From contig NZ_AP023243.1 of the NCBI RefSeq assembly GCF_016756495.1, forward strand, positions 6,576,501 through 6,640,500: a DNA stretch of 64,000 nucleotides, written 5' to 3'. Below, piece by piece: positions 1 through 64,000 of the stretch. Each line of letters starts with the position of its first letter. Within the stretch, counting starts at the first letter, position 1. Position numbers and translations under genes: made by a program. The DNA is from Mesorhizobium sp. 113-3-3 (GTDB taxonomy: Bacteria > Pseudomonadota > Alphaproteobacteria > Rhizobiales > Rhizobiaceae). The notes under the pieces are model-generated. The model saw only the letters and a program-made list of their open reading frames with translations. It had not been told where the DNA came from and did no database searches.

Positions 1-187
1 TGGCCGCGTTGCTGGGCAGGCCGAGGTCGGCCTTTGCGCTGCCCCATGGCTTGACCCATGGCACGGTGCCGCGCTCCAGTTCGGCAATGATGCGGTCCGT
101 GATCTCCTGATAAAGGCTGGCGCCCGGGCGCCCGCCCCTGCCCGCGCCAGCCTCTCGGCTGCCGGAACGCTGGTGTTTTGCACGCAT
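1..187 (-). CDS. ArdC-family antirestriction/ssDNA-binding protein, N-terminal part (runs off left edge)
   Basis: Only the first 62 codons lie in the window. After a basic, Gly-rich leader of about 25 residues, the sequence YQEITDRIIAELERG followed by PWVKPWG is the start of the ArdC N-terminal single-stranded-DNA-binding domain; in full-length relatives a zincin-like metallopeptidase domain follows. ArdC proteins of plasmids and ICEs protect incoming single-stranded DNA from host restriction during conjugation. The ATG at 187 is preceded by GGAGGA at a spacing of 7 nt, which fixes the start. The presence of such a gene supports a conjugative-element setting. The rest of the protein, including any metal site, cannot be seen here. 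Confidence 0.8.
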   Translation of the reverse strand, partial: MRAKHQRSGSREAGAGRGGRPGASLYQEITDRIIAELERGTVPWVKPWGSAKADLGLPSNAA

Positions 188-612
188 CGTCTGGTCCTCC
201 GCTCTTCAATCCCGCGCCTTTCCCCGCAAGTGGGGTGGGCGGCGAGACGCGACCGGAAAGGCCCGCCGTCGGAGGCGGACCGCATCCGAAGGACCGGAAC
301 GAAGAGGAGGACCCGAAGCGCAAGCGAAGGGTTGCGGGACGCCGCGGCGGGCCTAGAAGGGAGTGCCGCCCACCCCGCGCCGCCGGGAAAGGCCAACAGA
401 CAAACCGCGCCGGCCGGCAGGGCGGCGACCATCAGGAGCCGACAGGCTGCCCGCGCCAGGGGGCGAAGCCGGATGGCCGAGACCGCCTGAGCCTGGCGAA
501 GAAAAAGCGGGCTCGGTTCACGAGCACCCGGCACGCGCCGTCAGGCGCGCGGGCGCGTCAGATTTCTGCGCCGTGCGGACATCGGTTTGGTGTTCCGGTC
601 GCACTCGTTCAA
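188..612. other. Intergenic, GC-rich, no gene supported
   Basis: This stretch separates the start of the ardC-like gene from the end of the omptin gene. Long open frames exist on the plus strand, but they are Arg/Pro/Gly-rich, show no recognisable domain, and one runs antisense through the omptin gene. I see no RNA gene. The promoter of the ardC-like gene should lie just right of position 187. Confidence 0.6.
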
Positions 613-1581
613 TCAGAACGAGGTCTTGATGCCGACCATCACCGTCGCCGCGGCAAAATCGCCGCCGATCCAGTCGTCTTCGCCGCCAGTCTCTGCGCCG
701 GTCGCAATGTCATAGGTGTTGTAGTCGCCGCGAGCGGTGAACACCTTTACGTAGGAACCGGAGACGAAGAAGCTGGTCCGCTCGTTGTACTGGTAGCCGA
801 CGCTGCCGCCGACCATCAGAACCGGCGCCAATTCGAAATCATCCTCGAAGCGCAGGTCACGCATCCAGTGATGATCGGTAGCGCCGGCCGAGAAGGTCGT
901 GCCGCCCTTCAGCGCAAAGCCGAAGTTCCAGCGATCCTGGACATAGGTCGCATCGATGCCGGCGAAGGCGACCGGCAATTTCTGCTGGTAGCTGATGGCC
1001 TTTGCGTCTCCTGGGAAGTCGCCAACCGAATCCCGGAAGCCGGCAACGCTGTAGACATAGGAGCCGCCATAGGCAGTCCACTTGACCGAGGTGTACTTGA
1101 AACCACCGTTGAAGTTGATCAGCAGCTGGTCGCTGAACTGGAAATCGTGGCCGAGCGCGACGGTTGCCGAATAGAAGTAATCAAGATCGGTGTCGCAATG
1201 GCGCGAACGGTTGCTCCAGTCGTTCCAGCCATCATTGGTCGAGAATGACGGGTTCCAGTCATAGTCTTCCATGTAGCTGTTGCCGCTGAAGGCGATCTGG
1301 CTGGAAAGCTTGGCGGTCCAGCCGGTCTCGCTGCGCGCCGTCATCTCGGCTGAAATGACCGCAGAGGTGCCTTCCCAGATAAGGTGGCTCAGCTTCGAGC
1401 CGCTGCCGGGAGCCTGATAGACCAGCTCGTTGGCCTCGATGTCGATGACGCCGACGCCGCCAACGAAAGAGAAATTGGGATTGTAGGGCGCCGGTTCGCT
1501 CGCCACCGCGTCGCTGGCCATCGCCGGCCAGGCAGCGAGCAACGCTGCCGCTCCACCAAAGACTTTCGCGTACAATTTCAT
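613..1581 (-). CDS. Omptin-family outer-membrane aspartyl protease
   Basis: A 322-residue precursor with a signal peptide (MKLYAKV, hydrophobic core, cleavage near AMA-SD) and a beta-barrel ending in Phe. It aligns by eye along its length with E. coli OmpT: EDYDW holds the first catalytic Asp pair (D106, D108) and TDHHW holds the Asp-His pair (D236, H238), the counterparts of OmpT D83/D85 and D210/H212. The segments GGSYVYS and GFRDSVGDFP match OmpT's surface region. Omptins cleave peptides and host proteins between basic residues at the cell surface and need LPS. I start at 1581 rather than ten codons earlier because this ATG follows GAGGG and begins the signal peptide. It has no obvious operon partner. 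Its substrate in a plant-associated bacterium is unknown; degradation of antimicrobial peptides is a guess. Confidence 0.9.
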   Translation of the reverse strand: MKLYAKVFGGAAALLAAWPAMASDAVASEPAPYNPNFSFVGGVGVIDIEANELVYQAPGSGSKLSHLIWEGTSAVISAEMTARSETGWTAKLSSQIAFSGNSYMEDYDWNPSFSTNDGWNDWSNRSRHCDTDLDYFYSATVALGHDFQFSDQLLINFNGGFKYTSVKWTAYGGSYVYSVAGFRDSVGDFPGDAKAISYQQKLPVAFAGIDATYVQDRWNFGFALKGGTTFSAGATDHHWMRDLRFEDDFELAPVLMVGGSVGYQYNERTSFFVSGSYVKVFTARGDYNTYDIATGAETGGEDDWIGGDFAAATVMVGIKTSF

Positions 1582-1673
1582 AGGACTACCCTCATGGGAA
1601 TCATCCGCCATTGGCTATAGGCAGCGTAACCGGGTGCACGTCACGTGCGGTCGTCTATGCAGCGCCCCTGTAG

Positions 1674-1909
1674 GTGGCAAAATCGCCGCCCTCGGCTCTG
1701 TTCCTCAACACTCAAGGAAACGTCGTTAGCGTGACCCGATTGACGGCGGTTTTTGCCGATGCGTTTCGGGCAGCCGGCGTGACGGGAACCCCTGCATTAT
1801 CCGAGGCACACATTTGCGATGACGATGCTGGTACGATTGCAGCGTCAGGCAGCGACCACGCCGGACCTCAATCCGCTGAGATCGTGCAGGTTGCTTTGAG
1901 CAGCCCATA
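1674..1909 (+). pseudogene. Tyrosine recombinase/integrase C-terminal fragment, frameshifted
   Basis: The first frame reads LFLNTQGNVVSVTRL and VFADAFRAAGV, the typical stretch before the catalytic H-x-x-R box of XerC/phage-type integrases. After codons for TGTP the reading moves to another frame, which continues LHYPRHTFAMTMLVRLQ (the H-x-x-R-H box) and then PDLNPL before a stop. So a frameshift near 1790 and loss of the final LGH and Tyr region make this a dead fragment. No N-terminal domain or start is visible. It marks a former integrase gene; whether it belonged to this element or to another integrated one cannot be told from the fragment. Confidence 0.7.
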
Positions 1910-1923
1910 GCAAACTCTATAGT

Positions 1924-2379
1924 CTAGATAATCCGAAAGAGCCGAGGGCCGAGTTCCTCGAACCCGTTGCGCAGGTAGAAATCGAGCGTGCGCTTCCATT
2001 TTGGTTGCCTGGGCGCTGCAAGCTCAAGTCGCTTCCAACCACGCGCATGGCCTTCCCGCGAGGCGACCTCAAGCAGTTGAGGGGCAATCCCTTTGGAGCG
2101 CTTTTCGGGTCGAACATACAGCTCCGAAATATAGCCGAACTTACCTCCTGCATAAATCGCCGTGCATTCATTCAGCACCATGATGCCGACCGGCTCGTCA
2201 TCTGCACTTGCGATCACTGCGACCACGCCAGCGTCGGCAAGCATTATCTGCGCGCTTTGTCTCACGTCGTCGGGCGCGGGCGCTTTCCCGCCAGTGAGTT
2301 CATCGAGTAGCGCGTGAATAAAACGGACGACCGTCCCTGCGTCCGTTGCGTTGGCGCGGCGAGTAGATATGAAAGGCAT
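1924..2379 (-). CDS. GNAT-family N-acetyltransferase
   Basis: A 151-residue single-domain protein. Residues about 85-115 (YISELYVRPEKRSKGIA followed by QLLEVA) form the beta4 strand and the acetyl-CoA pyrophosphate loop (R-x-x-G-I-A) of GNAT enzymes, and the C-terminal FYLRNGFEELG is the usual motif B. The ATG follows AGGAGA at 5 nt. Such proteins move an acetyl group from acetyl-CoA to an amine; nothing in the sequence identifies the acceptor. It stands alone, downstream of an AT-rich gap, with no obvious partner. Antibiotic, polyamine or protein N-terminal acetylation are all possible. Confidence 0.85.
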   Translation of the reverse strand: MPFISTRRANATDAGTVVRFIHALLDELTGGKAPAPDDVRQSAQIMLADAGVVAVIASADDEPVGIMVLNECTAIYAGGKFGYISELYVRPEKRSKGIAPQLLEVASREGHARGWKRLELAAPRQPKWKRTLDFYLRNGFEELGPRLFRII

Positions 2380-2770
2380 ATTTTCTCCTGCTAGTGGTCA
2401 AAATCCCGATTCATGCTGCCATCCGCGCAGATCCGACTCACTCTTTTAAGTAACTCGGACGAGTGAACAGCATTTTTCATCAAAAATATGATAAAAAAAT
2501 GCAAAATAAATATTACAGGCATGCCGGATTACGGATGACTTGAAGTGAATTGCGCAGATAGGGGACCTTCTTACAGAAAATCAACCCGGTTACTTCGTAA
2601 CCGTACGGCATGCCGCCTTGCCGAGGTAGGATGAAGCTGCAAGTCTAAAAGGCCTGAGACAAAAGATACAGCCTGAGATGCCCGTGCGGCCAGAACGCTC
2701 GGATCATCAATGCAGTCGAGCAAAGAGGACATCCGTGACGGGCGGCGAGAGCGCTCGACTGTCGCCACAC
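2380..2770. other. Intergenic with AT-rich core, no gene supported
   Basis: About 390 bp between the GNAT start and the end of the threonine aldolase. Positions 2465-2520 are markedly AT-rich (runs of A and T) compared with the GC-rich surroundings, as expected for a promoter or a site for nucleoid-associated proteins such as MucR. A short open frame at 2571-2774 on the minus strand shows no domain and I do not call it. Confidence 0.5.
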
Positions 2771-3862
2771 TCATTCGGCGCCAGCCGGAACACGAGCCGA
2801 GCCGACCGGTGCGCAGAGGCTGGTTGCCGCGCCGATCAAGTCGGACACGTCAGCCTCGGTCGTCGCGAAAGAGGTGACGAACCTCACGATCCCGGTCTGC
2901 CAGCGATCATGGTAGAAGCGGAATCCCATGTCGAGCAGCCCCCGGATCAGGGACATGGGAAGTCTGCAGAACAGGATGTTGGCCTCGGGACGCTGCTGGA
3001 TTTTCACGCCTGGCACCAGGGCCAACCCCTGCGCGAGCGCCGATGCCATCGAATTGGCATGGGTCGCGTTGCGAAGCCAGACACCGTCCCTCAGATAGCC
3101 GTCCATTTGCGCCGCCATGAAGCGCATCTTGGAACTCAACTGGCCGGCACGCTTGCGGCGAAAGGCTATCGTGCTCGCGAGATCTCCGCGGAACGAGACG
3201 ACTGCATCGACCCCAAACGTTCCATTCTTGGTGGCGCCAAATGACACAAGGTCGACGCCGGCCTTCCACGTCATCTCGGCTGGCGAGCAGCGCAGAGTGA
3301 CGAGGGCGTTGGCGAAGCGAGCACCGTCCATGTGGAACGCCAGGTTCGCTGACCGGCAAATATGTCCGATCGCCTTGATCTCGTCGAGCGCGTAGACCGA
3401 TCCCATCTCGGTCGCCTGCGTGATGCTGACGCTGGAGGGCTGGACCGAGTGGATATCGCCCACCATGCGCGTTGCATTGGCCGCCAAGGCGTCGATGTCG
3501 ATTTTGCCAGCCTCGCCTGGAAGCTGCACCAACTTCGCACCGGCGGTGTAGAACTCCGGCGCGCCGCACTCGTCGCGGTTGATGTGTGCGTCGGCGTGCG
3601 AGAGAATGCTGCCCCATGGCGGCGTAATCGCCGCGAGCGCCAGCGCGTTCGCCGCCGACCCCGTCGAAACGTGGAACACGTCGACCGCATGCTCGAACAC
3701 CTCGGCGAGCTGGCGCTCGACGGTATGCGTCAGCTCATCGTTGCCGTAGGGAAGCGCCTGACCCGACGCGCACGCGGTGATGGCTGCGATCACCTCGGGG
3801 GAGACGCCGGCGATATTGTCGCTGGTGAAGTCGCGGGGGCGGGTCTGCTTGCTTTCGTTCAT
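2771..3862 (-). CDS. Threonine aldolase-family PLP enzyme (low-specificity L-threonine / phenylserine aldolase type)
   Basis: A 363-residue fold-type I PLP enzyme of normal family length. STGSAANALAL is the phosphate-binding start of the large domain, FHMDGARFANAL holds the Asp that contacts the pyridine nitrogen, and SFGATKNGTFG holds the PLP lysine in the form typical of the low-specificity/phenylserine branch. The family cleaves beta-hydroxy-alpha-amino acids such as threonine to glycine and an aldehyde in the cytoplasm. It follows the AraC-type regulator on the same strand after 70 bp, so that regulator is the likely controller. The glycine could feed the glyA one-carbon block nearby, but that link is inference. 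The exact substrate cannot be read from the sequence. Confidence 0.85.
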   Translation of the reverse strand: MNESKQTRPRDFTSDNIAGVSPEVIAAITACASGQALPYGNDELTHTVERQLAEVFEHAVDVFHVSTGSAANALALAAITPPWGSILSHADAHINRDECGAPEFYTAGAKLVQLPGEAGKIDIDALAANATRMVGDIHSVQPSSVSITQATEMGSVYALDEIKAIGHICRSANLAFHMDGARFANALVTLRCSPAEMTWKAGVDLVSFGATKNGTFGVDAVVSFRGDLASTIAFRRKRAGQLSSKMRFMAAQMDGYLRDGVWLRNATHANSMASALAQGLALVPGVKIQQRPEANILFCRLPMSLIRGLLDMGFRFYHDRWQTGIVRFVTSFATTEADVSDLIGAATSLCAPVGSARVPAGAE

Positions 3863-3932
3863 GGTCTGACGCTCGTTTCATCCATTGAGCGTCCAAGCTA
3901 GACGGTTCGCCGCGCGCTTTATTGAACGATAT

Positions 3933-4808
3933 TCAAACCGAGAGGTAACGCGCCGGCGTCACCCCCAGCACCGCCTTGAAGTGCCGGGTCAGGTGGCTCT
4001 GGTCCGCGAACCCTACCGCGACGGCGACCTCGGCGACCTGCTGACCTCGCCTCAGCAGCCGTCGCGCCTCGTCGATGCGGACCTGGATCAGGTAGCGGGT
4101 GGGGGGCAACCCGAAATGCGCCTTGAAGCCATCGATCAGCGTCGCCTTGGAGCATCCGGCCAGGGCGGCCAGGGCGGCGAGCTGCAGAACTTCGTCAAAG
4201 TGGGCATGGATGAAGTCACATACGTCGCGGAACCTCGATGGCACGAATTTTGGCCCTGCAACGCGCGACCCGCCTGCCTCTGCGAAGACGTGGGGCAGGA
4301 AACGGATCAGATACTCCTCGATCTCCAGTGCCGAGCTACGCCCATGTTCAAGCAGGCGCCAAAACGCGCTGAGGCCGTGTGCAACTGGGGCATTCTCCTG
4401 GAACGGGCTTTTGAAGTCGATCGTTCCGGGTTCGTTTTGGCCGCTGTCCTCAAGGACTTGCCGGATAAGGACTTCGGGCATGTAAAAGATCTTCTGGCTC
4501 CAGCCAAGATCGTCACCAGCACCCCCGAAATGCGGTTCCCCGGGCGCGAAGGTCGCGACGGTGCCGCTACCGGCGTGCCAAACCTCACCTCGGCACCAAA
4601 CATCATGGACGCCTCGCTCGATCAGCCCGATCAGATACTCGTTGTGGACATGCTTGGAGAAATCCTGCCGGTGATAGTCCGCCGCCAGGTAATCGAGCCC
4701 GCCAAGGACATCGGAGTGCTTCATCACCGCACGATTGCGCGGCGGCCGGCCCGGAGGTTCAGAACGGCCACGCGCCTTTTCGCCGCATTCTATGGCGGTA
4801 TCGGCCAC
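3933..4808 (-). CDS. AraC-family transcriptional regulator
   Basis: The N-terminal half (about residues 30-170) carries a cupin-like sensor segment with HVHNEYLIG and a proline-containing FAPGEPH loop, as in AraC effector domains. The C-terminal hundred residues hold two helix-turn-helix motifs: LAALAGCSKATLIDGFKAHF and VAVAVGFADQSHLTRHFK, ending PARYL. This is the normal AraC layout and length. It lies immediately upstream of the threonine aldolase on the same strand (70 bp gap), so it probably activates that gene in response to a small ligand. An internal Met at about codon 29 is an alternative start and would remove a poorly conserved leader. Ligand unknown. Confidence 0.85.
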   Translation of the reverse strand: MADTAIECGEKARGRSEPPGRPPRNRAVMKHSDVLGGLDYLAADYHRQDFSKHVHNEYLIGLIERGVHDVWCRGEVWHAGSGTVATFAPGEPHFGGAGDDLGWSQKIFYMPEVLIRQVLEDSGQNEPGTIDFKSPFQENAPVAHGLSAFWRLLEHGRSSALEIEEYLIRFLPHVFAEAGGSRVAGPKFVPSRFRDVCDFIHAHFDEVLQLAALAALAGCSKATLIDGFKAHFGLPPTRYLIQVRIDEARRLLRRGQQVAEVAVAVGFADQSHLTRHFKAVLGVTPARYLSV

Positions 4809-4902
4809 TTGATGATCAATCCAGGTTGGTCATCACAACGATATCGTGCTCTCGTAGCGAATTTCAAACCGAAGCAGGATTAATTGAAGACCAGGCGCTA
4901 TC

Positions 4903-5070
4903 CCCTCCGATCTGACGGATGAGGAATGGTCGCGGATACAACCGCTCCTGCCGGGCGCGGCCAAGACCGGGCGGCGCGTGGTGACGGACCTGCGCGAGGG
5001 TTGAACGCGATCCGCTACATGGCCCGATCAGATGGCGGCTGGCGCATGCTGCCAAAGGATTTCCCGCCCA
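4903..5070 (+). pseudogene. IS5-family transposase N-terminal remnant
   Basis: The frame reads SDLTDEEWSRIQPLLPG and then VVTDLREG, the opening of IS5/IS427-type transposases. At about 4999 a lost base shifts the frame, which continues LNAIRYMARSDGGWRMLPKDFPP (canonical wording: LNAI.Y....GC.WRMLPKDFPP). The match stops abruptly after this, and the following sequence resembles a different gene. Only the first ~55 codons survive. Confidence 0.75.
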
Positions 5071-5130
5071 TATCGGTCGCGGTCGAGACGCCTTACGGAC
5101 ATGCCCACGGACTGCGCCAACTGGCTGGAA

Positions 5131-5262
5131 CGTTCCCCGGCCTGACGGCGAAGCAGCAGGCGCCGATCAAGGCGCTGAACGCAGAATACGCCAAAACTCG
5201 AAGCCGAGTACGAGCATGCCAACGAACTGCCGGCCGATGTTGACGAACGGCTCCCAGGGGCG
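5131..5262 (+). pseudogene. Probable plasmid ParB-like partition protein fragment
   Basis: In one frame the DNA encodes LTAKQQAPIKALNAEYAK, and after a one-base shift LEAEYEHANELPADVDERL. This heptad-rich wording resembles the middle coiled-coil region of the ParB-like proteins found on rhizobial plasmids. No start, no ParB nuclease-like domain and no C terminus are present, so the piece is dead. The identification rests on recalled family wording only. The fragment lies directly against the IS5 remnant, as if an insertion and deletion joined them. Confidence 0.4.
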
Positions 5263-5358
5263 GCTACGGCTGCACTCATTGTCGGATCTTCGACGAAGTC
5301 GGACATCAGACACAGCGCTATCGGAGTGACCGCATTGTTCTGCAACGATTTTCTCATT

Positions 5359-5373
5359 TGGCACGACACATGC
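5359..5373 (+). promoter_or_regulatory. Candidate sigma54 (RpoN) promoter upstream of ompW-like gene
   Basis: TGGCACGACACATGC matches the sigma54 consensus TGGCACG-N4-TTGC with one mismatch; GG (5360-5361) and GC (5372-5373) are separated by exactly 10 nt as required. It lies 100 bp upstream of the ompW-like ATG. About 65 bp further upstream TGTCGGATCTTCGACG (5280-5295) is one base away from a NifA-type TGT-N10-ACA site. The match is by eye only. Confidence 0.5.
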
Positions 5374-5473
5374 GGGGGCTATCCCGCATGAGCGCTCCGT
5401 CAATCTCGATTGATGCGAGCAGGATTCAATCAAGGCGCAGTGCGTCGCTTCTGAAGATCAAGGAGAGAAAAGT

Positions 5474-6166
5474 ATGGCGAGAGCGCGAATTGGCGTGGCG
5501 CGGGCAATGACAGCGGCTGTCGTCCTCATCGTTGCGGGACAGGCCGGCGCGGCAGATGTTGGGCAAGCCGCGAGCGTCCCGCAGGCAGAAGCCTGCGTCG
5601 CGGAAGCGCCAAGCCCCTGGCAGATCCGCCTGCGTGCGTTGGGGGTGATCACCGAGGATTCGGGCTATGTCAATGCGGTGCCCGGCTCCGGTCTTTCCTA
5701 TTCGAACACCGTGACGCCGGAACTCGATATCTCCTATTTCTTCACGGACAACATCGCCGCCGAACTCATACTCGGCACCACCTATGCCAACATCGATGGC
5801 CAGGGTGCGATCGGCGGGCTGGGCGAGGTCGGCAAGGTTTGGCTGCTGCCGCCCACGCTCACATTGCAGTATCATTTTACCGATTTCGACGCCTTCGAGC
5901 CCTACGTCGGCGCCGGCGTGAACTATACGATCTTCTATCATCAGCAAGTCGGCAGCGCCGATGATCTCAAGGTCAAGAACACATTCGGCGCCGCGCTGCA
6001 GGTCGGATTCGACTACATGGTGGACGAGCACTGGGGCGTCAACTTCGACGTGAAGAAGCTTTTCCTCAGGCCCGACTTCGACGTCACTGTCGCCGGCACC
6101 AAGCTCACAGGCAAGGCCAGGCTCGATCCCTGGTTGATAGGCGCAGGTCTGACCTACCGCTTCTGA
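5474..6166 (+). CDS. OmpW-family outer-membrane protein
   Basis: A 230-residue precursor with an N-terminal signal sequence (about 26 residues to AGAAD), followed by PWQIRLRALGV, LDISYFFTDNIAAEL and FEPYVGAGVNYTIFY, the standard landmarks of the eight-stranded OmpW barrel, ending in Phe. OmpW proteins form small hydrophobic channels in the outer membrane. The ATG follows AAGGAGAG. A sigma54-like promoter lies 100 bp upstream, which if real would tie expression to nitrogen control or to NifA during symbiosis. The P450 gene follows on the same strand after 95 bp and could be co-transcribed; import of a hydrophobic P450 substrate through OmpW is an attractive but unsupported idea. Confidence 0.9.
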   Translation: MARARIGVARAMTAAVVLIVAGQAGAADVGQAASVPQAEACVAEAPSPWQIRLRALGVITEDSGYVNAVPGSGLSYSNTVTPELDISYFFTDNIAAELILGTTYANIDGQGAIGGLGEVGKVWLLPPTLTLQYHFTDFDAFEPYVGAGVNYTIFYHQQVGSADDLKVKNTFGAALQVGFDYMVDEHWGVNFDVKKLFLRPDFDVTVAGTKLTGKARLDPWLIGAGLTYRF

Positions 6167-6261
6167 GGACGAAGCACACTGAGGGGCACTTTTCGAAGTC
6201 CGCGCGCGGATCATCCGTGCCGAGAAGTGGACCCGCGATGGTTCTTAAAGGAGCTGTTGGC

Positions 6262-7494
6262 ATGCGCGTAGAAAACGATCATTGCGACGTGATCGGTGTG
6301 CCGGCCGCTCCCACGCAACTTGATCGTCTTTCTTCTGCGATTCTGCGGCAGGGGGGGATGGCGCGAGTGTCGCTTCCAGGCGATCTGGTGACCTGGGCGG
6401 CAGCCCGTCACCAGACGCTCAGGCAGATGCTTTCCGACCAGCGTTTCAACAAGGACTGGCGACAGTGGCGGGCGCTGCAGGACGGCGAGATTCCCGAGGA
6501 TCATCCGCTGATCGGGATATGCAAAGTGGACAACATGACCACGGCGCACGGCGCCGATCACCGGCGCTTGCGCGGCCTGCTGTCCAGCAGCTTCGCGCCC
6601 AGTCGGATCGCCTTGCTGGCGCCACGGGTCGAACAAAGCGTCGATCGACTCCTGGCCGACATGGCGCAGCGCGGCGGCAGTGCCGATCTGATGAGCGAGT
6701 TCGCCGCTCCGCTGCCCACCAACGTGATCGCCGAACTGTTCGGTTTGCCGGACGAACAGCGCGAAGAGATCGTCGCGCTCACCTACAGCATGGCCAACAC
6801 CTCCGCCACAGCCGAAGAGGTGCGACAGACGCGGCAGCGCATCCCGGAGTTCTTCCGTCGCCTGATCGCGCTCAAGCGGGGCCAGCTCGGAGATGATCTG
6901 GCTTCGGCCCTGATCGTCGCCCGTGACAAAGGCGAGCTCGTTTCCGACACCGAGCTCATCGACATGCTGTTCATGGTGCTCTCTGCGGGCTTCGTGACCA
7001 CCGCCGGCGTCATCGGCAATGGCGTGCTGGCATTGCTGACGCATCCGCAGCAACTGCACTTGGTGCGCAGCGGCCAAGTTCCGTGGTCACAGGCGATCGA
7101 GGAGATCCTGCGCTGGGGCAGCTCAGCGGCCAATCTGCCGTTCCGCTATGCCACCCAGGACGTGGAGATCGACGGATGCATGGTCCGCCGCGGCGATGCC
7201 GTCCTGATGGCGTTCCATGCGGCGAACCGGGACGAACAGGCCTTCGGCCCCGGCGCCGACAGGTTCGATGTCACCCGGCGGCACAACCCGCATTTGTCGT
7301 TCGGTGAGGGGCCGCATGCCTGCCTGGGCGCTGCGCTGGCGCGCCTGGAATTGCGCTGCGCCTTCCCCGCGCTGTTCGGGCGGCTGGAGGATCTGGCGCT
7401 GACCATCGCCGCGGAGGACGTCGTCTACATTCCGTCTTACGTCATTCGCTGCCCGCAGCGCCTGCCGGTCACCTTCCGCCCTTCCATCGCTTAG
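6262..7494 (+). CDS. Cytochrome P450
   Basis: A 410-residue soluble bacterial P450. All signature elements are intact: the oxygen-binding I-helix LSAGFVTTAG, the K-helix EEILRW, and the heme loop SFGEGPHACLG with the thiolate Cys at about residue 354. I start at 6262, where the ATG follows AAAGGAG at 8 nt; an in-frame ATG 45 bp upstream has no ribosome site. Such enzymes hydroxylate small hydrophobic molecules and need ferredoxin and reductase, neither of which is adjacent. Substrate unknown. Several P450s of rhizobial symbiosis regions act in gibberellin synthesis, but the companion genes of that cluster (sdr, ggps, cps, ks) are not here, so I do not assign that role. Confidence 0.92.
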   Translation: MRVENDHCDVIGVPAAPTQLDRLSSAILRQGGMARVSLPGDLVTWAAARHQTLRQMLSDQRFNKDWRQWRALQDGEIPEDHPLIGICKVDNMTTAHGADHRRLRGLLSSSFAPSRIALLAPRVEQSVDRLLADMAQRGGSADLMSEFAAPLPTNVIAELFGLPDEQREEIVALTYSMANTSATAEEVRQTRQRIPEFFRRLIALKRGQLGDDLASALIVARDKGELVSDTELIDMLFMVLSAGFVTTAGVIGNGVLALLTHPQQLHLVRSGQVPWSQAIEEILRWGSSAANLPFRYATQDVEIDGCMVRRGDAVLMAFHAANRDEQAFGPGADRFDVTRRHNPHLSFGEGPHACLGAALARLELRCAFPALFGRLEDLALTIAAEDVVYIPSYVIRCPQRLPVTFRPSIA

Positions 7495-7520
7495 AGAGTG
7501 CGGCATTCACCCCGGATTCG

Positions 7521-7877
7521 GTGATTCTTGGTTTGCCGGAGTGGCTGGTCTCGCGCGAGGGGGGGCGAGCATGCCCGGTTACGCACGATCGTGGCGCCGG
7601 CGTTCAGCAACCGAGGGTGAAGCTGCTCGCGGAGCAGGTCGAGGCGAGCGCCGCGCAGTTTGTCGAGACGCTGGCGGCCCGGCCCCAGTCCGCCCACCTG
7701 CGGCGCCACCTCTTCTTTCCGCTTGCGGCCATGGTCATCAGCGCGCTGGAATGCGCAAGCACGCTGAGCGAAGCCGAGCGGGAACAAATACCGGGATTCC
7801 CGGCTGACCGTGACGACCTGGCCCGACTTTACGCCCTTTGAGCCCGGCGACCTCGATCTGATCCGGCGTCGCCGATG
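7521..7877 (+). pseudogene. Second cytochrome P450, decayed internal fragment
   Basis: Three frames must be joined to read a P450 middle section: LPEWLVSREGG, then EHARLRTIVAPAFSNRG, then VKLLAEQVEAS and LRRHLFFPLAAMVISAL, and finally VTTWPDFTPFEPGDLDL. H-A-R-L-R plus APAF corresponds to the C-helix region, where the heme propionate is bound. At least two frameshifts and the absence of the I-helix, ExxR and heme loop mean it is dead. It directly follows the intact P450 but is not its duplicate: the wording differs from the same region of that protein. It may have been the second enzyme of a pathway. Confidence 0.75.
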
Positions 7878-8035
7878 GGGACAAGGATCTCTCCGAGCCT
7901 GCACTGATAAGAGGCGGCATCGTAAGCGGCTTTGGGCGAAAGAGACCGATCAGCGCAAGGGCATTATTCGCATCATCACATAAACATCTCGTTATATGCA
8001 TTGACAAGGAGCGAAGCTGCTGTGATTGTGCGCAT

Positions 8036-8210
8036 GTCGTGGTTCTCCGCGCGGCACTGCTGTAGCGGAGCTAAGAGGGAAGCCGGTGCGATGCCGGCGC
8101 TGCCCCCGCAACTGTTAGCGGCGAGCCAAGCCCATTGGTGTCACTGAGGCGAACGGCCTCGGGAAGACGGGCAGAGGCTTTGACCCGCGAGCCAGGAGAC
8201 CTGCCACGAC
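8036..8210 (+). promoter_or_regulatory. Cobalamin (B12) riboswitch controlling metE
   Basis: The closing helix P1 is GTCGTGG (8036-8042) with CCACGAC (8204-8210). Inside, AAGAGGGAAGCCGGTG, the CCGGCGCTGCCCCCGCAACTG core and the B12 box GCCAGGAGACCTGCC (8191-8205) are all present in the expected order. It sits 105 bp upstream of the metE start on the same strand. Adenosylcobalamin binding would shut off the B12-independent synthase when the B12-dependent MetH can work, a standard arrangement in bacteria. Confidence 0.95.
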
Positions 8211-8314
8211 GAACAACGTCCACGGGCGGGGTGTCTCGGTGGCCGCGGTAGCTTGGCTTCGTGCCGCCTGCTTGCGCGTTCCTTGTCCCCACGCCCCAAC
8301 CATCGGGGTATGGC

Positions 8315-10669
8315 ATGACTGTCTCTCAACAAATTCCAGTGGCAACGCTCGGCGTGCCGCGTATCGGTCGACGGCGGGAACTCAAATTCGCGCTTGAAAG
8401 CTACTGGTCCGGAAAATCTCCCGCTGCCGACCTGCTCGCGACGGCGAAGGCGCTACGCGCCGCCAGCTGGAGGGAGCAGCACGATCACGGCGTGTCGAAA
8501 ATCCCGTCCAACGATTTCTCGCTTTATGACCATGTGCTCGACACCGTCATCATGGTCGGCGCCGTGCCGGCACGATACGTCTGGACTGACGGCGAGGTCC
8601 CACTCGATACCTATTTCGCCATGGCGCGCGGCGACCAAGGTCAGGCCGCTGATTGTGGACATGCCGGTGACGAGCATGCGGCCAACGGGCATGGCCTTGC
8701 CGCGATGGAAATGACCAAATGGTTCGACACCAACTATCACTACATTGTGCCGGAACTTACCGACGATCAGAGCTTTGCCCTCTCGTCGGCGAAACCGGTC
8801 GATCATTTCCTCGAGGCCAAGGCGCTCGGCATCCACACGCGCCCGGTCCTGCTTGGACCGGTTAGCTTTCTCAAGTTGGCGAAGTCACCTGAGGAAGGTT
8901 TCAACCCTATCGCGCTCCTGCCACGGCTGCTGCCCGTCTACGAGGAGCTCCTGCGGAGGCTGAAGCTCGCGGGAGCCGATTGGGTGCAGATCGATGAGCC
9001 GGCGCTCGTGGTCGATCTGGTTCCCAACGAACGGGATGCCCTCCAATTCGCCTACTGCCGGCTGTCAAAAGCAGCACCGGAGTTGAAGATCATGGTCGCT
9101 ACCTATTTCGGATCGCTGGGAGACAATCTCGAGACCGCAATTTCTCTGCCCGTGGCGGGACTGCACGTCGATCTCGTGCGCGCTCCAGAGCAGTTGGAGA
9201 CCGTCGGCCGGCTCGCGCAGAAGGAACTTGTGCTCTCGCTCGGGCTGATCGACGGCCGCAACGTCTGGCGCGCGAACCTGCCTGCCATACTTGACCGCAT
9301 CAAGCCGATCGTCGCCGGCTGGCCGTTGGACCGCGTGGAGATCGCCCCGTCCTGCTCGATGCTGCATGTGCCGATCGACCTGGACATGGAGACGGCACTC
9401 GATGCGGACGTGAAATCGTGGCTCGCCTTCGCGGCGCAAAAAACCGACGAGCTGGTCGTGCTCGCCCGTGCCCTGGCTGAAGGCCGGGACGCGGTCGCCG
9501 CCGAACTAGAGGCGTCGGCTGAGGCTGCCGCCGCTCGCGCGACATCCGCTAAGGTGCATGATCCGCTCGTCGAAGGTCGGGTCGCCAGCATCAAGGTCGC
9601 CATGACGCGCCGGAAGAGCGCATTCGCCGTGCGCTCCAAGCTTCAGGCCGACACGTTTGGCTTGCCATCCTTCCCCACCACGACGATCGGCTCCTTCCCG
9701 CAAACAGCCGAGGTTCGCAAGGCGCGGGCAGCCCATGCCAAAGGCGAGCTGAGTTACGTCGACTATGAGGCGTTCCTGAAGAAAGAGATAGAAGCCGCCG
9801 TTCGCTGGCAAGAAGAGATCGGACTCGACGTGCTGGTCCACGGCGAATTCGAGCGCAACGATATGGTGCAGTATTTCGCCGAGCAGCTCCGCGGCTTCGC
9901 CTTCACGCAACACGGGTGGGTGCAAAGCTACGGCTCGCGCTTTGTGCGACCCCCGATCATCATTGGAGATGTGTCGCGACAACAGCCGATGACACTACAC
10001 TGGTGGCGATACGCCCAGTCGCTGACGCTAAAGCCGGTGAAGGGCATGCTTACCGGCCCGGTGACGATCCTCAACTGGTCCTTCGTCCGGGACGACCTTG
10101 CCCGCCCAGCCGTCTGCCGCCAGGTCGCGCTCGCCATTCGCGATGAAGTGAGCGACCTCGAAAAGGCCGGCGCCAGGATGATCCAGATCGACGAAGCCGC
10201 ACTGCGCGAGGGCTTGCCGCTGCACGAGGCCGACTGGCAGGCCTATCTCGACTGGGCCGTCGAATGCTTCCGGCTGGCTTCAACAGCGGTCGGCGATGCG
10301 ACCCAGATCCACACCCATATGTGCTACTCCGAGTTCGGCGATATCGTGGACGCGATTGCCGCAATGGATGCCGATGTGATCTCGATTGAAACTTCGCGCT
10401 CGCAGATGGAACTGCTCGATACGCTGCGAACCTTCAAGTATCCGAACGAGATCGGTCCTGGCGTCTATGACATTCACTCGCCGCGGGTCCCGGAAGTGGG
10501 GGAGATTTCCAACCTTATCATGCTTGCGCGCGAGCGATTGTCGGATGGCCAACTGTGGGTGAATCCCGACTGCGGTCTCAAAACGCGCAGATGGGAGGAG
10601 GTCCGCCCTGCGCTGGTGAACATGGTGGCTGCGGCACGCGCAATTCGGCAAAAAGCGCAGACGGCGTAG
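8315..10669 (+). CDS. metE: Cobalamin-independent methionine synthase
   Basis: This 784-residue enzyme transfers the methyl group of 5-methyltetrahydrofolate-polyglutamate directly to homocysteine in the cytoplasm. The N-terminal barrel opens GVPRIGRRRELKFALE; the C-terminal barrel contains TTTIGSFPQT, the zinc ligands in HTHMCYSEFGD and NPDCGLKTR, and the IQIDEAALRE substrate segment. The chosen ATG at 8315 precedes this conserved opening; an in-frame upstream start would add 18 non-conserved residues lying between riboswitch and gene. A cobalamin riboswitch controls it. It faces the glyA-metK-adenosine kinase operon some 3.5 kb away, and together they cover most of the methionine/SAM cycle. 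A few residues longer than E. coli MetE, no damage visible. Confidence 0.97.
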   Translation: MTVSQQIPVATLGVPRIGRRRELKFALESYWSGKSPAADLLATAKALRAASWREQHDHGVSKIPSNDFSLYDHVLDTVIMVGAVPARYVWTDGEVPLDTYFAMARGDQGQAADCGHAGDEHAANGHGLAAMEMTKWFDTNYHYIVPELTDDQSFALSSAKPVDHFLEAKALGIHTRPVLLGPVSFLKLAKSPEEGFNPIALLPRLLPVYEELLRRLKLAGADWVQIDEPALVVDLVPNERDALQFAYCRLSKAAPELKIMVATYFGSLGDNLETAISLPVAGLHVDLVRAPEQLETVGRLAQKELVLSLGLIDGRNVWRANLPAILDRIKPIVAGWPLDRVEIAPSCSMLHVPIDLDMETALDADVKSWLAFAAQKTDELVVLARALAEGRDAVAAELEASAEAAAARATSAKVHDPLVEGRVASIKVAMTRRKSAFAVRSKLQADTFGLPSFPTTTIGSFPQTAEVRKARAAHAKGELSYVDYEAFLKKEIEAAVRWQEEIGLDVLVHGEFERNDMVQYFAEQLRGFAFTQHGWVQSYGSRFVRPPIIIGDVSRQQPMTLHWWRYAQSLTLKPVKGMLTGPVTILNWSFVRDDLARPAVCRQVALAIRDEVSDLEKAGARMIQIDEAALREGLPLHEADWQAYLDWAVECFRLASTAVGDATQIHTHMCYSEFGDIVDAIAAMDADVISIETSRSQMELLDTLRTFKYPNEIGPGVYDIHSPRVPEVGEISNLIMLARERLSDGQLWVNPDCGLKTRRWEEVRPALVNMVAAARAIRQKAQTA

Positions 10670-10747
10670 GGCTCGGTGCCACTCGCCGGCGGTGAGCGGC
10701 AACGCCACACACCGGGCATCCTTGGGGGAGTCTATCCGGCGCGCCCA

Positions 10748-10858
10748 AGGCAATCGCGCTGCCGGTGACGAAGCGCCTCGGCAAGCTTGGCCTGGCCGCG
10801 GCCCTTGTCATGGCGCGTCGAAGTCAGCTGTTCCAGAGGCGGCCGTTGGCGGGCGATT
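10748..10858 (-). pseudogene. Decayed copy of an XRE (HTH) regulator gene
   Basis: The DNA is visibly related to the start of the XRE gene at 19142-19387. Shared blocks include GAAGCGC.TCGGCAA, CTTGGCCTGG, TCAGCTGTTCCAG and GGCGGGCGAT, in the same order and spacing. Translated on the minus strand it reads PPLEQLTSTRHDKG then QAKLAEALRHRQ, against RLLEQLIAARKNKG and QAKVAEALRRPQ in the intact gene. The helix-turn-helix recognition part and the rest are gone. This shows that the small XRE genes of this region were once more numerous. Confidence 0.7.
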
Positions 10859-10922
10859 GAAGGAGGCTTGGGCCTCAAATGAGCCGGCCAGAAACGAGAA
10901 GGCTCTCCGCCAGCCCGTTTCG

Positions 10923-10945
10923 GATTATTCCGTATTGGGATAATC
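10923..10945. promoter_or_regulatory. Inverted repeat, possible old operator of the dead XRE gene
   Basis: GATTAT and ATAATC (6-bp arms, with CC and GG one base further in) flank a short spacer, giving an imperfect palindrome of 23 bp. It lies about 65 bp upstream of the decayed XRE gene in that gene's orientation, where an autoregulatory operator would be expected. No further evidence. Confidence 0.3.
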
Positions 10946-11382
10946 GAAATCACTATCGTCTCCCAACCTTGATCGCCGAAACCCCGGTCCCGACCATGGG
11001 GAGAAACATCGGCGATCACGCACCCCGGTCCCGGAGCGTGTTCCGAGAAACCGGATGCAGGGCCAAGCTGGGGGAAGGTTCAAACAGCGCTTCTGGAGAC
11101 TTTTGAGGCGGCATCGACGCTCCACCATCTGCAGCGGGCCAATTCCCGCTCGATGGCGTCTGCCTCTGGCTGCAATCACCATCACCGCGACGGCGAAGCC
11201 GAGCGGCCGCAGCTGGCTGGCGGACCCTTGTGTTTTGATGGTGGAAGATCAGGCGCCGGACCAGGAAAGCCGCCGCGGAAAGAGCGGGGTTGGCTTGCTC
11301 CTGGCGGAGCCGGCAGGGGTATTTGGACCGCGCTCAATACCGATGCGCAGATGGCCGAAATTCATCCGCGGCATCCTGAATA
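10946..11382. other. Intergenic, no gene supported
   Basis: About 440 bp with overlapping open frames on both strands, none showing a recognisable domain, start signal or family length. The region lies between debris of an XRE gene and a DUF982 gene and may itself be decayed coding sequence. Confidence 0.5.
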
Positions 11383-11631
11383 TCAATCGCTGCGCAGAAC
11401 GCGTGCTTCGAGCGCGGCTGCGACAAAAGCCCGTCGAGCGGTTGGTGGATGGGTCTTACCGCGTAAAACCTGCAGACAGGCGTCCATCGCTATCCTGCGT
11501 TTATCGGTCTCATGATGCAGATCCCGCAGCAAGATAGCGGCCGCGTCGTTGACGTCGAACACGATACGCTCCGAGCCGCGGCGGCTAAGCTGAACAACGA
11601 CTGGTCTCTCAAATCTGGTCAACCCGGTCAT
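11383..11631 (-). CDS. DUF982 domain protein
   Basis: An 82-residue protein matching the DUF982 pattern: FERPVVVQL at the N terminus, a central ERIVFDVNDAAAILLRD (the helix that begins after the strand), then RIAMDACLQVLRG and ARRAFVAAALEA. DUF982 proteins are short, common in Rhizobiales and often plasmid- or island-borne; their function is unknown. The ATG is preceded by a purine-rich GGGGAGGGGGG. A second family member lies 270 bp upstream on the same strand. GC content and codon use look like the neighbours. No partner suggests a role. Confidence 0.75.
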   Translation of the reverse strand: MTGLTRFERPVVVQLSRRGSERIVFDVNDAAAILLRDLHHETDKRRIAMDACLQVLRGKTHPPTARRAFVAAALEARVLRSD

Positions 11632-11901
11632 CCCCCCTCCCCACAGCCACTATACGGCAAACAGCCGGATCACATTTTTTTATTCAGCCGAACGCGACCG
11701 CTGCATCTGCGCCACTGAGCCTGGCCATTGGCTAGCAAGCGATCGCCATGAGCTGCGTCTGGCCATGGTCAGCTTGCTTGCGATCTGCGGTTTTGCAGTC
11801 GGTGGTGAGGAACTGCTTCTCATTCGCGTGGTCTAGCTGTGAAACCTGGACATAGTGCACTGTTTGACGCGCCTCGCCAGTCTCAAACTCGTCGTCGAAG
11901 T

Positions 11902-12204
11902 CTACACCTGCACTTTTCCACTGCCCGATCTGCAGGCGGCGATCCACTGCATGGCGGAGGTTGGATCTTCCAATATGGCGACCCGCTTCGCAAAGCCGAA
12001 AAAGGCATTGCGCGCCGTGCTTACCGGCTTGCGCCCATCGTACGCATCGTAGCATGCCCTCAGGGCGGCTTCGTGGATCATGTCTCTGCGATCTTCCGGC
12101 CATTCGTTGAGAAAATCGATTGCATCCGCAAGGCCGGCAATCTCTTGGATGATGTGCGTTGCGCGCCTCACGAAAAGCGGGCTGCTGAAAGCCTCAGCGT
12201 TCAT
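11902..12204 (-). CDS. DUF982 domain protein (second copy, divergent)
   Basis: A 100-residue protein of the same family as 11383-11631 but clearly diverged: FSSPLFVRRA, then HIIQEIAGLADAIDFLNEWP, then IHEAALRACYDAYDGRKP and ARNAFFGFAKRV. I start at 12204, where the ATG follows GGAGG at 6 nt; a longer frame begins 72 bp upstream without a ribosome site. It is transcribed away from the mucR-like gene, with about 245 bp between their starts, so the two may share a regulatory region. Function unknown for the family. Confidence 0.75.
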   Translation of the reverse strand: MNAEAFSSPLFVRRATHIIQEIAGLADAIDFLNEWPEDRRDMIHEAALRACYDAYDGRKPVSTARNAFFGFAKRVAILEDPTSAMQWIAACRSGSGKVQV

Positions 12205-12449
12205 TCGTTCCTCCAACCTTCCAAATAGCCAATTTGTGTGAAGAGGCGCCGCATCGACGCGAGGCGACCCTGACACAATGTGTTGTCAGGGCGATGACGG
12301 TTCAAGAGGAAGATCCGCGACGGCGACCGGGCGTGCAGCGATCCGCCAACACATCATGCAATGGCTTTGGTTGCCATCAAACGCGGTCGTCACTATTAAG
12401 CTACGAGATGATTCTTACCCGGCTACTCTAATTCCGCAGGAGCGTTTTC

Positions 12450-12914
12450 ATGACCGAAGAAACCGAGAGCAAAGCCGACAACCTCATCGAACTCACCGCC
12501 CATGTCGTCTCAGCCTATGTTTCGAACAATCCGGTTCCCGTCGGTGAACTGCCTGGGCTTATCGGCCAGATCCACATCGCATTGAAAGGCACTGCTGGTG
12601 GTGCCGCACCAGAAAAATCGGAAGCTCTCAAGCCTGCCGTACCGATCAGAAAATCGGTTACACCCGATTATATTGTCAGCCTTGAGGACGGTAAGAAGTT
12701 CAAGTCGCTCAAGCGTCACCTGGCTACCCACTATGGCCTTACGCCCGACGAATATCGCGCAAAATGGGAGCTGCCGGCGGACTATCCCATGGTGGCGCCG
12801 AACTACGCTGCGGCGCGCTCGGCATTGGCCAAGACCATGGGTCTGGGCCGCAAGCCGAAGGAACCGGGAGCGCCGGCACCTGCCAAGCGTGCCCGCAAGA
12901 AAGCCGCAGCCTGA
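12450..12914 (+). CDS. Ros/MucR-family transcriptional regulator lacking both zinc cysteines
   Basis: A 154-residue member of the Ros/MucR family of alphaproteobacterial regulators, which bind AT-rich DNA and control exopolysaccharide, motility and symbiosis genes. The N-terminal half (residues 1-50) is the usual oligomerisation region; the DNA-binding domain reads [19 protein letters not shown], followed by [14 protein letters not shown] and a basic Pro/Ala/Lys-rich tail (KRARKKAAA). In Ros the zinc is held by two Cys and two His. Here the first Cys position is Ser77 (codon agc) and the second is Asp80; His90 and His94 remain. MucR proteins commonly have Cys then Asp, so the Ser is the unusual change. 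The ATG follows GCAGGAGCG. The anti-SD sRNA lies 100 bp downstream on the same strand. Confidence 0.92.
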
Positions 12915-12982
12915 CCGCAATTTTTCAGGATCGACGAAGCAGGCCCGGCATGATTTCGCACTCGCGAGATAAAATTTGTGCG

Positions 12983-13010
12983 TTGCAATATCCGGGGCGA
13001 TCGGTATGAT
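12983..13010 (+). promoter_or_regulatory. Candidate sigma70-type promoter of the anti-SD sRNA
   Basis: TTGCAA (12983-12988) and TATGAT (13005-13010) are separated by 16 nt and would start transcription near 13017, exactly at the first stem of the predicted sRNA. Spacing and position fit; expression has not been shown. Confidence 0.6.
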
Positions 13011-13016
13011 CATGGT

Positions 13017-13131
13017 GTCGGCCATCTACTCCTCCCAGATGTGGTGCCGACGCTGAATGGGGCGCACCTCCTCCCGCGTCTCATTCTAAATCGAGCCCGC
13101 TGCCACCTCCTCCCGGTAGCGGGCTTTTTCT
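13017..13131 (+). ncRNA. Three-hairpin anti-Shine-Dalgarno sRNA (alpha-r14 / 'cuckoo' type)
   Basis: Three consecutive hairpins each expose a CTCCTCCC loop. Hairpin 1 pairs GTCGGC and CATCT with AGATG and GCCGAC around ACTCCTCCC (13028-13036). Hairpin 2 is an uninterrupted 11-bp stem, GAATGGGGCGC (13055-13065) with GCGTCTCATTC (13076-13086), around ACCTCCTCCC. Hairpin 3 is an 11-bp stem, AGCCCGCTGCC (13094-13104) with GGTAGCGGGCT (13115-13125), again around ACCTCCTCCC, and is followed by a T tract, so it doubles as terminator. Repeated anti-SD loops of this kind define a known rhizobial sRNA family thought to bind ribosome-binding sites. The predicted transcript is about 115 nt. Targets cannot be told from the window. 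Confidence 0.88.
13094..13131 (+). terminator. Rho-independent terminator (third hairpin of the sRNA)
   Basis: An 11-bp stem with a 10-nt loop followed by TTTTTCTTTG. It ends the sRNA and would also stop read-through from the mucR-like gene. Confidence 0.85.
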
Positions 13132-13171
13132 TTGTCTGAGGCGCGATTTCGGTAGGGCCGACGCATTGGCT

Positions 13172-13795
13172 CTAAGGGAGGCGAATGCTCCGAACTTCCA
13201 GGCCTTTCTTGCCCTGTCCGCATTGGACAAACACCTTCTGACCCTCCATCAGCATGCTCAGTCCTGAGCGGGTCAGCGCGGTGGCATGAACGAAGATGTC
13301 CTTCTCACCGTTTTCAGGAGCAATGAAGCCGAAGCCCTTTTGGGGATTGTACCACTTGACCGTGCCCTCGCTCTCCAGCTGGGCACTCGTCCCGGCGGTG
13401 GACTCTCCAGTGCGACGCGTATGTAGCTGAGTTCTCGCGGTCTGATCGCTGACCTCCAGCACTTGCGCGACCTGATGACCTCTTGGACTTTCTTCCGTTG
13501 TGACCTTCAGACGCGTTCCCTCGGAAACACCGCGGCTCCCGGCCGCCTCCAGCACCCGGATGTGCAGATAGGCCTCGATGCCCTCCGGCAATTTGACAAA
13601 GCCAAAACCCTTGCTGGTGTTGAACCACACCACTTCGGCGTCGACAGGATCCGCGGTTACAGTGGACGAACGCTGAAAGTAGCTTAGCTCGGAAGGCCGT
13701 TCCGCAAAAGAAACCGGGTCATCGTCATGACGATGCCGGCGTGGCTCACGATGGTCTTTATATTTTCCCATGATCGTCTCGACTCGGCTGAACAC
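13172..13795 (-). CDS. Protein with two cold-shock domains
   Basis: A 207-residue protein with two OB-fold cold-shock domains: residues about 50-118 (VVWFNTSKGFGFVKLPEG, YLHIRVL) and 143-207 (VKWYNPQKGFGFIAPENG, DIFVHATAL). In the second both RNP motifs (KGFGFI and DIFVHA) are complete; in the first RNP2 is degenerate (YLHIRV). Such two-domain CSPs are typical of alphaproteobacteria and bind RNA or single-stranded DNA. The first 50 residues are basic and unstructured-looking. The frame can start at a GTG (13795) with GGAGG about 10 nt upstream, or at ATG 13771 with a weak site; I give the longer form. Monocistronic, with no obvious partner. Confidence 0.88.
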   Translation of the reverse strand: MFSRVETIMGKYKDHREPRRHRHDDDPVSFAERPSELSYFQRSSTVTADPVDAEVVWFNTSKGFGFVKLPEGIEAYLHIRVLEAAGSRGVSEGTRLKVTTEESPRGHQVAQVLEVSDQTARTQLHTRRTGESTAGTSAQLESEGTVKWYNPQKGFGFIAPENGEKDIFVHATALTRSGLSMLMEGQKVFVQCGQGKKGLEVRSIRLP

Positions 13796-14149
13796 CTCAT
13801 TGCGCCTCCCGGCAGGATAATCTCAATCGGGCGATGCATTGATGTCAATTCACCAGTTGGCCGCTTCACCCGCTCTATCGCATCACGATCCCGGCCGACC
13901 TGTTGCCACACAAGGTCGATGTCCGGTGAGCAATATATGCCACAGGTCGACCTGCTGATCCGAACGCGTTCCCCATATCGCACGGCAAAAGGGTCGCGCT
14001 GAAGGGCGGCACCGCGATCAACCGTTTCGATCGTGACACGCCCCGGGCTGCCGCCTCACGCGGATGCGCATCCGACATTTCGATTTACGCGCAATTTACC
14101 CGCACAGCCTGCAGGAGGGAGACGAGCAGCTTGTCGTTGAGTCGTCCCG
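13796..14149. other. Intergenic, no gene supported
   Basis: About 350 bp between the cold-shock gene start and the adenosine kinase end. Short open frames on both strands show no domain. It presumably holds the promoter of the cold-shock gene. Confidence 0.5.
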
Positions 14150-15142
14150 CTAGATCAACCCCGCCTGCTCGGCTTCGCGGCGTAAATTCTGCCTCGGCCT
14201 TGGGCCGATCTGCTGGATCACCAAGCCGGCCGCCAGCGAGCCAAGATCGCCGCAGGCCTTGAGGTCGCGGCCTTGCGTGTAGCCATGCAGGAAACCGGCG
14301 GCATAGAGGTCGCCGGCGCCTGTCGTGTCGACCAGTTCCTTGATCGCGGTTGCCTGGACGACCACGGTCTCGTCGCCGCGCACGATGACCGAGCCTTTTT
14401 CCGAGCGGGTCACGGCGGCGATCCGGCAATCCCTGCGGATCTGCGCCAGCGCTTCGTCGAAGGACTTGGTCTGGTAGAGCGACTTGATCTCGTGGCTGTT
14501 GGCAAAGACGATATCGACGGTGCCCGAGCGCATCAGCTCGAGGAACTCCTCCCGGTAGCGGTCGACGCAGAACGAGTCCGACAGCGTCATCGACACTTCG
14601 CGTCCGGCGGCGTGCGCCAGCTTCGCCGTCTGCCGGATCGCTTCCTTGGCGCGCGGCGGGTCCCACAGATAACCCTCGAAATAGGTGACCGCCGCACCCG
14701 ACGCCTTGTCGGGCTCGACGTCCTCCGGCCCGAGTTCGATGCAGGCGCCGAGATAGGTGTTCATCGAGCGCTCGCCGTCGGGCGTGACGAAGATCATCGA
14801 GCGCGCCGTCGGCGGTTCGCCCTGAAGCGGCCTGGTGTCGAAGGCGACGCCCTGCGCGTGGATGTCGTGGGCGTAGATCTCGCCGAGCGGGTCGTTCGAG
14901 ACCTTGCCGAAGAAGGCGGCGCGACCGCCGAAGCTGGCAACGCCCGCCGCCGTGTTGCCGGCGCTGCCGCCGGAGGCTTCGATGGCCGGGCCCATGCGGC
15001 TGTAGAGCACTTCGGCGCGCCTTGTGTCGATCAGGTTCATCGCGCCCTTGATGATGCCGTTCGTCTCCAGGAACGCCTCGTCGCACTGGGCGATGATGTC
15101 GACGATGGCATTGCCGATACAAAGCACGTCATAATCCGGCAT
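14150..15142 (-). CDS. Adenosine kinase (PfkB/ribokinase family)
   Basis: A 330-residue sugar-kinase-fold enzyme: GNAIVDIIAQ at the N terminus, the substrate-binding GGSAGNTAAGVASFGG, and the C-terminal VDTTGAGDLYAAGFL with the catalytic Asp and anion hole. The wording, including GIIKGAMNLID, is that of alphaproteobacterial adenosine kinase, which phosphorylates adenosine to AMP and so removes a product of S-adenosylhomocysteine breakdown. The ATG at 15142 follows GGAG at 7 nt. It is the last gene of the minus-strand run sahR-like, glyA, metK, adenosine kinase, 98 bp after metK. No S-adenosylhomocysteine hydrolase gene is in the window, so the cycle relies on one elsewhere. Confidence 0.93.
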   Translation of the reverse strand: MPDYDVLCIGNAIVDIIAQCDEAFLETNGIIKGAMNLIDTRRAEVLYSRMGPAIEASGGSAGNTAAGVASFGGRAAFFGKVSNDPLGEIYAHDIHAQGVAFDTRPLQGEPPTARSMIFVTPDGERSMNTYLGACIELGPEDVEPDKASGAAVTYFEGYLWDPPRAKEAIRQTAKLAHAAGREVSMTLSDSFCVDRYREEFLELMRSGTVDIVFANSHEIKSLYQTKSFDEALAQIRRDCRIAAVTRSEKGSVIVRGDETVVVQATAIKELVDTTGAGDLYAAGFLHGYTQGRDLKACGDLGSLAAGLVIQQIGPRPRQNLRREAEQAGLI

Positions 15143-15240
15143 CAATGTCTCCGCCTACTACCCAGCGGCTTTCTGGTATGCCGGCCGGGCGGGGGTCTAG
15201 CGAGGAAAAGGGTTGCCGTATGCGCTTGATCCAGCGGCGC

Positions 15241-16416
15241 TCACGCAGCTGCCGGTCCTGCTTCATGCAGCAAGTCGTCGGCTTTGTCCGTCTTCTCCCA
15301 GGTGAACTCAGGCTCTTCACGGCCGAAGTGTCCGTATGTCGCCGTCTTGCGGTATATCGGGCGTAAGAGATCAAGCATCTTGATGATGCCTTTCGGTCGG
15401 AGATCGAAAAGCTCAAGAATAAGGCGCTCGATCCTTTTTTCCTCGATCCTTGCGGTTCCGAAGGTGTTAACCATGACAGAAACCGGACTGGCCACGCCGA
15501 TCGCGTAGGCAAGTTGAACCTCGCAGACCTCGGCAAGGCCGCTGGCAACGATATTCTTTGCGACATACCGCGCCGCATAGGCGGCCGAGCGGTCAACCTT
15601 AGATGGGTCCTTGCCCGAAAAGGCGCCGCCGCCGTGACGCCCCGTTCCACCGTAAGAATCGACGATGATCTTGCGTCCAGTGAGGCCGCAGTCGCCGGCG
15701 GGCCCACCGACCACGAACCGCCCTGTTGGGTTGACCAGAAATCTGATCTCCGAAGTATCCAGATGGGTTGGCAGGACCGGTTTTATGATCTCCTCAATGA
15801 CGCCTTCGCGGACTGTATCTTGGGAGACCGCCTCGTCATGCTGCGTTGACAGGACTATGGTGTCCAGCGCCACCGGGCGGAGACCCTCGTAGCGTACGGA
15901 CACTTGAGATTTCACGTCCGGACGCAACCAGCCAAGCTGTCCCGTTTTCCGGACCTCTGCCTGTCTTTTCGTCAAATGATGTGCGAGTTGGATCGGCAAG
16001 GGCATCAATGTATCCGTCTCGTTGCATGCGAATCCAAACATGAGGCCCTGATCCCCCGCCCCCTGCTCGAGATCCTGCCCTCGTCCTTCATCAACGCCCT
16101 GGCTTATGTCGGGCGACTGCTCGGTGAGAGCCAGAATGACGGCGCAACGTCGACCATCAAAGCCGATGGCATCGTCGTCATAGCCAATGTCGAGGATCGT
16201 ATCGCGGGCAACTTGAGTGTAATCGATCTCCGCGTGGCTGGTGATCTCTCCAGCTAGAACGACCATCCCTGACTTCACCAACGTTTCACAGGCGACGCGC
16301 GCCTTCGGGTCGGTGCGGAGGATGGCATCGAGGATGGCATCCGAGATGTTGTCTGCCATCTTGTCGGGGTGTCCCGCGCCGACGGATTCGGAAGAGAACA
16401 CGAACTGCCTGGCCAT
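15241..16416 (-). CDS. metK: S-adenosylmethionine synthetase
   Basis: A 391-residue enzyme forming SAM from methionine and ATP in the cytoplasm. [20 protein letters not shown] (methionine/ATP site), [13 protein letters not shown] (the canonical [12 protein letters not shown] hexapeptide region), and [19 protein letters not shown] (phosphate-binding loop) are complete, and the length is near that of the family. I start at 16416 ([11 protein letters not shown]), preceded by GCGAGGAC; six more codons are open upstream. It lies 57 bp after glyA. Since rhizobia have a chromosomal metK, this is probably a second copy; Nod-factor N-methylation or other methylation demand during symbiosis is a possible reason, by inference only. 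Confidence 0.96.
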
Positions 16417-16473
16417 GGAATGTCCTCGCTTCAAGTGTTGGAGTCAGGTGGGGAGTTTCTGGATTAGGGTGGC

Positions 16474-17811
16474 TTACCGGTCGGGGATGCCGGGGACGTC
16501 GAACGCAGTGCAGAAGTTGGCAACGTCTCTTCGTACGCTCGCATGAACTTCCTCGTCGTCGGGCTGGCGGCAGACCGAGTCGATGAAAGCGGCGATCTGC
16601 ACCATTTCCCCTTCACGCATGCCCATGGACGTTACTGCCGGCGACCCCAAGCGGATCCCGCTTGTGACTGTCGGGTCGCGTGGGTCGCCCGGCACCATAT
16701 TAAAGTTCGTAATGATGCCTGCCCTTGCCAGGCGCTCGGCATAGGCTTTGCCTGACAGCGGCCGGTCCCGAAGATCAAGGATCAGCATGTGATTGTCCGT
16801 CCCGCCGGTGACCAGATCGTAACCACGATCCACAAGCGCCTCGGCCAGTGCCTTGGCATTCTTGACGATCTGGTGACCGTAGGTGCGGAAAGAGGGGGTC
16901 GCGGCTTCCTGCAAAGCAACAGCGAGCGCGGCGATGATATTCATGTGCGGCCCACCTTGCAGTTGAGGAAACACCGCGCGATCAATCCGTTTGGCGAGAT
17001 TGTGTTTGCTCGTGGGATGATAGAGCGCCTGATAACGATCTTCATTCTTCGACAAAATAAAGCCTCCACGGGGGCCGCGGATCGACTTGTGAGATGTGCT
17101 GGTGACGACGTCGCAATGAACCACGGGATTCGGATGCGCTCCAGCGACAACCAGGCCGCTGATGTGGGCGATGTCGGCCACGAGATAAGAGTTCGCCTCC
17201 AGAGCGATTTCTGCCATTGCCGCGTAGTCAAAAGCGCGCGGATAGGCAGTTCCGCCGACCCAAATCAGTTTCGGCCGTTCCCGCCTGGCGGTCTCGCGCA
17301 AGCGGTCATAGTCAATTTGCTGCGTCTTTTCGTGCAGCCCATAGGGGACGCGTTGATAGTCAGTGCCGGAAAAGTTGACGGACCAACCATGAGTCAGATG
17401 GCCGCCTTCGGGTAAAGGCAAGCCCATGACTTTGTCACGGGGGCTCAAAAGCGCACGATAGACAGCCTGGTTGGCTGGTGAGCCGGAATAAGGTTGGACG
17501 TTGGCGTGCTCACTGCCAAAGAGCGCTTTTAGGCGCTCGATCGCGAGGGTCTCAAGCTCATCGACGATCTCGTTTCCCGCGTAGTAGCGCGCACCCGGGT
17601 ACCCTTCGGCATACTTGTTCGTGAATATAGAGCCGGTCGCTTCCAGTACGGCCGAAGAGGCAAAGTTCTCGGATGCGATGAGTTTGAGCGTTGTCCGCTC
17701 CTGCCGCTCCTGTCTTAGAAGCAGTTCGTGAACGCGGCAATCGACGTGGACCAAGGAAGACCGTCCGTATGTGCCGGGCTCTGCCATGGCTACGTCAGCG
17801 GAGTTGTTCAT
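16474..17811 (-). CDS. glyA: Serine hydroxymethyltransferase
   Basis: A 445-residue PLP enzyme that interconverts serine and glycine while loading tetrahydrofolate with a one-carbon unit. ENFASSAVLEATGSIFTNKY, GYPGARYYAGNEIVDELE, the PLP lysine in TSTSHKSIRGPRGG and the C-terminal GIRLGSPAVTSMGMREGEM are all present. Family members more often read TTTTHKTLRGPRGG, so this is a diverged paralogue. A leader of about 20 residues precedes the conserved part. Its start overlaps the stop of the ArsR-type regulator by 4 bp (ATGA), which indicates translational coupling. Methylene-THF made here supplies methyl groups for methionine synthase, linking it to metE and metK. Confidence 0.95.
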   Translation of the reverse strand: MNNSADVAMAEPGTYGRSSLVHVDCRVHELLLRQERQERTTLKLIASENFASSAVLEATGSIFTNKYAEGYPGARYYAGNEIVDELETLAIERLKALFGSEHANVQPYSGSPANQAVYRALLSPRDKVMGLPLPEGGHLTHGWSVNFSGTDYQRVPYGLHEKTQQIDYDRLRETARRERPKLIWVGGTAYPRAFDYAAMAEIALEANSYLVADIAHISGLVVAGAHPNPVVHCDVVTSTSHKSIRGPRGGFILSKNEDRYQALYHPTSKHNLAKRIDRAVFPQLQGGPHMNIIAALAVALQEAATPSFRTYGHQIVKNAKALAEALVDRGYDLVTGGTDNHMLILDLRDRPLSGKAYAERLARAGIITNFNMVPGDPRDPTVTSGIRLGSPAVTSMGMREGEMVQIAAFIDSVCRQPDDEEVHASVRRDVANFCTAFDVPGIPDR

Positions 17812-18194
17812 GGTAGTTTCGCACTCCCACGTAGGCAGATCTTTTCACGACAAGCAGCAGTCCCCTTCGACCACGCGTCTTGTACCGCCTCGAGCCGCTC
17901 CAGGTCCCGCTTATGACACCCATCGTCGTGGGGCAGGAGATCGACCAAGAATTGAACCAACCCTCCGTCCTTGCCCCCTGCATTGAGATGATATGAGGAC
18001 CAAGGACGTTGTCCGTTGCCGCAAAGAAAGTCGGCTCTGGCGAGCATCCGGACGTGTCGCGCAACGCGCTCCCGACGAAGATCGAGAATCTCCGCCAGTT
18101 CGCGGACAGTCAGGTCGGCATGCGCGCAAAGGCCCAGGATCCGTAGGCGATCAAGATGTGCTGCTGTCATTAGGCGATCGACAAGTATCATCAT
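17808..18194 (-). CDS. ArsR-family regulator, SahR-like, without the methyltransferase domain
   Basis: A 128-residue winged-helix protein: LDRLRILGLCAHADLTVRELAEIL and RRERVARHVRMLARADFL form the HTH and wing. The wording is that of alphaproteobacterial ArsR proteins, often fused to a SAM-dependent methyltransferase domain, that precede methionine-cycle genes. In those the HTH is followed by a segment resembling LERLEAVQDAWSKG and then the methyltransferase; here the protein stops just after that segment, so it is either a naturally short form or a truncation. SahR regulators respond to S-adenosylhomocysteine and control metK, glyA-type and related genes. It is first in the operon and overlaps glyA by 4 bp. 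No metal-binding Cys motif is seen. A downstream Met (18170) is an alternative start. Confidence 0.75.
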   Translation of the reverse strand: MMILVDRLMTAAHLDRLRILGLCAHADLTVRELAEILDLRRERVARHVRMLARADFLCGNGQRPWSSYHLNAGGKDGGLVQFLVDLLPHDDGCHKRDLERLEAVQDAWSKGTAACREKICLRGSAKLP

Positions 18195-18516
18195 TGGTCA
18201 GAACGACGCCAAATAGAAGAACCGAACCCCTCGTCCTGCTCGCTTTGTCATGTCGGGCTCTTTGCAAATGCTGTTCGGCAGCGAACATAAACACACCAGA
18301 TTTCTGCCGCCACTGAACTTGACAGTTGTGGTGAGCGTACCATTGACAGCGATTTGTGGTCGCAAAGATTCGATGAATTTCCTTGAAGGATCTGTTGCAA
18401 GGCCTAAACAAGAACGCAACGAGATTGGCGAGGTGCTGGTAAGACGGCAAGCTGGCGAACTGCTTGGCCAAGAGAGAGGCGACCGGCGCCACTTTATCCC
18501 AGGCGACAGTGCTAAC

Positions 18517-18795
18517 CTGCTGGCGCACCTGATCCGCCATTTACTTGATTTCGTGTCACGGAAAGATCGCAAAGCCGTCGTGCCGATGCTCAGCGCCATC
18601 TGCCGGGCGCGGACGCCAAGCCGGCATGAAGGCTCTGGAGGACTTCGAGGCCGGCGACTGGGCCGGCGATACCCGGCGATTACTCAAAGCTGGCGGCGCG
18701 ACTGGCAGCACGTCGTGCCGTTCTTCGCCTATCCGAGTGTGCGCAGCATCATCTACGACGGATGCGGTCGAAATGTCCGCGGCGCGTCGGTCATT
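18517..18795 (+). pseudogene. IS256-family transposase remnant
   Basis: One frame reads LLAHLIRHLLDFVSRKDRKA and, after a stretch that makes sense only in another frame (MKALEDFEAGDW), continues RRYPAITQSWRRDWQHVVPF and FAYPSVRSIIYDG. These are the C-terminal landmarks of IS256/Mutator transposases. The N-terminal two thirds and the final catalytic region are missing. It lies between the sahR-like promoter region and the XRE genes. Confidence 0.8.
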
Positions 18796-18817
18796 TCCAA
18801 ATTGCGCTTAATCCTGG

Positions 18818-19027
18818 TCAGTCAGGTCGCACCAGATCGATGTGGCTGACACGGAGGGCTTGTGCCAGTTCATAAAGCGTGACGATGGTGGGGTTCCTTT
18901 TGCCCTTCTCCAGCCCGCTGATGTACTGCTGGCTGAAGCCGGAGATCTCGGCAAGCTGCTCCTGCGTCAAGCCGGCCTTCTCCCTGATCCTGCGTGCATT
19001 TCGTCCGACCAGCTTGCGCATATCCAT
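18818..19027 (-). CDS. Small XRE-family HTH regulator (1)
   Basis: A 69-residue protein that is almost only a lambda-repressor-type HTH: NARRIREKAGLTQEQLAEI, then SQQYISGLEKGKRNPTIVTL and a final ELAQALRVSHIDLVRPD. It is one of four intact small XRE genes between 18.8 and 21.6 kb, all on the minus strand. With no effector domain it probably acts as a simple repressor of itself and neighbouring genes. No good Shine-Dalgarno sequence precedes the ATG, so the start is less certain. Confidence 0.85.
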   Translation of the reverse strand: MDMRKLVGRNARRIREKAGLTQEQLAEISGFSQQYISGLEKGKRNPTIVTLYELAQALRVSHIDLVRPD

Positions 19028-19141
19028 GCGCGGAGGTCAGCCACATTGTCATCGATTTGCCCGAACCATCTGCCGCGGGGCAGCAAAATCCAGGGATGCG
19101 ATGTTGATGACGTTGGTCGCTCAAGCCAAGCACAGCACGAG

Positions 19142-19387
19142 CTATCGGTCACGCAAGCGACGCACATGTGCGAGAACCTCGCAAGGGTCGAATTCGAGCG
19201 CTTCCGCTACGTCGAGGAACTCAATGACGTCCATGCGACGTTCGCCGCCCTCATACTTGGCCACGAAAGACTGCGGGCGGCGAAGCGCTTCGGCAACCTT
19301 GGCCTGGGTTAAGCCCTTGTTCTTGCGCGCCGCTATCAGCTGTTCCAGCAGCCGACCTTGGCGGGGCGATCGAAGGGATTTCGGCAT
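19142..19387 (-). CDS. Small XRE-family HTH regulator (2)
   Basis: An 81-residue HTH protein: LLEQLIAARKNKGLTQAKVA and then RRPQSFVAKYEGGERRMDVI, ending FLDVAEALEFDPCEVLAHVRR. The open frame extends further upstream, but that part is out-of-frame reading of the next XRE gene, so I start at the Met at 19387 (MPKSLRSPRQG). A decayed copy of this gene lies at 10748-10858, 8.3 kb away. It is 17 bp downstream of the next XRE gene, so the two are probably co-transcribed. Confidence 0.85.
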   Translation of the reverse strand: MPKSLRSPRQGRLLEQLIAARKNKGLTQAKVAEALRRPQSFVAKYEGGERRMDVIEFLDVAEALEFDPCEVLAHVRRLRDR

Positions 19388-19403
19388 CAGACGGTGCTTA
19401 AGC

Positions 19404-19619
19404 CTATTCAGATCGCGGATCGAGCAGCGTTGCCGGCTCAACCTCCAGCACCGTAGCGAGCTTCTCGACCATGTCGATGGTAGCAGCATATACACTGCGC
19501 TCAAGAGCGCTGATATAGGTTCGATCAACACCAGCTTCATGTGCCAGCGCCTCCTGCGACAGCTTCTTTTTCTCGCGAAGCCTACGCAGATTGCGGGCAA
19601 AGACCTCTCGGATTCCCAT
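19404..19619 (-). CDS. Small XRE-family HTH regulator (3)
   Basis: A 71-residue HTH protein: FARNLRRLREKKKLSQEALA and VDRTYISALERSVYAATIDM, ending EKLATVLEVEPATLLDP. It is the closest in wording to the qseC-like gene on the other side of the IS701 element (RNLRRLR...LSQEALA...DRTYIS against INMRRLR...LTQEELA...MRYVGS). A perfect 10-bp palindrome GAGTATACTC (19658-19667) lies 40 bp upstream and could be its operator. Confidence 0.85.
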   Translation of the reverse strand: MGIREVFARNLRRLREKKKLSQEALAHEAGVDRTYISALERSVYAATIDMVEKLATVLEVEPATLLDPRSE

Positions 19620-19657
19620 AGGCGAGAGGCCACCCTCTTGTTGAGGATTTCACCACG

Positions 19658-19667
19658 GAGTATACTC
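19658..19667. promoter_or_regulatory. Small palindrome upstream of XRE gene (3), possible operator
   Basis: GAGTATACTC is a perfect 10-bp palindrome placed 40 bp upstream of the ATG at 19619. Autoregulating XRE proteins usually bind such sites; a 10-bp palindrome also occurs by chance. Confidence 0.3.
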
Positions 19668-19826
19668 TACAAACTTAAGGAGCAACTCGCACGAGCATCG
19701 ACTTTGCCCGAACTCCCTGCTGTTAGGGATCGCGACTTCCCGGATGCGATCTGACGATGGTTATCGCTCAAGGTCAGCGCTGTAGGCCACGCAAGCTGCG
19801 CCAGGGAGCGAAGCCGACTGGTCTAG

Positions 19827-21317
19827 TACTACTGTGTCATAAAACTATGTTGGCAGCATGGACATCGTGGCAGACGCCGCGCCAAGGCGTGGGCGAGTCT
19901 AACCCTGACGGTGGCGATTGAATTGCTGACGTGGCGTTCGGGACGGAGCGGCGGCGCCGCGGGGTCGATAATCTTCGGGTAGCGCAGGTGCCTTGAGGAG
20001 CGGCGCTGAGCGTGGGGCTGAGGGGGGAATCAGACTCCGTTCGGAGACTAGGAATCCGTAAGCGGCGATCGCGAGCGTGGCGTGGTGATGGAAGCCGCGC
20101 CAACCTCGGCCCTCATAATGGCCAAGGCCGATCTCCTGCTTGAGTTCCTGATAATCCCGTTCGATCCGCCATCTCAGCTTGGCCTGGTCGACGAGGCCGG
20201 CGAGTTCGGTATCTTCCGGCAAGGTCGAGAGCCAATACTTGGTCGGCTCGACCTCGCCCTGCGGCCACTCGATCAGGAACCATTCCTCAGCTCGTGGCGC
20301 GGAGCGCCAGTAGTCGCGATGGGCTGGGCGGACGCGGACGGCGGCAAAGCGCGAGGCGAGCGGCGCCTTGGAGCCCTCGCGCCAGGTGACGCGGCACCAG
20401 GCGCCCTCGGGCAGCGCTTGCGCCAGGTCCTTGGCCGAAACGGGCGCGTGGTCGGCCTGGCGTCGGACGAGCGAAGGTGGGCGGCCGCGGCCGCTCCATG
20501 GCTTGGGCGGCAGCGGTTGCGTGTCCGGCGGCCACAGACGGATCGAGGACTGGACACCGACGACATAGGTCAAGCCCATCTCCGTCAGCCCGGTGCGCAA
20601 GGAGCTGTCGTTGCCATAACCGGCATCGGCCAGCACCACGCCCGGCGAGACGCCGGCCGCCAGCGCCGCCCGGATCTGCGCGAGTGCGATTTCGGGCTTG
20701 GTGCGGAAGATGACATCCTCCGGCACACCTGCCTTGGCGCGCCGGTCAGGGTCGTTGGCCCAGCCTTCCGGCAGATAGAGCTGATAGGCGACCGGCAGGC
20801 TCGCCTGTTCGGTGGCAACCGACAGACTGACCGCGACCTGGCAGTTGTCCTGCTTGCCGATCTGGCCGCAGTACTGCCGCGCCACACCCACCGAATGCTT
20901 GCCTTTCTTGGGAAAGCCGGTGTCGTCGACGATCCAGGCGCGGATCGGCCCCTGACCCTCAAGTGCCGGCAGAACCTGCGCCCGCACGACGCCAAGCACG
21001 GCATCATCCGACCAGTCCGCTTTCGCCACGAAGTGATGCAGAGACTGGTGCGCCGCCTGAACACGCCCAGGCTCCACCCGTGCCGCCATCGGCTCGACGC
21101 TCTTGCGCTCGCCTGGCAAAAGCAGCCCGGTGCAATAGGCCTTCAGCGGCGCCACCCGGTCAGCATGACCCAATGCCGAGGCGAGCGTCTCGACATAGGC
21201 CGCAAAACGCGATTCACTCGTTTCGATTCCGTCTCGGAGATTCATCGCTCCCTCCATTTGAAGCTTGAATCGCCATTCTCGCAATCAATCGTTAACGAAG
21301 TTTATGACACAGTAGTA
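19827..21317. mobile_element. IS701-family insertion sequence, apparently complete, with CTAG target duplication
   Basis: The ends are perfect 17-bp inverted repeats, TACTACTGTGTCATAAA (19827-19843) and its complement (21301-21317). They are flanked on both sides by CTAG (19823-19826 and 21318-21321), the 4-bp target duplication expected for IS701 elements (YTAR). One transposase gene fills the element. It separates XRE genes 1-3 from the qseC-like gene. Intact ends, duplication and frame indicate a recent insertion. Confidence 0.92.
19899..21245 (-). CDS. IS701-family DDE transposase
   Basis: A protein of about 448 residues (start 21245 after GGAGGG). Landmarks are YCTGLLLPGERKSVEPMAARV near the N terminus, AWIVDDTGFPKKGKHSVGVA with the first catalytic Asp, VVLADAGYGNDSSLRTGL with the second Asp, and WRIERDYQELKQEIGLGHYEG with the catalytic Glu. 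This is the full DDE set of the family. A 557-codon open frame on the opposite strand is a by-product of the GC-rich codon usage. The element carries no other gene. Confidence 0.95.
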   Translation of the reverse strand: MNLRDGIETSESRFAAYVETLASALGHADRVAPLKAYCTGLLLPGERKSVEPMAARVEPGRVQAAHQSLHHFVAKADWSDDAVLGVVRAQVLPALEGQGPIRAWIVDDTGFPKKGKHSVGVARQYCGQIGKQDNCQVAVSLSVATEQASLPVAYQLYLPEGWANDPDRRAKAGVPEDVIFRTKPEIALAQIRAALAAGVSPGVVLADAGYGNDSSLRTGLTEMGLTYVVGVQSSIRLWPPDTQPLPPKPWSGRGRPPSLVRRQADHAPVSAKDLAQALPEGAWCRVTWREGSKAPLASRFAAVRVRPAHRDYWRSAPRAEEWFLIEWPQGEVEPTKYWLSTLPEDTELAGLVDQAKLRWRIERDYQELKQEIGLGHYEGRGWRGFHHHATLAIAAYGFLVSERSLIPPSAPRSAPLLKAPALPEDYRPRGAAAPSRTPRQQFNRHRQG

Positions 21318-21416
21318 CTAGACCCATGTCGAAGAAAGCGGGCTCAGTTCACTGGCGGCCGGTTGCGCGCCATCAAAATCGATTTCGGCAATCCGGGATG
21401 GGCCAGATCGCCTTTG

Positions 21417-21626
21417 TTACTGCGGCCTAATCAACTCACAAGGATCAACGTCAAGTGCTTTTGCGAGCCGGCCAAGCACACTGACGCTGGCGGAAACCCG
21501 AGCACGCTCGATCGAACCCACATAGCGCATGCTCAGCTCTGCGCGGGCAGCCAATTCTTCCTGCGTCAGGTCCTGATCATGGCGCAAACGACGCATGTTG
21601 ATCGCCATGACCTCCTTGAGGTCCAT
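21417..21626 (-). CDS. qseC: Small XRE-family HTH regulator, QseC-like
   Basis: A 69-residue HTH protein: INMRRLRHDQDLTQEELAAR and MRYVGSIERARVSASVSVLG, ending LAKALDVDPCELIRPQ. It is divergent from the DUF2285 gene at 21710, with 83 bp between the two starts holding two operator-like palindromes. In the M. loti symbiosis island, QseC (a small XRE protein) and QseM (a DUF2285 protein) form exactly such a divergent pair: QseC represses qseM and sets whether quorum sensing is active. The assignment rests on this arrangement and on the adjacent traI/traR/fseA genes. The start is uncertain: an in-frame ATG six codons later follows AAGGAGG but too closely. Confidence 0.7.
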   Translation of the reverse strand: MDLKEVMAINMRRLRHDQDLTQEELAARAELSMRYVGSIERARVSASVSVLGRLAKALDVDPCELIRPQ

Positions 21627-21642
21627 GGCGAGATAGGGACCA

Positions 21643-21678
21643 GAACCGGAACTATGGTTCTAGGAACGATCGTTCCTA
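21643..21678. promoter_or_regulatory. Two operator-like palindromes between the qseC-like and qseM-like genes
   Basis: TAGGAACGATCGTTCCTA (21661-21678) is a perfect 18-bp palindrome. Directly beside it GAACCGGAACTATGGTTC (21643-21660) has GAACC/GGTTC arms. Both contain GGAAC-N4-GTTC(C/T), at 21648-21661 and 21663-21676, 15 bp apart. Paired sites of this kind in a divergent promoter region are what a QseC-type switch with two operators needs. Confidence 0.7.
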
Positions 21679-21709
21679 TTCGCTATGGTGAGCCAACCGA
21701 GGAGCAGCC

Positions 21710-22003
21710 GTGCCCGATCACAACAAACCCCAAACCGGCAAGAGGGTCGCGATGAAACGCAAAGTCCAAGACGAAGTCCCGTGGTCGGACAGCCTGACCG
21801 CTTACGACAATGAGCACTTCACGATCTATATGAGGCTCCTGGACGCGTCCGCCGACGATGCCAGCGAAGACGAGATGGCGCAGCTCGTCCTCGGCATCGA
21901 TCCGATGCGAGAACCTGAGCGCGCCCGAATGGCGGTTCGCAGCCATCTCGATCGGGCCAACTGGATGGTTACGACTGGATACAAAGAACTGTTCGCGCGC
22001 TGA
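21710..22003 (+). CDS. qseM: DUF2285-domain protein, QseM-like antiactivator
   Basis: A 97-residue protein starting at GTG 21710, which follows GAGGAG at 6 nt. AYDNEHFTIYMRLLDA, ASEDEMAQLVLGID and RSHLDRANWMVTTGYKELF are DUF2285 wording. The same pattern appears in the C-terminal part of the fseA-like gene 30 bp downstream on the other strand (ASHRQIARALLG, then RRGHMLMDRGYQDFL), so the two proteins share a domain. In ICEMlSym, QseM binds TraR and FseA and blocks both. A short Lys-rich leader precedes the domain. It is convergent with fseA. The family name is recalled, the internal similarity is visible. Confidence 0.75.
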   Translation: MPDHNKPQTGKRVAMKRKVQDEVPWSDSLTAYDNEHFTIYMRLLDASADDASEDEMAQLVLGIDPMREPERARMAVRSHLDRANWMVTTGYKELFAR

Positions 22004-22032
22004 CCGGCTCCAGATGAGCTATTGCAATCACC

Positions 22033-22834
22033 TTAGACGAGGAAATCCTGATAGCCACGATCCATGAGCATGTGACCGCGCCGGACAGCACGGCGAATGC
22101 GATCGCGAAGGTGATTGCGCGGATCCGTCCAGTCGGCCTGGACGCGTTGCCGGCCCAACAGGGCCCTTGCGATTTGACGGTGCGATGCACCGCCTAGCGA
22201 GCCGTCAAGCGCCTGGAGGACAAAGCGCAGACGACTGGCGCGCGCTTCGGGGGGAAACAGCCTGTCGGGAAGTTGTCCGGTCGCGTGAAGAGCATTGAGG
22301 CATTCGAGCGCATTCAACTGCTGCCTCATCCGATCGGCGGGCCAGATCGCGTCGACGCAAAGCCGAACGGGGCACAAAACGTCCGCGCCCTCCACAACCA
22401 GTTGTAAATCCCGGTGAGCATTTCGCAGCATGACATGCTGGCGACCGTCCGCCGTGATCACGAGTGCCGCCCGACATGGCAATGCAGCGAGATCAAACGA
22501 AAGCGTTTCGGGCGACAATGTTTTTTCCGCAATGACCGGCAGGACGTGCGGGCATTGGCGGGAGCACCAGAACACATTCGCATCAGGCCTCAACGAGCTT
22601 GCGAAACAGGAGCCCCCACCGCGTCAGATCGAGCGACGATCTCACCACTTCTATGTCGAAGCACCTTTCTGCAATTTCTGCCTGCTCAAGCGCGTGCCTC
22701 AAGTCACGCTGGAAGGCCGGATTGCGCCGCAGGAATTCCCAGGCCCAGCCGCGTCGGGTCAGGTAGCGCGTGTAGCGATAGGACTTCTCATCCTGCCAGT
22801 CAGGCCAGTCGGCGCCGTTACCTATCATAACCAT
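22033..22834 (-). CDS. fseA: FseA-like activator encoded in two frames (putative +1 programmed frameshift)
   Basis: Frame 1 starts at ATG 22834, one base after the traI stop, and gives 83 residues with DWPDW and RRGWAWEFLRRNPAF (the N-terminal domain found with DUF2285), ending WGLLFRKLVEA at a TGA (22585-22583). The +1 frame overlaps this stop and runs to 22033: DANVFWCSRQ, then RLRFVLQALDGSLGGASHRQ and DRGYQDFLV, a DUF2285 domain. Slipping one base at GCC-TGA joins them into about 266 residues, the length of uninterrupted relatives. In ICEMlSym, msi172 and msi171 are joined by a +1 ribosomal frameshift to make FseA, which activates excision, and they follow traI1 just as here. A sequencing error or a genuine mutation is the alternative. 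Confidence 0.78.
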
Positions 22835-22835
22835 G

Positions 22836-23468
22836 TCAGGCGGCCGTGCAGAGCACCGGCGCCCACAGCACGGGACCGCCAAGACCGCCATTGTGGCGGA
22901 CCGTAGCAAGGCTCTCCTCTGAGACATCCAAAAAGCCGGCAACGGCGCGCGTGGTGCCGATTGTCTGGGGCGGCCCGATGCGGGCCAGCGGCCATCCGGC
23001 GCGACGCAGGATTCGCTCCATGCGCAAATCCGTAACCGTAACGATATGCGTGAGCCGCCGCGACAAACCGAACTCGATCATGCCGGCGAAGAGTTCATAG
23101 GTGGCAACAGCAATGCTCCCACTGCCCTTCGGTGCAGACGGTGGGAGATCAAGGGCGAAACGGCTGCTTTCCCAGACACTCGGTCCCTCGGGTGCCGTTC
23201 CCCCTTCCAACAGCCTCGAAAAGACATCTCGCAACATCGTCGGCCCCGTTGAGGGCAGAAGGCGTACGCCGCCCCCGACACGACCGCCGGCATCGCGCAA
23301 CACAAGATAGTGCGGTTTCAGGGAATCGAATGAGTCGATCTCGAAGCCGCCGGTCGTGCGCACGTTCCAGTCGAGCCGCTCCTTGAAGACGCGGTAGCGC
23401 AGGCGGTGCATTTCGTGAAGTTCGTCGGCAAAGGCGCCGTACCAGCCGGGCGCAATAAGCTCAATCAT
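22836..23468 (-). CDS. traI: Acyl-homoserine-lactone synthase
   Basis: A 210-residue LuxI-family enzyme that makes an N-acyl-homoserine lactone from SAM and acyl-ACP. The invariant residues fall at the usual positions: R24, F28 and W34 (RYRVFKERLDW), D45 and D48 (FEIDSFDS), R69, E100 and R103 (WESSRF). I start at 23468, where the ATG follows GAGGAG; sixteen more codons are open upstream. A tra-box-like palindrome lies 60 bp upstream, so TraR should activate it, giving positive feedback. The fseA-like gene begins one base after its stop, so both are in one operon. The acyl chain length cannot be read from the sequence. Confidence 0.95.
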   Translation of the reverse strand: MIELIAPGWYGAFADELHEMHRLRYRVFKERLDWNVRTTGGFEIDSFDSLKPHYLVLRDAGGRVGGGVRLLPSTGPTMLRDVFSRLLEGGTAPEGPSVWESSRFALDLPPSAPKGSGSIAVATYELFAGMIEFGLSRRLTHIVTVTDLRMERILRRAGWPLARIGPPQTIGTTRAVAGFLDVSEESLATVRHNGGLGGPVLWAPVLCTAA

Positions 23469-23526
23469 GATGGTCTCCTCGCAGGTATGACCCTGCCATT
23501 GGAGGCGAACCTTCATGCCGCGACTG

Positions 23527-23544
23527 CCTGTGCATTTGCACAGG
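23527..23544. promoter_or_regulatory. tra box (TraR binding site) of the traI-fseA operon
   Basis: CCTGTGCATTTGCACAGG is an 18-bp palindrome with only the central pair mismatched, close in size and wording to Agrobacterium tra boxes (which have GTGCAGATCTGCAC cores). It lies in the 100-bp gap between traR's end and traI's start. Confidence 0.85.
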
Positions 23545-23568
23545 TAGATTAAAGAGGGATTCTGTTCC

Positions 23569-24294
23569 TCAGAGAATTGATGATCGTGAGGAGGCCAGCA
23601 GCGTCACCGCCTGATTTTTGGTGCGCACGCCGAGCTTCTTCTTGGCATTGTCCAGATGGAAAGCGGCCGTGCGCTCCTTGATCCCCAAGATACAGCCGAT
23701 CTCCCAGGCGGATTTGCCCTTCGCCGTCCATTCCAGGCATTCGTACTCACGGGGCGTCAGCGAAACACCATCCACGGCCAGACCACCCGAAAGCTTGCGG
23801 CGAACGCCAATGTGAAAGCACATCGCCATAATCTCGAGCGCCTGCTCATATTGCTCGGCGATGCGCAGGAAGGTCGGATCGAGCCTGTCTGCCGCGAAGG
23901 TCATCGCAGCGACACCGCCGCGGCGATCGACAAGTGGTATCGTCAGTCCGCAGCAGATGCCGAATTCGGCAGCCTCATCGAAAAGTTGTTGCTGTCGCGT
24001 TGAAATGCCGGCATGGCCGAAACCCGGCCCCCACTGAAAGGGACATTCGCTGCATCTTGCCCATTCTATGACCGGGTCGATCCTTTCATATTGGTGGCGC
24101 AAGTAGTGCGACGTCCAGCCGGAATGATAGTTCGATATCAGCCTGGGTTTTGTGACGCGATCAGACACCAGAGACAGATAGGCGAATGCGGGAATGTCGA
24201 AGGCGCCGGCGGCGCTGGCCAGTGCGTTATGGAAGTCGACTTCATCAACGCTCAAAGACAACTGTTCCAGCAAAGTTTCGAAGACGAGCTGCAT
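23569..24294 (-). CDS. traR: LuxR-family quorum-sensing activator TraR
   Basis: A 241-residue protein with an autoinducer-binding domain (about residues 15-165) and a GerE-type HTH (about 175-240). The ligand pocket residues of TraR are present: W60, Y64 (SGWTSHYL), D73 (RIDPV) and W88 (FQW). The HTH reads LTPREYECLEWTAKGKSAWE, then HLDNAKKKLGVRTKNQAV. The ATG follows GCAGGAGAAA. With the lactone made by TraI it should bind the tra box and switch on traI and fseA. The QseM-like protein is the likely inhibitor. Same orientation as traI, 100 bp upstream. Confidence 0.95.
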   Translation of the reverse strand: MQLVFETLLEQLSLSVDEVDFHNALASAAGAFDIPAFAYLSLVSDRVTKPRLISNYHSGWTSHYLRHQYERIDPVIEWARCSECPFQWGPGFGHAGISTRQQQLFDEAAEFGICCGLTIPLVDRRGGVAAMTFAADRLDPTFLRIAEQYEQALEIMAMCFHIGVRRKLSGGLAVDGVSLTPREYECLEWTAKGKSAWEIGCILGIKERTAAFHLDNAKKKLGVRTKNQAVTLLASSRSSIL

Positions 24295-24967
24295 TTTCTC
24301 CTGCGGCTGTTTTCAATTAGACATGGGACTTTCTGGCTTCTTGGCAGCTACGGCGAGAAGACTCGCCCCCAAGATATTCGACGCTGGAGAAAATTCACCG
24401 CGGTGACTACTCCCCGGACCTTTGATCATATGAAAGCAGGTGGATGCGACCTCGACGCCGGCTGCCGCAAGCCGCGGGTCCGAAGCTGCGATTGTGGGTG
24501 GTTTCCCTGGTGTCGTAGAAATATCGAAGCTCGATGTGCCATCCGGATATGCAGATGACCTCCTTCTCGAACTATCGATTGCGGACGCGCTACAATCACC
24601 CAGATCCAATGAGGCACCGAGATCCAGCGGGTCAAAAAAGGCGCCCTGCCGGCGGGGAGGGACACCGGCAGGGCGCGCCGCACAAACACCCTGATCGTTG
24701 GGCAACAGGACAGCGGCGGCAGAACTGATTTGGTTATCGCTTGAGATCGAAGTTGTCCGAAGCATGCTTAGAATCTGACGGCTTCAAGTTTAGCGGTTTA
24801 GGTCGGCTCGGCGCGAAATGCGCCGTCAACCCCTCGTCACCAAAGGGCGACCAGTCCTAACGCCAGCCTGACGTCAAAGCGTTTGGTCCGTGGGAAGTTC
24901 CTACCAGGGACCACTTTACCCGGGACGGCGTCGAACCCGGGGCTCGCTTCCGTCGGCACTCGCATGT
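24295..24967. other. Intergenic, about 670 bp, contains a terminator; no gene supported
   Basis: Open frames exist on both strands, the longest (24313-24765, minus) of 150 codons, but it runs through the strong hairpin at 24641-24676 and shows no domain. A GGGTTCGA that looks like a tRNA T-loop near 24930 has no matching tRNA arms. The traR promoter should lie just right of 24294. Confidence 0.6.
24634..24676 (-). terminator. Rho-independent terminator on the minus strand
   Basis: A perfect 12-bp stem, GCGCCCTGCCGG (24641-24652) with CCGGCAGGGCGC (24665-24676), loop of 12 nt, followed on the minus strand by six T (24634-24639). It would stop transcription coming from the catabolic block before traR, isolating the quorum-sensing genes. 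Confidence 0.8.
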
Positions 24968-26374
24968 TCATATCGCACCCTCGGCCTTCAGCGCGCGATA
25001 GGTCGTCTCGACTGATTTCGCGGTTGCGTCGACGATTATGTCGATCTCCTTACGGGTGATGATCAAAGGCGGGGCAAAGCCGAGGATATCGCCGTGTGGC
25101 ATGGCACGGCCGATGACACCATTCTCGAACAGAGCAGCGGCGGCGCGAACGCCGACCTGAAGATCGGATTCAAACGGTATTCTCTGCTTTGGATCTCGCA
25201 TCAGCTCTACGGCGGCGAGGATTCCGACACCACGAACCTCTCCGACGATGGGGTGTCCCGCCAGTTCGGCATTCATGCGGGCATGCCAATACGGTCCGAC
25301 ATCGCGGACATGCTCCAGGATATTTCTTTCCTTTAGGAGTCGAATATTGGCGAGCGCGGCCGCAGCGCAAAGCGTGTGACCTGAATATGTCCAGCCGTGG
25401 CCGAGAGCGCCGTGCTTCTCTGTTCCTTGTTCCAAGACCGACCAGACGCGGTCGCCAATGATTGACCCGGAGATGGGCAGGTAGGCGGAACTCAAGCCCT
25501 TGGCGATGGTCACGAAGTCCGGCCGCATGCCATAGAGGTGGGAACCGAATTGCTCACCGGTTCGTCCAAACCCGCAGACCACCTCGTCGGCGATCAGCAG
25601 GATGTCGTACTTGTCGAGCACGCCTTGGATCGCGGTCCAATATCCTTTTGGGGGTGGAACGATACCGCCTGTCCCAAGCACCGGCTCGCCAATAAAAGCT
25701 GCGACGGTCTCCGGGCCTTCAGTGAGGATAAGGGCTTCAAGTTCATCCGCGCAGCGTGTCGAGAACGCTTGCTCACTTTCGCCGTCATGCGCCTGGCGAT
25801 AGTGGTGCGGCGTCGTGGTATGGCGCACCAAATCGAGCGGCAGGTCGAAGAAATTATGGAAGAAGGCAAGGCCTGTCAGGCTGCCGGTGACCAGCCCAGA
25901 CCCGTGATAACCGCGATGTCGCGAGATGATCTTCTTCTTTTCGGGGCGGCCCAGAATGTTGTTGTAGTACCAGACCAGCTTGATGTTGGTTTCGTTGGCG
26001 TCGGAGCCGGAAAGGCCGAAAAAGACCCTTCGCATGTTCTGACCAAAATATTCGACGACAGCCTCTGCCAAGAGGGCGACTGGCTCTGTTCCTTGACTTG
26101 CATAGACATGGGCGAACGGCAATTCGTGTGCTTGCCTGGCAATGGCCTCGGCAATTTCCGTGCAGCCATATCCCATATTGACGCAGTAGAGCCCACCGAA
26201 ACCGTCAAGGCTCTTGCGGCCTTCGGTATCCCAGATGTACACGCCTTCCGCACCGGCCATGATCCGATTTGGGGTCTCGCCTCGGCTGTGCTTGGCCAGA
26301 TGCGTGGACGGATGAAAGACGAAGCTTCGATCCTTCTCTCTGAGTTGCTCGGTTCCCAGATTACTCAACCGCAT
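24968..26374 (-). CDS. Class III (omega) aminotransferase
   Basis: A 468-residue fold-type I PLP enzyme. IWDTEGRKSLDGFGGLYCVNMGYG opens the domain, LSGSDANETNIKL binds the phosphate, LLIADEVVCGFGRTG carries the PLP-contacting Asp, and TIAKGLSSAYLPISG holds the Schiff-base lysine. Close wording occurs in beta-alanine:pyruvate and putrescine/GABA-type aminotransferases, which remove terminal amino groups. The Lrp-family regulator lies directly upstream on the same strand (162 bp) and probably controls it. Together with the aldehyde dehydrogenase at 28.7 kb it could convert an omega-amino acid to a carboxylate, but the two are not adjacent. The start ATG is the first in frame; substrate unknown. 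Confidence 0.92.
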   Translation of the reverse strand: MRLSNLGTEQLREKDRSFVFHPSTHLAKHSRGETPNRIMAGAEGVYIWDTEGRKSLDGFGGLYCVNMGYGCTEIAEAIARQAHELPFAHVYASQGTEPVALLAEAVVEYFGQNMRRVFFGLSGSDANETNIKLVWYYNNILGRPEKKKIISRHRGYHGSGLVTGSLTGLAFFHNFFDLPLDLVRHTTTPHHYRQAHDGESEQAFSTRCADELEALILTEGPETVAAFIGEPVLGTGGIVPPPKGYWTAIQGVLDKYDILLIADEVVCGFGRTGEQFGSHLYGMRPDFVTIAKGLSSAYLPISGSIIGDRVWSVLEQGTEKHGALGHGWTYSGHTLCAAAALANIRLLKERNILEHVRDVGPYWHARMNAELAGHPIVGEVRGVGILAAVELMRDPKQRIPFESDLQVGVRAAAALFENGVIGRAMPHGDILGFAPPLIITRKEIDIIVDATAKSVETTYRALKAEGAI

Positions 26375-26536
26375 AGTCCCTCTCCTCGCGATGGATTGGC
26401 GGAGGGCACTCGGCCGGCCGCCTCCTTAGCAATTAGCATACCGCAAACGCCTCTCCAGTTTCGCGGGAATGCACGTCCTTCGCCGACGAATTCGCGGAAT
26501 CGGGATCAAAAGCCGTGGAAACCAAGGCCTCGCCGT

Positions 26537-27034
26537 TTACCGCCGCCTTAGTGCGGACAAGGGGATTGGTGAATTGGACTTGATTGGTTTGGTCACGACA
26601 AGACTGTAATATTGATCGATCCCCAAGCCTGCCTGCAGCATTCCCTCCATGAAATCCTGATACGCAGCCATGGAAGGAGATGCGACGCGCATCAGATAAT
26701 CGATCCGCCCGCCGATAGCCCAGCAATCCAGGATTTCCGGAAATTCTCCGATCGCAGTCTCGAAGTGTTTTTGGTCCTCGAGGCGATGACGTTCCAGCAC
26801 GACCTCCACCATGACAAAGACCATGCCGCCGATGAGGGCCGGACTCAGCCGCGCGTAGAACCCCTCAATAATCCCTGCGACCTCGAGTGCACGGAGCCGC
26901 TCCGAGCAGGCCGACGCCGAAAGATGAACGCGTTTTGCAAGCTCGCTTTTTGAAATCCGGCCGTCTGCCTGAATCTCTGAGAGAATCCGGAAGTCCCAAG
27001 CGTCCAGACGCGCAGGATTGGGTTTCGACTTCAT
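26537..27034 (-). CDS. Lrp/AsnC-family transcriptional regulator
   Basis: A 165-residue protein: N-terminal HTH (LDAWDFRILSEIQADGRISK, VHLSASACSERLRALEVAGI) and C-terminal RAM/AsnC ligand domain (VFVMVEVVLER, CWAIGGRIDYLMRVASPSM). These proteins form octamers that respond to amino acids. It is followed on the same strand by the aminotransferase, the obvious target, and preceded by the fumarase end with 68 bp between. The short C-terminal tail after KPIKSN is not conserved. Confidence 0.92.
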   Translation of the reverse strand: MKSKPNPARLDAWDFRILSEIQADGRISKSELAKRVHLSASACSERLRALEVAGIIEGFYARLSPALIGGMVFVMVEVVLERHRLEDQKHFETAIGEFPEILDCWAIGGRIDYLMRVASPSMAAYQDFMEGMLQAGLGIDQYYSLVVTKPIKSNSPIPLSALRRR

Positions 27035-27102
27035 GACCTTGTGCTCTTAAGCCGTTGTCGACAATGGAATTGACGCCGACCAACCGAGATTGGTCGGAAG
27101 GC

Positions 27103-28647
27103 TCAAACGCCGATGTTGCGTGCGATGCTGTCCGCAGCCATGCGCTTGCGCCATTCAAGAGGCCCGGAATTGTGAATGGAGTTTCCCTCAACATCGACAG
27201 CCATGATGACAGGCATATCCTGCACTTCGAATTCATAGACTGCTTCCATGCCCAGGTCTTCGAAGGCAATGAGCCGTGCTGACTTGATTGATTTTGATAT
27301 CAGGTAGGCAGCCCCACCCACTGCGATGAGGTACGGCGTTTTGTGTCTTACAATCGACTCGATGGCAGCCCGTCCTCTCTCCGCTTTGCCTACCATCGCG
27401 AAAAGCCCGGTTTCGGCGAGCACCTTGTCCGTAAAATCGTCCAAGCGGCTGGAGGTTGTTGGGCCAGCCGGTCCGACGACCTCCTCTCTCACGGCGCGGA
27501 CGGGTCCAACGTAATAAATCACGCGTCCTTGCAGATCGAACGGAAGCGGCTTGCCGGCGTCGATCAACTCGACCATTCGCTTGTGGGCGGCGTCACGGCC
27601 CGTCAGCATCTTTCCGGACAAAAGGAGCGTTTCTCCGCAGCGCCATGATGCCGTCTCTTCCTTGGTCAACGCATCGAGGTTGACTCTTCGTACGCCGGCT
27701 GGACTCAATTCGTCGGTTCCGATATTGGGCCATTCGCGCAAGTCGGGCGGCTGAAGCCTGATAGGTCCAGAGCCGTCCAAGGTGAACTTCAGGTGCCGGT
27801 TGGCGGCGCATTGCGGAATGAGCGCCACGGGCTTGGACGCCGCATGGGTAGGATAAGTCGCAACCTTGACGTCAACGACTGTCGTCAGGCCGCCTAGGCC
27901 CTGAGCGCCTATGCCGAGGGCATTAATTCGTTCATAAAGCTCGACCCGGAGTGCTTCCTCCGCACTTGATGGCCCCCTGGCGATCAATTCCGCCATATCG
28001 ATGGGCTGGTTCATGGCCTCCTTGGCCAGCAGCATCGCCTTTTCAGCGCTACCACCGATGCCAACGGAGATCAGTCCGGGCGGACACCACCCACTGCCAA
28101 GCGTCGAGACAGTGTCAATCACCCAGTCGGAAACGGAGGCGCTGGGGTTCAAGGTGGTAAAACGTGCTTTGTTCTCTGAGCCGCCGCCTTTTGCGGCAAT
28201 GGTGATCTCAATCTGGTTACCTTGCACAAGGTCAACGTGGACGACCGCCGGCGTGTTATCACGGGTGTTGACCCGTCCGGCGAGCGGATCGGCAACGATC
28301 GATGCCCGAAGGGGATTGTCAGGGTCGAGATATGCCTGACGGACGCCCTCATTCACGAGGTCTGCGAAACTGACCGTTGATCTGATGCGGGCGTCCATTC
28401 CAACCTTCGCGAAGACCACCACAAGGCCGGTGTCTTGGCAGATCGGCCGCCGCCCAAATGCCGCCATGCGGGAGTTCAGCAGAATCTGCCCGATGGCATT
28501 CTTCGCCGCTGGACTCTGTTCGCGCGTGTATGCGTGAGAAAGAGACCGGATATAATCTGGAGGGTGATAGTATGAGATATACTGAAGAGCGTCGGCGACG
28601 CTCCTTGTGATGTCCTTGCCAGCGATGGTCCGTGTGCTATTTCCCAC
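27103..28647 (-). CDS. Class I fumarate hydratase (probable mesaconase)
   Basis: A 514-residue iron-sulfur fumarase with the alpha and beta parts fused, as in E. coli FumA. The cluster cysteines are C70 (RRPICQDTG), C188 (GSGWCPPG) and C280 (IPQCAANR), with spacings close to FumA. The C-terminal beta domain has GPTTSSRLDDFTDKVLAETG and AVGGAAYL. Class I fumarases are known to hydrate mesaconate to citramalate as well as fumarate to malate. Because a methylaspartate ammonia-lyase, which produces mesaconate, lies in the same minus-strand block, I favour mesaconase as the role. It starts 6 bp after the aldehyde dehydrogenase stop, so the two are co-transcribed. Confidence 0.9.
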   Translation of the reverse strand: MGNSTRTIAGKDITRSVADALQYISYYHPPDYIRSLSHAYTREQSPAAKNAIGQILLNSRMAAFGRRPICQDTGLVVVFAKVGMDARIRSTVSFADLVNEGVRQAYLDPDNPLRASIVADPLAGRVNTRDNTPAVVHVDLVQGNQIEITIAAKGGGSENKARFTTLNPSASVSDWVIDTVSTLGSGWCPPGLISVGIGGSAEKAMLLAKEAMNQPIDMAELIARGPSSAEEALRVELYERINALGIGAQGLGGLTTVVDVKVATYPTHAASKPVALIPQCAANRHLKFTLDGSGPIRLQPPDLREWPNIGTDELSPAGVRRVNLDALTKEETASWRCGETLLLSGKMLTGRDAAHKRMVELIDAGKPLPFDLQGRVIYYVGPVRAVREEVVGPAGPTTSSRLDDFTDKVLAETGLFAMVGKAERGRAAIESIVRHKTPYLIAVGGAAYLISKSIKSARLIAFEDLGMEAVYEFEVQDMPVIMAVDVEGNSIHNSGPLEWRKRMAADSIARNIGV

Positions 28648-28653
28648 CGGATT

Positions 28654-30087
28654 TTATCCAAATGAACCGAGGCCATTCACCATTTTCAGGATCTGGAAGC
28701 TCCGCACCCCCTGCTCGCCTCCTTCATATCCATAGCCGCTCTGTTTGATGCCGCCATAAGGCGCATCTGCGGAAACCCCTTTCAGGTAGTTCACACTGAC
28801 AGCGCCCGCCGAAAGACCTTTGATAAGCTTCTGTTGCGCTTCGGCAGCGCCGGCGAAGAAGTAGGCGGCCAGGCCGTACTCGGTGGCGTTGGCTTCCTCG
28901 ATTGCCTCTTCGATCGTATCGAACGGCGCCACCGTGAGGATCGGTCCGAACGGCTCTTCATGAAGCGCTCTGGCATCCTTTGGCACGCCCGTCAGGATGG
29001 TTGGCGGCCAGTAAAAGCCCGGTCGGTCGAGGCGGGTTCCACCTGTCACGATGCGGGCGCCACGATCGACCGCATCCTTGGTCAGGCGCTGCATGGCCTC
29101 GATTCGCCGCGCGTTTGCCATCGGTCCCATCTCCGTTGCAGGATCGTCCGGTAGCCCGATCTTGATCTTGCGAGCCGCATCCGTCATCCGGGACAAAAAT
29201 TCCTCATAGCGGGTCCGCGCGACGAGGATCCTGCTGGGTGCGTTGCAGCTCTGGCCTGCGCACTCGAACTTGTATTCCGAAATTGCCGATATCGCCTTTG
29301 CCAGGTCAGCATCCTCACACACAATGACCGGGGAGTGCCCACCGAGTTCAAGGATGCAACGCTGCAAATTATTTGCGGCGAGCGTGGCCAGCTGCTTTCC
29401 AACCGCGGTTGAGCCCGTGAAAGTCAAGACCTTCACGATCGGCGAACTGAGCAGATGCCGCGATATATGCACCGGCACGCCGAAGACCAGATTGACCACG
29501 CCCTCCGGGATGCCTGCTTGGTGCAGCGATTCAACGATATGGACAGCCACGCTCGGTGTCTCTTCGGCCCCTTTGAGGATCACCGGGCAGCCTGCCGCCA
29601 GCGCGGGGGCGAGCTTGCGGGCGATGAGAACGGCCGGATAGTTCCATGGCGTAAAGGCAGCAACGACACCGAGCGGCTCCGGGACGATCATCCGGTTCGG
29701 ACGCATCGGAATCGGGGCCGACAGCTCTTCGGCATGCCTGCCGTTCCATTCCAGCGTTTCGACGGCACGTGCGTACTCACCTGTCGCTTCGGCAATCGTT
29801 TTTCCCTGTTCGGCCGACAGCTCCCTGGCTGCTGCTTCAATCTTCGTTGCCAAGATTCTTGCGGCTCCTACCAGGATCTCGCCACGTTCTTTCGCAGGCC
29901 GTGCAGACCAAGCCGTGCGGCTGCGTTCTGCCGAAGCGAGGGCCTCATCCAGATCTGACACCGTCGCCGAGGCCACCGAGGCAAATACCTTCTCCGTTGC
30001 CGGATTAATCACCGGCAATGTGGCTCTGCTACCACCGGCCCGCCATTTGCCGTTGATGAAGAGCTCGTGGCTCCTAGCGTCTGACAT
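28654..30087 (-). CDS. NAD(P)-dependent aldehyde dehydrogenase, succinate-semialdehyde type
   Basis: A 477-residue ALDH. The start at 30087 follows GGAGC. FTPWNYPAVLIARKLAPALAAG, FTGSTAVGKQL (cofactor loop), LELGGHSPVIV with the catalytic Glu, CAGQSCNAPSRILV with the nucleophilic Cys, and EEPFGPILTV are intact. The wording is close to the GabD/succinate-semialdehyde branch. It is 6 bp upstream of the fumarase gene. In a methylaspartate pathway no aldehyde step is needed, so it may serve a side branch or act with the class III aminotransferase of the same block. Confidence 0.9.
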   Translation of the reverse strand: MSDARSHELFINGKWRAGGSRATLPVINPATEKVFASVASATVSDLDEALASAERSRTAWSARPAKERGEILVGAARILATKIEAAARELSAEQGKTIAEATGEYARAVETLEWNGRHAEELSAPIPMRPNRMIVPEPLGVVAAFTPWNYPAVLIARKLAPALAAGCPVILKGAEETPSVAVHIVESLHQAGIPEGVVNLVFGVPVHISRHLLSSPIVKVLTFTGSTAVGKQLATLAANNLQRCILELGGHSPVIVCEDADLAKAISAISEYKFECAGQSCNAPSRILVARTRYEEFLSRMTDAARKIKIGLPDDPATEMGPMANARRIEAMQRLTKDAVDRGARIVTGGTRLDRPGFYWPPTILTGVPKDARALHEEPFGPILTVAPFDTIEEAIEEANATEYGLAAYFFAGAAEAQQKLIKGLSAGAVSVNYLKGVSADAPYGGIKQSGYGYEGGEQGVRSFQILKMVNGLGSFG

Positions 30088-30189
30088 CGCTTGCTCCACT
30101 TATGTGAATTTTTGCCATACGAGCGCCATTCGACACCGAACCGCTGAACTCGCTTGAGCCAATTTCATCGCGAGTGTCGCGGCAGGTCA

Positions 30190-30227
30190 AATATCGAATA
30201 TTGCCGAAATCCATCTGGAATCCAGAT
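30190..30227. promoter_or_regulatory. Two palindromes in the LysR-ALDH gap, candidate regulator sites
   Basis: AATATCGAATATT (30190-30202) and ATCTGGAATCCAGAT (30213-30227) are both perfect inverted repeats 10 bp apart, in the 196-bp gap between the LysR gene and the aldehyde dehydrogenase. LysR proteins often bind two neighbouring dyads, one with a T-N11-A core, near the promoter they control. Confidence 0.45.
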
Positions 30228-30283
30228 CGTTCTGATCCTGATGGCCGCAAGAATACATAGCCTTGCCAAATAGGGTGAAGAGT

Positions 30284-31210
30284 TCAGGCCGCGTCAGGTG
30301 CCGCGGCTGCCCAGGCCCGACTCTCAATTAATTCTCTGGCGACCTTGGGGATGAGCTTGCGGACCGCGGAGACGGCCGCAGAACGCTCATCTTTCGGATT
30401 TACGGCAAGCACAACGGAACGGGTGATCACCGGATCGACGATTTTGACCGTCCTAACCAGCCCTTGAGAGGCTTCTTTTTGAACGGCCGAGGGGGCGAGA
30501 ATAGAATGGGCTTTTCCTTCTATAACCATGTTGATGATCGTTGAGAGCGAGTCCACTTCAAACTTGACGTCCAGCGCGCAACCGTGTTGTGCGACGACGT
30601 CAGCCACCGAACGTCTGACATTGTTATTGCGCATGGGAACCGCCAGCGGGAACGCGTGTAGATCCGCCAAAGATATCGAATCTTCGAAAGGCGGTTCACC
30701 TGACGGCACCACGAGACAGAGCTCTTCGCGCGCCAAGATTGTCATTCGTGCCACACTATCCGCGGTGCGGTAGAGAACTGCCAGATTGAAGCGGCCAGCA
30801 GCCATCCACTCCTCCAGCGGTCCCGTCATGCCCTCGATCATCTTTAGTGAGACCCTCGGCAGTTCGGCTCTCACTGATTCAAGCAGGGGGCCGCTCAGCA
30901 CGCGAGCGGCTCCGGACGGAATGCCAATGGTCACCTCCCCAGCAGGGGAAGCGGCTGTGTTGGTCAATTCCGCCTCGGTGAGTCGAATTTCCCTGAGAAT
31001 TGCCCGCGCTCGTTCGAGCAGTTTGGCTCCTGACGCCGTCACGCTCACGCCGGTCCTGTCGCGTATCAGCAGCTGAGTGCCGAAGCCTTCCTCCAACTGA
31101 CGCACATGCAGGCTCAGAGCGCTCTGAGCAATATTGAGGAACGCAGCGGCCTTCGTGAAGCTGCCTGCTTCGACTACGCCGACGAAGTATTTTAACTGCC
31201 TAATTTCCAT
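30284..31210 (-). CDS. LysR-family transcriptional regulator
   Basis: A 308-residue LysR protein: the N-terminal HTH reads MEIRQLKYFVGVVEAGSFTK, AAFLNIAQSALSLHVRQLEE, and the ligand-binding part begins near PAGEVTIGIPSGAARVL. It has normal length and no visible damage. It sits inside the block between the CitE-like lyase and the aldehyde dehydrogenase, all on the minus strand. The position, and the two palindromes downstream, point to control of the ALDH-fumarase pair and perhaps of the lyase, transferase and ammonia-lyase genes; mesaconate or citramalate would be logical inducers, by inference. Confidence 0.92.
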   Translation of the reverse strand: MEIRQLKYFVGVVEAGSFTKAAAFLNIAQSALSLHVRQLEEGFGTQLLIRDRTGVSVTASGAKLLERARAILREIRLTEAELTNTAASPAGEVTIGIPSGAARVLSGPLLESVRAELPRVSLKMIEGMTGPLEEWMAAGRFNLAVLYRTADSVARMTILAREELCLVVPSGEPPFEDSISLADLHAFPLAVPMRNNNVRRSVADVVAQHGCALDVKFEVDSLSTIINMVIEGKAHSILAPSAVQKEASQGLVRTVKIVDPVITRSVVLAVNPKDERSAAVSAVRKLIPKVARELIESRAWAAAAPDAA

Positions 31211-31384
31211 AACTTGAAGAGCCCAACTGAGGCACTTTCCCCAACTTCCCCCTATCTATCTCGAAAAGCGATGGCGCGAAAGCAATAATTGTGCCGCGCT
31301 GCAGCAATCACCGCGCCAATCCACGGCCGAGGCAAGTGGAGTACCTTGGTGTCGAGTCGTCCTAGTCTGCTCTAAATCAACCGT

Positions 31385-32299
31385 TCAAACACCCAACTCG
31401 GCTTTCGGACCCATGGCGATTATTTCACGGGCCCTCCTGACAACCGGGGCATCGACCATCTTTCCTTCCAAGGCGAAAGCACCTCTGCCCTCTGCCGCAG
31501 CATCCCTTTCGGCCGCGAGCACGCGCCGGGCCCACTCGAACTCCTCTGCGCTAGGCGAGAAGGCTTCATTCAGGATGGCAACTTGTGTCGGATGAATCGC
31601 CAACGCTCCGACGAAGCCGAGCCGCCTTGCCTGTATGACGACATCGCGGAACTTCTGCGTGTCAGAGAACTCCCCGATACTTCCAACGAATCCCAGAGGC
31701 AGCAGACCGCTCGCGCGGGCGGCGAACAAGACCGAAAGGTTCGGTCCTAGAAGTAGCTCCGGATCTGGTGTCCCGCCAACGGCCGCGCTGAAATCTTCCG
31801 GGCCAAGCGCCATCGCGGCCATCCGGGGATGGGCCGAAGCTATTGCCGCGAGTCTCGCCAATGCCCCCGGAGTTTCGATCTGGGCAACGAACCGAACGCT
31901 TCTCGCGTCAAGTTTCCTTTCGTGCTCAAGTTCCGTCACGGCATCAGCGACTTCCATCACCCACTCGGCCGACTCCACCTTGGGAAGGACAAGCGCGTTG
32001 ACGCCTGCGACAACCGCTGCTTCAAGGTCGACAGCCAGCGCGCGCAGGCCACGGTTCACGCGGACCAAAACCGACGCACCGTTGCGACCCACTTTTGTCA
32101 CGGATTCTGGGAGCTGCCGCCTTGCCTGGCCCTTCTGATCCTGGGGAACAGAGTCCTCCAAGTCGAGAATGACGCCATCTGCACCCCGCTCATGAGCCGT
32201 CTCCACAAAGCGCGGAACGTGAGCGGGAACGAAGAGCAGGGATCTCCAGCGGGGTACAGACATCGTGTTTTCAACGGCCGGAAAGGTGTCCTTGATCAT
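31385..32299 (-). CDS. CitE-like lyase (HpcH/HpaI family), probable citramalyl-CoA lyase
   Basis: A 304-residue TIM-barrel protein starting at ATG 32299 (after AGAGGCG); the frame is open further upstream but not conserved. SLLFVPAHVPRFVETAHERG, ADGVILDLEDSVP, VLVRVNRGLR (substrate Arg), LPKVESAEWV, FVAQIETPGAL (metal Glu) and LGPEDFSAAVGG (metal Asp) are all in the expected order. The family contains the citrate lyase beta subunit and malyl-, methylmalyl- and citramalyl-CoA lyases, which cleave a CoA thioester into acetyl-CoA and an oxo acid. With the neighbouring CoA-transferase and mesaconate-forming genes, citramalyl-CoA to pyruvate plus acetyl-CoA is the best guess; methylmalyl-CoA cleavage is the alternative. 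Confidence 0.88.
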   Translation of the reverse strand: MIKDTFPAVENTMSVPRWRSLLFVPAHVPRFVETAHERGADGVILDLEDSVPQDQKGQARRQLPESVTKVGRNGASVLVRVNRGLRALAVDLEAAVVAGVNALVLPKVESAEWVMEVADAVTELEHERKLDARSVRFVAQIETPGALARLAAIASAHPRMAAMALGPEDFSAAVGGTPDPELLLGPNLSVLFAARASGLLPLGFVGSIGEFSDTQKFRDVVIQARRLGFVGALAIHPTQVAILNEAFSPSAEEFEWARRVLAAERDAAAEGRGAFALEGKMVDAPVVRRAREIIAMGPKAELGV

Positions 32300-32429
32300 G
32301 GAGTCGCCTCTGCGATCAATCTTAGCGAGCGTGACGGCAGTACGCTTGCTGGATAGCCGATGCGCTGGGATGATCCGAGGTACACAGACTCTTCGTAACT
32401 CGCGAGCCCACTCACCCTCAAACGCGCAC

Positions 32430-33617
32430 TCACGCTGACGCGGCTTTTGTGCGCAAGCCTGCTCCAACCTCTTCGCGGACAGCCTCGGTATGGGCGCCGA
32501 GAGCCGGAACTGGCCGCAGCGAGGGGCGCTCAGAGTTGAAGATCGCGGCTGGGGCTATCGTCTCGACGGTTCCTTCGGGTGTGCCAACCTGCACCCTGCG
32601 AATGTGTGGATGCTTTGAAACTTGCGCCACTTCGTTCAAACGGCCATACGCCAAACCGGCTGCCTCAAGCTCCTGCATTGCTTCGTGGCAGGATAATTCG
32701 GAAAAACGCAATTCAATGATCTCATCAAGTTGCGCCCGGTGACCGAGACGCTCCATATTATCGGCAAAACCAGGTGCGCGTGTGAGCGCCGCCTGCTTTA
32801 GGAATTTCTCGCAGAAATTCACCCATTCGCGGTCATTCTGAACCGAAAAGATAACCTCTTTGCCATCGGCACAACGATAGGCGCCATACGGCGCAAGCGA
32901 CGGGTGTTTCACGCCGGCGCGTACCGTGTGATACCCGCTGTAGTCGTTTTGCAGAACTGGCACGTTCATCCAGTCGGCGACGGCATCGAACAACGAGACA
33001 TGTATGCCTGCGCCTTCACCTGTTCGTTCGCGGTGGAACAGTGCCTGGAGGATGGCGCTATGCGCCGTCATGCCTGCCGAGATGTCGCAAACCGACACCC
33101 CTACCCGCGCCGGACCCTGTTGTGTCCCGGTGATCGCGCATAGACCTGTTTCGGCCTGGACGATCAGATCATAAGCCTTCAGGTGGGAAAACGGCCCCCC
33201 CTCCCCGAACCCGGAGATGTCGCAGGTGATGAGGCGCGGAAAGCGTCGGCGAATATCCGCAGACCCGAAACCCAGTTTTTTGATGCTGCCCGGCTTCAGA
33301 TTCTGGATGAACACGTCAGCACTAGCAATAAGCGTGTCTAGGACGGCGCGATCCGCCTCCGATCTCAGGTCCAGACAAACCGACTCCTTACCCCGGTTAA
33401 GCCAAATGAAATAGGCACTTTGCTCCCTCACCAATTTGTCGTAATTCCGCGCAAAGTCCCCTTCGGGCCTCTCGATCTTGATGACTCTGGCGCCAGCGTC
33501 CGCAAGGCGAGACGATGCGTAAGGCGCAGCTACAGCCTGCTCCACGGCAACGACGGTGATCCCCTCAAGGCCGTTCAGCATGGCGACACACGGCTCTTCA
33601 TCCAACTTGTTCGACAT
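32430..33617 (-). CDS. Class III (CaiB/BaiF) CoA-transferase
   Basis: A 395-residue enzyme of the formyl-CoA transferase fold. VEQAVAAPYASSRLADAGAR and VIKIERPEGDFAR open the protein, LDLRSEADRAV and NLKPGSIKKLGFG follow, and the catalytic Asp is in LKAYDLIVQAETGL. The family moves CoA between carboxylic acids via an aspartyl-CoA anhydride. Its frame overlaps the end of the methylaspartate ammonia-lyase gene by 20 bp, indicating coupled translation; an internal Met (33581) is an alternative start nearer the conserved region. In context it should activate citramalate or mesaconate, with succinyl-CoA or acetyl-CoA as likely donor. Confidence 0.9.
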   Translation of the reverse strand: MSNKLDEEPCVAMLNGLEGITVVAVEQAVAAPYASSRLADAGARVIKIERPEGDFARNYDKLVREQSAYFIWLNRGKESVCLDLRSEADRAVLDTLIASADVFIQNLKPGSIKKLGFGSADIRRRFPRLITCDISGFGEGGPFSHLKAYDLIVQAETGLCAITGTQQGPARVGVSVCDISAGMTAHSAILQALFHRERTGEGAGIHVSLFDAVADWMNVPVLQNDYSGYHTVRAGVKHPSLAPYGAYRCADGKEVIFSVQNDREWVNFCEKFLKQAALTRAPGFADNMERLGHRAQLDEIIELRFSELSCHEAMQELEAAGLAYGRLNEVAQVSKHPHIRRVQVGTPEGTVETIAPAAIFNSERPSLRPVPALGAHTEAVREEVGAGLRTKAASA

Positions 33618-34851
33618 ACGCCCGACGACGGTTCAGCATCGCGAATAACCGGCTCTGTTCGTTCCCAACGATGGAAAAACCCTCGTCGACACCCATTCCG
33701 GGCTTTGCGAGCATCATGTCGGCCTGGGTCGCTACCGAAACGTGGACTGAAACCTGGGCGGAGAGATCCGTCTCGGTACAGCTTCCCCCTACATATGCCC
33801 CTACCTTGTTCGCCTTGCAGATGAGAACTGCGCGCGCCGTATCGGCGATTGAGCCGACGTCTGGCGTCTTGATTTGGACCAGATGCGTGGCCTTCGCTTC
33901 GGCAAAGAGCCGAATATCCTCAAGCGTATTGCATCTCTCATCCACGACAATGCGGGCGCTGGAACTCCGGTCATCCAGGATCGATACAATTCGAGCGTAG
34001 TTATCAATTTGGGCCTGTGTGGAACCAAAATCGGCCGGGCACTCGATATTGAGCGTAAAACCCGGAACGGTATCGGCAACCCTGCAGATAAAATCGGCGA
34101 TCCGTTGCGGCTCCAGGCCGATTTCCTGCCCTATCCAACCATACACATCGAAATGCAGCACCGGATGATACTCTGGGCGGCCGATTTGGCGCGTACGCGT
34201 TGCAACCCACTTCACGAAGTCCATGAAGGTCTGGCCGTCGACGCCGAATTTCTGCCGCGAGTTGATCAGGCCGTGGGGAAGAACATCGACGGACCTCAGA
34301 ATCATCTTGTCGACATTGATTTCCCGCGCATCGCCACTCTGACAGTAAATCGGGACACTGCGCGTTGGCAGCGGTTGGTCAAATTCAGTGCAGATGACCT
34401 CCGCCATCGTGCTGCGGTGAAGGTGGGCCGCAGTTCGAAGCAATGCCTGGCTGACGCCATACTCAATCGCGAGAGGTAGCCGCTTGTGTTCGAAGGGCTC
34501 GAAAACCTTCGCGCAGGCTTCTAGGTAGCGGGATGCATCAACATCGAGAAGCCGCGGCGCGACAACGCGCGACGTAAAATCCGAGGTTTGACTGGCGTCG
34601 AACACAGGATCGCGTCCGGCGGCACCAGAGTACTGGACGTTCATCATGTCGCCCCAAACAACAGTGTCGTCGGTAAGGACAAGCCCGAGGCTGAGCGAGG
34701 ATGCTGGAATGCGGATCGAATTGAACCCATGCGTTGTCGGTGCGCCGAGATAGATAAAGCCGTCCTGCGTCGCGCCCGACCTAATGGCTTCCTGATCGTC
34801 ATAGAAAAAGGCCCCATTGCCCGGCGCGAGAAGGATGTCTTTAATCTGCAT
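33598..34851 (-). CDS. Methylaspartate ammonia-lyase
   Basis: A 417-residue enolase-superfamily enzyme that removes ammonia from threo-3-methylaspartate to give mesaconate. FFYDDQEAIRSG at the N terminus, ALAIEYGVSQALL-type capping domain (here LPLAIEYGVSQALL), FDVYGWIGQE, NIECPADFG and VVDERCNTLEDI (metal ligands), VQIKTPDVGSI with the catalytic Lys, and GGSCTETDLSAQVSVHVS near the C terminus match the clostridial enzyme throughout. It is the first gene of the block. Glutamate mutase, which makes methylaspartate in anaerobes, is not in the window, so the source of substrate is open. No clear Shine-Dalgarno precedes the ATG. Confidence 0.92.
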   Translation of the reverse strand: MQIKDILLAPGNGAFFYDDQEAIRSGATQDGFIYLGAPTTHGFNSIRIPASSLSLGLVLTDDTVVWGDMMNVQYSGAAGRDPVFDASQTSDFTSRVVAPRLLDVDASRYLEACAKVFEPFEHKRLPLAIEYGVSQALLRTAAHLHRSTMAEVICTEFDQPLPTRSVPIYCQSGDAREINVDKMILRSVDVLPHGLINSRQKFGVDGQTFMDFVKWVATRTRQIGRPEYHPVLHFDVYGWIGQEIGLEPQRIADFICRVADTVPGFTLNIECPADFGSTQAQIDNYARIVSILDDRSSSARIVVDERCNTLEDIRLFAEAKATHLVQIKTPDVGSIADTARAVLICKANKVGAYVGGSCTETDLSAQVSVHVSVATQADMMLAKPGMGVDEGFSIVGNEQSRLFAMLNRRRAYVEQVG

Positions 34852-35207
34852 TTGGTGGAACTCGGTTTTTTCGGTGGATATTGATTGGCATGGAGTTCGG
34901 ACCGCTCCCCACTAAATGCGCCACTTGGCCTTGAGTTCGCCAATATAATGTCCGGATTGGTGCTATCGCGTTTTCAGATGGCTGGCGCCTGCGAGGAGGA
35001 GACCACCGCCGCCACCGAGACTTAGCTATTGCCCCCTATATCCGCTTACAACTGCAAAGTCTAAGGGCCGCCGATCGTGATGCTCGTCGCGCTCGACCAT
35101 GATCTCTCAGAGCCTGACCCGAAACTCGGGATTGGGCGTGGAAGCGGTTGAGTGGCCCCGTCCGTTGTGATTCGCTTGAGTTGTCTAGACTTGAGCAGGA
35201 TCACGAC
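34852..35207. other. Intergenic: promoter side of the methylaspartate block and left end of an IS5 element
   Basis: No gene is supported. The promoter of the ammonia-lyase gene must lie near 34852-34950. Sequence from roughly 35140 belongs to the IS5-family element whose exact left end I could not fix. Confidence 0.5.
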
Positions 35208-36042
35208 ATGGGTTGGACGGAGGCCACCCGCCGGCAATATTGCCGCGCGGGGCAGCGGGATGCAAACGCGTTGACGGACAGGGAATGGGCGTTGATCGAG
35301 CCGTTCATGCCTGGAGCGAAGGCGACAGGACGACCGCGGACGACCGAGCTGCGGGGCAGTCGTGGACGCGCTCCTCTATATCGCCTGGACGGGCTGCCAG
35401 TGGCGGGCATTGCCGGACCGCTTCCCGCCGGTTTCGACGGTTCAACGCTATTTCTATGCCTGGCGAGACAATGGGCTGTGGAGGACCATCAACTTCCACC
35501 TGGTGGCCGCGGCACGCCTCGCCCTCGGTCGCGAGGCGAGCCCGAGCGCCGGCGTCATCGACAGCCAATCGGCAAAGGCCACGGACGTTGCCGGTCTGCG
35601 TGGCTACGACGCCGGCAAGAAGATCAAAGGCCGCAAGCGCCATATCATCACCGACACCGAGGGGCACCTGGTCGGGCTGACGGTGCATACGGCCGATATC
35701 CAGGACAGGGATGGGGCAGTCTGCGTCATCGCCTCCATTCGACAGCTTTACCCGTGGTTGCGCCATCTATTCGCCGACGGCGGTTATGCCGGAGAAAAAC
35801 TGACGCAGGCTCTGGCCGATCTGGGCACGTGGACCATCGAAATCATCAAGCGCTCCGACACGGCCAAAGGCTTTGAGGTGCTGCCGCGACGATGGGTCGT
35901 CGAGCGAACTTTCGCCTGGCTGGGACGTTGTCGCCGGCTCGCCAAGGACTTCGAGGCGACCATCGCCAGCGCCGAGGCGTGGATCTTCATCGCGTCGATC
36001 CGCCTCATGCTTCGCCGCAGGGCAGCTCCGCGTCGTGCCTAA
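35208..36042 (+). CDS. IS5-family (IS427-like) transposase in two frames
   Basis: Frame 1 (35208 to about 35350) encodes the N-terminal ALTDREWALIEPFMPG and RPRTTELR. The +1 frame (from about 35350 to 36042) continues VDALLYIAWTGCQWRALPDR, then the DDE parts VIDSQSAKA, LFADGGYAGEKL and RRWVVERTFAWLGRCRRLAKDFE. A run of G at 35350-35356 is where the frames join. Many elements of this group express their transposase by programmed frameshifting, so the break need not mean it is dead. I could not identify convincing terminal repeats; the right end may lie just before the IS66 element. Confidence 0.85.
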
Positions 36043-36185
36043 CCGAGTTTCGAGTCAGATGGGGTGATTGGGGTCTCGACCGAGCCAGATGATGGGTATG
36101 CGCCGCCCACACCCCATTGATTTCGCTTGTTTCTGAACATTGAGGTTTCTGCCAGAAGGTTTTCGGCAGGAGCTGGAGATTTGGC

Positions 36186-36638
36186 ATGGCGGATGGCGAG
36201 GGATTTGTTGGGCGATGCGAAGTTGTCGAGCCTCGTCGTGGAAACCGACGATGGCCTAATGATCTGAAGGCGCGGATTGTCGCGGAGAGCCTTCAACGCG
36301 GTGCGCGGGTTGTTGATGTTGCGCGTCGTCATGATCTCATTGCGCATCAGCTTTCGGACTGGCGACGGCAGGCGCGTCAGGGTCTTTTGGCGCTGCCTGC
36401 GGAACTGATGCCGGTGCCTTGCGAGAATAGCGGCCCATTCGAGCCTGCCTTCGTGCCCCTGGCGATTACGACGGAGCCGAAGGAGGCTGCCGATGCTTTG
36501 CCGGTTCCGGAGCCGGTCGAGATCACTTTGGGGATCATGACCGTGGAAATAGGCGCAGACCTCGTGGTGAGGGTTCCCGGCGATGTGCCGGTTGACCGGG
36601 TTGCGGCCTTGGTGCGTGCGATGCGCGGGACGGCATGA
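36186..36638 (+). CDS. tnpA: IS66 TnpA (helix-turn-helix accessory protein)
   Basis: A 150-residue protein: NRRWPNDLKARIVAESLQRG, ARVVDVARRHDLIAHQLSDW and RQARQG form the HTH of IS66 OrfA/TnpA, and the C terminus IGADLVVRVPGDVPVDRVAA is standard. It overlaps tnpB by 4 bp. In the IS66 system it is needed with TnpB for transposition. Confidence 0.93.
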   Translation: MADGEGFVGRCEVVEPRRGNRRWPNDLKARIVAESLQRGARVVDVARRHDLIAHQLSDWRRQARQGLLALPAELMPVPCENSGPFEPAFVPLAITTEPKEAADALPVPEPVEITLGIMTVEIGADLVVRVPGDVPVDRVAALVRAMRGTA

Positions 36639-36988
36639 TCGTCGCGGGCCAACGATTGCCGATCCTGATCGCGACGCGGCCGGTGGACTTCCGCTGTGGC
36701 CATCAGGCGCTGGCATTGATGGTGCAGACCGAGTTGAAGCTTGATCCGCATTCCGGGGTCACCGTGATCTTCCGGTCGAAGCGCGGGAATCGTGTAAAAA
36801 TCCTGGTGTGGGATGGCACCGGAATGGTGCTGACCTACAAAATCCTGGAACAGGGCAGCTTTGCCTGGCCCAAAGTGCAGGATGGGACGATGCGGCTGTC
36901 GCGGGGGCAGTATGAAGCTTTGTTCGAAGGTCTCGACTGGCGACGCGTGGTAGCGCAGCGGGTAGCGCCGCCCGCTGCGGCAGGGTGA
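36635..36988 (+). CDS. tnpB: IS66 TnpB
   Basis: A 117-residue IS66 OrfB protein: RLPILIATRPVDFRCGHQAL, TVIFRSKRGNRVKILVWDGTG, LEQGSFAWPKVQDG and LSRGQYEALFEGLDW. The start ATG overlaps the tnpA stop (ATGA), and the gene is followed by tnpC after 64 bp. Its biochemical role is not known. Confidence 0.95.
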   Translation: MIVAGQRLPILIATRPVDFRCGHQALALMVQTELKLDPHSGVTVIFRSKRGNRVKILVWDGTGMVLTYKILEQGSFAWPKVQDGTMRLSRGQYEALFEGLDWRRVVAQRVAPPAAAG

Positions 36989-37052
36989 CTCACCCGTTCG
37001 GTTTTGGCGTTGTTTTATTGGGCTTTTTTGCTTCGATTTGCTACGAAGGCGC

Positions 37053-38705
37053 ATGTCTGCGCCCATTGATCTCAGCCAGTTCCCGGACCTGCCTGCAGAG
37101 GTGGTGAACGCCTTTGCGGCCGTACAGTTCGAGCTGTCGGTCGAGCGTGCGGCCCGTCAGCATGAGCAGGCGGTGGTGGCTGAAAAGGACGCCTTCATCA
37201 CCGAGTTGAAGGAACTGATCGAGAAGCTGGAGAGCCAGGTTCAGGACTACCGCCGCACGAAGTTCGGGCCGAAATCGGAAAAGCTCGATCCGACGCAGAT
37301 GGAACTGGCGCTGGAGGACCTGGAGACGGCAATTGCCGAAACACAGGCCCAGATCGCCTTCGTCGAGGAAAAGATCGCGGCCAGCACAGCCAATTGCGAA
37401 AAGACTGCTTCACGCAGGCAACGCAAGGCGCGTGCTCTGCCCCAGAGCCTGCCGCGCGTCGAACAGGTGATCGAGCCTGATAGCATTGCCTGCCCCTGTG
37501 GTTGCGGCAACATGGTCCGGATTGGCGAAGACCGGACGGAGCGGCTCGATCATATCCCGGCGCGCTATCAGGTGATCGTCGCGATCCGCCCGAAATATGC
37601 TTGCCCCAAGGGGCGCACGGGAGTGGTTCAGGCCAGGGCGCCGGCGCATTTGCTGGAAGGTAGCTGGCCGACCGAAGCCCTCTTGGCGCAGATCGCCGTG
37701 TCCAAGCATTCCGAACACATGCCGCTGAACCGGCAGGCCGCGGTCATGGCCCGACACGGAGTGCCGATCGACCGCACGGTCCTGGCCGACTGGCTGGGTC
37801 GGACGGGCGCCGTGATCGCGCCGGTGGTAGACCACATGGCCATGATCCTGAAACAGGGTAGCTCACGACTATATGTCGACGAGACCACGGCTCCGGTGTT
37901 GGATCCCGGGCGCGGCAAGACGAAAACTGGCTATCTCTGGGCTATTCTGCGCGACGACCGCGGCTGGAACGGATCTGCGCCGCCGGGCGTGGTGTTCCAT
38001 TATCGGCCTGGGCGTAAAGGTGAATATGCCGCAGGTATCCTCGACGGCTTCAACGGCACGATCCAGGTCGATGCCTATGGCGGCTACTCCCACCTCGCAA
38101 CGCCAAAACGCACGGGCGGCGATCCGTTGAGGCTGGCCTTCTGCTGGGCGCATGGCCGCAGAAAACTGATCAAGTCCCAGCCGAAGAAGGGTTTGCCCAT
38201 CGTCGACGAGGCGTTGTTGCGCATCGCCGCCCTCTACAAGATCGAGGACAGCATCCGAGGTTGTGACCCCGATCATCGCCGGGCTGTCCGCCAGCACCTG
38301 TCCCGCCCCCTGGTGGACGAGTTCTTCACCTGGCTGACAGTTCAGGCCGCGCGCGTATCGCGCAAGTCCGACCTCGGCGAGGCCATGGCCTATATGCTGA
38401 AACGCCAGGTCGGCTTCCGGCTGTTCCTGAACGACGGCCGCGTCGACATCGACTCCAATCTCGTCGAAAACGCGATCAGAAGTCCGGCCATGAACCGCCG
38501 CAACGCTCTCTTTGCCGGCCATGATGAAGGCGGCCGTAATTGGGCCCGTTTCGCCAGCCTGATCGGCACATGCAAGATGAACCGCGTTGAACCATACGCC
38601 TACCTGCGCGATCTCTTCATCAGCCTCGCAAATGGCCACCTCGCCAAAGACATCGACGCCCTCATGCCCTGGGCCTATGCGCAACGGATCAGCGCATCAC
38701 AATGA
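37053..38705 (+). CDS. tnpC: IS66 TnpC transposase
   Basis: A 550-residue DDE transposase. A coiled coil with ELIEKLESQVQDYRRTKFG and PKSEKLDP opens it, followed by the zinc-binding CPCGCGNMVRIGED, then HMPLNRQAAVMARHGVPIDR, LYVDETTAPVLDPGRGKTKT with the first Asp, QVDAYGGYSHL with the second, and VDIDSNLVENAIRSPAMNRR with the Glu region. The start at 37053 (MSAPIDLSQ) follows GAAGG. Length and motifs are complete, so the element should be mobile. Confidence 0.95.
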   Translation: MSAPIDLSQFPDLPAEVVNAFAAVQFELSVERAARQHEQAVVAEKDAFITELKELIEKLESQVQDYRRTKFGPKSEKLDPTQMELALEDLETAIAETQAQIAFVEEKIAASTANCEKTASRRQRKARALPQSLPRVEQVIEPDSIACPCGCGNMVRIGEDRTERLDHIPARYQVIVAIRPKYACPKGRTGVVQARAPAHLLEGSWPTEALLAQIAVSKHSEHMPLNRQAAVMARHGVPIDRTVLADWLGRTGAVIAPVVDHMAMILKQGSSRLYVDETTAPVLDPGRGKTKTGYLWAILRDDRGWNGSAPPGVVFHYRPGRKGEYAAGILDGFNGTIQVDAYGGYSHLATPKRTGGDPLRLAFCWAHGRRKLIKSQPKKGLPIVDEALLRIAALYKIEDSIRGCDPDHRRAVRQHLSRPLVDEFFTWLTVQAARVSRKSDLGEAMAYMLKRQVGFRLFLNDGRVDIDSNLVENAIRSPAMNRRNALFAGHDEGGRNWARFASLIGTCKMNRVEPYAYLRDLFISLANGHLAKDIDALMPWAYAQRISASQ

Positions 38706-38880
38706 GCACGTCCGGGATTCCCCAACGTGCTCATAGGACCAGCTGCAAGCGCTCCACCTGACCGTTGCAACAAGAAAATCAATGGGGCGGAGACGTCGCA
38801 TACGATGATGGCGGCTGCTCCTGTCGAAATGTGAAAACGTGGTCGATATGAGTCGCCACAAACATTTGGAAGGAGCAGCC

Positions 38881-39918
38881 ATGAAGTACTTTGCCGGACT
38901 GGACGTGTCTTTGGAAGAGACCTCTATTTGCATTGTCGACGAGACTGGCCGGATCGTGAAGGAGGCGAGAGCGTTGAGCGATCCGCAGGCATTGTGTGAC
39001 GCGCTGAAGGGGACCGGCTTGCCGCTTGAGCGGATCGGCCTGGAAGCGTGCTCGCTGACGGCCTGGCTTCACGATGGACTGCACGCCGAAGGCTTGCCGG
39101 CGACCTGCATCGAGACGCGGCAGGCCAACGCGGCGATGAAGACGATGCCCAACAAGACCGACCGCAATGACGCCCGCGCGCTGGCGCAGATCATGCGCAC
39201 TGGCTGGTATCGGCAGGTGCATGTCAAGAGCAGGCAGTGCCGGCTGTGGCGTTCGCTGCTGGTTGCCCGCCGCACGGTGCTGAACGAGATGCGTTCGATC
39301 GAGAACGTAGTGCGGGCGATCCTGCGCGAGGCCGGCGTCAAGCTGGGCCTGCCGTCGCGCAGCGCGTTTGCCGGCCGCGTGCGTGAATTGACGGGCGCTG
39401 ACGCCGAGGTGATGGCGATGGTCGAGCCGCTGCTAGCAATCCTCGGTGTCATGTTGAGAGAGTTCGCCCGCCTGACGAAGCAGGTTCTCGACATCGTCCG
39501 CAATGAAGAAGTCTGCCGGCGGCTGAAGAGCGCGCCGGGCGTCGGGCCGATCACCGCGCTCGCCTTCCGCGCCACGATCGACCGGCCTGAGCGGTTCGGC
39601 TCGTCGCAGGCGGTGGGGGCGCATCTGGGACTGACGCCGGCACGCTACCAGTCCGGCGAAACCGACATCCAGGGAAAGGTCAGCCGATGCGGCGACGAAC
39701 TTGCACGCACCGCGCTTTATGAGGCGGCCCACACACTGCTGGTGCGATCGAAGAAGTGGTCGAGCCTCAGAGCATGGGGCATGAACATCGCCAGGCGGCG
39801 CGGCATGGCACGAGCCCGGGTCGCGGTCGCCCGCAAACTGGCCGTCATTCTGCATCGCATGTGGGCCGACGCGACCGAGTTCCGCTTTGGAAAGGAGCCT
39901 GTTCACCTGGCCGCGTGA
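38881..39918 (+). CDS. IS110-family transposase
   Basis: A 345-residue transposase with the DEDD RuvC-like N-terminal domain (FAGLDVSLEETSICIVDE, IGLEACSLTAWLHDGL, NKTDRNDARALAQIMR) and the C-terminal transposase_20 part (LKSAPGVGPITALAFRATID, GAHLGLTPARYQSG, CGDELARTALYEAAHTLL). The ATG follows GGAAGGAGCAGCC. IS110 elements have no clear terminal repeats and insert via a bridge RNA encoded in the flanking non-coding part; the 3' flank here (39919-40200) is a candidate. The IS66 element is inserted in its 5' flank. Confidence 0.94.
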   Translation: MKYFAGLDVSLEETSICIVDETGRIVKEARALSDPQALCDALKGTGLPLERIGLEACSLTAWLHDGLHAEGLPATCIETRQANAAMKTMPNKTDRNDARALAQIMRTGWYRQVHVKSRQCRLWRSLLVARRTVLNEMRSIENVVRAILREAGVKLGLPSRSAFAGRVRELTGADAEVMAMVEPLLAILGVMLREFARLTKQVLDIVRNEEVCRRLKSAPGVGPITALAFRATIDRPERFGSSQAVGAHLGLTPARYQSGETDIQGKVSRCGDELARTALYEAAHTLLVRSKKWSSLRAWGMNIARRRGMARARVAVARKLAVILHRMWADATEFRFGKEPVHLAA

Positions 39919-40647
39919 ACTGAGACAGATCGAGGAGCAAGCAACACGAACAAAGCCTTCGCCCGAAAGGGCGATGCCCGGATCGTTCCCTGGGGACGAT
40001 GGGCGAGGCGATCTCGTTGAGAGTCCCGAACCTGCCGGCCCAAGCGCGGCAAGGTCGTGAAACGGATTGAGACGCCTTCGCTCTCCTGACCCCATCATGC
40101 GGCGGCCCAAGCGCTGACCGCGAAGAGAAGCGAGTGACCCACGGAACGGTCCAGAAAAAAGTGCAGGAGCATCTTGACCAAAACGACCCCAATCAGAGAA
40201 GGCTCTCAGATCGCTCAGGCTGAGATTGCAGGCTCGGGGTAGTTCCTGCCCGCCTATGCATCCAACCTTAGCGCTAATAGAGCGATTATGGAAAAGTGAC
40301 GTCCGAGTCCGAGCATGTCACCCCAGAATCACTATGATAGGAACTTCCGCGTCTACGCCGTAGCCTCATGCGTTTCTTCAAATCGACCATGCCACACACC
40401 GGAAGACCATCCGCTACGTCGTCGACGACAACCTCGTTATCGTTCGGTCCGGCAAATTTCGGTTTATTGGGCAGACGGGTAAAATGAAATTTGAAACAGA
40501 CGCTTCAAATAACTTCACAGAATCTTTGCAACCGAAGATCACAGACGATGGTAAGTTCCCCGCGAGATATGAAAGTGACGTGCAAAATAAACTGACCCCG
40601 TTTGCTTACAGCCACACACACCAATAACCTTCTGGAGTCCAAGTAAA
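39919..40647. other. IS110 3' flank and AT-rich leader of the ATP-grasp gene; no gene supported
   Basis: Positions 39919 to about 40200 look like the non-coding end of the IS110 element. From about 40300 base composition becomes more AT-rich. One frame is open from about 40376 to 40626 without a start codon (it includes YVVDDNLVIVRSGKFRFIG); I do not recognise it and leave it uncalled. Confidence 0.5.
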
Positions 40648-41886
40648 ATGGAACGAAGAACTCTTATCCTTATTGAAGGCGGAGCAGGGCGTTGTTGTCT
40701 ACTATACGTCGAAGCGGCCAAGAGGCTTGGTCTTTATCCAATTAACCTGTCGTCATACCCGGATAAGCAGGACTTTCTTGTTGCGGGATGTGAGACAATC
40801 CGAGTCGATACAAGCGATCTCGATGCACTGGTCCACGAATGCACCCGGTTGCAGGACACCAATGAAATTGCTGGCATTATATGCGCCGAGGAAGAGGTCT
40901 ATGCGACGGTTGGAAAGCTCTGCCAGTATTTCGATCTACCGGGGCCGAATCCGGGATCGATCGAACGATGCTGCGACAAATTTGCTCAGCGCCAGCTCCT
41001 CGCGGACGCCAACATTCCGATACCTGCTTATCGCTTGGCAGCAAATGCGAGGGACGTGAAAAGCTCTGCTGCGGAGATCGGCCTGCCGGTGGTGCTTAAG
41101 CCAGCCGTCGGTAGCGGCAGCATTGGTGTCCGACTGTGCCGCACCGTCGACGAGCTAGATGAACATTCGACCTATCTATTGGGCGGGAAGCACGTATGGC
41201 AATCTTCGCCAAAGATACTGGTCGAAGAGTTCGCGCAAGGTCCCCTTTATCTCGCTTATACAATGGGAGACGAGGTCGTTGGGATTGGCAGCGGTGACTT
41301 CAGCCCCCCACCGTATTTCGTCTGTCGTGAGACTATCTTTCCGGCCGTGCTGACTGATGATGAGCATAAGCGTATCGCCGATGTCTCTCTGAGCTGTTTG
41401 CGAGCTCTCGATCTTGGCTGGGGGCCAACGAACATTGAACTCCGGCGAACGAAGCTTGGCCCAGTCGTCATTGAAGTCAATCCGCGTCTTGCCAACGCGC
41501 CCCATTCCCAACTCATTCAACTGGCTTACGGTATCGATCTAATCACCGAGCACATCAAGCTTGTCATCGGCGGCAAATGGAATTTGCGCAAACGGCGTTC
41601 GCACTCCGCAGCGGTGCGGAGCCTACTTCCTGATCGCGATGGCATCCTCGATTGGATCCGTGGCGACAGGCGGGCGGCTGCTGTATCAGGTGTGGCCGAG
41701 GTGAAACTCTTTGTTGAACCAAAGACGCCGATCGTCAGGAAAGGCGATTACCGTGACAAGATCGCATATATCGTGGCCGCTTCACCCAGCCATGCTCGGA
41801 CGGGGGCGATACTTCAGCGTGCCGTCGACTCAATAGATTGGTCGATCACACCATTTCCGGCTCAACCCTCGGATAATAGCATCTGA
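40648..41886 (+). CDS. ATP-grasp ligase of unknown substrate
   Basis: A 412-residue ATP-grasp enzyme. The pre-ATP domain (residues 1-110) begins RRTLILIEGGAGRC; the ATP loop is GLPVVLKPAVGSGSIGVRLC and the metal/phosphate segment is GPVVIEVNPRLANAPHSQL. A C-terminal extension of about 100 residues follows. Relatives join an amino acid to an acid through an acyl-phosphate, for example dipeptide ligases in natural-product pathways. The gene is richer in AT than its surroundings and stands between transposons, so it is probably acquired cargo. A GNAT gene 500 bp downstream on the same strand is the only possible partner. The start follows a weak CTGGAG site. Confidence 0.85.
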   Translation: MERRTLILIEGGAGRCCLLYVEAAKRLGLYPINLSSYPDKQDFLVAGCETIRVDTSDLDALVHECTRLQDTNEIAGIICAEEEVYATVGKLCQYFDLPGPNPGSIERCCDKFAQRQLLADANIPIPAYRLAANARDVKSSAAEIGLPVVLKPAVGSGSIGVRLCRTVDELDEHSTYLLGGKHVWQSSPKILVEEFAQGPLYLAYTMGDEVVGIGSGDFSPPPYFVCRETIFPAVLTDDEHKRIADVSLSCLRALDLGWGPTNIELRRTKLGPVVIEVNPRLANAPHSQLIQLAYGIDLITEHIKLVIGGKWNLRKRRSHSAAVRSLLPDRDGILDWIRGDRRAAAVSGVAEVKLFVEPKTPIVRKGDYRDKIAYIVAASPSHARTGAILQRAVDSIDWSITPFPAQPSDNSI

Positions 41887-42385
41887 TCTGCATTCTACCT
41901 TTGGGGCGCCGCCAGACTGAGGATGGTCCATAGCCGAACGAGATCCTCCATGACGATCAATGTGGGATAAGTCCACAAACAACAGGAAGCGGAATTCACT
42001 TGTCGTTCAGCCGCGTTCCGCGTCGTCGATTTGCCGCCATTTCGGAATAACTTTCCGGTTGGCACGGCACTTGATCATGTATCCGCAGAATGTCATCGAC
42101 CCAGGAGAAAGCGACTTCTCGGCTCACCTCGGCAATGTATATTCGTCACGATTTTGTCTTAATTTTATAACCCGTTGACTTTGATCGAGTAATTGTGTAG
42201 TTATTGAGTATCGACACAGGATTCTGCACATATTATAACAGGTACTCGGATTTTATCTTGGTTAATTCTTTACAACAGCGCGAGTTCTACTTCAACTGTA
42301 AACCACCTTATTCCAAGTCACGCATCCCTATCACTTTTGCCAGTTGCTTTTGGTGTATATCTCTCCAATTTGAAAGGAGCCTTAC
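41887..42385. other. AT-rich intergenic region, no gene supported
   Basis: Some 500 bp of low-GC DNA between the ATP-grasp and GNAT genes. Short open frames have no domain or ribosome site. The promoter of the GNAT gene is likely within 42180-42360, which has several TATAAT-like stretches. Confidence 0.5.
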
Positions 42386-42898
42386 ATGAATATAGAAACG
42401 GAACGCTTATTCATGCGCCCAATACGTCCTTGGGACGCCGATGCACTGCATCGCCTGAGCTGTGATCCGTTAGTGTTCGAATCGTCTGTCGAAGGAATTT
42501 CGCCAACGCGGGAAATGTCTGATGCGCGGCTGTCCCTTTATCTTCATGAGTGGGATACCTACGGGTACGGATTCTGGATGGTCTATGAACGAGAGGACAA
42601 TGGCGATTTGCGCTTCGTGGGGCAGTCCGGGCTGCGCCGCTTCGATGAAAATGACATTCAAACCGGATGTTTCTTGTTCGGAGCCCGGTGCGGTCGAGGG
42701 ATTGGGCCGGAAAGCATTAAGCCAGTGATTGAATTCGCTTTCGCAACCCAATCTATCGATCGGTTGGTCTCTCTCGTACGCCCGACGAATATTCGATCTC
42801 TCAGAACGAAAACCGCGCTGGGCTATTCCTTTCTTGGGCCGGTTGTCGTTGATGGAACGGATTATATGTTCTTTGAATTGCGCCGTCCGCCTGTGTGA
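42386..42898 (+). CDS. GNAT acetyltransferase, RimJ/RimL-like
   Basis: A 170-residue protein opening ETERLFMRPIRPWDADALHR, the hallmark of the RimJ/RimL type, followed by GDLRFVGQSGLRRFDEN, a slightly irregular acetyl-CoA loop (CGRGIGPESIKPVIEFAF) and RPTNIRSLRTKTALGYSF. The ATG follows AAAGGAG. It could acetylate a protein N terminus or a small molecule made by the ATP-grasp enzyme. An IS3 element begins 6 bp after its stop, so it narrowly escaped disruption. Low GC like the ATP-grasp gene. Confidence 0.88.
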   Translation: MNIETERLFMRPIRPWDADALHRLSCDPLVFESSVEGISPTREMSDARLSLYLHEWDTYGYGFWMVYEREDNGDLRFVGQSGLRRFDENDIQTGCFLFGARCGRGIGPESIKPVIEFAFATQSIDRLVSLVRPTNIRSLRTKTALGYSFLGPVVVDGTDYMFFELRRPPV

Positions 42899-42988
42899 TG
42901 CTCAGAGGTGGCTCGGCAAAAATGGACAGGGTGATACGTGGAATTTCTGCCTGAGATCGGCATGAGTGCCGGAACAGGAGAATCACGA

Positions 42989-43294
42989 ATGAGCAGACGC
43001 CCACGCCGGAACCACAGCCCGGCTTTCAAGGCGAAAGTTGCGCTTGCGGCGATCAAGGGAGAAAAGACGCTGGCCGAGCTGGCGCAGCAATATGATGTGC
43101 ATGCGAACCAGATCACGGATTGGAGAAAGCAGCTTCTGGAAGGGGCCTCGAACGTGTTTGGCGCGGCGGAGAAATCGGAGCCGACGGTGGACATAAAGGC
43201 CCTCCATGCCAAGATCGGAGAGCTGACGCTGGCCAATGATTTTTTAGGCTCGGCGCTCGGCAAGGCCGGCTGGTCGGGGAGCGCAAGACGATGA
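42989..43294 (+). CDS. IS3-family OrfA
   Basis: A 101-residue HTH protein (start MSRRPRRNHS): FKAKVALAAIKGEKTLAELA, VHANQITDWRKQLLEGASNV and a leucine-rich C terminus (HAKIGELTLANDFLGSALGK). It overlaps orfB by 4 bp. The usual IS3 mode is frameshift fusion of OrfA and OrfB into the transposase. Confidence 0.93.
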   Translation: MSRRPRRNHSPAFKAKVALAAIKGEKTLAELAQQYDVHANQITDWRKQLLEGASNVFGAAEKSEPTVDIKALHAKIGELTLANDFLGSALGKAGWSGSARR

Positions 43295-44118
43295 TCGACC
43301 GGGAACATGAACTGCCGATTGCCAAGCAGGCGGCCGAACTGGGGATCAGCCGCGGCAGCGTCTACTCCCTACCCAAGCCGACATCGGCGGCAGACCTGAA
43401 GCTGATGCGGCGCATCGACGAATTGCATCTGGATTACCCGTTCGCGGGCAGCCGCATGTTGCAGAAGCTTTTGAAGCGCGAAGGCTATGAGACGGGTCGC
43501 CTGCATGTGCGCACCTTGATGAAGCGCATGGATATCGAGGCGCTCTACCGCAAGCCGCGCACTTCGAAGCCGGGGGACGGGCACAAGATCTATCCGTATT
43601 TGCTGGGCAAGCTGGCGGTGACGCGGCCCAACCAGGTCTGGGCGACGGACCTGACCTATATCCCGATGGCCCGCGGCTTCTGCTACCTGGTTGCTGTCGT
43701 CGACTGGTTCACGCGCAAGGTACTGAGCTGGCGGCTGTCGATCACCATGGATGCGGCGTTTTGCATTGAAGCCCTCGAGGAGGCGCTGGCGACATACGGC
43801 AAGCCCGAGATCTTCAACTCCGATCAGGGCAGCCAGTTCACCAGCCATGACTTCACCAAGGTCCTGCTCGACCGGGAGATCAGGATCAGCATGGATGGCA
43901 AGGGCGCCTGGCGCGACAACGTCTTCGTCGAGCGTCTCTGGCGGTCGGTGAAATATGAGGAGGTCTATCTCAAGGCCTATGACAGCGTTCGCGAAGGGCG
44001 AGCGTCGATCGGAAAATATCTCGATTTCTACAATCGGGGACGCCCGCATTCCAGCCTTGACGGCAGAGCGCCAGATGAGGCCTACTTCACCCCGCTACCG
44101 CTTCCCGAGGCGGCCTAA
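43291..44118 (+). CDS. IS3-family OrfB (DDE transposase)
   Basis: A 275-residue integrase-fold protein: RPNQVWATDLTYIPMARGFC (first Asp), EIFNSDQGSQFTSHDF (second Asp), DGKGAWRDNVFVERLWRSVK (Glu region) and YNRGRPHSSLDGRAPDEAYF. Complete, and identical in translation to the inverted copy at 44845-45672. Confidence 0.95.
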   Translation: MIDREHELPIAKQAAELGISRGSVYSLPKPTSAADLKLMRRIDELHLDYPFAGSRMLQKLLKREGYETGRLHVRTLMKRMDIEALYRKPRTSKPGDGHKIYPYLLGKLAVTRPNQVWATDLTYIPMARGFCYLVAVVDWFTRKVLSWRLSITMDAAFCIEALEEALATYGKPEIFNSDQGSQFTSHDFTKVLLDREIRISMDGKGAWRDNVFVERLWRSVKYEEVYLKAYDSVREGRASIGKYLDFYNRGRPHSSLDGRAPDEAYFTPLPLPEAA

Positions 44119-44289
44119 CCATAGGCAGTGTTCCACTTATAAATCGGGAATTCCTGTCCAAACAAACCGAGCCACCTCTCTCAGCAAACTGCCCTTCGGG
44201 CTCAGAGTTGTCGGGTCAGGCCACGAATTGAATCCTACCATGGCTGTTTGCGGGCTTCGGCCAGGCGAAGACCTGCGAAGCGTGATGAC

Positions 44290-44525
44290 GGTCGAGCGCT
44301 GGCTGGCCGCCGGCGGCGAGCCCGAGCACCGGCGGCCGCCCGCACGTCACACCTGTATCGATCCCTCGCGACTATCTTGAACGGCGCTGGCGGGATGGGC
44401 GGCAGAACGGTGCTCTCCTATGGACCGAAGTCAAATAGCGCGGCTTTGACGGCGGCAAGGCAACCCTTTATCCATGGGTGGCCGCGCGTCGGGAGAAGGC
44501 TGCGCGTGAAACGGCGGCGGCGCTA
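44290..44525 (+). pseudogene. ISL3-family-like transposase fragment, frameshifted
   Basis: Reading across frames gives RWLAAGGEPEHRRPP, IDPSRDYLERRW, DGRQNGALLWTEVK and WVAARREKAARETAAALARP, wording typical of the region between the DNA-binding and catalytic domains in ISL3-type transposases. At least three frame changes; no catalytic part. Lies between the two IS3 copies. Confidence 0.55.
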
Positions 44526-44783
44526 GCGCGGCCGCCGCAAGATCTACAGCCTGCACGCTCACGAGGTCGAGAGCATCGGCATGGCAAGGGGCATGCCGCT
44601 TACAGTCTCGCTGGCTACGACGCTGCAGCGCTCAAAGGGCGGCCAGTTAGCCCTGCACGCGAAAGCGCTGCCGGGCAATCCTTTTGACGGCCACGCCTCG
44701 CAAGCGTCATCCCCGACATGGAGAAGACCATCGGCAACGAGATGGGCCGCATCCACGTCGATGCAGGCTATCGTGGCCACAAG
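44526..44783 (+). pseudogene. IS5-family transposase remnant, first piece (interrupted by IS3 copy 2)
   Basis: Across frames: RRKIYSLHAHEVESIG, VSLATTLQRSKGGQLALHAK, ALPGNPFDGH and IHVDAGYRGHK, part of the DDE domain of an IS5-group transposase. The reading continues in frame on the far side of IS3 copy 2 at 46064 (RRVTPAIKRQ), which shows that the IS3 copy inserted into this already degenerate gene. Confidence 0.8.
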
Positions 44784-44844
44784 AGAGGTGGCTCGGTTTG
44801 TTTGGACAGGAATTCCCGATTTATAAGTGGAACACTGCCTATGG

Positions 44845-45672
44845 TTAGGCCGCCTCGGGAAGCGGTAGCGGGGTGAAGTAGGCCTCATCTGGCGCTCTGC
44901 CGTCAAGGCTGGAATGCGGGCGTCCCCGATTGTAGAAATCGAGATATTTTCCGATCGACGCTCGCCCTTCGCGAACGCTGTCATAGGCCTTGAGATAGAC
45001 CTCCTCATATTTCACCGACCGCCAGAGACGCTCGACGAAGACGTTGTCGCGCCAGGCGCCCTTGCCATCCATGCTGATCCTGATCTCCCGGTCGAGCAGG
45101 ACCTTGGTGAAGTCATGGCTGGTGAACTGGCTGCCCTGATCGGAGTTGAAGATCTCGGGCTTGCCGTATGTCGCCAGCGCCTCCTCGAGGGCTTCAATGC
45201 AAAACGCCGCATCCATGGTGATCGACAGCCGCCAGCTCAGTACCTTGCGCGTGAACCAGTCGACGACAGCAACCAGGTAGCAGAAGCCGCGGGCCATCGG
45301 GATATAGGTCAGGTCCGTCGCCCAGACCTGGTTGGGCCGCGTCACCGCCAGCTTGCCCAGCAAATACGGATAGATCTTGTGCCCGTCCCCCGGCTTCGAA
45401 GTGCGCGGCTTGCGGTAGAGCGCCTCGATATCCATGCGCTTCATCAAGGTGCGCACATGCAGGCGACCCGTCTCATAGCCTTCGCGCTTCAAAAGCTTCT
45501 GCAACATGCGGCTGCCCGCGAACGGGTAATCCAGATGCAATTCGTCGATGCGCCGCATCAGCTTCAGGTCTGCCGCCGATGTCGGCTTGGGTAGGGAGTA
45601 GACGCTGCCGCGGCTGATCCCCAGTTCGGCCGCCTGCTTGGCAATCGGCAGTTCATGTTCCCGGTCGATCAT
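44845..45672 (-). CDS. IS3-family OrfB, copy 2
   Basis: The translation is identical to 43291-44118, with the complete DDE transposase domain. It is on the minus strand because the whole element is inverted. Confidence 0.95.
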   Translation of the reverse strand: MIDREHELPIAKQAAELGISRGSVYSLPKPTSAADLKLMRRIDELHLDYPFAGSRMLQKLLKREGYETGRLHVRTLMKRMDIEALYRKPRTSKPGDGHKIYPYLLGKLAVTRPNQVWATDLTYIPMARGFCYLVAVVDWFTRKVLSWRLSITMDAAFCIEALEEALATYGKPEIFNSDQGSQFTSHDFTKVLLDREIRISMDGKGAWRDNVFVERLWRSVKYEEVYLKAYDSVREGRASIGKYLDFYNRGRPHSSLDGRAPDEAYFTPLPLPEAA

Positions 45673-45974
45673 CGTCTTGCGCTCCCCGACCAGCCGGCCT
45701 TGCCGAGCGCCGAGCCTAAAAAATCATTGGCCAGCGTCAGCTCTCCGATCTTGGCATGGAGGGCCTTTATGTCCACCGTCGGCTCCGATTTCTCCGCCGC
45801 GCCAAACACGTTCGAGGCCCCTTCCAGAAGCTGCTTTCTCCAATCCGTGATCTGGTTCGCATGCACATCATATTGCTGCGCCAGCTCGGCCAGCGTCTTT
45901 TCTCCCTTGATCGCCGCAAGCGCAACTTTCGCCTTGAAAGCCGGGCTGTGGTTCCGGCGTGGTCGTCTGCTCAT
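45669..45974 (-). CDS. IS3-family OrfA, copy 2
   Basis: The translation is identical to 42989-43294. The start at 45974 corresponds to that of copy 1, and it overlaps orfB by 4 bp. Confidence 0.93.
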   Translation of the reverse strand: MSRRPRRNHSPAFKAKVALAAIKGEKTLAELAQQYDVHANQITDWRKQLLEGASNVFGAAEKSEPTVDIKALHAKIGELTLANDFLGSALGKAGWSGSARR

Positions 45975-46059
45975 TCGTGATTCTCCTGTTCCGGCACTCA
46001 TGCCGATCTCAGGCAGAAATTCCACGTATCACCCTGTCCATTTTTGCCGAGCCACCTCT

Positions 46060-46240
46060 CAAGCGCCGCGTCACACCGGCCATCAAGCGCCAGATGCGCC
46101 GCCGCTCGGCGATCGAGCCTGTCATCGGCCGCATCAAGGCCGAGCACTTGGGATGCAACTACCTCGCTGGCGAGCAGGATGACGCCGTCAACGCCATCCT
46201 AACCTCCGCAGGCTACAACTTCTCGCTGCTGCTAAACTAG
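46060..46240 (+). pseudogene. IS5-family transposase remnant, second piece (C terminus)
   Basis: Reads RRVTPAIKRQMRRRSAIEPV, GRIKAEHLGCNYLAGEQDDA and NAILTSAGYNFSLLLN, the C-terminal catalytic part of the IS5-group transposase whose upstream piece is at 44526-44783. It ends in a stop at its normal position. About 15 residues usually found between the two pieces are missing, so a deletion preceded the IS3 insertion. Confidence 0.85.
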
Positions 46241-46347
46241 TTCAGGCAGCTTTTTGGCTGCTCATCGCGGCGCTCAATTGCCTGACAAAACCTCTCGCAG
46301 CCTATCCGCCTTGACTCCCGAGGGAGCGGGCACAGCCGAAACGAGCG

Positions 46348-47481
46348 CTAAAGGGTTGCGGCATTGCAGAAAAGGCTTTCGATAATAACCTCTCTGCTGT
46401 CACCAATGTCGTCTCCATTGAAGTATACGATCGCGCCAGTCCCGTCTTTTTCACGGAAGCCCATATGGGTCCTAATACCGGGATCGCTGCCAGCGTGTCC
46501 CCAAATGACATCACCATTTGCAAGGATGAGTTTGTGCCAGCAGAGAGGGCGACCATCGTGGACTTCAGAGATCATCAGGTTGATGGTTGACTCTTTCAAC
46601 AACTGAATTCCGCCTCGGTTTCTATAAGTGGCGAGGAAGAGCGACAGTTCCTCGACGCTTGTGCGCGCTAGCCCCTCCGGATAGGTGGGGTAACCGTAGA
46701 GGCAATGCGGCATGCGGCCTCCCGGCGTAAGCTCATCAATTGTCAAACCGGGAGCTGGTAATAGGGAGGAAAATGATTGCCTGCCCTTATCCAACTTTTC
46801 TTTGGTGACCCTGCCATAGAGAACCGCATGCCGGTCAACATTGATATCACGCACATACCAGCCAGTGCTGTTCATGCCCAAGGGGGTGAAGATGTGGTCG
46901 GCGCAATAATCGGTGAAGCGCGTGCCAGTCACGCACTCAACAAGATGGCCGAGCAGGCCATATGCAACATTGCAATACCCGCCGGTCTGATCCGGTTCGA
47001 GTATGCCGGGCACCCACCCATGGAAATTGTCGTCGGCGTCATAATACGCCCCTCCTGGCTTTAGGTATGCCTCGAGCCAGTCGCCAAGCGCAGTCGTCGG
47101 ATCGCCGCAGGCGTAGGTACCCCAGTAAGACTTCCCATCCCGGATTGACGAACGATGATTCAAAAGCCGCCGTGCTGTGATGGCCATCGACGGGTGTTTC
47201 GGATTGACGACCTGATAGGGAAAATACCTACTGATATCTGTATCAAGGTCAATTAACCCCCGCTCCCAAAGCTGCATCACGGCTGTTGCCGTAATGGTCT
47301 TGGACACGGAACCGATATTCATGATGGTTTTGGGCGTCATCGGAACTTTGCGTTTCACATCTGCCCATCCATAACCGTTTGCCCAAACGAGCTTGCCATC
47401 TTGCACGATCCCAACTGCTGAGCCTGGAATCGAAAACTCCTTGAGCTTTCCCTCGATGACCGCATCAATCGATGATCGCAT
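46348..47481 (-). CDS. Serine hydrolase of the class C beta-lactamase/esterase family
   Basis: A 377-residue protein with the penicillin-binding fold: the nucleophile motif SVSK (IGSVSKTITATAVMQLWERG), the YCN triad (GGYCNVAYGLLGH) and HAG (WGHAGSDPG). No signal peptide is visible, so it may be cytoplasmic. The family includes esterases, D-aminopeptidases and beta-lactamases, and sequence alone does not separate them. It is the last gene of the minus-strand peptide/amide block; the other family member of the block is at 54303-55859. The ATG is preceded by a short purine stretch (GGAG, 6 nt). Confidence 0.9.
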   Translation of the reverse strand: MRSSIDAVIEGKLKEFSIPGSAVGIVQDGKLVWANGYGWADVKRKVPMTPKTIMNIGSVSKTITATAVMQLWERGLIDLDTDISRYFPYQVVNPKHPSMAITARRLLNHRSSIRDGKSYWGTYACGDPTTALGDWLEAYLKPGGAYYDADDNFHGWVPGILEPDQTGGYCNVAYGLLGHLVECVTGTRFTDYCADHIFTPLGMNSTGWYVRDINVDRHAVLYGRVTKEKLDKGRQSFSSLLPAPGLTIDELTPGGRMPHCLYGYPTYPEGLARTSVEELSLFLATYRNRGGIQLLKESTINLMISEVHDGRPLCWHKLILANGDVIWGHAGSDPGIRTHMGFREKDGTGAIVYFNGDDIGDSREVIIESLFCNAATL

Positions 47482-47524
47482 AGATGTTTACTCCTTCACG
47501 AGAACCGCCAAATCCTAAAAGAAT

Positions 47525-47575
47525 GTCTGGGAAATCGAGGTGCCGAAATCGCCGCCGAGGATGCGACAGCCCAAT
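47525..47575 (-). pseudogene. Small remnant of a DppB-type permease gene
   Basis: On the minus strand the DNA reads HWAVA and, after a one-base loss, ILGGDFGTSIS, matching NWAVSILSGDVGTSIS in the truncated permease at 50731-51153. The two stretches are also alike at nucleotide level (GCCGAGGATGC-ACAGCCCAAT). Only about 50 bp survive. Confidence 0.55.
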
Positions 47576-47762
47576 GCAGGACCTCGTCCGAGGACGGCGA
47601 TTGTTCCGTTGGTTTTCAATTGCCGCGGAGTTTACGTCAAATTCAGTCTGTGTATCGAGGTCATCTGGTTTTCAGATGGAACTCAGATTATTCTGTAGTA
47701 TTGCCGGGCGGAATCCCGATTGCGAAATTCAGCCAGGTGTCAAGGCGTTGTACAGGACCCGC

Positions 47763-49010
47763 TTAGCTGCGGAGTCCAGATTTTCCGTCGCCACGCAGGA
47801 TCATCTCGGCGGCATCAGCCAGCACCTGGCAGCCGAGCACAAGGTCGGCATCCTCGGTATTTTCGGTCCAATGATGGCTGATACCGCCAATGCTTGGGAT
47901 GAAAAGCATAGCGGACCTCAGTTTGCGCGCCACGACCTGTGCGTCGTGACCAGCCCCACTTGGCATCCTCACATAGGCGTTGGGAGCATGGCGCGCGGCT
48001 GCGTTCTCTATTGCGTCCTGAAGGGCCGGATCCATATGGCATGGTTTGGAGGCCTCGGTCTGCTCGATCTCAGCATGGCAACCGGTTTTAATCGCGGTCT
48101 CCTCAACCGATTCCTTTATCACCGCATCGAGGCGCTGTAGCACCGGCATCTCAGAATCCCGGAACTGGAACAACATTTCTGCCTTCCCCGGAATTATGTT
48201 GGGAGCGCCCGGGTCAAGGCTAATGCGGCCTGTGGTCCACACGGAATGCGGGCCGGCCACTTTAGGAAAGCGATCGGCAATAGTCGTCGCCAGCATCGCT
48301 GCTGCGAGTCCGGCATCCTTCCGGATAGCCATGCGCGTCGTGCCAGCGTGATTCTGAATGCCGCGAAAGACGATTGAATACTGCCAGATCCCGACGATGC
48401 TCGTAACCACACCGATCTGGTTGCCCGAGGCTTCCAGCGCGTCGCCCTGTTCTATGTGTGCTTCCAGATATCCGACGTAGCGGTCCGGCTCCACCGTAGA
48501 TCGGGGAACACCTGCTAGGCCGGCTGCACGGAGCGCGTCCCTGAGCGGCAGCCGGTCATCGACATTCGCCGCGCGATCGATCTCTGCCTCGTCGATATCA
48601 CCGACGAATGAACGACTACCGAGCATTGAGACGTAGTGACCTTCTTCATCCGCCCACGCCACCGGGGCGATGGGGAGGTCTGCGCAGTCTGGGGTTTCCG
48701 CAAAGGTCCGGGCGATCTCGAGCCCGTAGATCACACCGAGCGCCCCGTCGAGCCATCCGGCATTATTCTGGGACTCTGCGTGCGACCCGATCAACAGCGA
48801 TCGCCGGTCCGACCGAGGCATTCCGAACACGTTCCCGACTCCGTCGATATGCGCCTGAAGCCCTATGGCTTCGTATTGCTGCGCAAGCCAGCGGCGGCTG
48901 TCGATGTCCTCCTTCGAATAGGTTGGACGATGGACACCCGTCTTGTACGCGCCGAACTGCGCGAAACGACTGAGCTCCGAGAGCAACCGTCCGGCGTTGA
49001 TGTTTGGCAT
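47763..49010 (-). CDS. M20-type Zn hydrolase of the N-carbamoyl-amino-acid/allantoate amidohydrolase family
   Basis: A 415-residue enzyme (start MPNINAGRLL, 49010; the frame is open 54 codons further up without conservation). Metal and substrate motifs follow the family order: IGSHAESQNNAGWLDGALG (His and Asp ligands), WADEEGHYVSMLGSRSFVG (Glu pair), EAHIEQGDALE, the dimerisation-domain His in GIQNHAGTTRM, and MPSGAGHDAQ, then GGISHHWTENT. The family hydrolyses N-carbamoyl-L-amino acids, ureidoglycine-type compounds or similar amides. The first metal loop reads HAES where most members have H-x-D-T/S, so specificity may differ. It lies 170 bp after the M20 peptidase, within the peptide-scavenging block. 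Confidence 0.88.
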   Translation of the reverse strand: MPNINAGRLLSELSRFAQFGAYKTGVHRPTYSKEDIDSRRWLAQQYEAIGLQAHIDGVGNVFGMPRSDRRSLLIGSHAESQNNAGWLDGALGVIYGLEIARTFAETPDCADLPIAPVAWADEEGHYVSMLGSRSFVGDIDEAEIDRAANVDDRLPLRDALRAAGLAGVPRSTVEPDRYVGYLEAHIEQGDALEASGNQIGVVTSIVGIWQYSIVFRGIQNHAGTTRMAIRKDAGLAAAMLATTIADRFPKVAGPHSVWTTGRISLDPGAPNIIPGKAEMLFQFRDSEMPVLQRLDAVIKESVEETAIKTGCHAEIEQTEASKPCHMDPALQDAIENAAARHAPNAYVRMPSGAGHDAQVVARKLRSAMLFIPSIGGISHHWTENTEDADLVLGCQVLADAAEMILRGDGKSGLRS

Positions 49011-49181
49011 CTTCTGTACGGTCCTTTTAGTTGGCGCGGAACGCAGCGGAGTGCAGCCGTCCGTTCCGACGGGTGTGTCGACCTTGCTCTGGCTGGATGA
49101 CCGTGAAATGCATGCCCGAGAGGCGGGCAAGTTCATGTCGGCGCAGTAACCGAAAGGCGCACGATTATCCAATCTAGTTAC

Positions 49182-50606
49182 TCATCTCTTACGAGTTAGA
49201 CTAGAGGCGGATTGCACCCCACCGACCCCGCGCTCTGGAAATGGCAACGAACCAAGCTCATGCAGTAATGCAGCGCCTGTGCGAATCCCGCTATAGAAGC
49301 AGCTGAGCGTTAGGTTCTCGTTCGGCGCGTGGTTGGCTTCGTCGTAGTTTGCGTAAGGCGTGTCGAAAGCAGGAATGCCAAGGATCTTGGTGAATACATA
49401 ATTAGGGAGAGTGCCGAACCCTGCGGGGACCAGCAAAGGCTCCTCCCCTTGCGCAGCGACAAAAGCACGAAAAAGCGGCGCGGTGAAGGGGGAGGCAATG
49501 GGCGTTTTGGAGGGAAGCATGCTCCCATGCGCTATGAACTCCACTTCGGGCGCGTGTTTTTCCACATGGGCAGCCACCTTGCGCAGGATGTCCGCGGGGT
49601 CCTGTGCTTCCACGAGCCGTATGTCGCATTTCACGAAGGCTTCGTTGGGCAGAACGCTCTTGCTACCAGGCCCGCCATAGCCGCCATGGAAGCCATTGAT
49701 CGTCAGCGTCGGGCGGAAGCACAGGCGCTCGTAGAAAGCCCGTTCCGCCGGCGCGTCAAGTCGCGCAAGGTCGAGATCACGCTTCACAGCCTCGACATCA
49801 AGAGGTAATCGCTCGACCGCGACCAATTCCTCCTCTGACGGTGGTTCGATTTCATCGGCGAAACCGGCAATGGTGATTTCACCGTCGGGATTCTTCATGG
49901 TGCCTAGCAGGTGCACCAATGTCCAGATTGGATTGGGCACGACGCCGCCGAAGTTACCAGAATGCAAGTCACTGTTAGCATGGCGGCAACGCAATTCAAA
50001 GGATACCTCGCCACGCGAACCGAACTTGATCACGGGCGCACCGCTTGCATGACGCGGGCCATCGGCGGTGACGGCAAGATCAGCTTTTAGCGTTTCCTTG
50101 TTGGCACGCACGAAATCGGCAATGTGCGGGCTGCCGATCTCCTCTTCGCCTTCAAGCAGCAGGATGACATTGCAGGGCAACGCACCATGCACCTTGAGGT
50201 GGGACTCGATTGCCAGGATCTGCGCGAAATGTTGTCCCTTGTTGTCGCCCACCCCGCGTGCGTAAAGGCGCCCGTCACGGATGGTCGGCTCGAAGGGCGG
50301 CGAGAGCCATTTGTCGATCGGGTCAGCCGGCTGCACGTCGTAGTGGCCGTAGAGCAGAATGGTCGCCCTGCCCGGCGCCTTCTCCCAGCGCGCTATCACC
50401 ATCGGGTGCCCGTCGGTCGGCACCAGGCTGGTCTCGAGCCCGATCCCGGTGAGCATCTCGACCAGCAGCGCGCCGACTTCGGCGATGCCGATATTCTCGG
50501 CGCTTATGCTCGGGTGCCGAACGTAATCGATCAGGCGATCAAGGAAAGGGGTGCGGTTCGCTTCGATATGCTCGAAAACGGCGTTCAACAGATCAGAAGA
50601 GGTCAA
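49182..50606 (-). CDS. M20-family metallopeptidase (dipeptidase type)
   Basis: A 474-residue peptidase: LLYGHYDVQPADPIDKWLSP gives the first zinc ligand and the catalytic Asp, YARGVGDNKGQHFAQILA the bridging Asp, LLEGEEEIGSP the catalytic and metal Glu pair, and FDTPYANYDEANHAPNENL the C-terminal His ligand. Such enzymes cleave dipeptides in the cytoplasm. It is downstream of the peptide-binding protein and the truncated permease, consistent with use of imported peptides. A second, decayed copy of this gene and its upstream sequence lies at 56576-56756 plus 59406-59690, interrupted by IS21. Confidence 0.92.
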   Translation of the reverse strand: MTSSDLLNAVFEHIEANRTPFLDRLIDYVRHPSISAENIGIAEVGALLVEMLTGIGLETSLVPTDGHPMVIARWEKAPGRATILLYGHYDVQPADPIDKWLSPPFEPTIRDGRLYARGVGDNKGQHFAQILAIESHLKVHGALPCNVILLLEGEEEIGSPHIADFVRANKETLKADLAVTADGPRHASGAPVIKFGSRGEVSFELRCRHANSDLHSGNFGGVVPNPIWTLVHLLGTMKNPDGEITIAGFADEIEPPSEEELVAVERLPLDVEAVKRDLDLARLDAPAERAFYERLCFRPTLTINGFHGGYGGPGSKSVLPNEAFVKCDIRLVEAQDPADILRKVAAHVEKHAPEVEFIAHGSMLPSKTPIASPFTAPLFRAFVAAQGEEPLLVPAGFGTLPNYVFTKILGIPAFDTPYANYDEANHAPNENLTLSCFYSGIRTGAALLHELGSLPFPERGVGGVQSASSLTRKR

Positions 50607-50730
50607 ATCCTTGCCTGTAAGAAAGAGGGAAGACAGATGTACGGGGTGTTCTCAGCTGGCAGGTCGCTGCTGCAAGCATGCTAACGATCATTTAGATGAC
50701 ACGCGCTCATTCGCCCAGGTCCAACTTCCT

Positions 50731-51153
50731 TCAGTGCTGGGCGCTCGGTCTTGCAATGAGCAAAAGGCGCCCGGGGCGCGACCCCTCGCCGTGGCCCGAA
50801 GCCATGGTCGATAGGCTGGCCGTCATCGAAACGATCATCGTCAAGATCGACAGGGAAATGGTTGGCTCAAGCCGCTGAGAGATGAGCTCAAGAACGGGTC
50901 GTCCCGCAGAGATAGAGGTCCCGACGTCGCCGCTGAGGATGCTGACAGCCCAATTTACGAACTGAACCGGTCGCGGCTCGTTGAGTCTCAGCTGTTCGTG
51001 GATGTCGGCGATTATCTGTGGCGTGCCCTTGTTGCCGGTGATGATGGTTGCCGGGTCACCAGGCGCCTGCCTGAGAAGCAGAAAGACGAAAATCCCGACC
51101 ATCGCCATGATGGCGATGGCCGATACCATCCTACGAAGGATGTAAGTGGCCAC
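50731..51153 (-). pseudogene. Truncated DppB-type peptide ABC permease
   Basis: Starts at GTG 51153, 5 bp after the binding-protein stop: VATYILRRMVSAIAIMAMVG (first membrane segment), LLRQAPGDPATIITGNKGTP, FVNWAVSILSGDVGTSISAG and LISQRLEPTISLSILTM. These are the first ~120 residues of a DppB-like permease of about 310. The rest is replaced by unrelated sequence ending SAQH, so four or more membrane segments are missing. The binding protein upstream therefore lacks its own intact permease here. A further scrap of a similar gene is at 47525-47575. Confidence 0.85.
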
Positions 51154-51158
51154 TGCGC

Positions 51159-52757
51159 TCAGGCCTTCCGCATGTTCCACATCGGAGTTTCCTCCGGCAT
51201 GCCGATCAGGCCGGTGAGCGTCTTGCGGCGTGCGATTGGCGAGACAACTGCACCCAGCAGAACGAGGCCCACGAAATTCCAGTATTCGTGTTGCATCTTG
51301 CGGGCCAGCGCTTTGCGCTCTTCGGGCGTTTCGACATCCGCCCACTTGGCGCGAAGAGCCTCATATTCATCGCTCTTCGGCCAGCCCATCCAACCCTCTT
51401 CGCCATTCGCGCTTAGTACGGGGTTGCCGGCCGGATTGCTGAAATAAAAGTCGGAAGCGTTCGTCATGAATATGCTCCAGCCGCCGCTCTCAACCGGGCC
51501 CTTGTTCCTTATGCGGGCAGACTGTCCGGCCCAGTCGCCCGGCGCAAGTTCGGCATTGACCCCAATCTTGCGCAACGTCGCCGCCAGCAACTGCGCGGCG
51601 TTGCTGTTCCAAGCTTCGTCCGTCGGTTGGATAATAATGACCTTTTCACCCGCGTATCCCGCCTCCTGGAAAAGCTGCTTAGCCCTTTCAGGGTCCCCAC
51701 CCTTCTTATACCACCCTGTATTTTCGTCGTTGGAATAGGGCGTATGGTTTCCGAATATCGAAGTGACACTGCTTAGGTATTCTGGGGGGAACGTGGTGCG
51801 CATCATTGCCTCCTGATCGATCAGGTGAAGCATCGCTTGGCGCGCTTTGACGTTGTCGAACGGCTTCTGCAGACAGTTCATACGCATGAACTGTACATTG
51901 CCCGCCTTGTACAGAACCTCGAGTTCAAGGTTGGGATCGCTCTTGATCGCTGGATAAAGATCGGCGGGCGGGCTTGAGAGGAAATCGACCTCGCCCGACT
52001 GTAAGGCCGCGAAAGCAGTCTGCTGATCGGCAATATTATCCCAGATGACGCGATCGACGTTCACGACCTTCCCGCCGGAGAATCCGTCTGACGCTTCGCT
52101 GCGTGGTACGTATTGTTCATTGCGATCGTAGGTGAAGCTCGCGCCCGGCTTGGCAAGAGGATCGTTGAACTTGAACGGCCCAGATCCGATATTTGCGTTA
52201 ACCTGTTCGGTGGCGGGGCGATTCGCGTCCTTCTCACGCATGATGAACGGCACCGGTCCGGCCGTTTTTGCCAGCAGATCGATTACGAGCCCCAGCGGCT
52301 CCTTGAGTGCGATCGTGAAGGTTTTGTCGTCGATTTTCGAGATGTCGCTCGCCCGCGCCATGATCAATTGTCCGCCGGGATCCACCTGGCCCCAGCGACG
52401 GATCGATGCGACACAGTCCGCCGCAGTGACGGGAGTGCCGTCGTGCCAGCCCAAGCCATCCCGGAGCTCAAACGTATATTTCTTCTTGTCATCGGAAACG
52501 CCCCATTTCCCTACCATTTGCGGCTGAGGCATCAACTTGGTATCAAGCGCAAACAGCGTGTCGTAAATCGCCATGCCATGGTTGGCGGTCGTGGTAGCCG
52601 TCGAAACGATCGGATCGAAGACGCTGGGCAGATCCATAACCATCCGGACCGTTCGCGCAGCGGTTGGCCCTGTTTGTGCTCGCAGGACTGATGGGATTGA
52701 TAGAGCCGTTCCGGCAGCCAAGCCTACCTTAATGAGGTCGCGTCGAGAGATTGTCAT
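51159..52757 (-). CDS. Peptide/nickel-type ABC transporter substrate-binding protein (SBP family 5)
   Basis: A 532-residue periplasmic binding protein with a Tat-like signal (SRRDLIKVGLAAGTALSI, cleavage near LRAQT). FELRDGLGWHDGTPVTAADC is the family-5 signature; VNRVIWDN-like segments (VDRVIWDNIADQQTAFAALQ) and FNNVKARQAMLHLID-like wording (PFDNVKARQAMLHLID) follow. It binds oligopeptides or similar compounds and hands them to a membrane transporter. The permease gene after it is truncated, so it may work with another DppBCDF set, for instance the one entering the window at 61.4-64 kb. Amidase and D-aminopeptidase-like genes lie directly upstream. Confidence 0.92.
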   Translation of the reverse strand: MTISRRDLIKVGLAAGTALSIPSVLRAQTGPTAARTVRMVMDLPSVFDPIVSTATTTANHGMAIYDTLFALDTKLMPQPQMVGKWGVSDDKKKYTFELRDGLGWHDGTPVTAADCVASIRRWGQVDPGGQLIMARASDISKIDDKTFTIALKEPLGLVIDLLAKTAGPVPFIMREKDANRPATEQVNANIGSGPFKFNDPLAKPGASFTYDRNEQYVPRSEASDGFSGGKVVNVDRVIWDNIADQQTAFAALQSGEVDFLSSPPADLYPAIKSDPNLELEVLYKAGNVQFMRMNCLQKPFDNVKARQAMLHLIDQEAMMRTTFPPEYLSSVTSIFGNHTPYSNDENTGWYKKGGDPERAKQLFQEAGYAGEKVIIIQPTDEAWNSNAAQLLAATLRKIGVNAELAPGDWAGQSARIRNKGPVESGGWSIFMTNASDFYFSNPAGNPVLSANGEEGWMGWPKSDEYEALRAKWADVETPEERKALARKMQHEYWNFVGLVLLGAVVSPIARRKTLTGLIGMPEETPMWNMRKA

Positions 52758-52827
52758 GTTCCATTTCCCCTTTGCTGGTTAGTGGCGCGGTTGTTCCGCC
52801 CTTTCGATATTTCCTAAAAGTAACTAG

Positions 52828-54234
52828 TTAGAGCCGCGGGCGCTTATCCGCCCAGGGCTGGAGCTGTTCGAACGCTGCCGAGGCCTGCAGCACACCCAGA
52901 TCGTCGAAGCGTTTGCCGACTATCTGCAGACCGGCCGGCAGCCCGGCCGGGGTAAAGCCGCATGGCACGCTTGCCGCGGGGTTCCCAGAGAAGTTGAACG
53001 GGTAAGAGAACTCCGCCCACCTTATCCAATCCCAAGGATGCGTCTCCCAATGGTCGGGCATCAGCTTTTCCGCCGGGAAAGCCGCGACCGAGACGGATGG
53101 TGTCAACAAGAAGTCCCAATTCTGGAACCAGCGATGCATGCTCGCGACGTAGACCATCTTCCGCCGTCGCATCTCCTGGTAGCGAGCGATGGAGACGTTC
53201 TCCGAATGCCTGATGCAGGCGACAAACCCAGGGTCCATCTCCGCCTCCCAGTCCGGAAGGTACTGTGCGTTGGCTGCGTAGTGCGCGGACCAGAAAAAGC
53301 GAATCAGCTCTGGCCCTTCCTTTGCCCAAGGGGTCGGCACCTCCTCGACGATTGCCCCAAGTTCCGAAAAGCGTGCCGCCGCCGCCTTCACTAGCTCCGC
53401 GATTTCCGGATCGACGCGGGCGAAACCCAGATCGGAGCTGTAGGCAACGCGCCTGCCCTTAACGCCATCTCTCAGCCGGGCAAGATAGTTGGCAGGCCCC
53501 GCCTCGAGCGACGTATAATCGAGGAAGTGCGGTCCGGCCATCACCTCGAGCATCAGCGCGGCGTCCGCGACCGTCCGTGTCAAAGGCCCGATATGGGAGG
53601 CAAGGTCAGTTGCGGGAATCGGATATAGCGGCACACGCCCGAAGGTGGGCTTCAGTCCGAACACACCGCAGAAATGCGCGGGCATGCGGACGGACCCCGC
53701 TCCATCACTGCCTTGGTGCAGTGGCCCAAAACCTGCCGCCGCCGCAGCGCCCGCGCCAGCCGAGGATGCACCGGCATTGTAGCCGAGCTCCCACGGATTG
53801 CTTGTGATGCCCGTTAATGGACTGCGCGACACGCCGGTCCAGCCAATCTCAGACACTGTGGTCTTGCCGAGGAGGATCGCGCCCTCGTCCCGAAGGCGCG
53901 GCACGATCGGCGTATCCTCGGTCGGCTGATTGCCAGCGAAAATCTTACTGCCGTATTGGGTCGGCATGTCTTTAGTGATTTGCACGTCCTTGATCGTGGC
54001 GGGCACGCCATGCAACCGGCCGATTCGCGTACCGCTCATCAGAGCGGCTTCCGCCTTCTTCGCATCATCCATCGCGCGATCTTCGGCTAAGTAAGCGAAG
54101 GCGTTTAACTTGGGCTCGACTGCGGCAATGCGGGCCAGCAGCGCGCGCATGTACTCAACCGGCGAAATCTGTTTGGTGCGAATAAGCTCGGCCAGCTCGA
54201 CGGCTGGCATGAAGCCGATGGTATCAGAGTCCAT
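52828..54234 (-). CDS. Amidase-signature hydrolase
   Basis: A 468-residue amidase-signature enzyme. The Ser-cisSer-Lys triad is present: Lys in VPATIKDVQITKD, the cis-Ser in YNAGASSAGAGAAAAAG, and the nucleophile Ser in GSDGAGSVRMPAHFCGVFGL. The triad region normally reads GGSSGG; here GASSAG. I start at 54234 (MDSDTIGFMPAVEL); the frame is open 51 codons further without conservation. The family hydrolyses amides, including carboxamides of amino acids and peptides. It is 70 bp after the D-aminopeptidase-like gene and 70 bp before the binding protein, so probably in the same operon. Confidence 0.9.
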   Translation of the reverse strand: MDSDTIGFMPAVELAELIRTKQISPVEYMRALLARIAAVEPKLNAFAYLAEDRAMDDAKKAEAALMSGTRIGRLHGVPATIKDVQITKDMPTQYGSKIFAGNQPTEDTPIVPRLRDEGAILLGKTTVSEIGWTGVSRSPLTGITSNPWELGYNAGASSAGAGAAAAAGFGPLHQGSDGAGSVRMPAHFCGVFGLKPTFGRVPLYPIPATDLASHIGPLTRTVADAALMLEVMAGPHFLDYTSLEAGPANYLARLRDGVKGRRVAYSSDLGFARVDPEIAELVKAAAARFSELGAIVEEVPTPWAKEGPELIRFFWSAHYAANAQYLPDWEAEMDPGFVACIRHSENVSIARYQEMRRRKMVYVASMHRWFQNWDFLLTPSVSVAAFPAEKLMPDHWETHPWDWIRWAEFSYPFNFSGNPAASVPCGFTPAGLPAGLQIVGKRFDDLGVLQASAAFEQLQPWADKRPRL

Positions 54235-54302
54235 GCGATCAGCTCTTTCTAATTTGATCGGTAGAACACAACCAACCGAAGAAGGCGTGCCGTTGGTGTT
54301 GC

Positions 54303-55859
54303 TCAGGCGTGCGTGAAGCGCAGTTTCTTGATACGGCCCGAGTTTATCTCGAAACCGTCTGCTGTGACGCTCAACGTCGCATTCCAAGTCAGGCCGGGGC
54401 TCATGTCGGTGTCGGGCTGGAGCAGGAACCAGAGATCGCTGTCAGCGGCGACGATGGGCGCATTCATGGCGCCGAGATCGGAGCGCAGGCGGAACATGCC
54501 ACGCTGCGCATCGCCATCGATCTCGACCTCGATGCCCTGCGCCGTGTTGGCGTAGCGTCCAGCGAGAGGGGTGGCGGCCGTCGCGTCCGGGTCCAAGGGT
54601 GCGTAGACCCTCGGCGTGCCGCAGAACGTGCCGTCGATCTTGCCGTCCGGCCGTGGACTGAGAACCAGGTCAGTGATCGAGCTTTCGGGCTTGGCGCCGC
54701 CTGGATGGCCGAAATCGAAACTGGTCCCACCACCGGAACTGAGGAAGGTGGGCACGCCGTTCTTGGCGATGATCTCGAACACGTCCTGGCCGCCTTCCTG
54801 CCGGTAGCGGCCGGGAGCAAGCCCGATCGGCGCCGGGGCTGCGTTGCCGAAATAGATGTCGGCGATGCGGCGGGTGGCTTCGAAGGCGGCGACCTGGTCG
54901 TTGTTGGCGACAATGACGATGCCGAGGCCATCGTCGATGAAGCGCATCGATTCCGATTCGCCGCCGGCAACTGAGCCACCGTGGCCGACCGCGCGGCGGC
55001 CGCGATAAACGTCCGTCACCAGCCCGAGTCCATAGAAGCCTGTCGCGCCATTATCGAAGACGCAAGGCGTTGCCATGCGTTGATACATTTCCGGCGTGCC
55101 GACTTTGGGGTCGATCAGGTTCTGCTGCCAGAGCACCATGTCGTCGAGTGTCGAAACTATGCCGCCCCCGCCGCCATATTCCATCCCCCAGCCCAGATGG
55201 AACCAGGCGTCAGCCTGCTTGGTATAGTGCGCGGCCAGCCGTTTCATCACTGAGCCGTCGCGCAACATGAGCGAGGTGTCGTACATGCCGAGCGGGCCAG
55301 TGATGCGTTCGCGCAGTACCTCGTTGAAGGTCGCGCCTTCGATCTGCTCGATGATGTCGAACAACATGAAGAACCCGGAATTCGAATACATCATGGCACT
55401 GCCGGGCTTGAAGTTGAGCGCGTCCTGCCTGGCGACAACATCACGGGCGGTCTGGCGACCTGACGGAGCGAAGAGCGACAGGCCGCCAAAGATCATCCCC
55501 TGTAGATAGTCTCGGTAGCCGCTGGTGTTGGAGGCGAGTTGCCTGAGGGTGACCGGGTATTCGAGCCGGGGCACATAGGGCAGGTGCTTCTGCACCTCGT
55601 CCTCCATGCTCAGCTTGCCTTCTGCCTCCAGCATCAGGATCAGCAACACCGTGAACTGCTTGCTCTGCGAACCGATGCGGATGATGGTCTTTCGCCCCAT
55701 CGTGATGTCGTCGTTGATGTTCGCCAGACCATACGCATTGGCGAAAATCTCGCGTCCATTCTCGGTCACCGCCACGACAGCGCCAGGCATTTCCGGCCCG
55801 CTGAACTCGCTGAACAATGCGTCGACGCGCTTGGCAAAATCGGCGCGGAACCTAGTCAT
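54303..55859 (-). CDS. D-aminopeptidase-like serine hydrolase (beta-lactamase fold)
   Basis: A 518-residue protein. The catalytic SQSK (IRIGSQSKQFTVLLILMLEA), YSN (MMYSNSGFFMLFD) and HGG (VGHGGSVAGG) motifs lie in the first 330 residues; two further beta-barrel-like domains follow, e.g. LAPGRYRQEGG and LAGRYANTAQGIEV. This three-domain layout and length are those of the D-aminopeptidase of Ochrobactrum, which releases N-terminal D-residues. I start at 55859, after GAGGA; more codons are open upstream. It is the first gene of the minus-strand block. Esterase activity is the alternative. Confidence 0.88.
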   Translation of the reverse strand: MTRFRADFAKRVDALFSEFSGPEMPGAVVAVTENGREIFANAYGLANINDDITMGRKTIIRIGSQSKQFTVLLILMLEAEGKLSMEDEVQKHLPYVPRLEYPVTLRQLASNTSGYRDYLQGMIFGGLSLFAPSGRQTARDVVARQDALNFKPGSAMMYSNSGFFMLFDIIEQIEGATFNEVLRERITGPLGMYDTSLMLRDGSVMKRLAAHYTKQADAWFHLGWGMEYGGGGGIVSTLDDMVLWQQNLIDPKVGTPEMYQRMATPCVFDNGATGFYGLGLVTDVYRGRRAVGHGGSVAGGESESMRFIDDGLGIVIVANNDQVAAFEATRRIADIYFGNAAPAPIGLAPGRYRQEGGQDVFEIIAKNGVPTFLSSGGGTSFDFGHPGGAKPESSITDLVLSPRPDGKIDGTFCGTPRVYAPLDPDATAATPLAGRYANTAQGIEVEIDGDAQRGMFRLRSDLGAMNAPIVAADSDLWFLLQPDTDMSPGLTWNATLSVTADGFEINSGRIKKLRFTHA

Positions 55860-56388
55860 GATTGTCATTCCTCGGTGGTGATGCCGGTATATGTCCTTCA
55901 GGGAGACAGTACGAATGGCAGTTAGTTTTGCACCAAAACGCAACGGCTTTTGGATACCGGGTTTCAATGTTCCCGTTCGACATGATTGATGCCGCACGAA
56001 GCTAGTTTCTCGGTTACGAACCGCGCCGTGTAGAGTTTCGAATGAAATAAACGATCACCCGGCGGCTTCTGTCCAACAGAGTTACTGTATGGTCCTCATC
56101 TGGAAACGAGATGGGGGCTAAAGCCACGTACGACCTAGTGTGGTGGAAGGGACCTCTCCGGGCATCGCATTGCGCCAAAACATGGCTGTCGAAAGTCACA
56201 TCAGGGAGAGCCGATATCGCCTCGCACGTCCTTCAGGTGCGGTCGTGGTCCACGATACTGCCGCGCGACGATGTCGCCATTACGGTGCTCTACCGCAGTA
56301 CCTGAGATCGCCATTGGCCGTGCGTGACCGGCTATCATTGGGGCCGGCATTGGCTGGATTTGGATGAGCTTCGTCTGATGCCGCGGGC
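55860..56388. other. Intergenic, about 530 bp, no gene supported
   Basis: It contains the promoter region of the D-aminopeptidase-like gene at its left side. Short open frames show no domain. To the right it borders transposase debris. Confidence 0.5.
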
Positions 56389-56553
56389 TTGCACAAAGCC
56401 CATGTGAACCAGCTGAGAAATGATCTGGGCTTCTTCGCCCCGATCAAGGGTGACGAGCAGCTTCTGGTGTTGCACCGAGTTGCGAAGCTGCTGATCCACC
56501 AATGGACGATACTTATCAACGCCTGGCGGGCACACCTGTGGGCCCGTAGTAGG
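56389..56553 (+). pseudogene. IS110-family transposase scrap
   Basis: VLHRVAKLLIHQWTILINAW and RAHL correspond to the R-x-x-LxxQRTxLINxLRxHL segment of IS110 transposases. About 50 codons remain and there are no catalytic residues. Confidence 0.55.
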
Positions 56554-56575
56554 GGCAGATCGCGGGAGATGAACT

Positions 56576-56756
56576 CGGCCCGCCATAGCCGCCCATTGAA
56601 GCCATTGATGGTCAGCGTCGGGCGGAAGCAGAAGCGCTCGTAGAAGGGCCGTTCCGCCGGTGCGTAAGGCGCCCGTCACAGATAGTCGGCTCAAAGGGGC
56701 GGCGAGAGCCATTTGTCGATCGGGTCAGCCGGCTGCACGTCGTAATGGCCGTAGGC
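56576..56756 (-). pseudogene. M20 peptidase paralogue, left fragment with internal deletion
   Basis: Nucleotides 56576-56660 follow 49668-49755 of the intact M20 gene almost base for base (for example GAAGCCATTGAT-GTCAGCGTC); then about 500 bp are missing and 56665-56756 follow 50262-50352. The gene is dead. Its continuation is at 59406-59690, beyond the IS21 element. Confidence 0.85.
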
Positions 56757-56885
56757 TATAGCGCGACAATCTGGGAGAGAAGCGCGCGACAATCTGGATG
56801 AGAATCTGGTGTCGCGGCGATGGTGATAATCTCGGCATTGATTGTCGCGCGCAAGAGGTTTTATCGGTTTGATTGTCGCGGCGCG

Positions 56886-59383
<2,498 letters not shown>

Positions 59384-59405
59384 TCACGTTGATTGCCGCG
59401 CCGCA

Positions 59406-59690
59406 CGTAGGCAGAACGGTCGCTTTCCCGGCGGCTTCTCCCAACGTGCGACCGCGATCGGGTGCCCGTCGGTCAGCACCAAGTGGTCGCGAGCCAATAC
59501 CGGAGAGCATCGCGACGAGCAGTGCGCTGACTTCGGCGCTTATGCTCGGGTGCCGAAGGTAACCTAAAGAAGGTGGAGAAGTCAGAAGCAGAGGGTGTTC
59601 GCAGCTGGCAGGCCGCTGCCGCAAGCATGCTAACGACATGCAGTTGACACTCATTCGCCCAGTTGCAACGAGCAGCGCGCGAGCGCCATG
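59406..59690 (-). pseudogene. M20 peptidase paralogue, right fragment plus upstream sequence
   Basis: 59413-59570 follows 50358-50525 of the intact M20 gene, including GGTGCCCGTCGGTC and GCTTATGCTCGGGTGCCGAA. From 59600 it follows the region upstream of that gene (AGCTGGCAGG-CGCTGC, CAAGCATGCTAACGA, CATTCGCCCAG). So a segment larger than the gene was duplicated. Several deletions make it dead. Confidence 0.85.
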
Positions 59691-59906
59691 AATCGACGGG
59701 CCGGCCGGCGCGCCGCATCTTGAAAGCCGATCCTCGCAGGAGCGCGTGACGAGCGACCTGGGCACCAGTCGGGCACCCATACCTATCCTTATGCCTGCTG
59801 GTATCGCCAACCGACAGCTCCGGAGCTGCTTCCGCCAGTCGGTCGTCGCGTTCCCTCGGCGCGCAACCGAGCCTTCTTCAAGCCGCTAATCACGCATCTG
59901 AGCTCG

Positions 59907-61343
59907 TCATTGCGGGGAGCTAGGCCGTAGTCTGATGATTCCAACGTCGTTCTCGATGGCGATCTCGGTCCCAAATGGCTTCGACAGCTTCTGCAGGCGT
60001 TCCAGAATGGATTTCGCTTGCGGTGGAGGGGCGAGCCGCGGGACACCACGGTTGGCAAACCTCTTCAAGTATCCGAGCTCAATGGGATAGAGCCGCAATT
60101 CAGCAAGCTGGTTTTTTTCAAAGCGGCTGACGGTGACAATGCTTTCATAGAAGACCGGATCGTCAAATCCCTTTGCCTCCTCCGCGACGGTCACCTCGGC
60201 ATCCGTGTCAACCCGTGGGTCCTTCCCGTAGGCGGCGAACATGTCAGCCCCTACAGGCGTCCGGTGGTCGTCATAAAAGAAATTGGCCAGGCTATAAAAA
60301 ATGGGCCGGCCCCTATAGATCTCGATGCCGCGCAACTTGTGGGGTCCGTGTCCGACATAAGCGTCCGCTCCCGCATCAATCAGTCGATGCGCAAACGATT
60401 GTTCGTAATCAGGCGTCTCCTCGCTCCAATTCCCGGGCTGGTGACAGTGATTCGTGACGATGCAGAAGTCGGAGAACTGCTTGCCCCGACGAACGTTCCG
60501 AACAATGTCGGCGACGTCGCGCGGGTCGGCCTCGTAGCTGTAACCAGCCTTGTCGCCTGCTGTGAACGTCATTCCAGCGACCACGACCCGGTTTGGATTG
60601 TTAGGGTCCTCGGGCCTCTCGGCCGTGGCCCCAGAGACTGCAGGCGGCGCCGATCGACCACCAGGGCGGGAGTCGGGCAGCGTATCGCGTATCTGCCTCA
60701 AGCTATCGAGCTTCTCGGGCGGGACCACGATGCTTTGCGCCAAACGAAGGGCGTTGAGTCCGGGTCTGCCTGGCGCCTCGCCGGCCGGATCGCCAGCCCG
60801 AGACATAGGCGTGAAGGATGTAGCAAACGACACCAACGCCACGCGACCGCGTGCGGTTTCCAAAAAGCGACCGGCGCCGGCTTGTGCGAGATTTTCACCC
60901 GCCCCTGCATGGATGATCCCGCTCTGATCAAGCACTTGGCTCGTCTCGCGCATGCCTTCAAGCCCCCAGTCAAGCGTATGGTTGTTTGCGCGACTCATCA
61001 GATTGAACCCCATCGCCTTCAGATCAGGTCCGACCTCAGGAAGGCTGACGTGAAACGCACCGCCATACTCAGCCTGCGGACTTCCTTTGAAGGATCGGAT
61101 ATCGAAGATGTTCATTTCCATGTTGCCAAACGTGACATCGGCCTCATGGAGGACCTTGACGATGTCTCCGAAGCCGGGATGGTGACCTTTGGCAAGCGGC
61201 CGCGACAGGATGAGGTCGCCAACTGCTACCATCGTGAAGCCGTCCGCAACGTTTGTTGCAATCGAACCGACGGTATCATAGCTCGCCGGTTCGTCCGAAT
61301 GACAGCTGTTGTCGGGTGAATGCTTTTCCATACGGTTCTCCAT
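59907..61343 (-). CDS. CapA-family metallophosphatase-like protein
   Basis: A 478-residue protein of the PGA_cap family: FTMVAVGDLILSRPLAKG (metal Asp), VTFGNMEMNIFD, MSRANNHTLDWGLEGMRET (Asn-His pair), CIVTNHCHQPGNW, and VGHGPHKLRGIEIYRGRPIF with SLANFFYD. CapA/PgsA-like proteins are linked to poly-gamma-glutamate, but many stand-alone members occur beside transporters and have unknown roles. There is no signal peptide. It lies 120 bp downstream of the ABC ATPase genes on the same strand, so is probably part of that operon. Confidence 0.9.
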   Translation of the reverse strand: MENRMEKHSPDNSCHSDEPASYDTVGSIATNVADGFTMVAVGDLILSRPLAKGHHPGFGDIVKVLHEADVTFGNMEMNIFDIRSFKGSPQAEYGGAFHVSLPEVGPDLKAMGFNLMSRANNHTLDWGLEGMRETSQVLDQSGIIHAGAGENLAQAGAGRFLETARGRVALVSFATSFTPMSRAGDPAGEAPGRPGLNALRLAQSIVVPPEKLDSLRQIRDTLPDSRPGGRSAPPAVSGATAERPEDPNNPNRVVVAGMTFTAGDKAGYSYEADPRDVADIVRNVRRGKQFSDFCIVTNHCHQPGNWSEETPDYEQSFAHRLIDAGADAYVGHGPHKLRGIEIYRGRPIFYSLANFFYDDHRTPVGADMFAAYGKDPRVDTDAEVTVAEEAKGFDDPVFYESIVTVSRFEKNQLAELRLYPIELGYLKRFANRGVPRLAPPPQAKSILERLQKLSKPFGTEIAIENDVGIIRLRPSSPQ

Positions 61344-61463
61344 AGGCTGAATTTGCTTTCAAATCTGTTCGTTTCATCTCATCTTCTTGCCGTGCTCAAC
61401 GCGATGTTCGGCGCTCGTGTCAGCTGTACGAATGAGATGTTCGATTGGGTGAAGGGTGTGAGG

Positions 61464-62495
61464 CTATACCGCACGACTGAGCGACGAATTGGCCACAGCA
61501 GCAGGCTGATCCCGGAATTCTGCGGCCGGAGCGCGTACATGACAGGCCACGACGCGCCCGTCTGGGATCGGCACTAGGGGCGGCACTTCGATGCGGCAAC
61601 GCTCGATCGCAAGCGGGCAGCGAGGGTGGAATGCGCATCCTTTTGGCGGATTGATGGGGCTCGGCACCTCGCCCTCCACGGGCGCCTCCAGCCGAACGCG
61701 CGTCGGATCCGGCACCGGAGCGGCCGCGATCAGCGCCTCGGTGTAGGGATGGACTGGCTTGGCGAAGAGCGCCTCGCATGGGGCGAGTTCTACGATGCGG
61801 CCCAAATACATAACCGCGATCCGATGGGCGATGTGCTCCACGACGCCAAGGTCATGTGAGATGAAGACGAAGGCGATGCCCATCTGCTGCTGGAGATCCA
61901 GAAGCAGATTTAAGATCTGCGCCTGCACGGAGACATCGAGGGCTGACACCGCCTCGTCGGCGATGATGAGCGAGGGGTTGAGCGACAGGGCGCGTGCAAT
62001 GCCCAGCCGCTGGCGCTGACCGCCCGACAATTCGGACGGCAGCCTATGCATCATCTCGGGCGACATGCCGACTTTTCGGAGAAGGTCAGCGGCAAGCGCG
62101 TTGCGCTGCTTCCGGCCGAGACGTTCAAAGTTCTCCACAGGCTCCGTAATAATTTGCCCGGCCTTGAGGCGCGGATTTAGCGACGAGTAAGGGTCCTGAA
62201 AGACCATCTGCATCCGACGGCGCCACGCGTGGAGGGCGTCCTTCTTGAGGCCCGCAATGTCGGTCCCGTCGATCATCACGCGCCCGCTCGTTGGCTGCAC
62301 GAGCCGCATCAAGAGCCGCGCCACGGTGGACTTGCCGCAACCGGATTCACCGACGATGCAAAGCGTCTCGCCCGCCTCGACGGAAAAGGATACATCTTCC
62401 ACCGCCCGGATCACCGGAACGCTTTTCTTGAAGATCCCCGAGCCAAGCGGGTAGTGCTTGGTCAGATTCTCGACTTTCAGCAAAGGACCGTTCAT
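61464..62495 (-). CDS. Peptide ABC transporter ATPase, DppF/OppF type
   Basis: A 343-residue ATPase: Walker [19 protein letters not shown]-loop [14 protein letters not shown], signature [15 protein letters not shown], Walker [16 protein letters not shown], and the oligopeptide-type C-terminal extension with [15 protein letters not shown]. The extra TKHYPLGSG near the N terminus is typical of the F subunit. It overlaps the upstream D-type ATPase gene by 4 bp (ATGA), which fixes the start at 62495. Confidence 0.94.
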
Positions 62496-63499
62496 GTGCC
62501 CATGACCTCTTCGGCGCGCCAGCACGCCGCGGCGTGGCTCGAGCCGACATCACGCAGGGCGGGCGTCTTCTCGCGGCAAATATCGATCGCGAACGGGCAG
62601 CGAGGCGCGAAGCTGCAGCCCATAATGGGCTCGCGCAGACTTGGCACGATGCCGGGGATTTCCGGAAGGCGGTGCTGACGGCCGCGCCGCGGATCAGGCA
62701 CCGATCGCATCAGGCCCTGAGTGTAGGGATGCGCCGGACGCGCAAACAGATCTATCACGTTCGCCTGCTCAACGATCCGGCCAGCGTACATCACGATCAC
62801 GCCTTGGCATGTCTCGGCCACAACGCCAAGATCATGCGTGATGAACATCACGGCCGTTCCCGTGCGCTCTTTCAGATCGATGATGAGCCGCAGGATCTGC
62901 GCCTGGATAGTAACGTCAAGCGCAGTCGTTGGCTCGTCGGCGATCAACAGTTCCGGCGAGCAGGCCAGCGCCATGGCGATCATGGCGCGCTGGCGCATGC
63001 CACCCGACATTTCGTGGGGATAATTATTGACGCGACGCTCGGGATCCGCGATGCGCACGACCCGGAGCATCTCTTCGGCCTTTGCCATGGCCACCGAGCG
63101 GGACGCTTTTGTATGGATCTGCACCGCCTCGGCGATCTGGTGGCCGACCGTATAGACCGGGTTCAGGCTCGTCATCGGCTCCTGGAAGATCATGGCGATC
63201 TGGTCGCCGCGAATCTTTCGCATCTCGGGATCAGACAGTTCTAGGAGGTCGCGTCCGCGAAAACGGATCTCGCCGCCGACGGTCTTGGCGCTCAGCTTCG
63301 GCAGCAGGCGAAGGATGGAGAGAGCGGTAACGCTCTTTCCGCATCCGGATTCGCCGACGACGCCGAGGGTCTCGCCTTTTTTCACCTGGAAGCTGATGCC
63401 GCCCAGGGCACGGGTGACGCTTTCTTCGCCGTAAAAGTGTGTCTCAAGGTCTCGAACGTCGAGAAGCACGTCGTTTCCCGCGGCTTGGTGCATCTGCAT
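62492..63499 (-). CDS. Peptide ABC transporter ATPase, DppD/OppD type
   Basis: A 335-residue ATPase: Walker [39 protein letters not shown], signature [15 protein letters not shown], Walker [16 protein letters not shown], and C-terminal [15 protein letters not shown]. The start at 63499 lies one base after the permease stop. It forms the ATPase heterodimer with the following gene. Confidence 0.94.
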
Positions 63500-63500
63500 G

Positions 63501-64000
63501 TCAGCGCCTCCGGTTGGCGCGGGGATCGAATAGGTCGCGCAGGCCGTCCCCGAGTAGGTTGACGGCAAGGACCATGACGGCAAGGCAGATCCCGGGCGCG
63601 AAGATCGTCAATGGCGCGATGGCGAGATATAGGCGCGAACTGGCGATCATGTTGCCCCAGCTGGGGATCTCGGGTGGCACGCCCACGCCGAGGAAGCTCA
63701 GCCCCGCCTCCGTCAGGATCGCGCTGGCGCAGACAGTAGCGCCCTGGACCATCAGCGCAGGAATGGTACTCGGCAGGATATGCCGCCACAGCACCTTGGG
63801 CAGTCGCGCACCGCCGCAAAGCGCGGCCTCCACATAGGGACGCTCGCGAACCCCCAGAACCACCGAACGAACAAGCCGCGCGACGGCTGGCGTCTCGGGG
63901 ATCGCGATGGCGACGATGAGGATGCCGATTCCCGGTCCTGTTAGAGAGATGAGCGCAATAGCCAGCAAGATCGTCGGGATCGACATCAGGCCGTCCATAA
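63501..64000 (-). CDS. Peptide ABC transporter permease, DppC/OppC type (5' end outside the window)
   Basis: The last 166 or so codons of a permease: [20 protein letters not shown], the EAA loop [40 protein letters not shown] and WGNMI, ending [23 protein letters not shown] plus W-G-xM is diagnostic of the C-type permease. The start and the first membrane segments lie beyond the right edge, where a B-type permease and binding protein should also be. Confidence 0.93.

Follow-up and report, generated by a model that had tools for sequence, protein, structure and literature searches.

A copy of the ICEMlSymR7A transfer-control locus on a probable 533-kb symbiosis island of a Mesorhizobium-type chromosome

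The locus described here is very probably the control centre of a symbiosis island of the ICEMlSymR7A type, about 533 kb long as measured between its att repeats and integrated at a tRNA-Phe gene of a Mesorhizobium-type chromosome, a label suggested by the genera in which relatives of its msi171 gene occur (22 named loci: 20 in Mesorhizobium, one in Aminobacter and one in Nitratireductor). The locus lies in a window, the stretch of 64,000 nucleotides that was analysed, which corresponds to C1:6576501-6640500 of a 7.73-Mb genome in three contigs; scans for single sites (tra box, att repeat and FseA box) covered 843 kb. None of the findings contradicts the R7A-type reading, and the anatomy and the homology are demonstrated; the regulatory steps would be those published for R7A and WSM1271. 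The system, which in soil bacteria controls the excision of a large island of nitrogen-fixation genes and its passage to another cell, is already known and well studied, and the present locus is another island carrying a copy. Our picture of the R7A-type system is unchanged by it; it shows the R7A transfer switch preserved intact in another symbiosis island.

Organization of the locus

All parts named in the initial annotation were found within 2.9 kb, with Pfam support for each protein (Table 1). We aligned the proteins, as that annotation had proposed, with the copies of the R7A island and obtained identities of 87–100%: QseM is identical, followed by TraR2 (98%), QseC (97%), Msi171 (92%), TraI2 (90–91%) and Msi172 (87%). 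The R7A copies are those of locus L010 in strain CJ3Sym, which carries the R7A locus because CJ3Sym acquired ICEMlSymR7A by laboratory mating, as described in PMC4572658. Over 5,083 bases, comprising the locus and adjoining genes, the window and L010 share 94.8% DNA identity.

Table 1. Features of the control locus, its flank and the surrounding island. Five-digit positions count from the first base of the window; seven-digit positions are genomic.
Feature	Position	Strand	Evidence or remark
traR2, LuxR-type AHL receptor, 241 aa	23569..24294	-	Pfam: Autoind_bind 3.7e-28, GerE 2.6e-16
tra box CCTGTGCATTTGCACAGG	23527..23544	.	centre 67.5 bp 5' of traI2 ATG 23468
traI2, LuxI-type AHL synthase homologue, 210 aa, intact	22836..23468	-	Autoind_synth 8.6e-51
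msi172, DUF6499 half of FseA, AWEFLRRN motif	22583..22834	-	PF20109, 6.2e-12
+1 frameshift site GCC-TGA	22583..22588	-	msi172/msi171 junction
msi171, DUF2285 half of FseA	22033..22590	-	PF10074 (DUF2285/RovC), 1e-19
qseM, antiactivator, 83 aa from ATG 21752	21752..22003	+	PF10074, 1.2e-06
paired operator-like repeats GGAACTATGGTTCT and AGGAACGATCGTTCCT	21648..21677	.	qseC-qseM gap
qseC, XRE regulator, 69 aa	21417..21626	-	HTH_3, 2.8e-12
insertion sequence, inverted ends CTAGTACTACTGTGTCATAAA, CTAG target repeat	19823..21321	-	transposase 19899-21284
qseC-like XRE gene	19413..19619 (match extent)	-	tblastn, 37.7% to QseC over 69 residues
XRE-family gene, 81 aa	19142..19387	-	also beside qseC in plasmid MesoLj131c2
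qseC-like XRE gene	18824..19027 (match extent)	-	tblastn, 35% to QseC over 68 residues
tRNA-Phe	6381546-6381621		followed by integrase
integrase	6381819-6383144	+	adjoins tRNA-Phe
18-bp att repeat	6381605-6381622 and 6915057-6915074		533 kb apart
traI1 orthologue	C1:6425995-6426639		~173 kb from locus; 99–100% identical to TraI1 of 7 relatives
nodA	C1:6565749-6566330		5.1e-95

The receptor matches solved TraR (1h0m, 5.8e-24), and LasR is also among its solved relatives. Both domains expected of a TraR are present, and in the alignment with LasR the NY, W, HY, DP and W positions are retained; we take these to be the ligand residues of LuxR-type receptors, and the earlier description of a LuxR protein with TraR ligand residues stands. 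The 18-bp tra box is identical in L010 and, at up to three mismatches, unique within the 843 kb scanned.

ATG 23468 is the more likely start of traI2 than 23516, because it places the box centre 67.5 bp upstream, as against 67 bp published for R7A, and because 23516 would lie upstream of the transcript start as known in WSM1271. According to PMC5882170, the tra boxes of R7A precede traI2 by 67 bp and traI1 by 69 bp, and the WSM1271 transcript begins 44 bp below the tra-box centre.

Identity of the synthase gene and selection on it

The LuxI assignment of the window gene is confirmed by its Pfam domain; its equation with TraI1 is not. Four LuxI matches occur in the whole genome, among them a traI1 orthologue outside the locus (Table 1). 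The window protein shares 66% identity with TraI1 of its own genome and did not qualify as a traI1 orthologue, and its gene lies directly 5' of msi172 with a tra box ~67 bp ahead. The same arrangement, traR-traI2-msi172-msi171 with qseM-qseC and with traI1 elsewhere, is described for R7A in PMC5882170. As judged from homology and gene order, the window gene is traI2, a spare copy and not the main synthase gene. The 2.9 kb had been called a complete switch; because traI1 is located elsewhere in the genome, they are not self-complete.

An alternative is that the locus is a self-sufficient unit: the TraI encoded here would be an active AHL synthase supplying the neighbouring TraR, and TraI1 would not be needed. 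TraI2 is full length and matches solved LasI at 3e-33. Of 115 columns that do not vary among outgroups and TraI1, it deviates in five, each deviation common to at least one other copy; this is the lowest count of eight copies (R7A 7, six others 9–28), and the same count for traR2 in the eight is 14 to 20, with 15 in the window. Older constraint on traI2 also appears strong, with dN/dS of 0.15–0.16 against M. alhagi and Nitratireductor. Against these points, PMC5882170 reports for R7A that a traI2 mutation left excision unaffected and that TraI2 yielded no identifiable AHL. Recent constraint points the same way: against five gap-free relatives (L010, L012, L014, L024 and L025), dN/dS is 0.28–0.44 for traI2, whereas it is 0.08–0.16 for traR2 and 0–0.16 for traI1 of the same genomes. 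Four further relatives with frame breaks or gaps (L009, L011, L013 and L015) were kept out of that range and gave 0.35–0.67 over the alignable part. Relative to the R7A copy alone, the values are 0.41 for msi172, 0.34 for traI2, 0.20 for msi171, 0.10 for qseC, 0.08 for both traR2 and traI1, and 0 for qseM (no nonsynonymous and five synonymous changes).

The changes private to the window branch of traI2, six synonymous and seven nonsynonymous, give no significant avoidance of conserved sites: of the seven nonsynonymous changes, three hit columns that are invariant in the outgroups, which number 139 of 210 (P 0.18). The idea that selection has kept traI2 here, despite the fewest deviations of the eight, was therefore not borne out. 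We consider the self-sufficient unit unlikely. The preferred reading, a traI2 that is intact and under recently relaxed constraint, follows from the difference in dN/dS between traI2 and traR2, and agrees with published pseudogenization: in symbiosis islands, as described in PMC8627217, traR, traI, qseM and qseC are often lost or rearranged and traI2 decays.

The tra box at the genome's own traI1 seemed peculiar, since by eye it differs from the traI2 box at six positions. Over the 140 bases 5' of this gene, the R7A sequence differs at a single base, so this is not a genome-specific trait.

The activator FseA is encoded in two frames

The initial annotation placed a two-domain activator one base after traI. 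The spacing holds, with a single base between the traI stop and the msi172 ATG; the single frame does not, as the activator occupies two overlapping frames with a +1 offset. The 3' end of msi172 reads GTT GAG GCC TGA, and msi171 carries on in the +1 frame. Expression of FseA would thus need +1 ribosomal frameshifting at GCC-TGA. This organization is that of FseA as described in PMC10359603, with two frames and a conserved +1 site in about 61% of 4,709 homologues; the AWEFLRRN motif is named for FseA in the same source. The msi172 counterpart in plasmid MesoLj131c2 is annotated DUF6499, and msi171 gives a weak match (0.00036) to solved RovC (6xz5).

Of the 21 loci compared, namely the window and 20 relatives, 18 show the +1 offset. 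GCC-TGA is found in nine of the 21, including the window and R7A; another stop stands at the junction in five offset loci (L016, L017, L018, L019 and L022), a CGA codon in three (L014, L020 and L024), and neither in L021. The offset is missing from L023, L027 and L028. Three loci with a partial msi171 match (L026, L029 and L030) were excluded from this comparison.

The qseM and qseC genes and their operators

The small DUF2285 protein was confirmed as QseM: it has a lone DUF2285 domain without DUF6499, adjoins qseC and matches solved QseM (7uqt) at 4.8e-52. A longer frame opens at GTG 21710; the start at ATG 21752 is more likely, since 7uqt aligns from residue 15 and the plasmid copy is annotated with 83 aa. 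The divergent XRE gene with paired operators was likewise recovered. We take the paired repeats in the qseC-qseM gap to be QseC operators, a putative role that their symmetry and position suggest. At base 21656 the window has G, as against C in all 12 aligned relatives.

The surrounding island

The att repeat consists of the final 17 bases of the tRNA gene and one additional base, and the copy at 6915057 is the sole other exact one in 843 kb. The integrase shares 93% identity with its CJ3Sym counterpart and 98–100% with those of four other strains; a close integrase is absent from three of eight genomes searched. RdfS is 100% identical to that of R7A. Its gene clusters on L036 with rlxS, msi107, traF and a DUF736 gene, and an SLT gene was also found. 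The relaxase gene scores below the cut-off with Pfam Relaxase (0.0057) and was named from DUF3363 and its position. Eight frames were scanned near the trbE match: five are of TrbI, CagX, VirB8, TrbL and TrbE type, and the others encode a radical-SAM protein, a SIS/GATase protein and one protein without a family. The features of an ICEMlSymR7A-type element are thus assembled, namely tRNA-Phe, integrase and att sites, backbone and trb-type genes, and a nodulation gene (nodA). The initial annotation had made its claim of an ICE control centre depend on excision and transfer genes being present on the same replicon; the search for them was positive, with integrase, rdfS, traF, relaxase, trb genes and the tRNA att site sharing the replicon.

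A predicted FseA box, GGCGAA-N16-TTCGCC, stands 66 bp before rdfS, with the same 28 bases in this genome and in R7A. The FseA box is described in PMC10359603 as two inverted hexamers 16 bp apart; the hexamer letters are our assignment and not the paper's. The 843 kb contain three sites with N16 spacing and also three with a spacing of 13, and none or one with each of 21 other spacings; 15 relatives have 3–9 N16 sites per genome (reversed control, 0–5). Among the matches listed in these relatives, the rdfS-type box sequence alone recurs widely. A second site at C1:6479157 was rejected as an FseA target, as it lies inside coding frames and the spacing is not special.

The island might instead be a dead remnant that has lost transfer. 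Insertion sequences multiply in it, the element beyond qseC having three further copies that match it at 100% across some 1.5 kb and a fourth at 89%; one integrase-like copy, at C1:6392951, is disrupted, and one operator base departs from the conserved letter. Yet both att ends are present, and open frames are retained by the integrase, the relaxase, traF, rdfS (whose box is also present) and the five trb genes scanned, which makes this reading improbable.

Comparison with known elements

ICEMlSymR7A and the island share gene order, tra box, frameshift site, qseC-qseM intergenic layout, rdfS with its FseA box, a TraI1 encoded elsewhere and integration at tRNA-Phe. The window differs in the FseA halves (87–92%), in one operator base and in the integrase (93%); past qseC it also carries an insertion sequence and a 430-bp stretch that includes one more XRE gene. 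That a Ti-plasmid-type traR/traI pair merely chances to adjoin DUF2285 genes, as the match to 1h0m might suggest, has next to no likelihood, being contradicted by the synteny, with operon order, tra-box spacing, frameshift site and neighbours as in the R7A island and proteins 87–100% identical.

The island of Mesorhizobium sp. STM 4661 (L014, L085, L145 and L172) has identical (100%) traI1, rdfS and integrase and shares the extra XRE gene; it differs in qseM (86% identical) and in GCG-CGA, not GCC-TGA, at the frameshift junction. Plasmid MesoLj131c2 (NZ_AP023255.1) of Mesorhizobium sp. 131-3-5 keeps the gene order at 94.1% DNA identity over 99% of 21300-24400, but it is a 655-kb plasmid, its traI2 is decayed (73%) and its traR match is split over two frames. 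ICEMcSym1271, compared by description, has the published TraR, FseA, QseM and RdfS cascade in common and differs, according to PMC5882170, in its two traR genes, decayed traI2 and tripartite element.

A model for control of transfer

If the switch works as published for its relatives, AHL made chiefly by TraI1 would bind TraR, and TraR at the tra box would drive transcription of traI2-msi172-msi171. A low-frequency +1 slip would join Msi172 and Msi171 into FseA, which would act on the predicted box to turn on rdfS, traF, msi107 and rlxS and so lead to excision of the island by the integrase. QseM would inhibit TraR and FseA in most cells, and QseC at the paired operators would decide QseM production. 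The order TraR, FseA, RdfS is repeated in PMC11963761. It is conceivable, if rather doubtful, that TraI2 still makes AHL; the element would then have two functional synthases, which along with the base change in the operator on the qseC side would shift the fraction of cells in the donor state. Identical QseM, diverged FseA, one operator change and an intact but relaxed traI2 form a natural allele set for studying the tuning of transfer frequency.

The flank beyond qseC

The insertion sequence beyond qseC is recent, and its empty site, GGTCTAGACCC, is seen in STM 4661 (L014). Disruption of qseC was ruled out, as 95 bp separate the element from the qseC stop. Together with the change at 21656, it might alter the setting of qseC and qseM. 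On the far side of the element lie three further XRE genes (Table 1). The one at 19413..19619 belongs to the 430-bp stretch that is 97% identical to STM 4661 and absent from L010. Additional qseC variants have been described before in PMC8627217.

Relatives and the plasmid-borne copy

At the msi172/msi171 junction, a CGA codon replaces the stop of the +1 slip position (GCC-TGA) in three relatives, one of them Mesorhizobium sp. STM 4661 (L014); despite this, all three retain the +1 offset of msi172 versus msi171. The same switch is located on a 655-kb plasmid, MesoLj131c2, of the Lotus isolate Mesorhizobium sp. 131-3-5; there traI2 has decayed and traR is split.

Other elements of the genome

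Immediately beyond the right att site of the symbiosis island lies a second integrase gene (C1:6915916) with an open frame of 429 aa, and a third att-like copy, lacking one base, is found about 44 kb past that site. The region apparently constitutes a second element, in tandem with the island at the same tRNA-Phe.

Contig C3 (278 kb) bears a TraF-type peptidase, a trbE-type gene, two DUF2285 genes and its own LuxI with an adjoining LuxR-like gene; it is probably a separate conjugative plasmid.

Within the window, a 1.5-kb insertion sequence has three further copies in the island that are 100% identical over about 1.5 kb, arguing that it spread recently. The intact nodA is separated by about 13 kb from two incomplete nodA-like stretches, one of which contains stop codons.

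Coordinates of the features described
Feature	Location	Remark
CGA at slip position	L014:1698, L020:2473, L024:10001	relatives' loci
Plasmid-borne switch	NZ_AP023255.1:320576-363639	L055
Putative tandem element	G000:C1:6915057-6958880	L074-L076; second integrase, third att-like copy
Transfer/quorum-sensing-type genes	G000:C3:1469-1936, 19050-19574, 27357-27677, 242892-243158, 267156-267467	
Insertion sequence	window 19823-21321	
nodA-like stretches	C1:6550727-6552628
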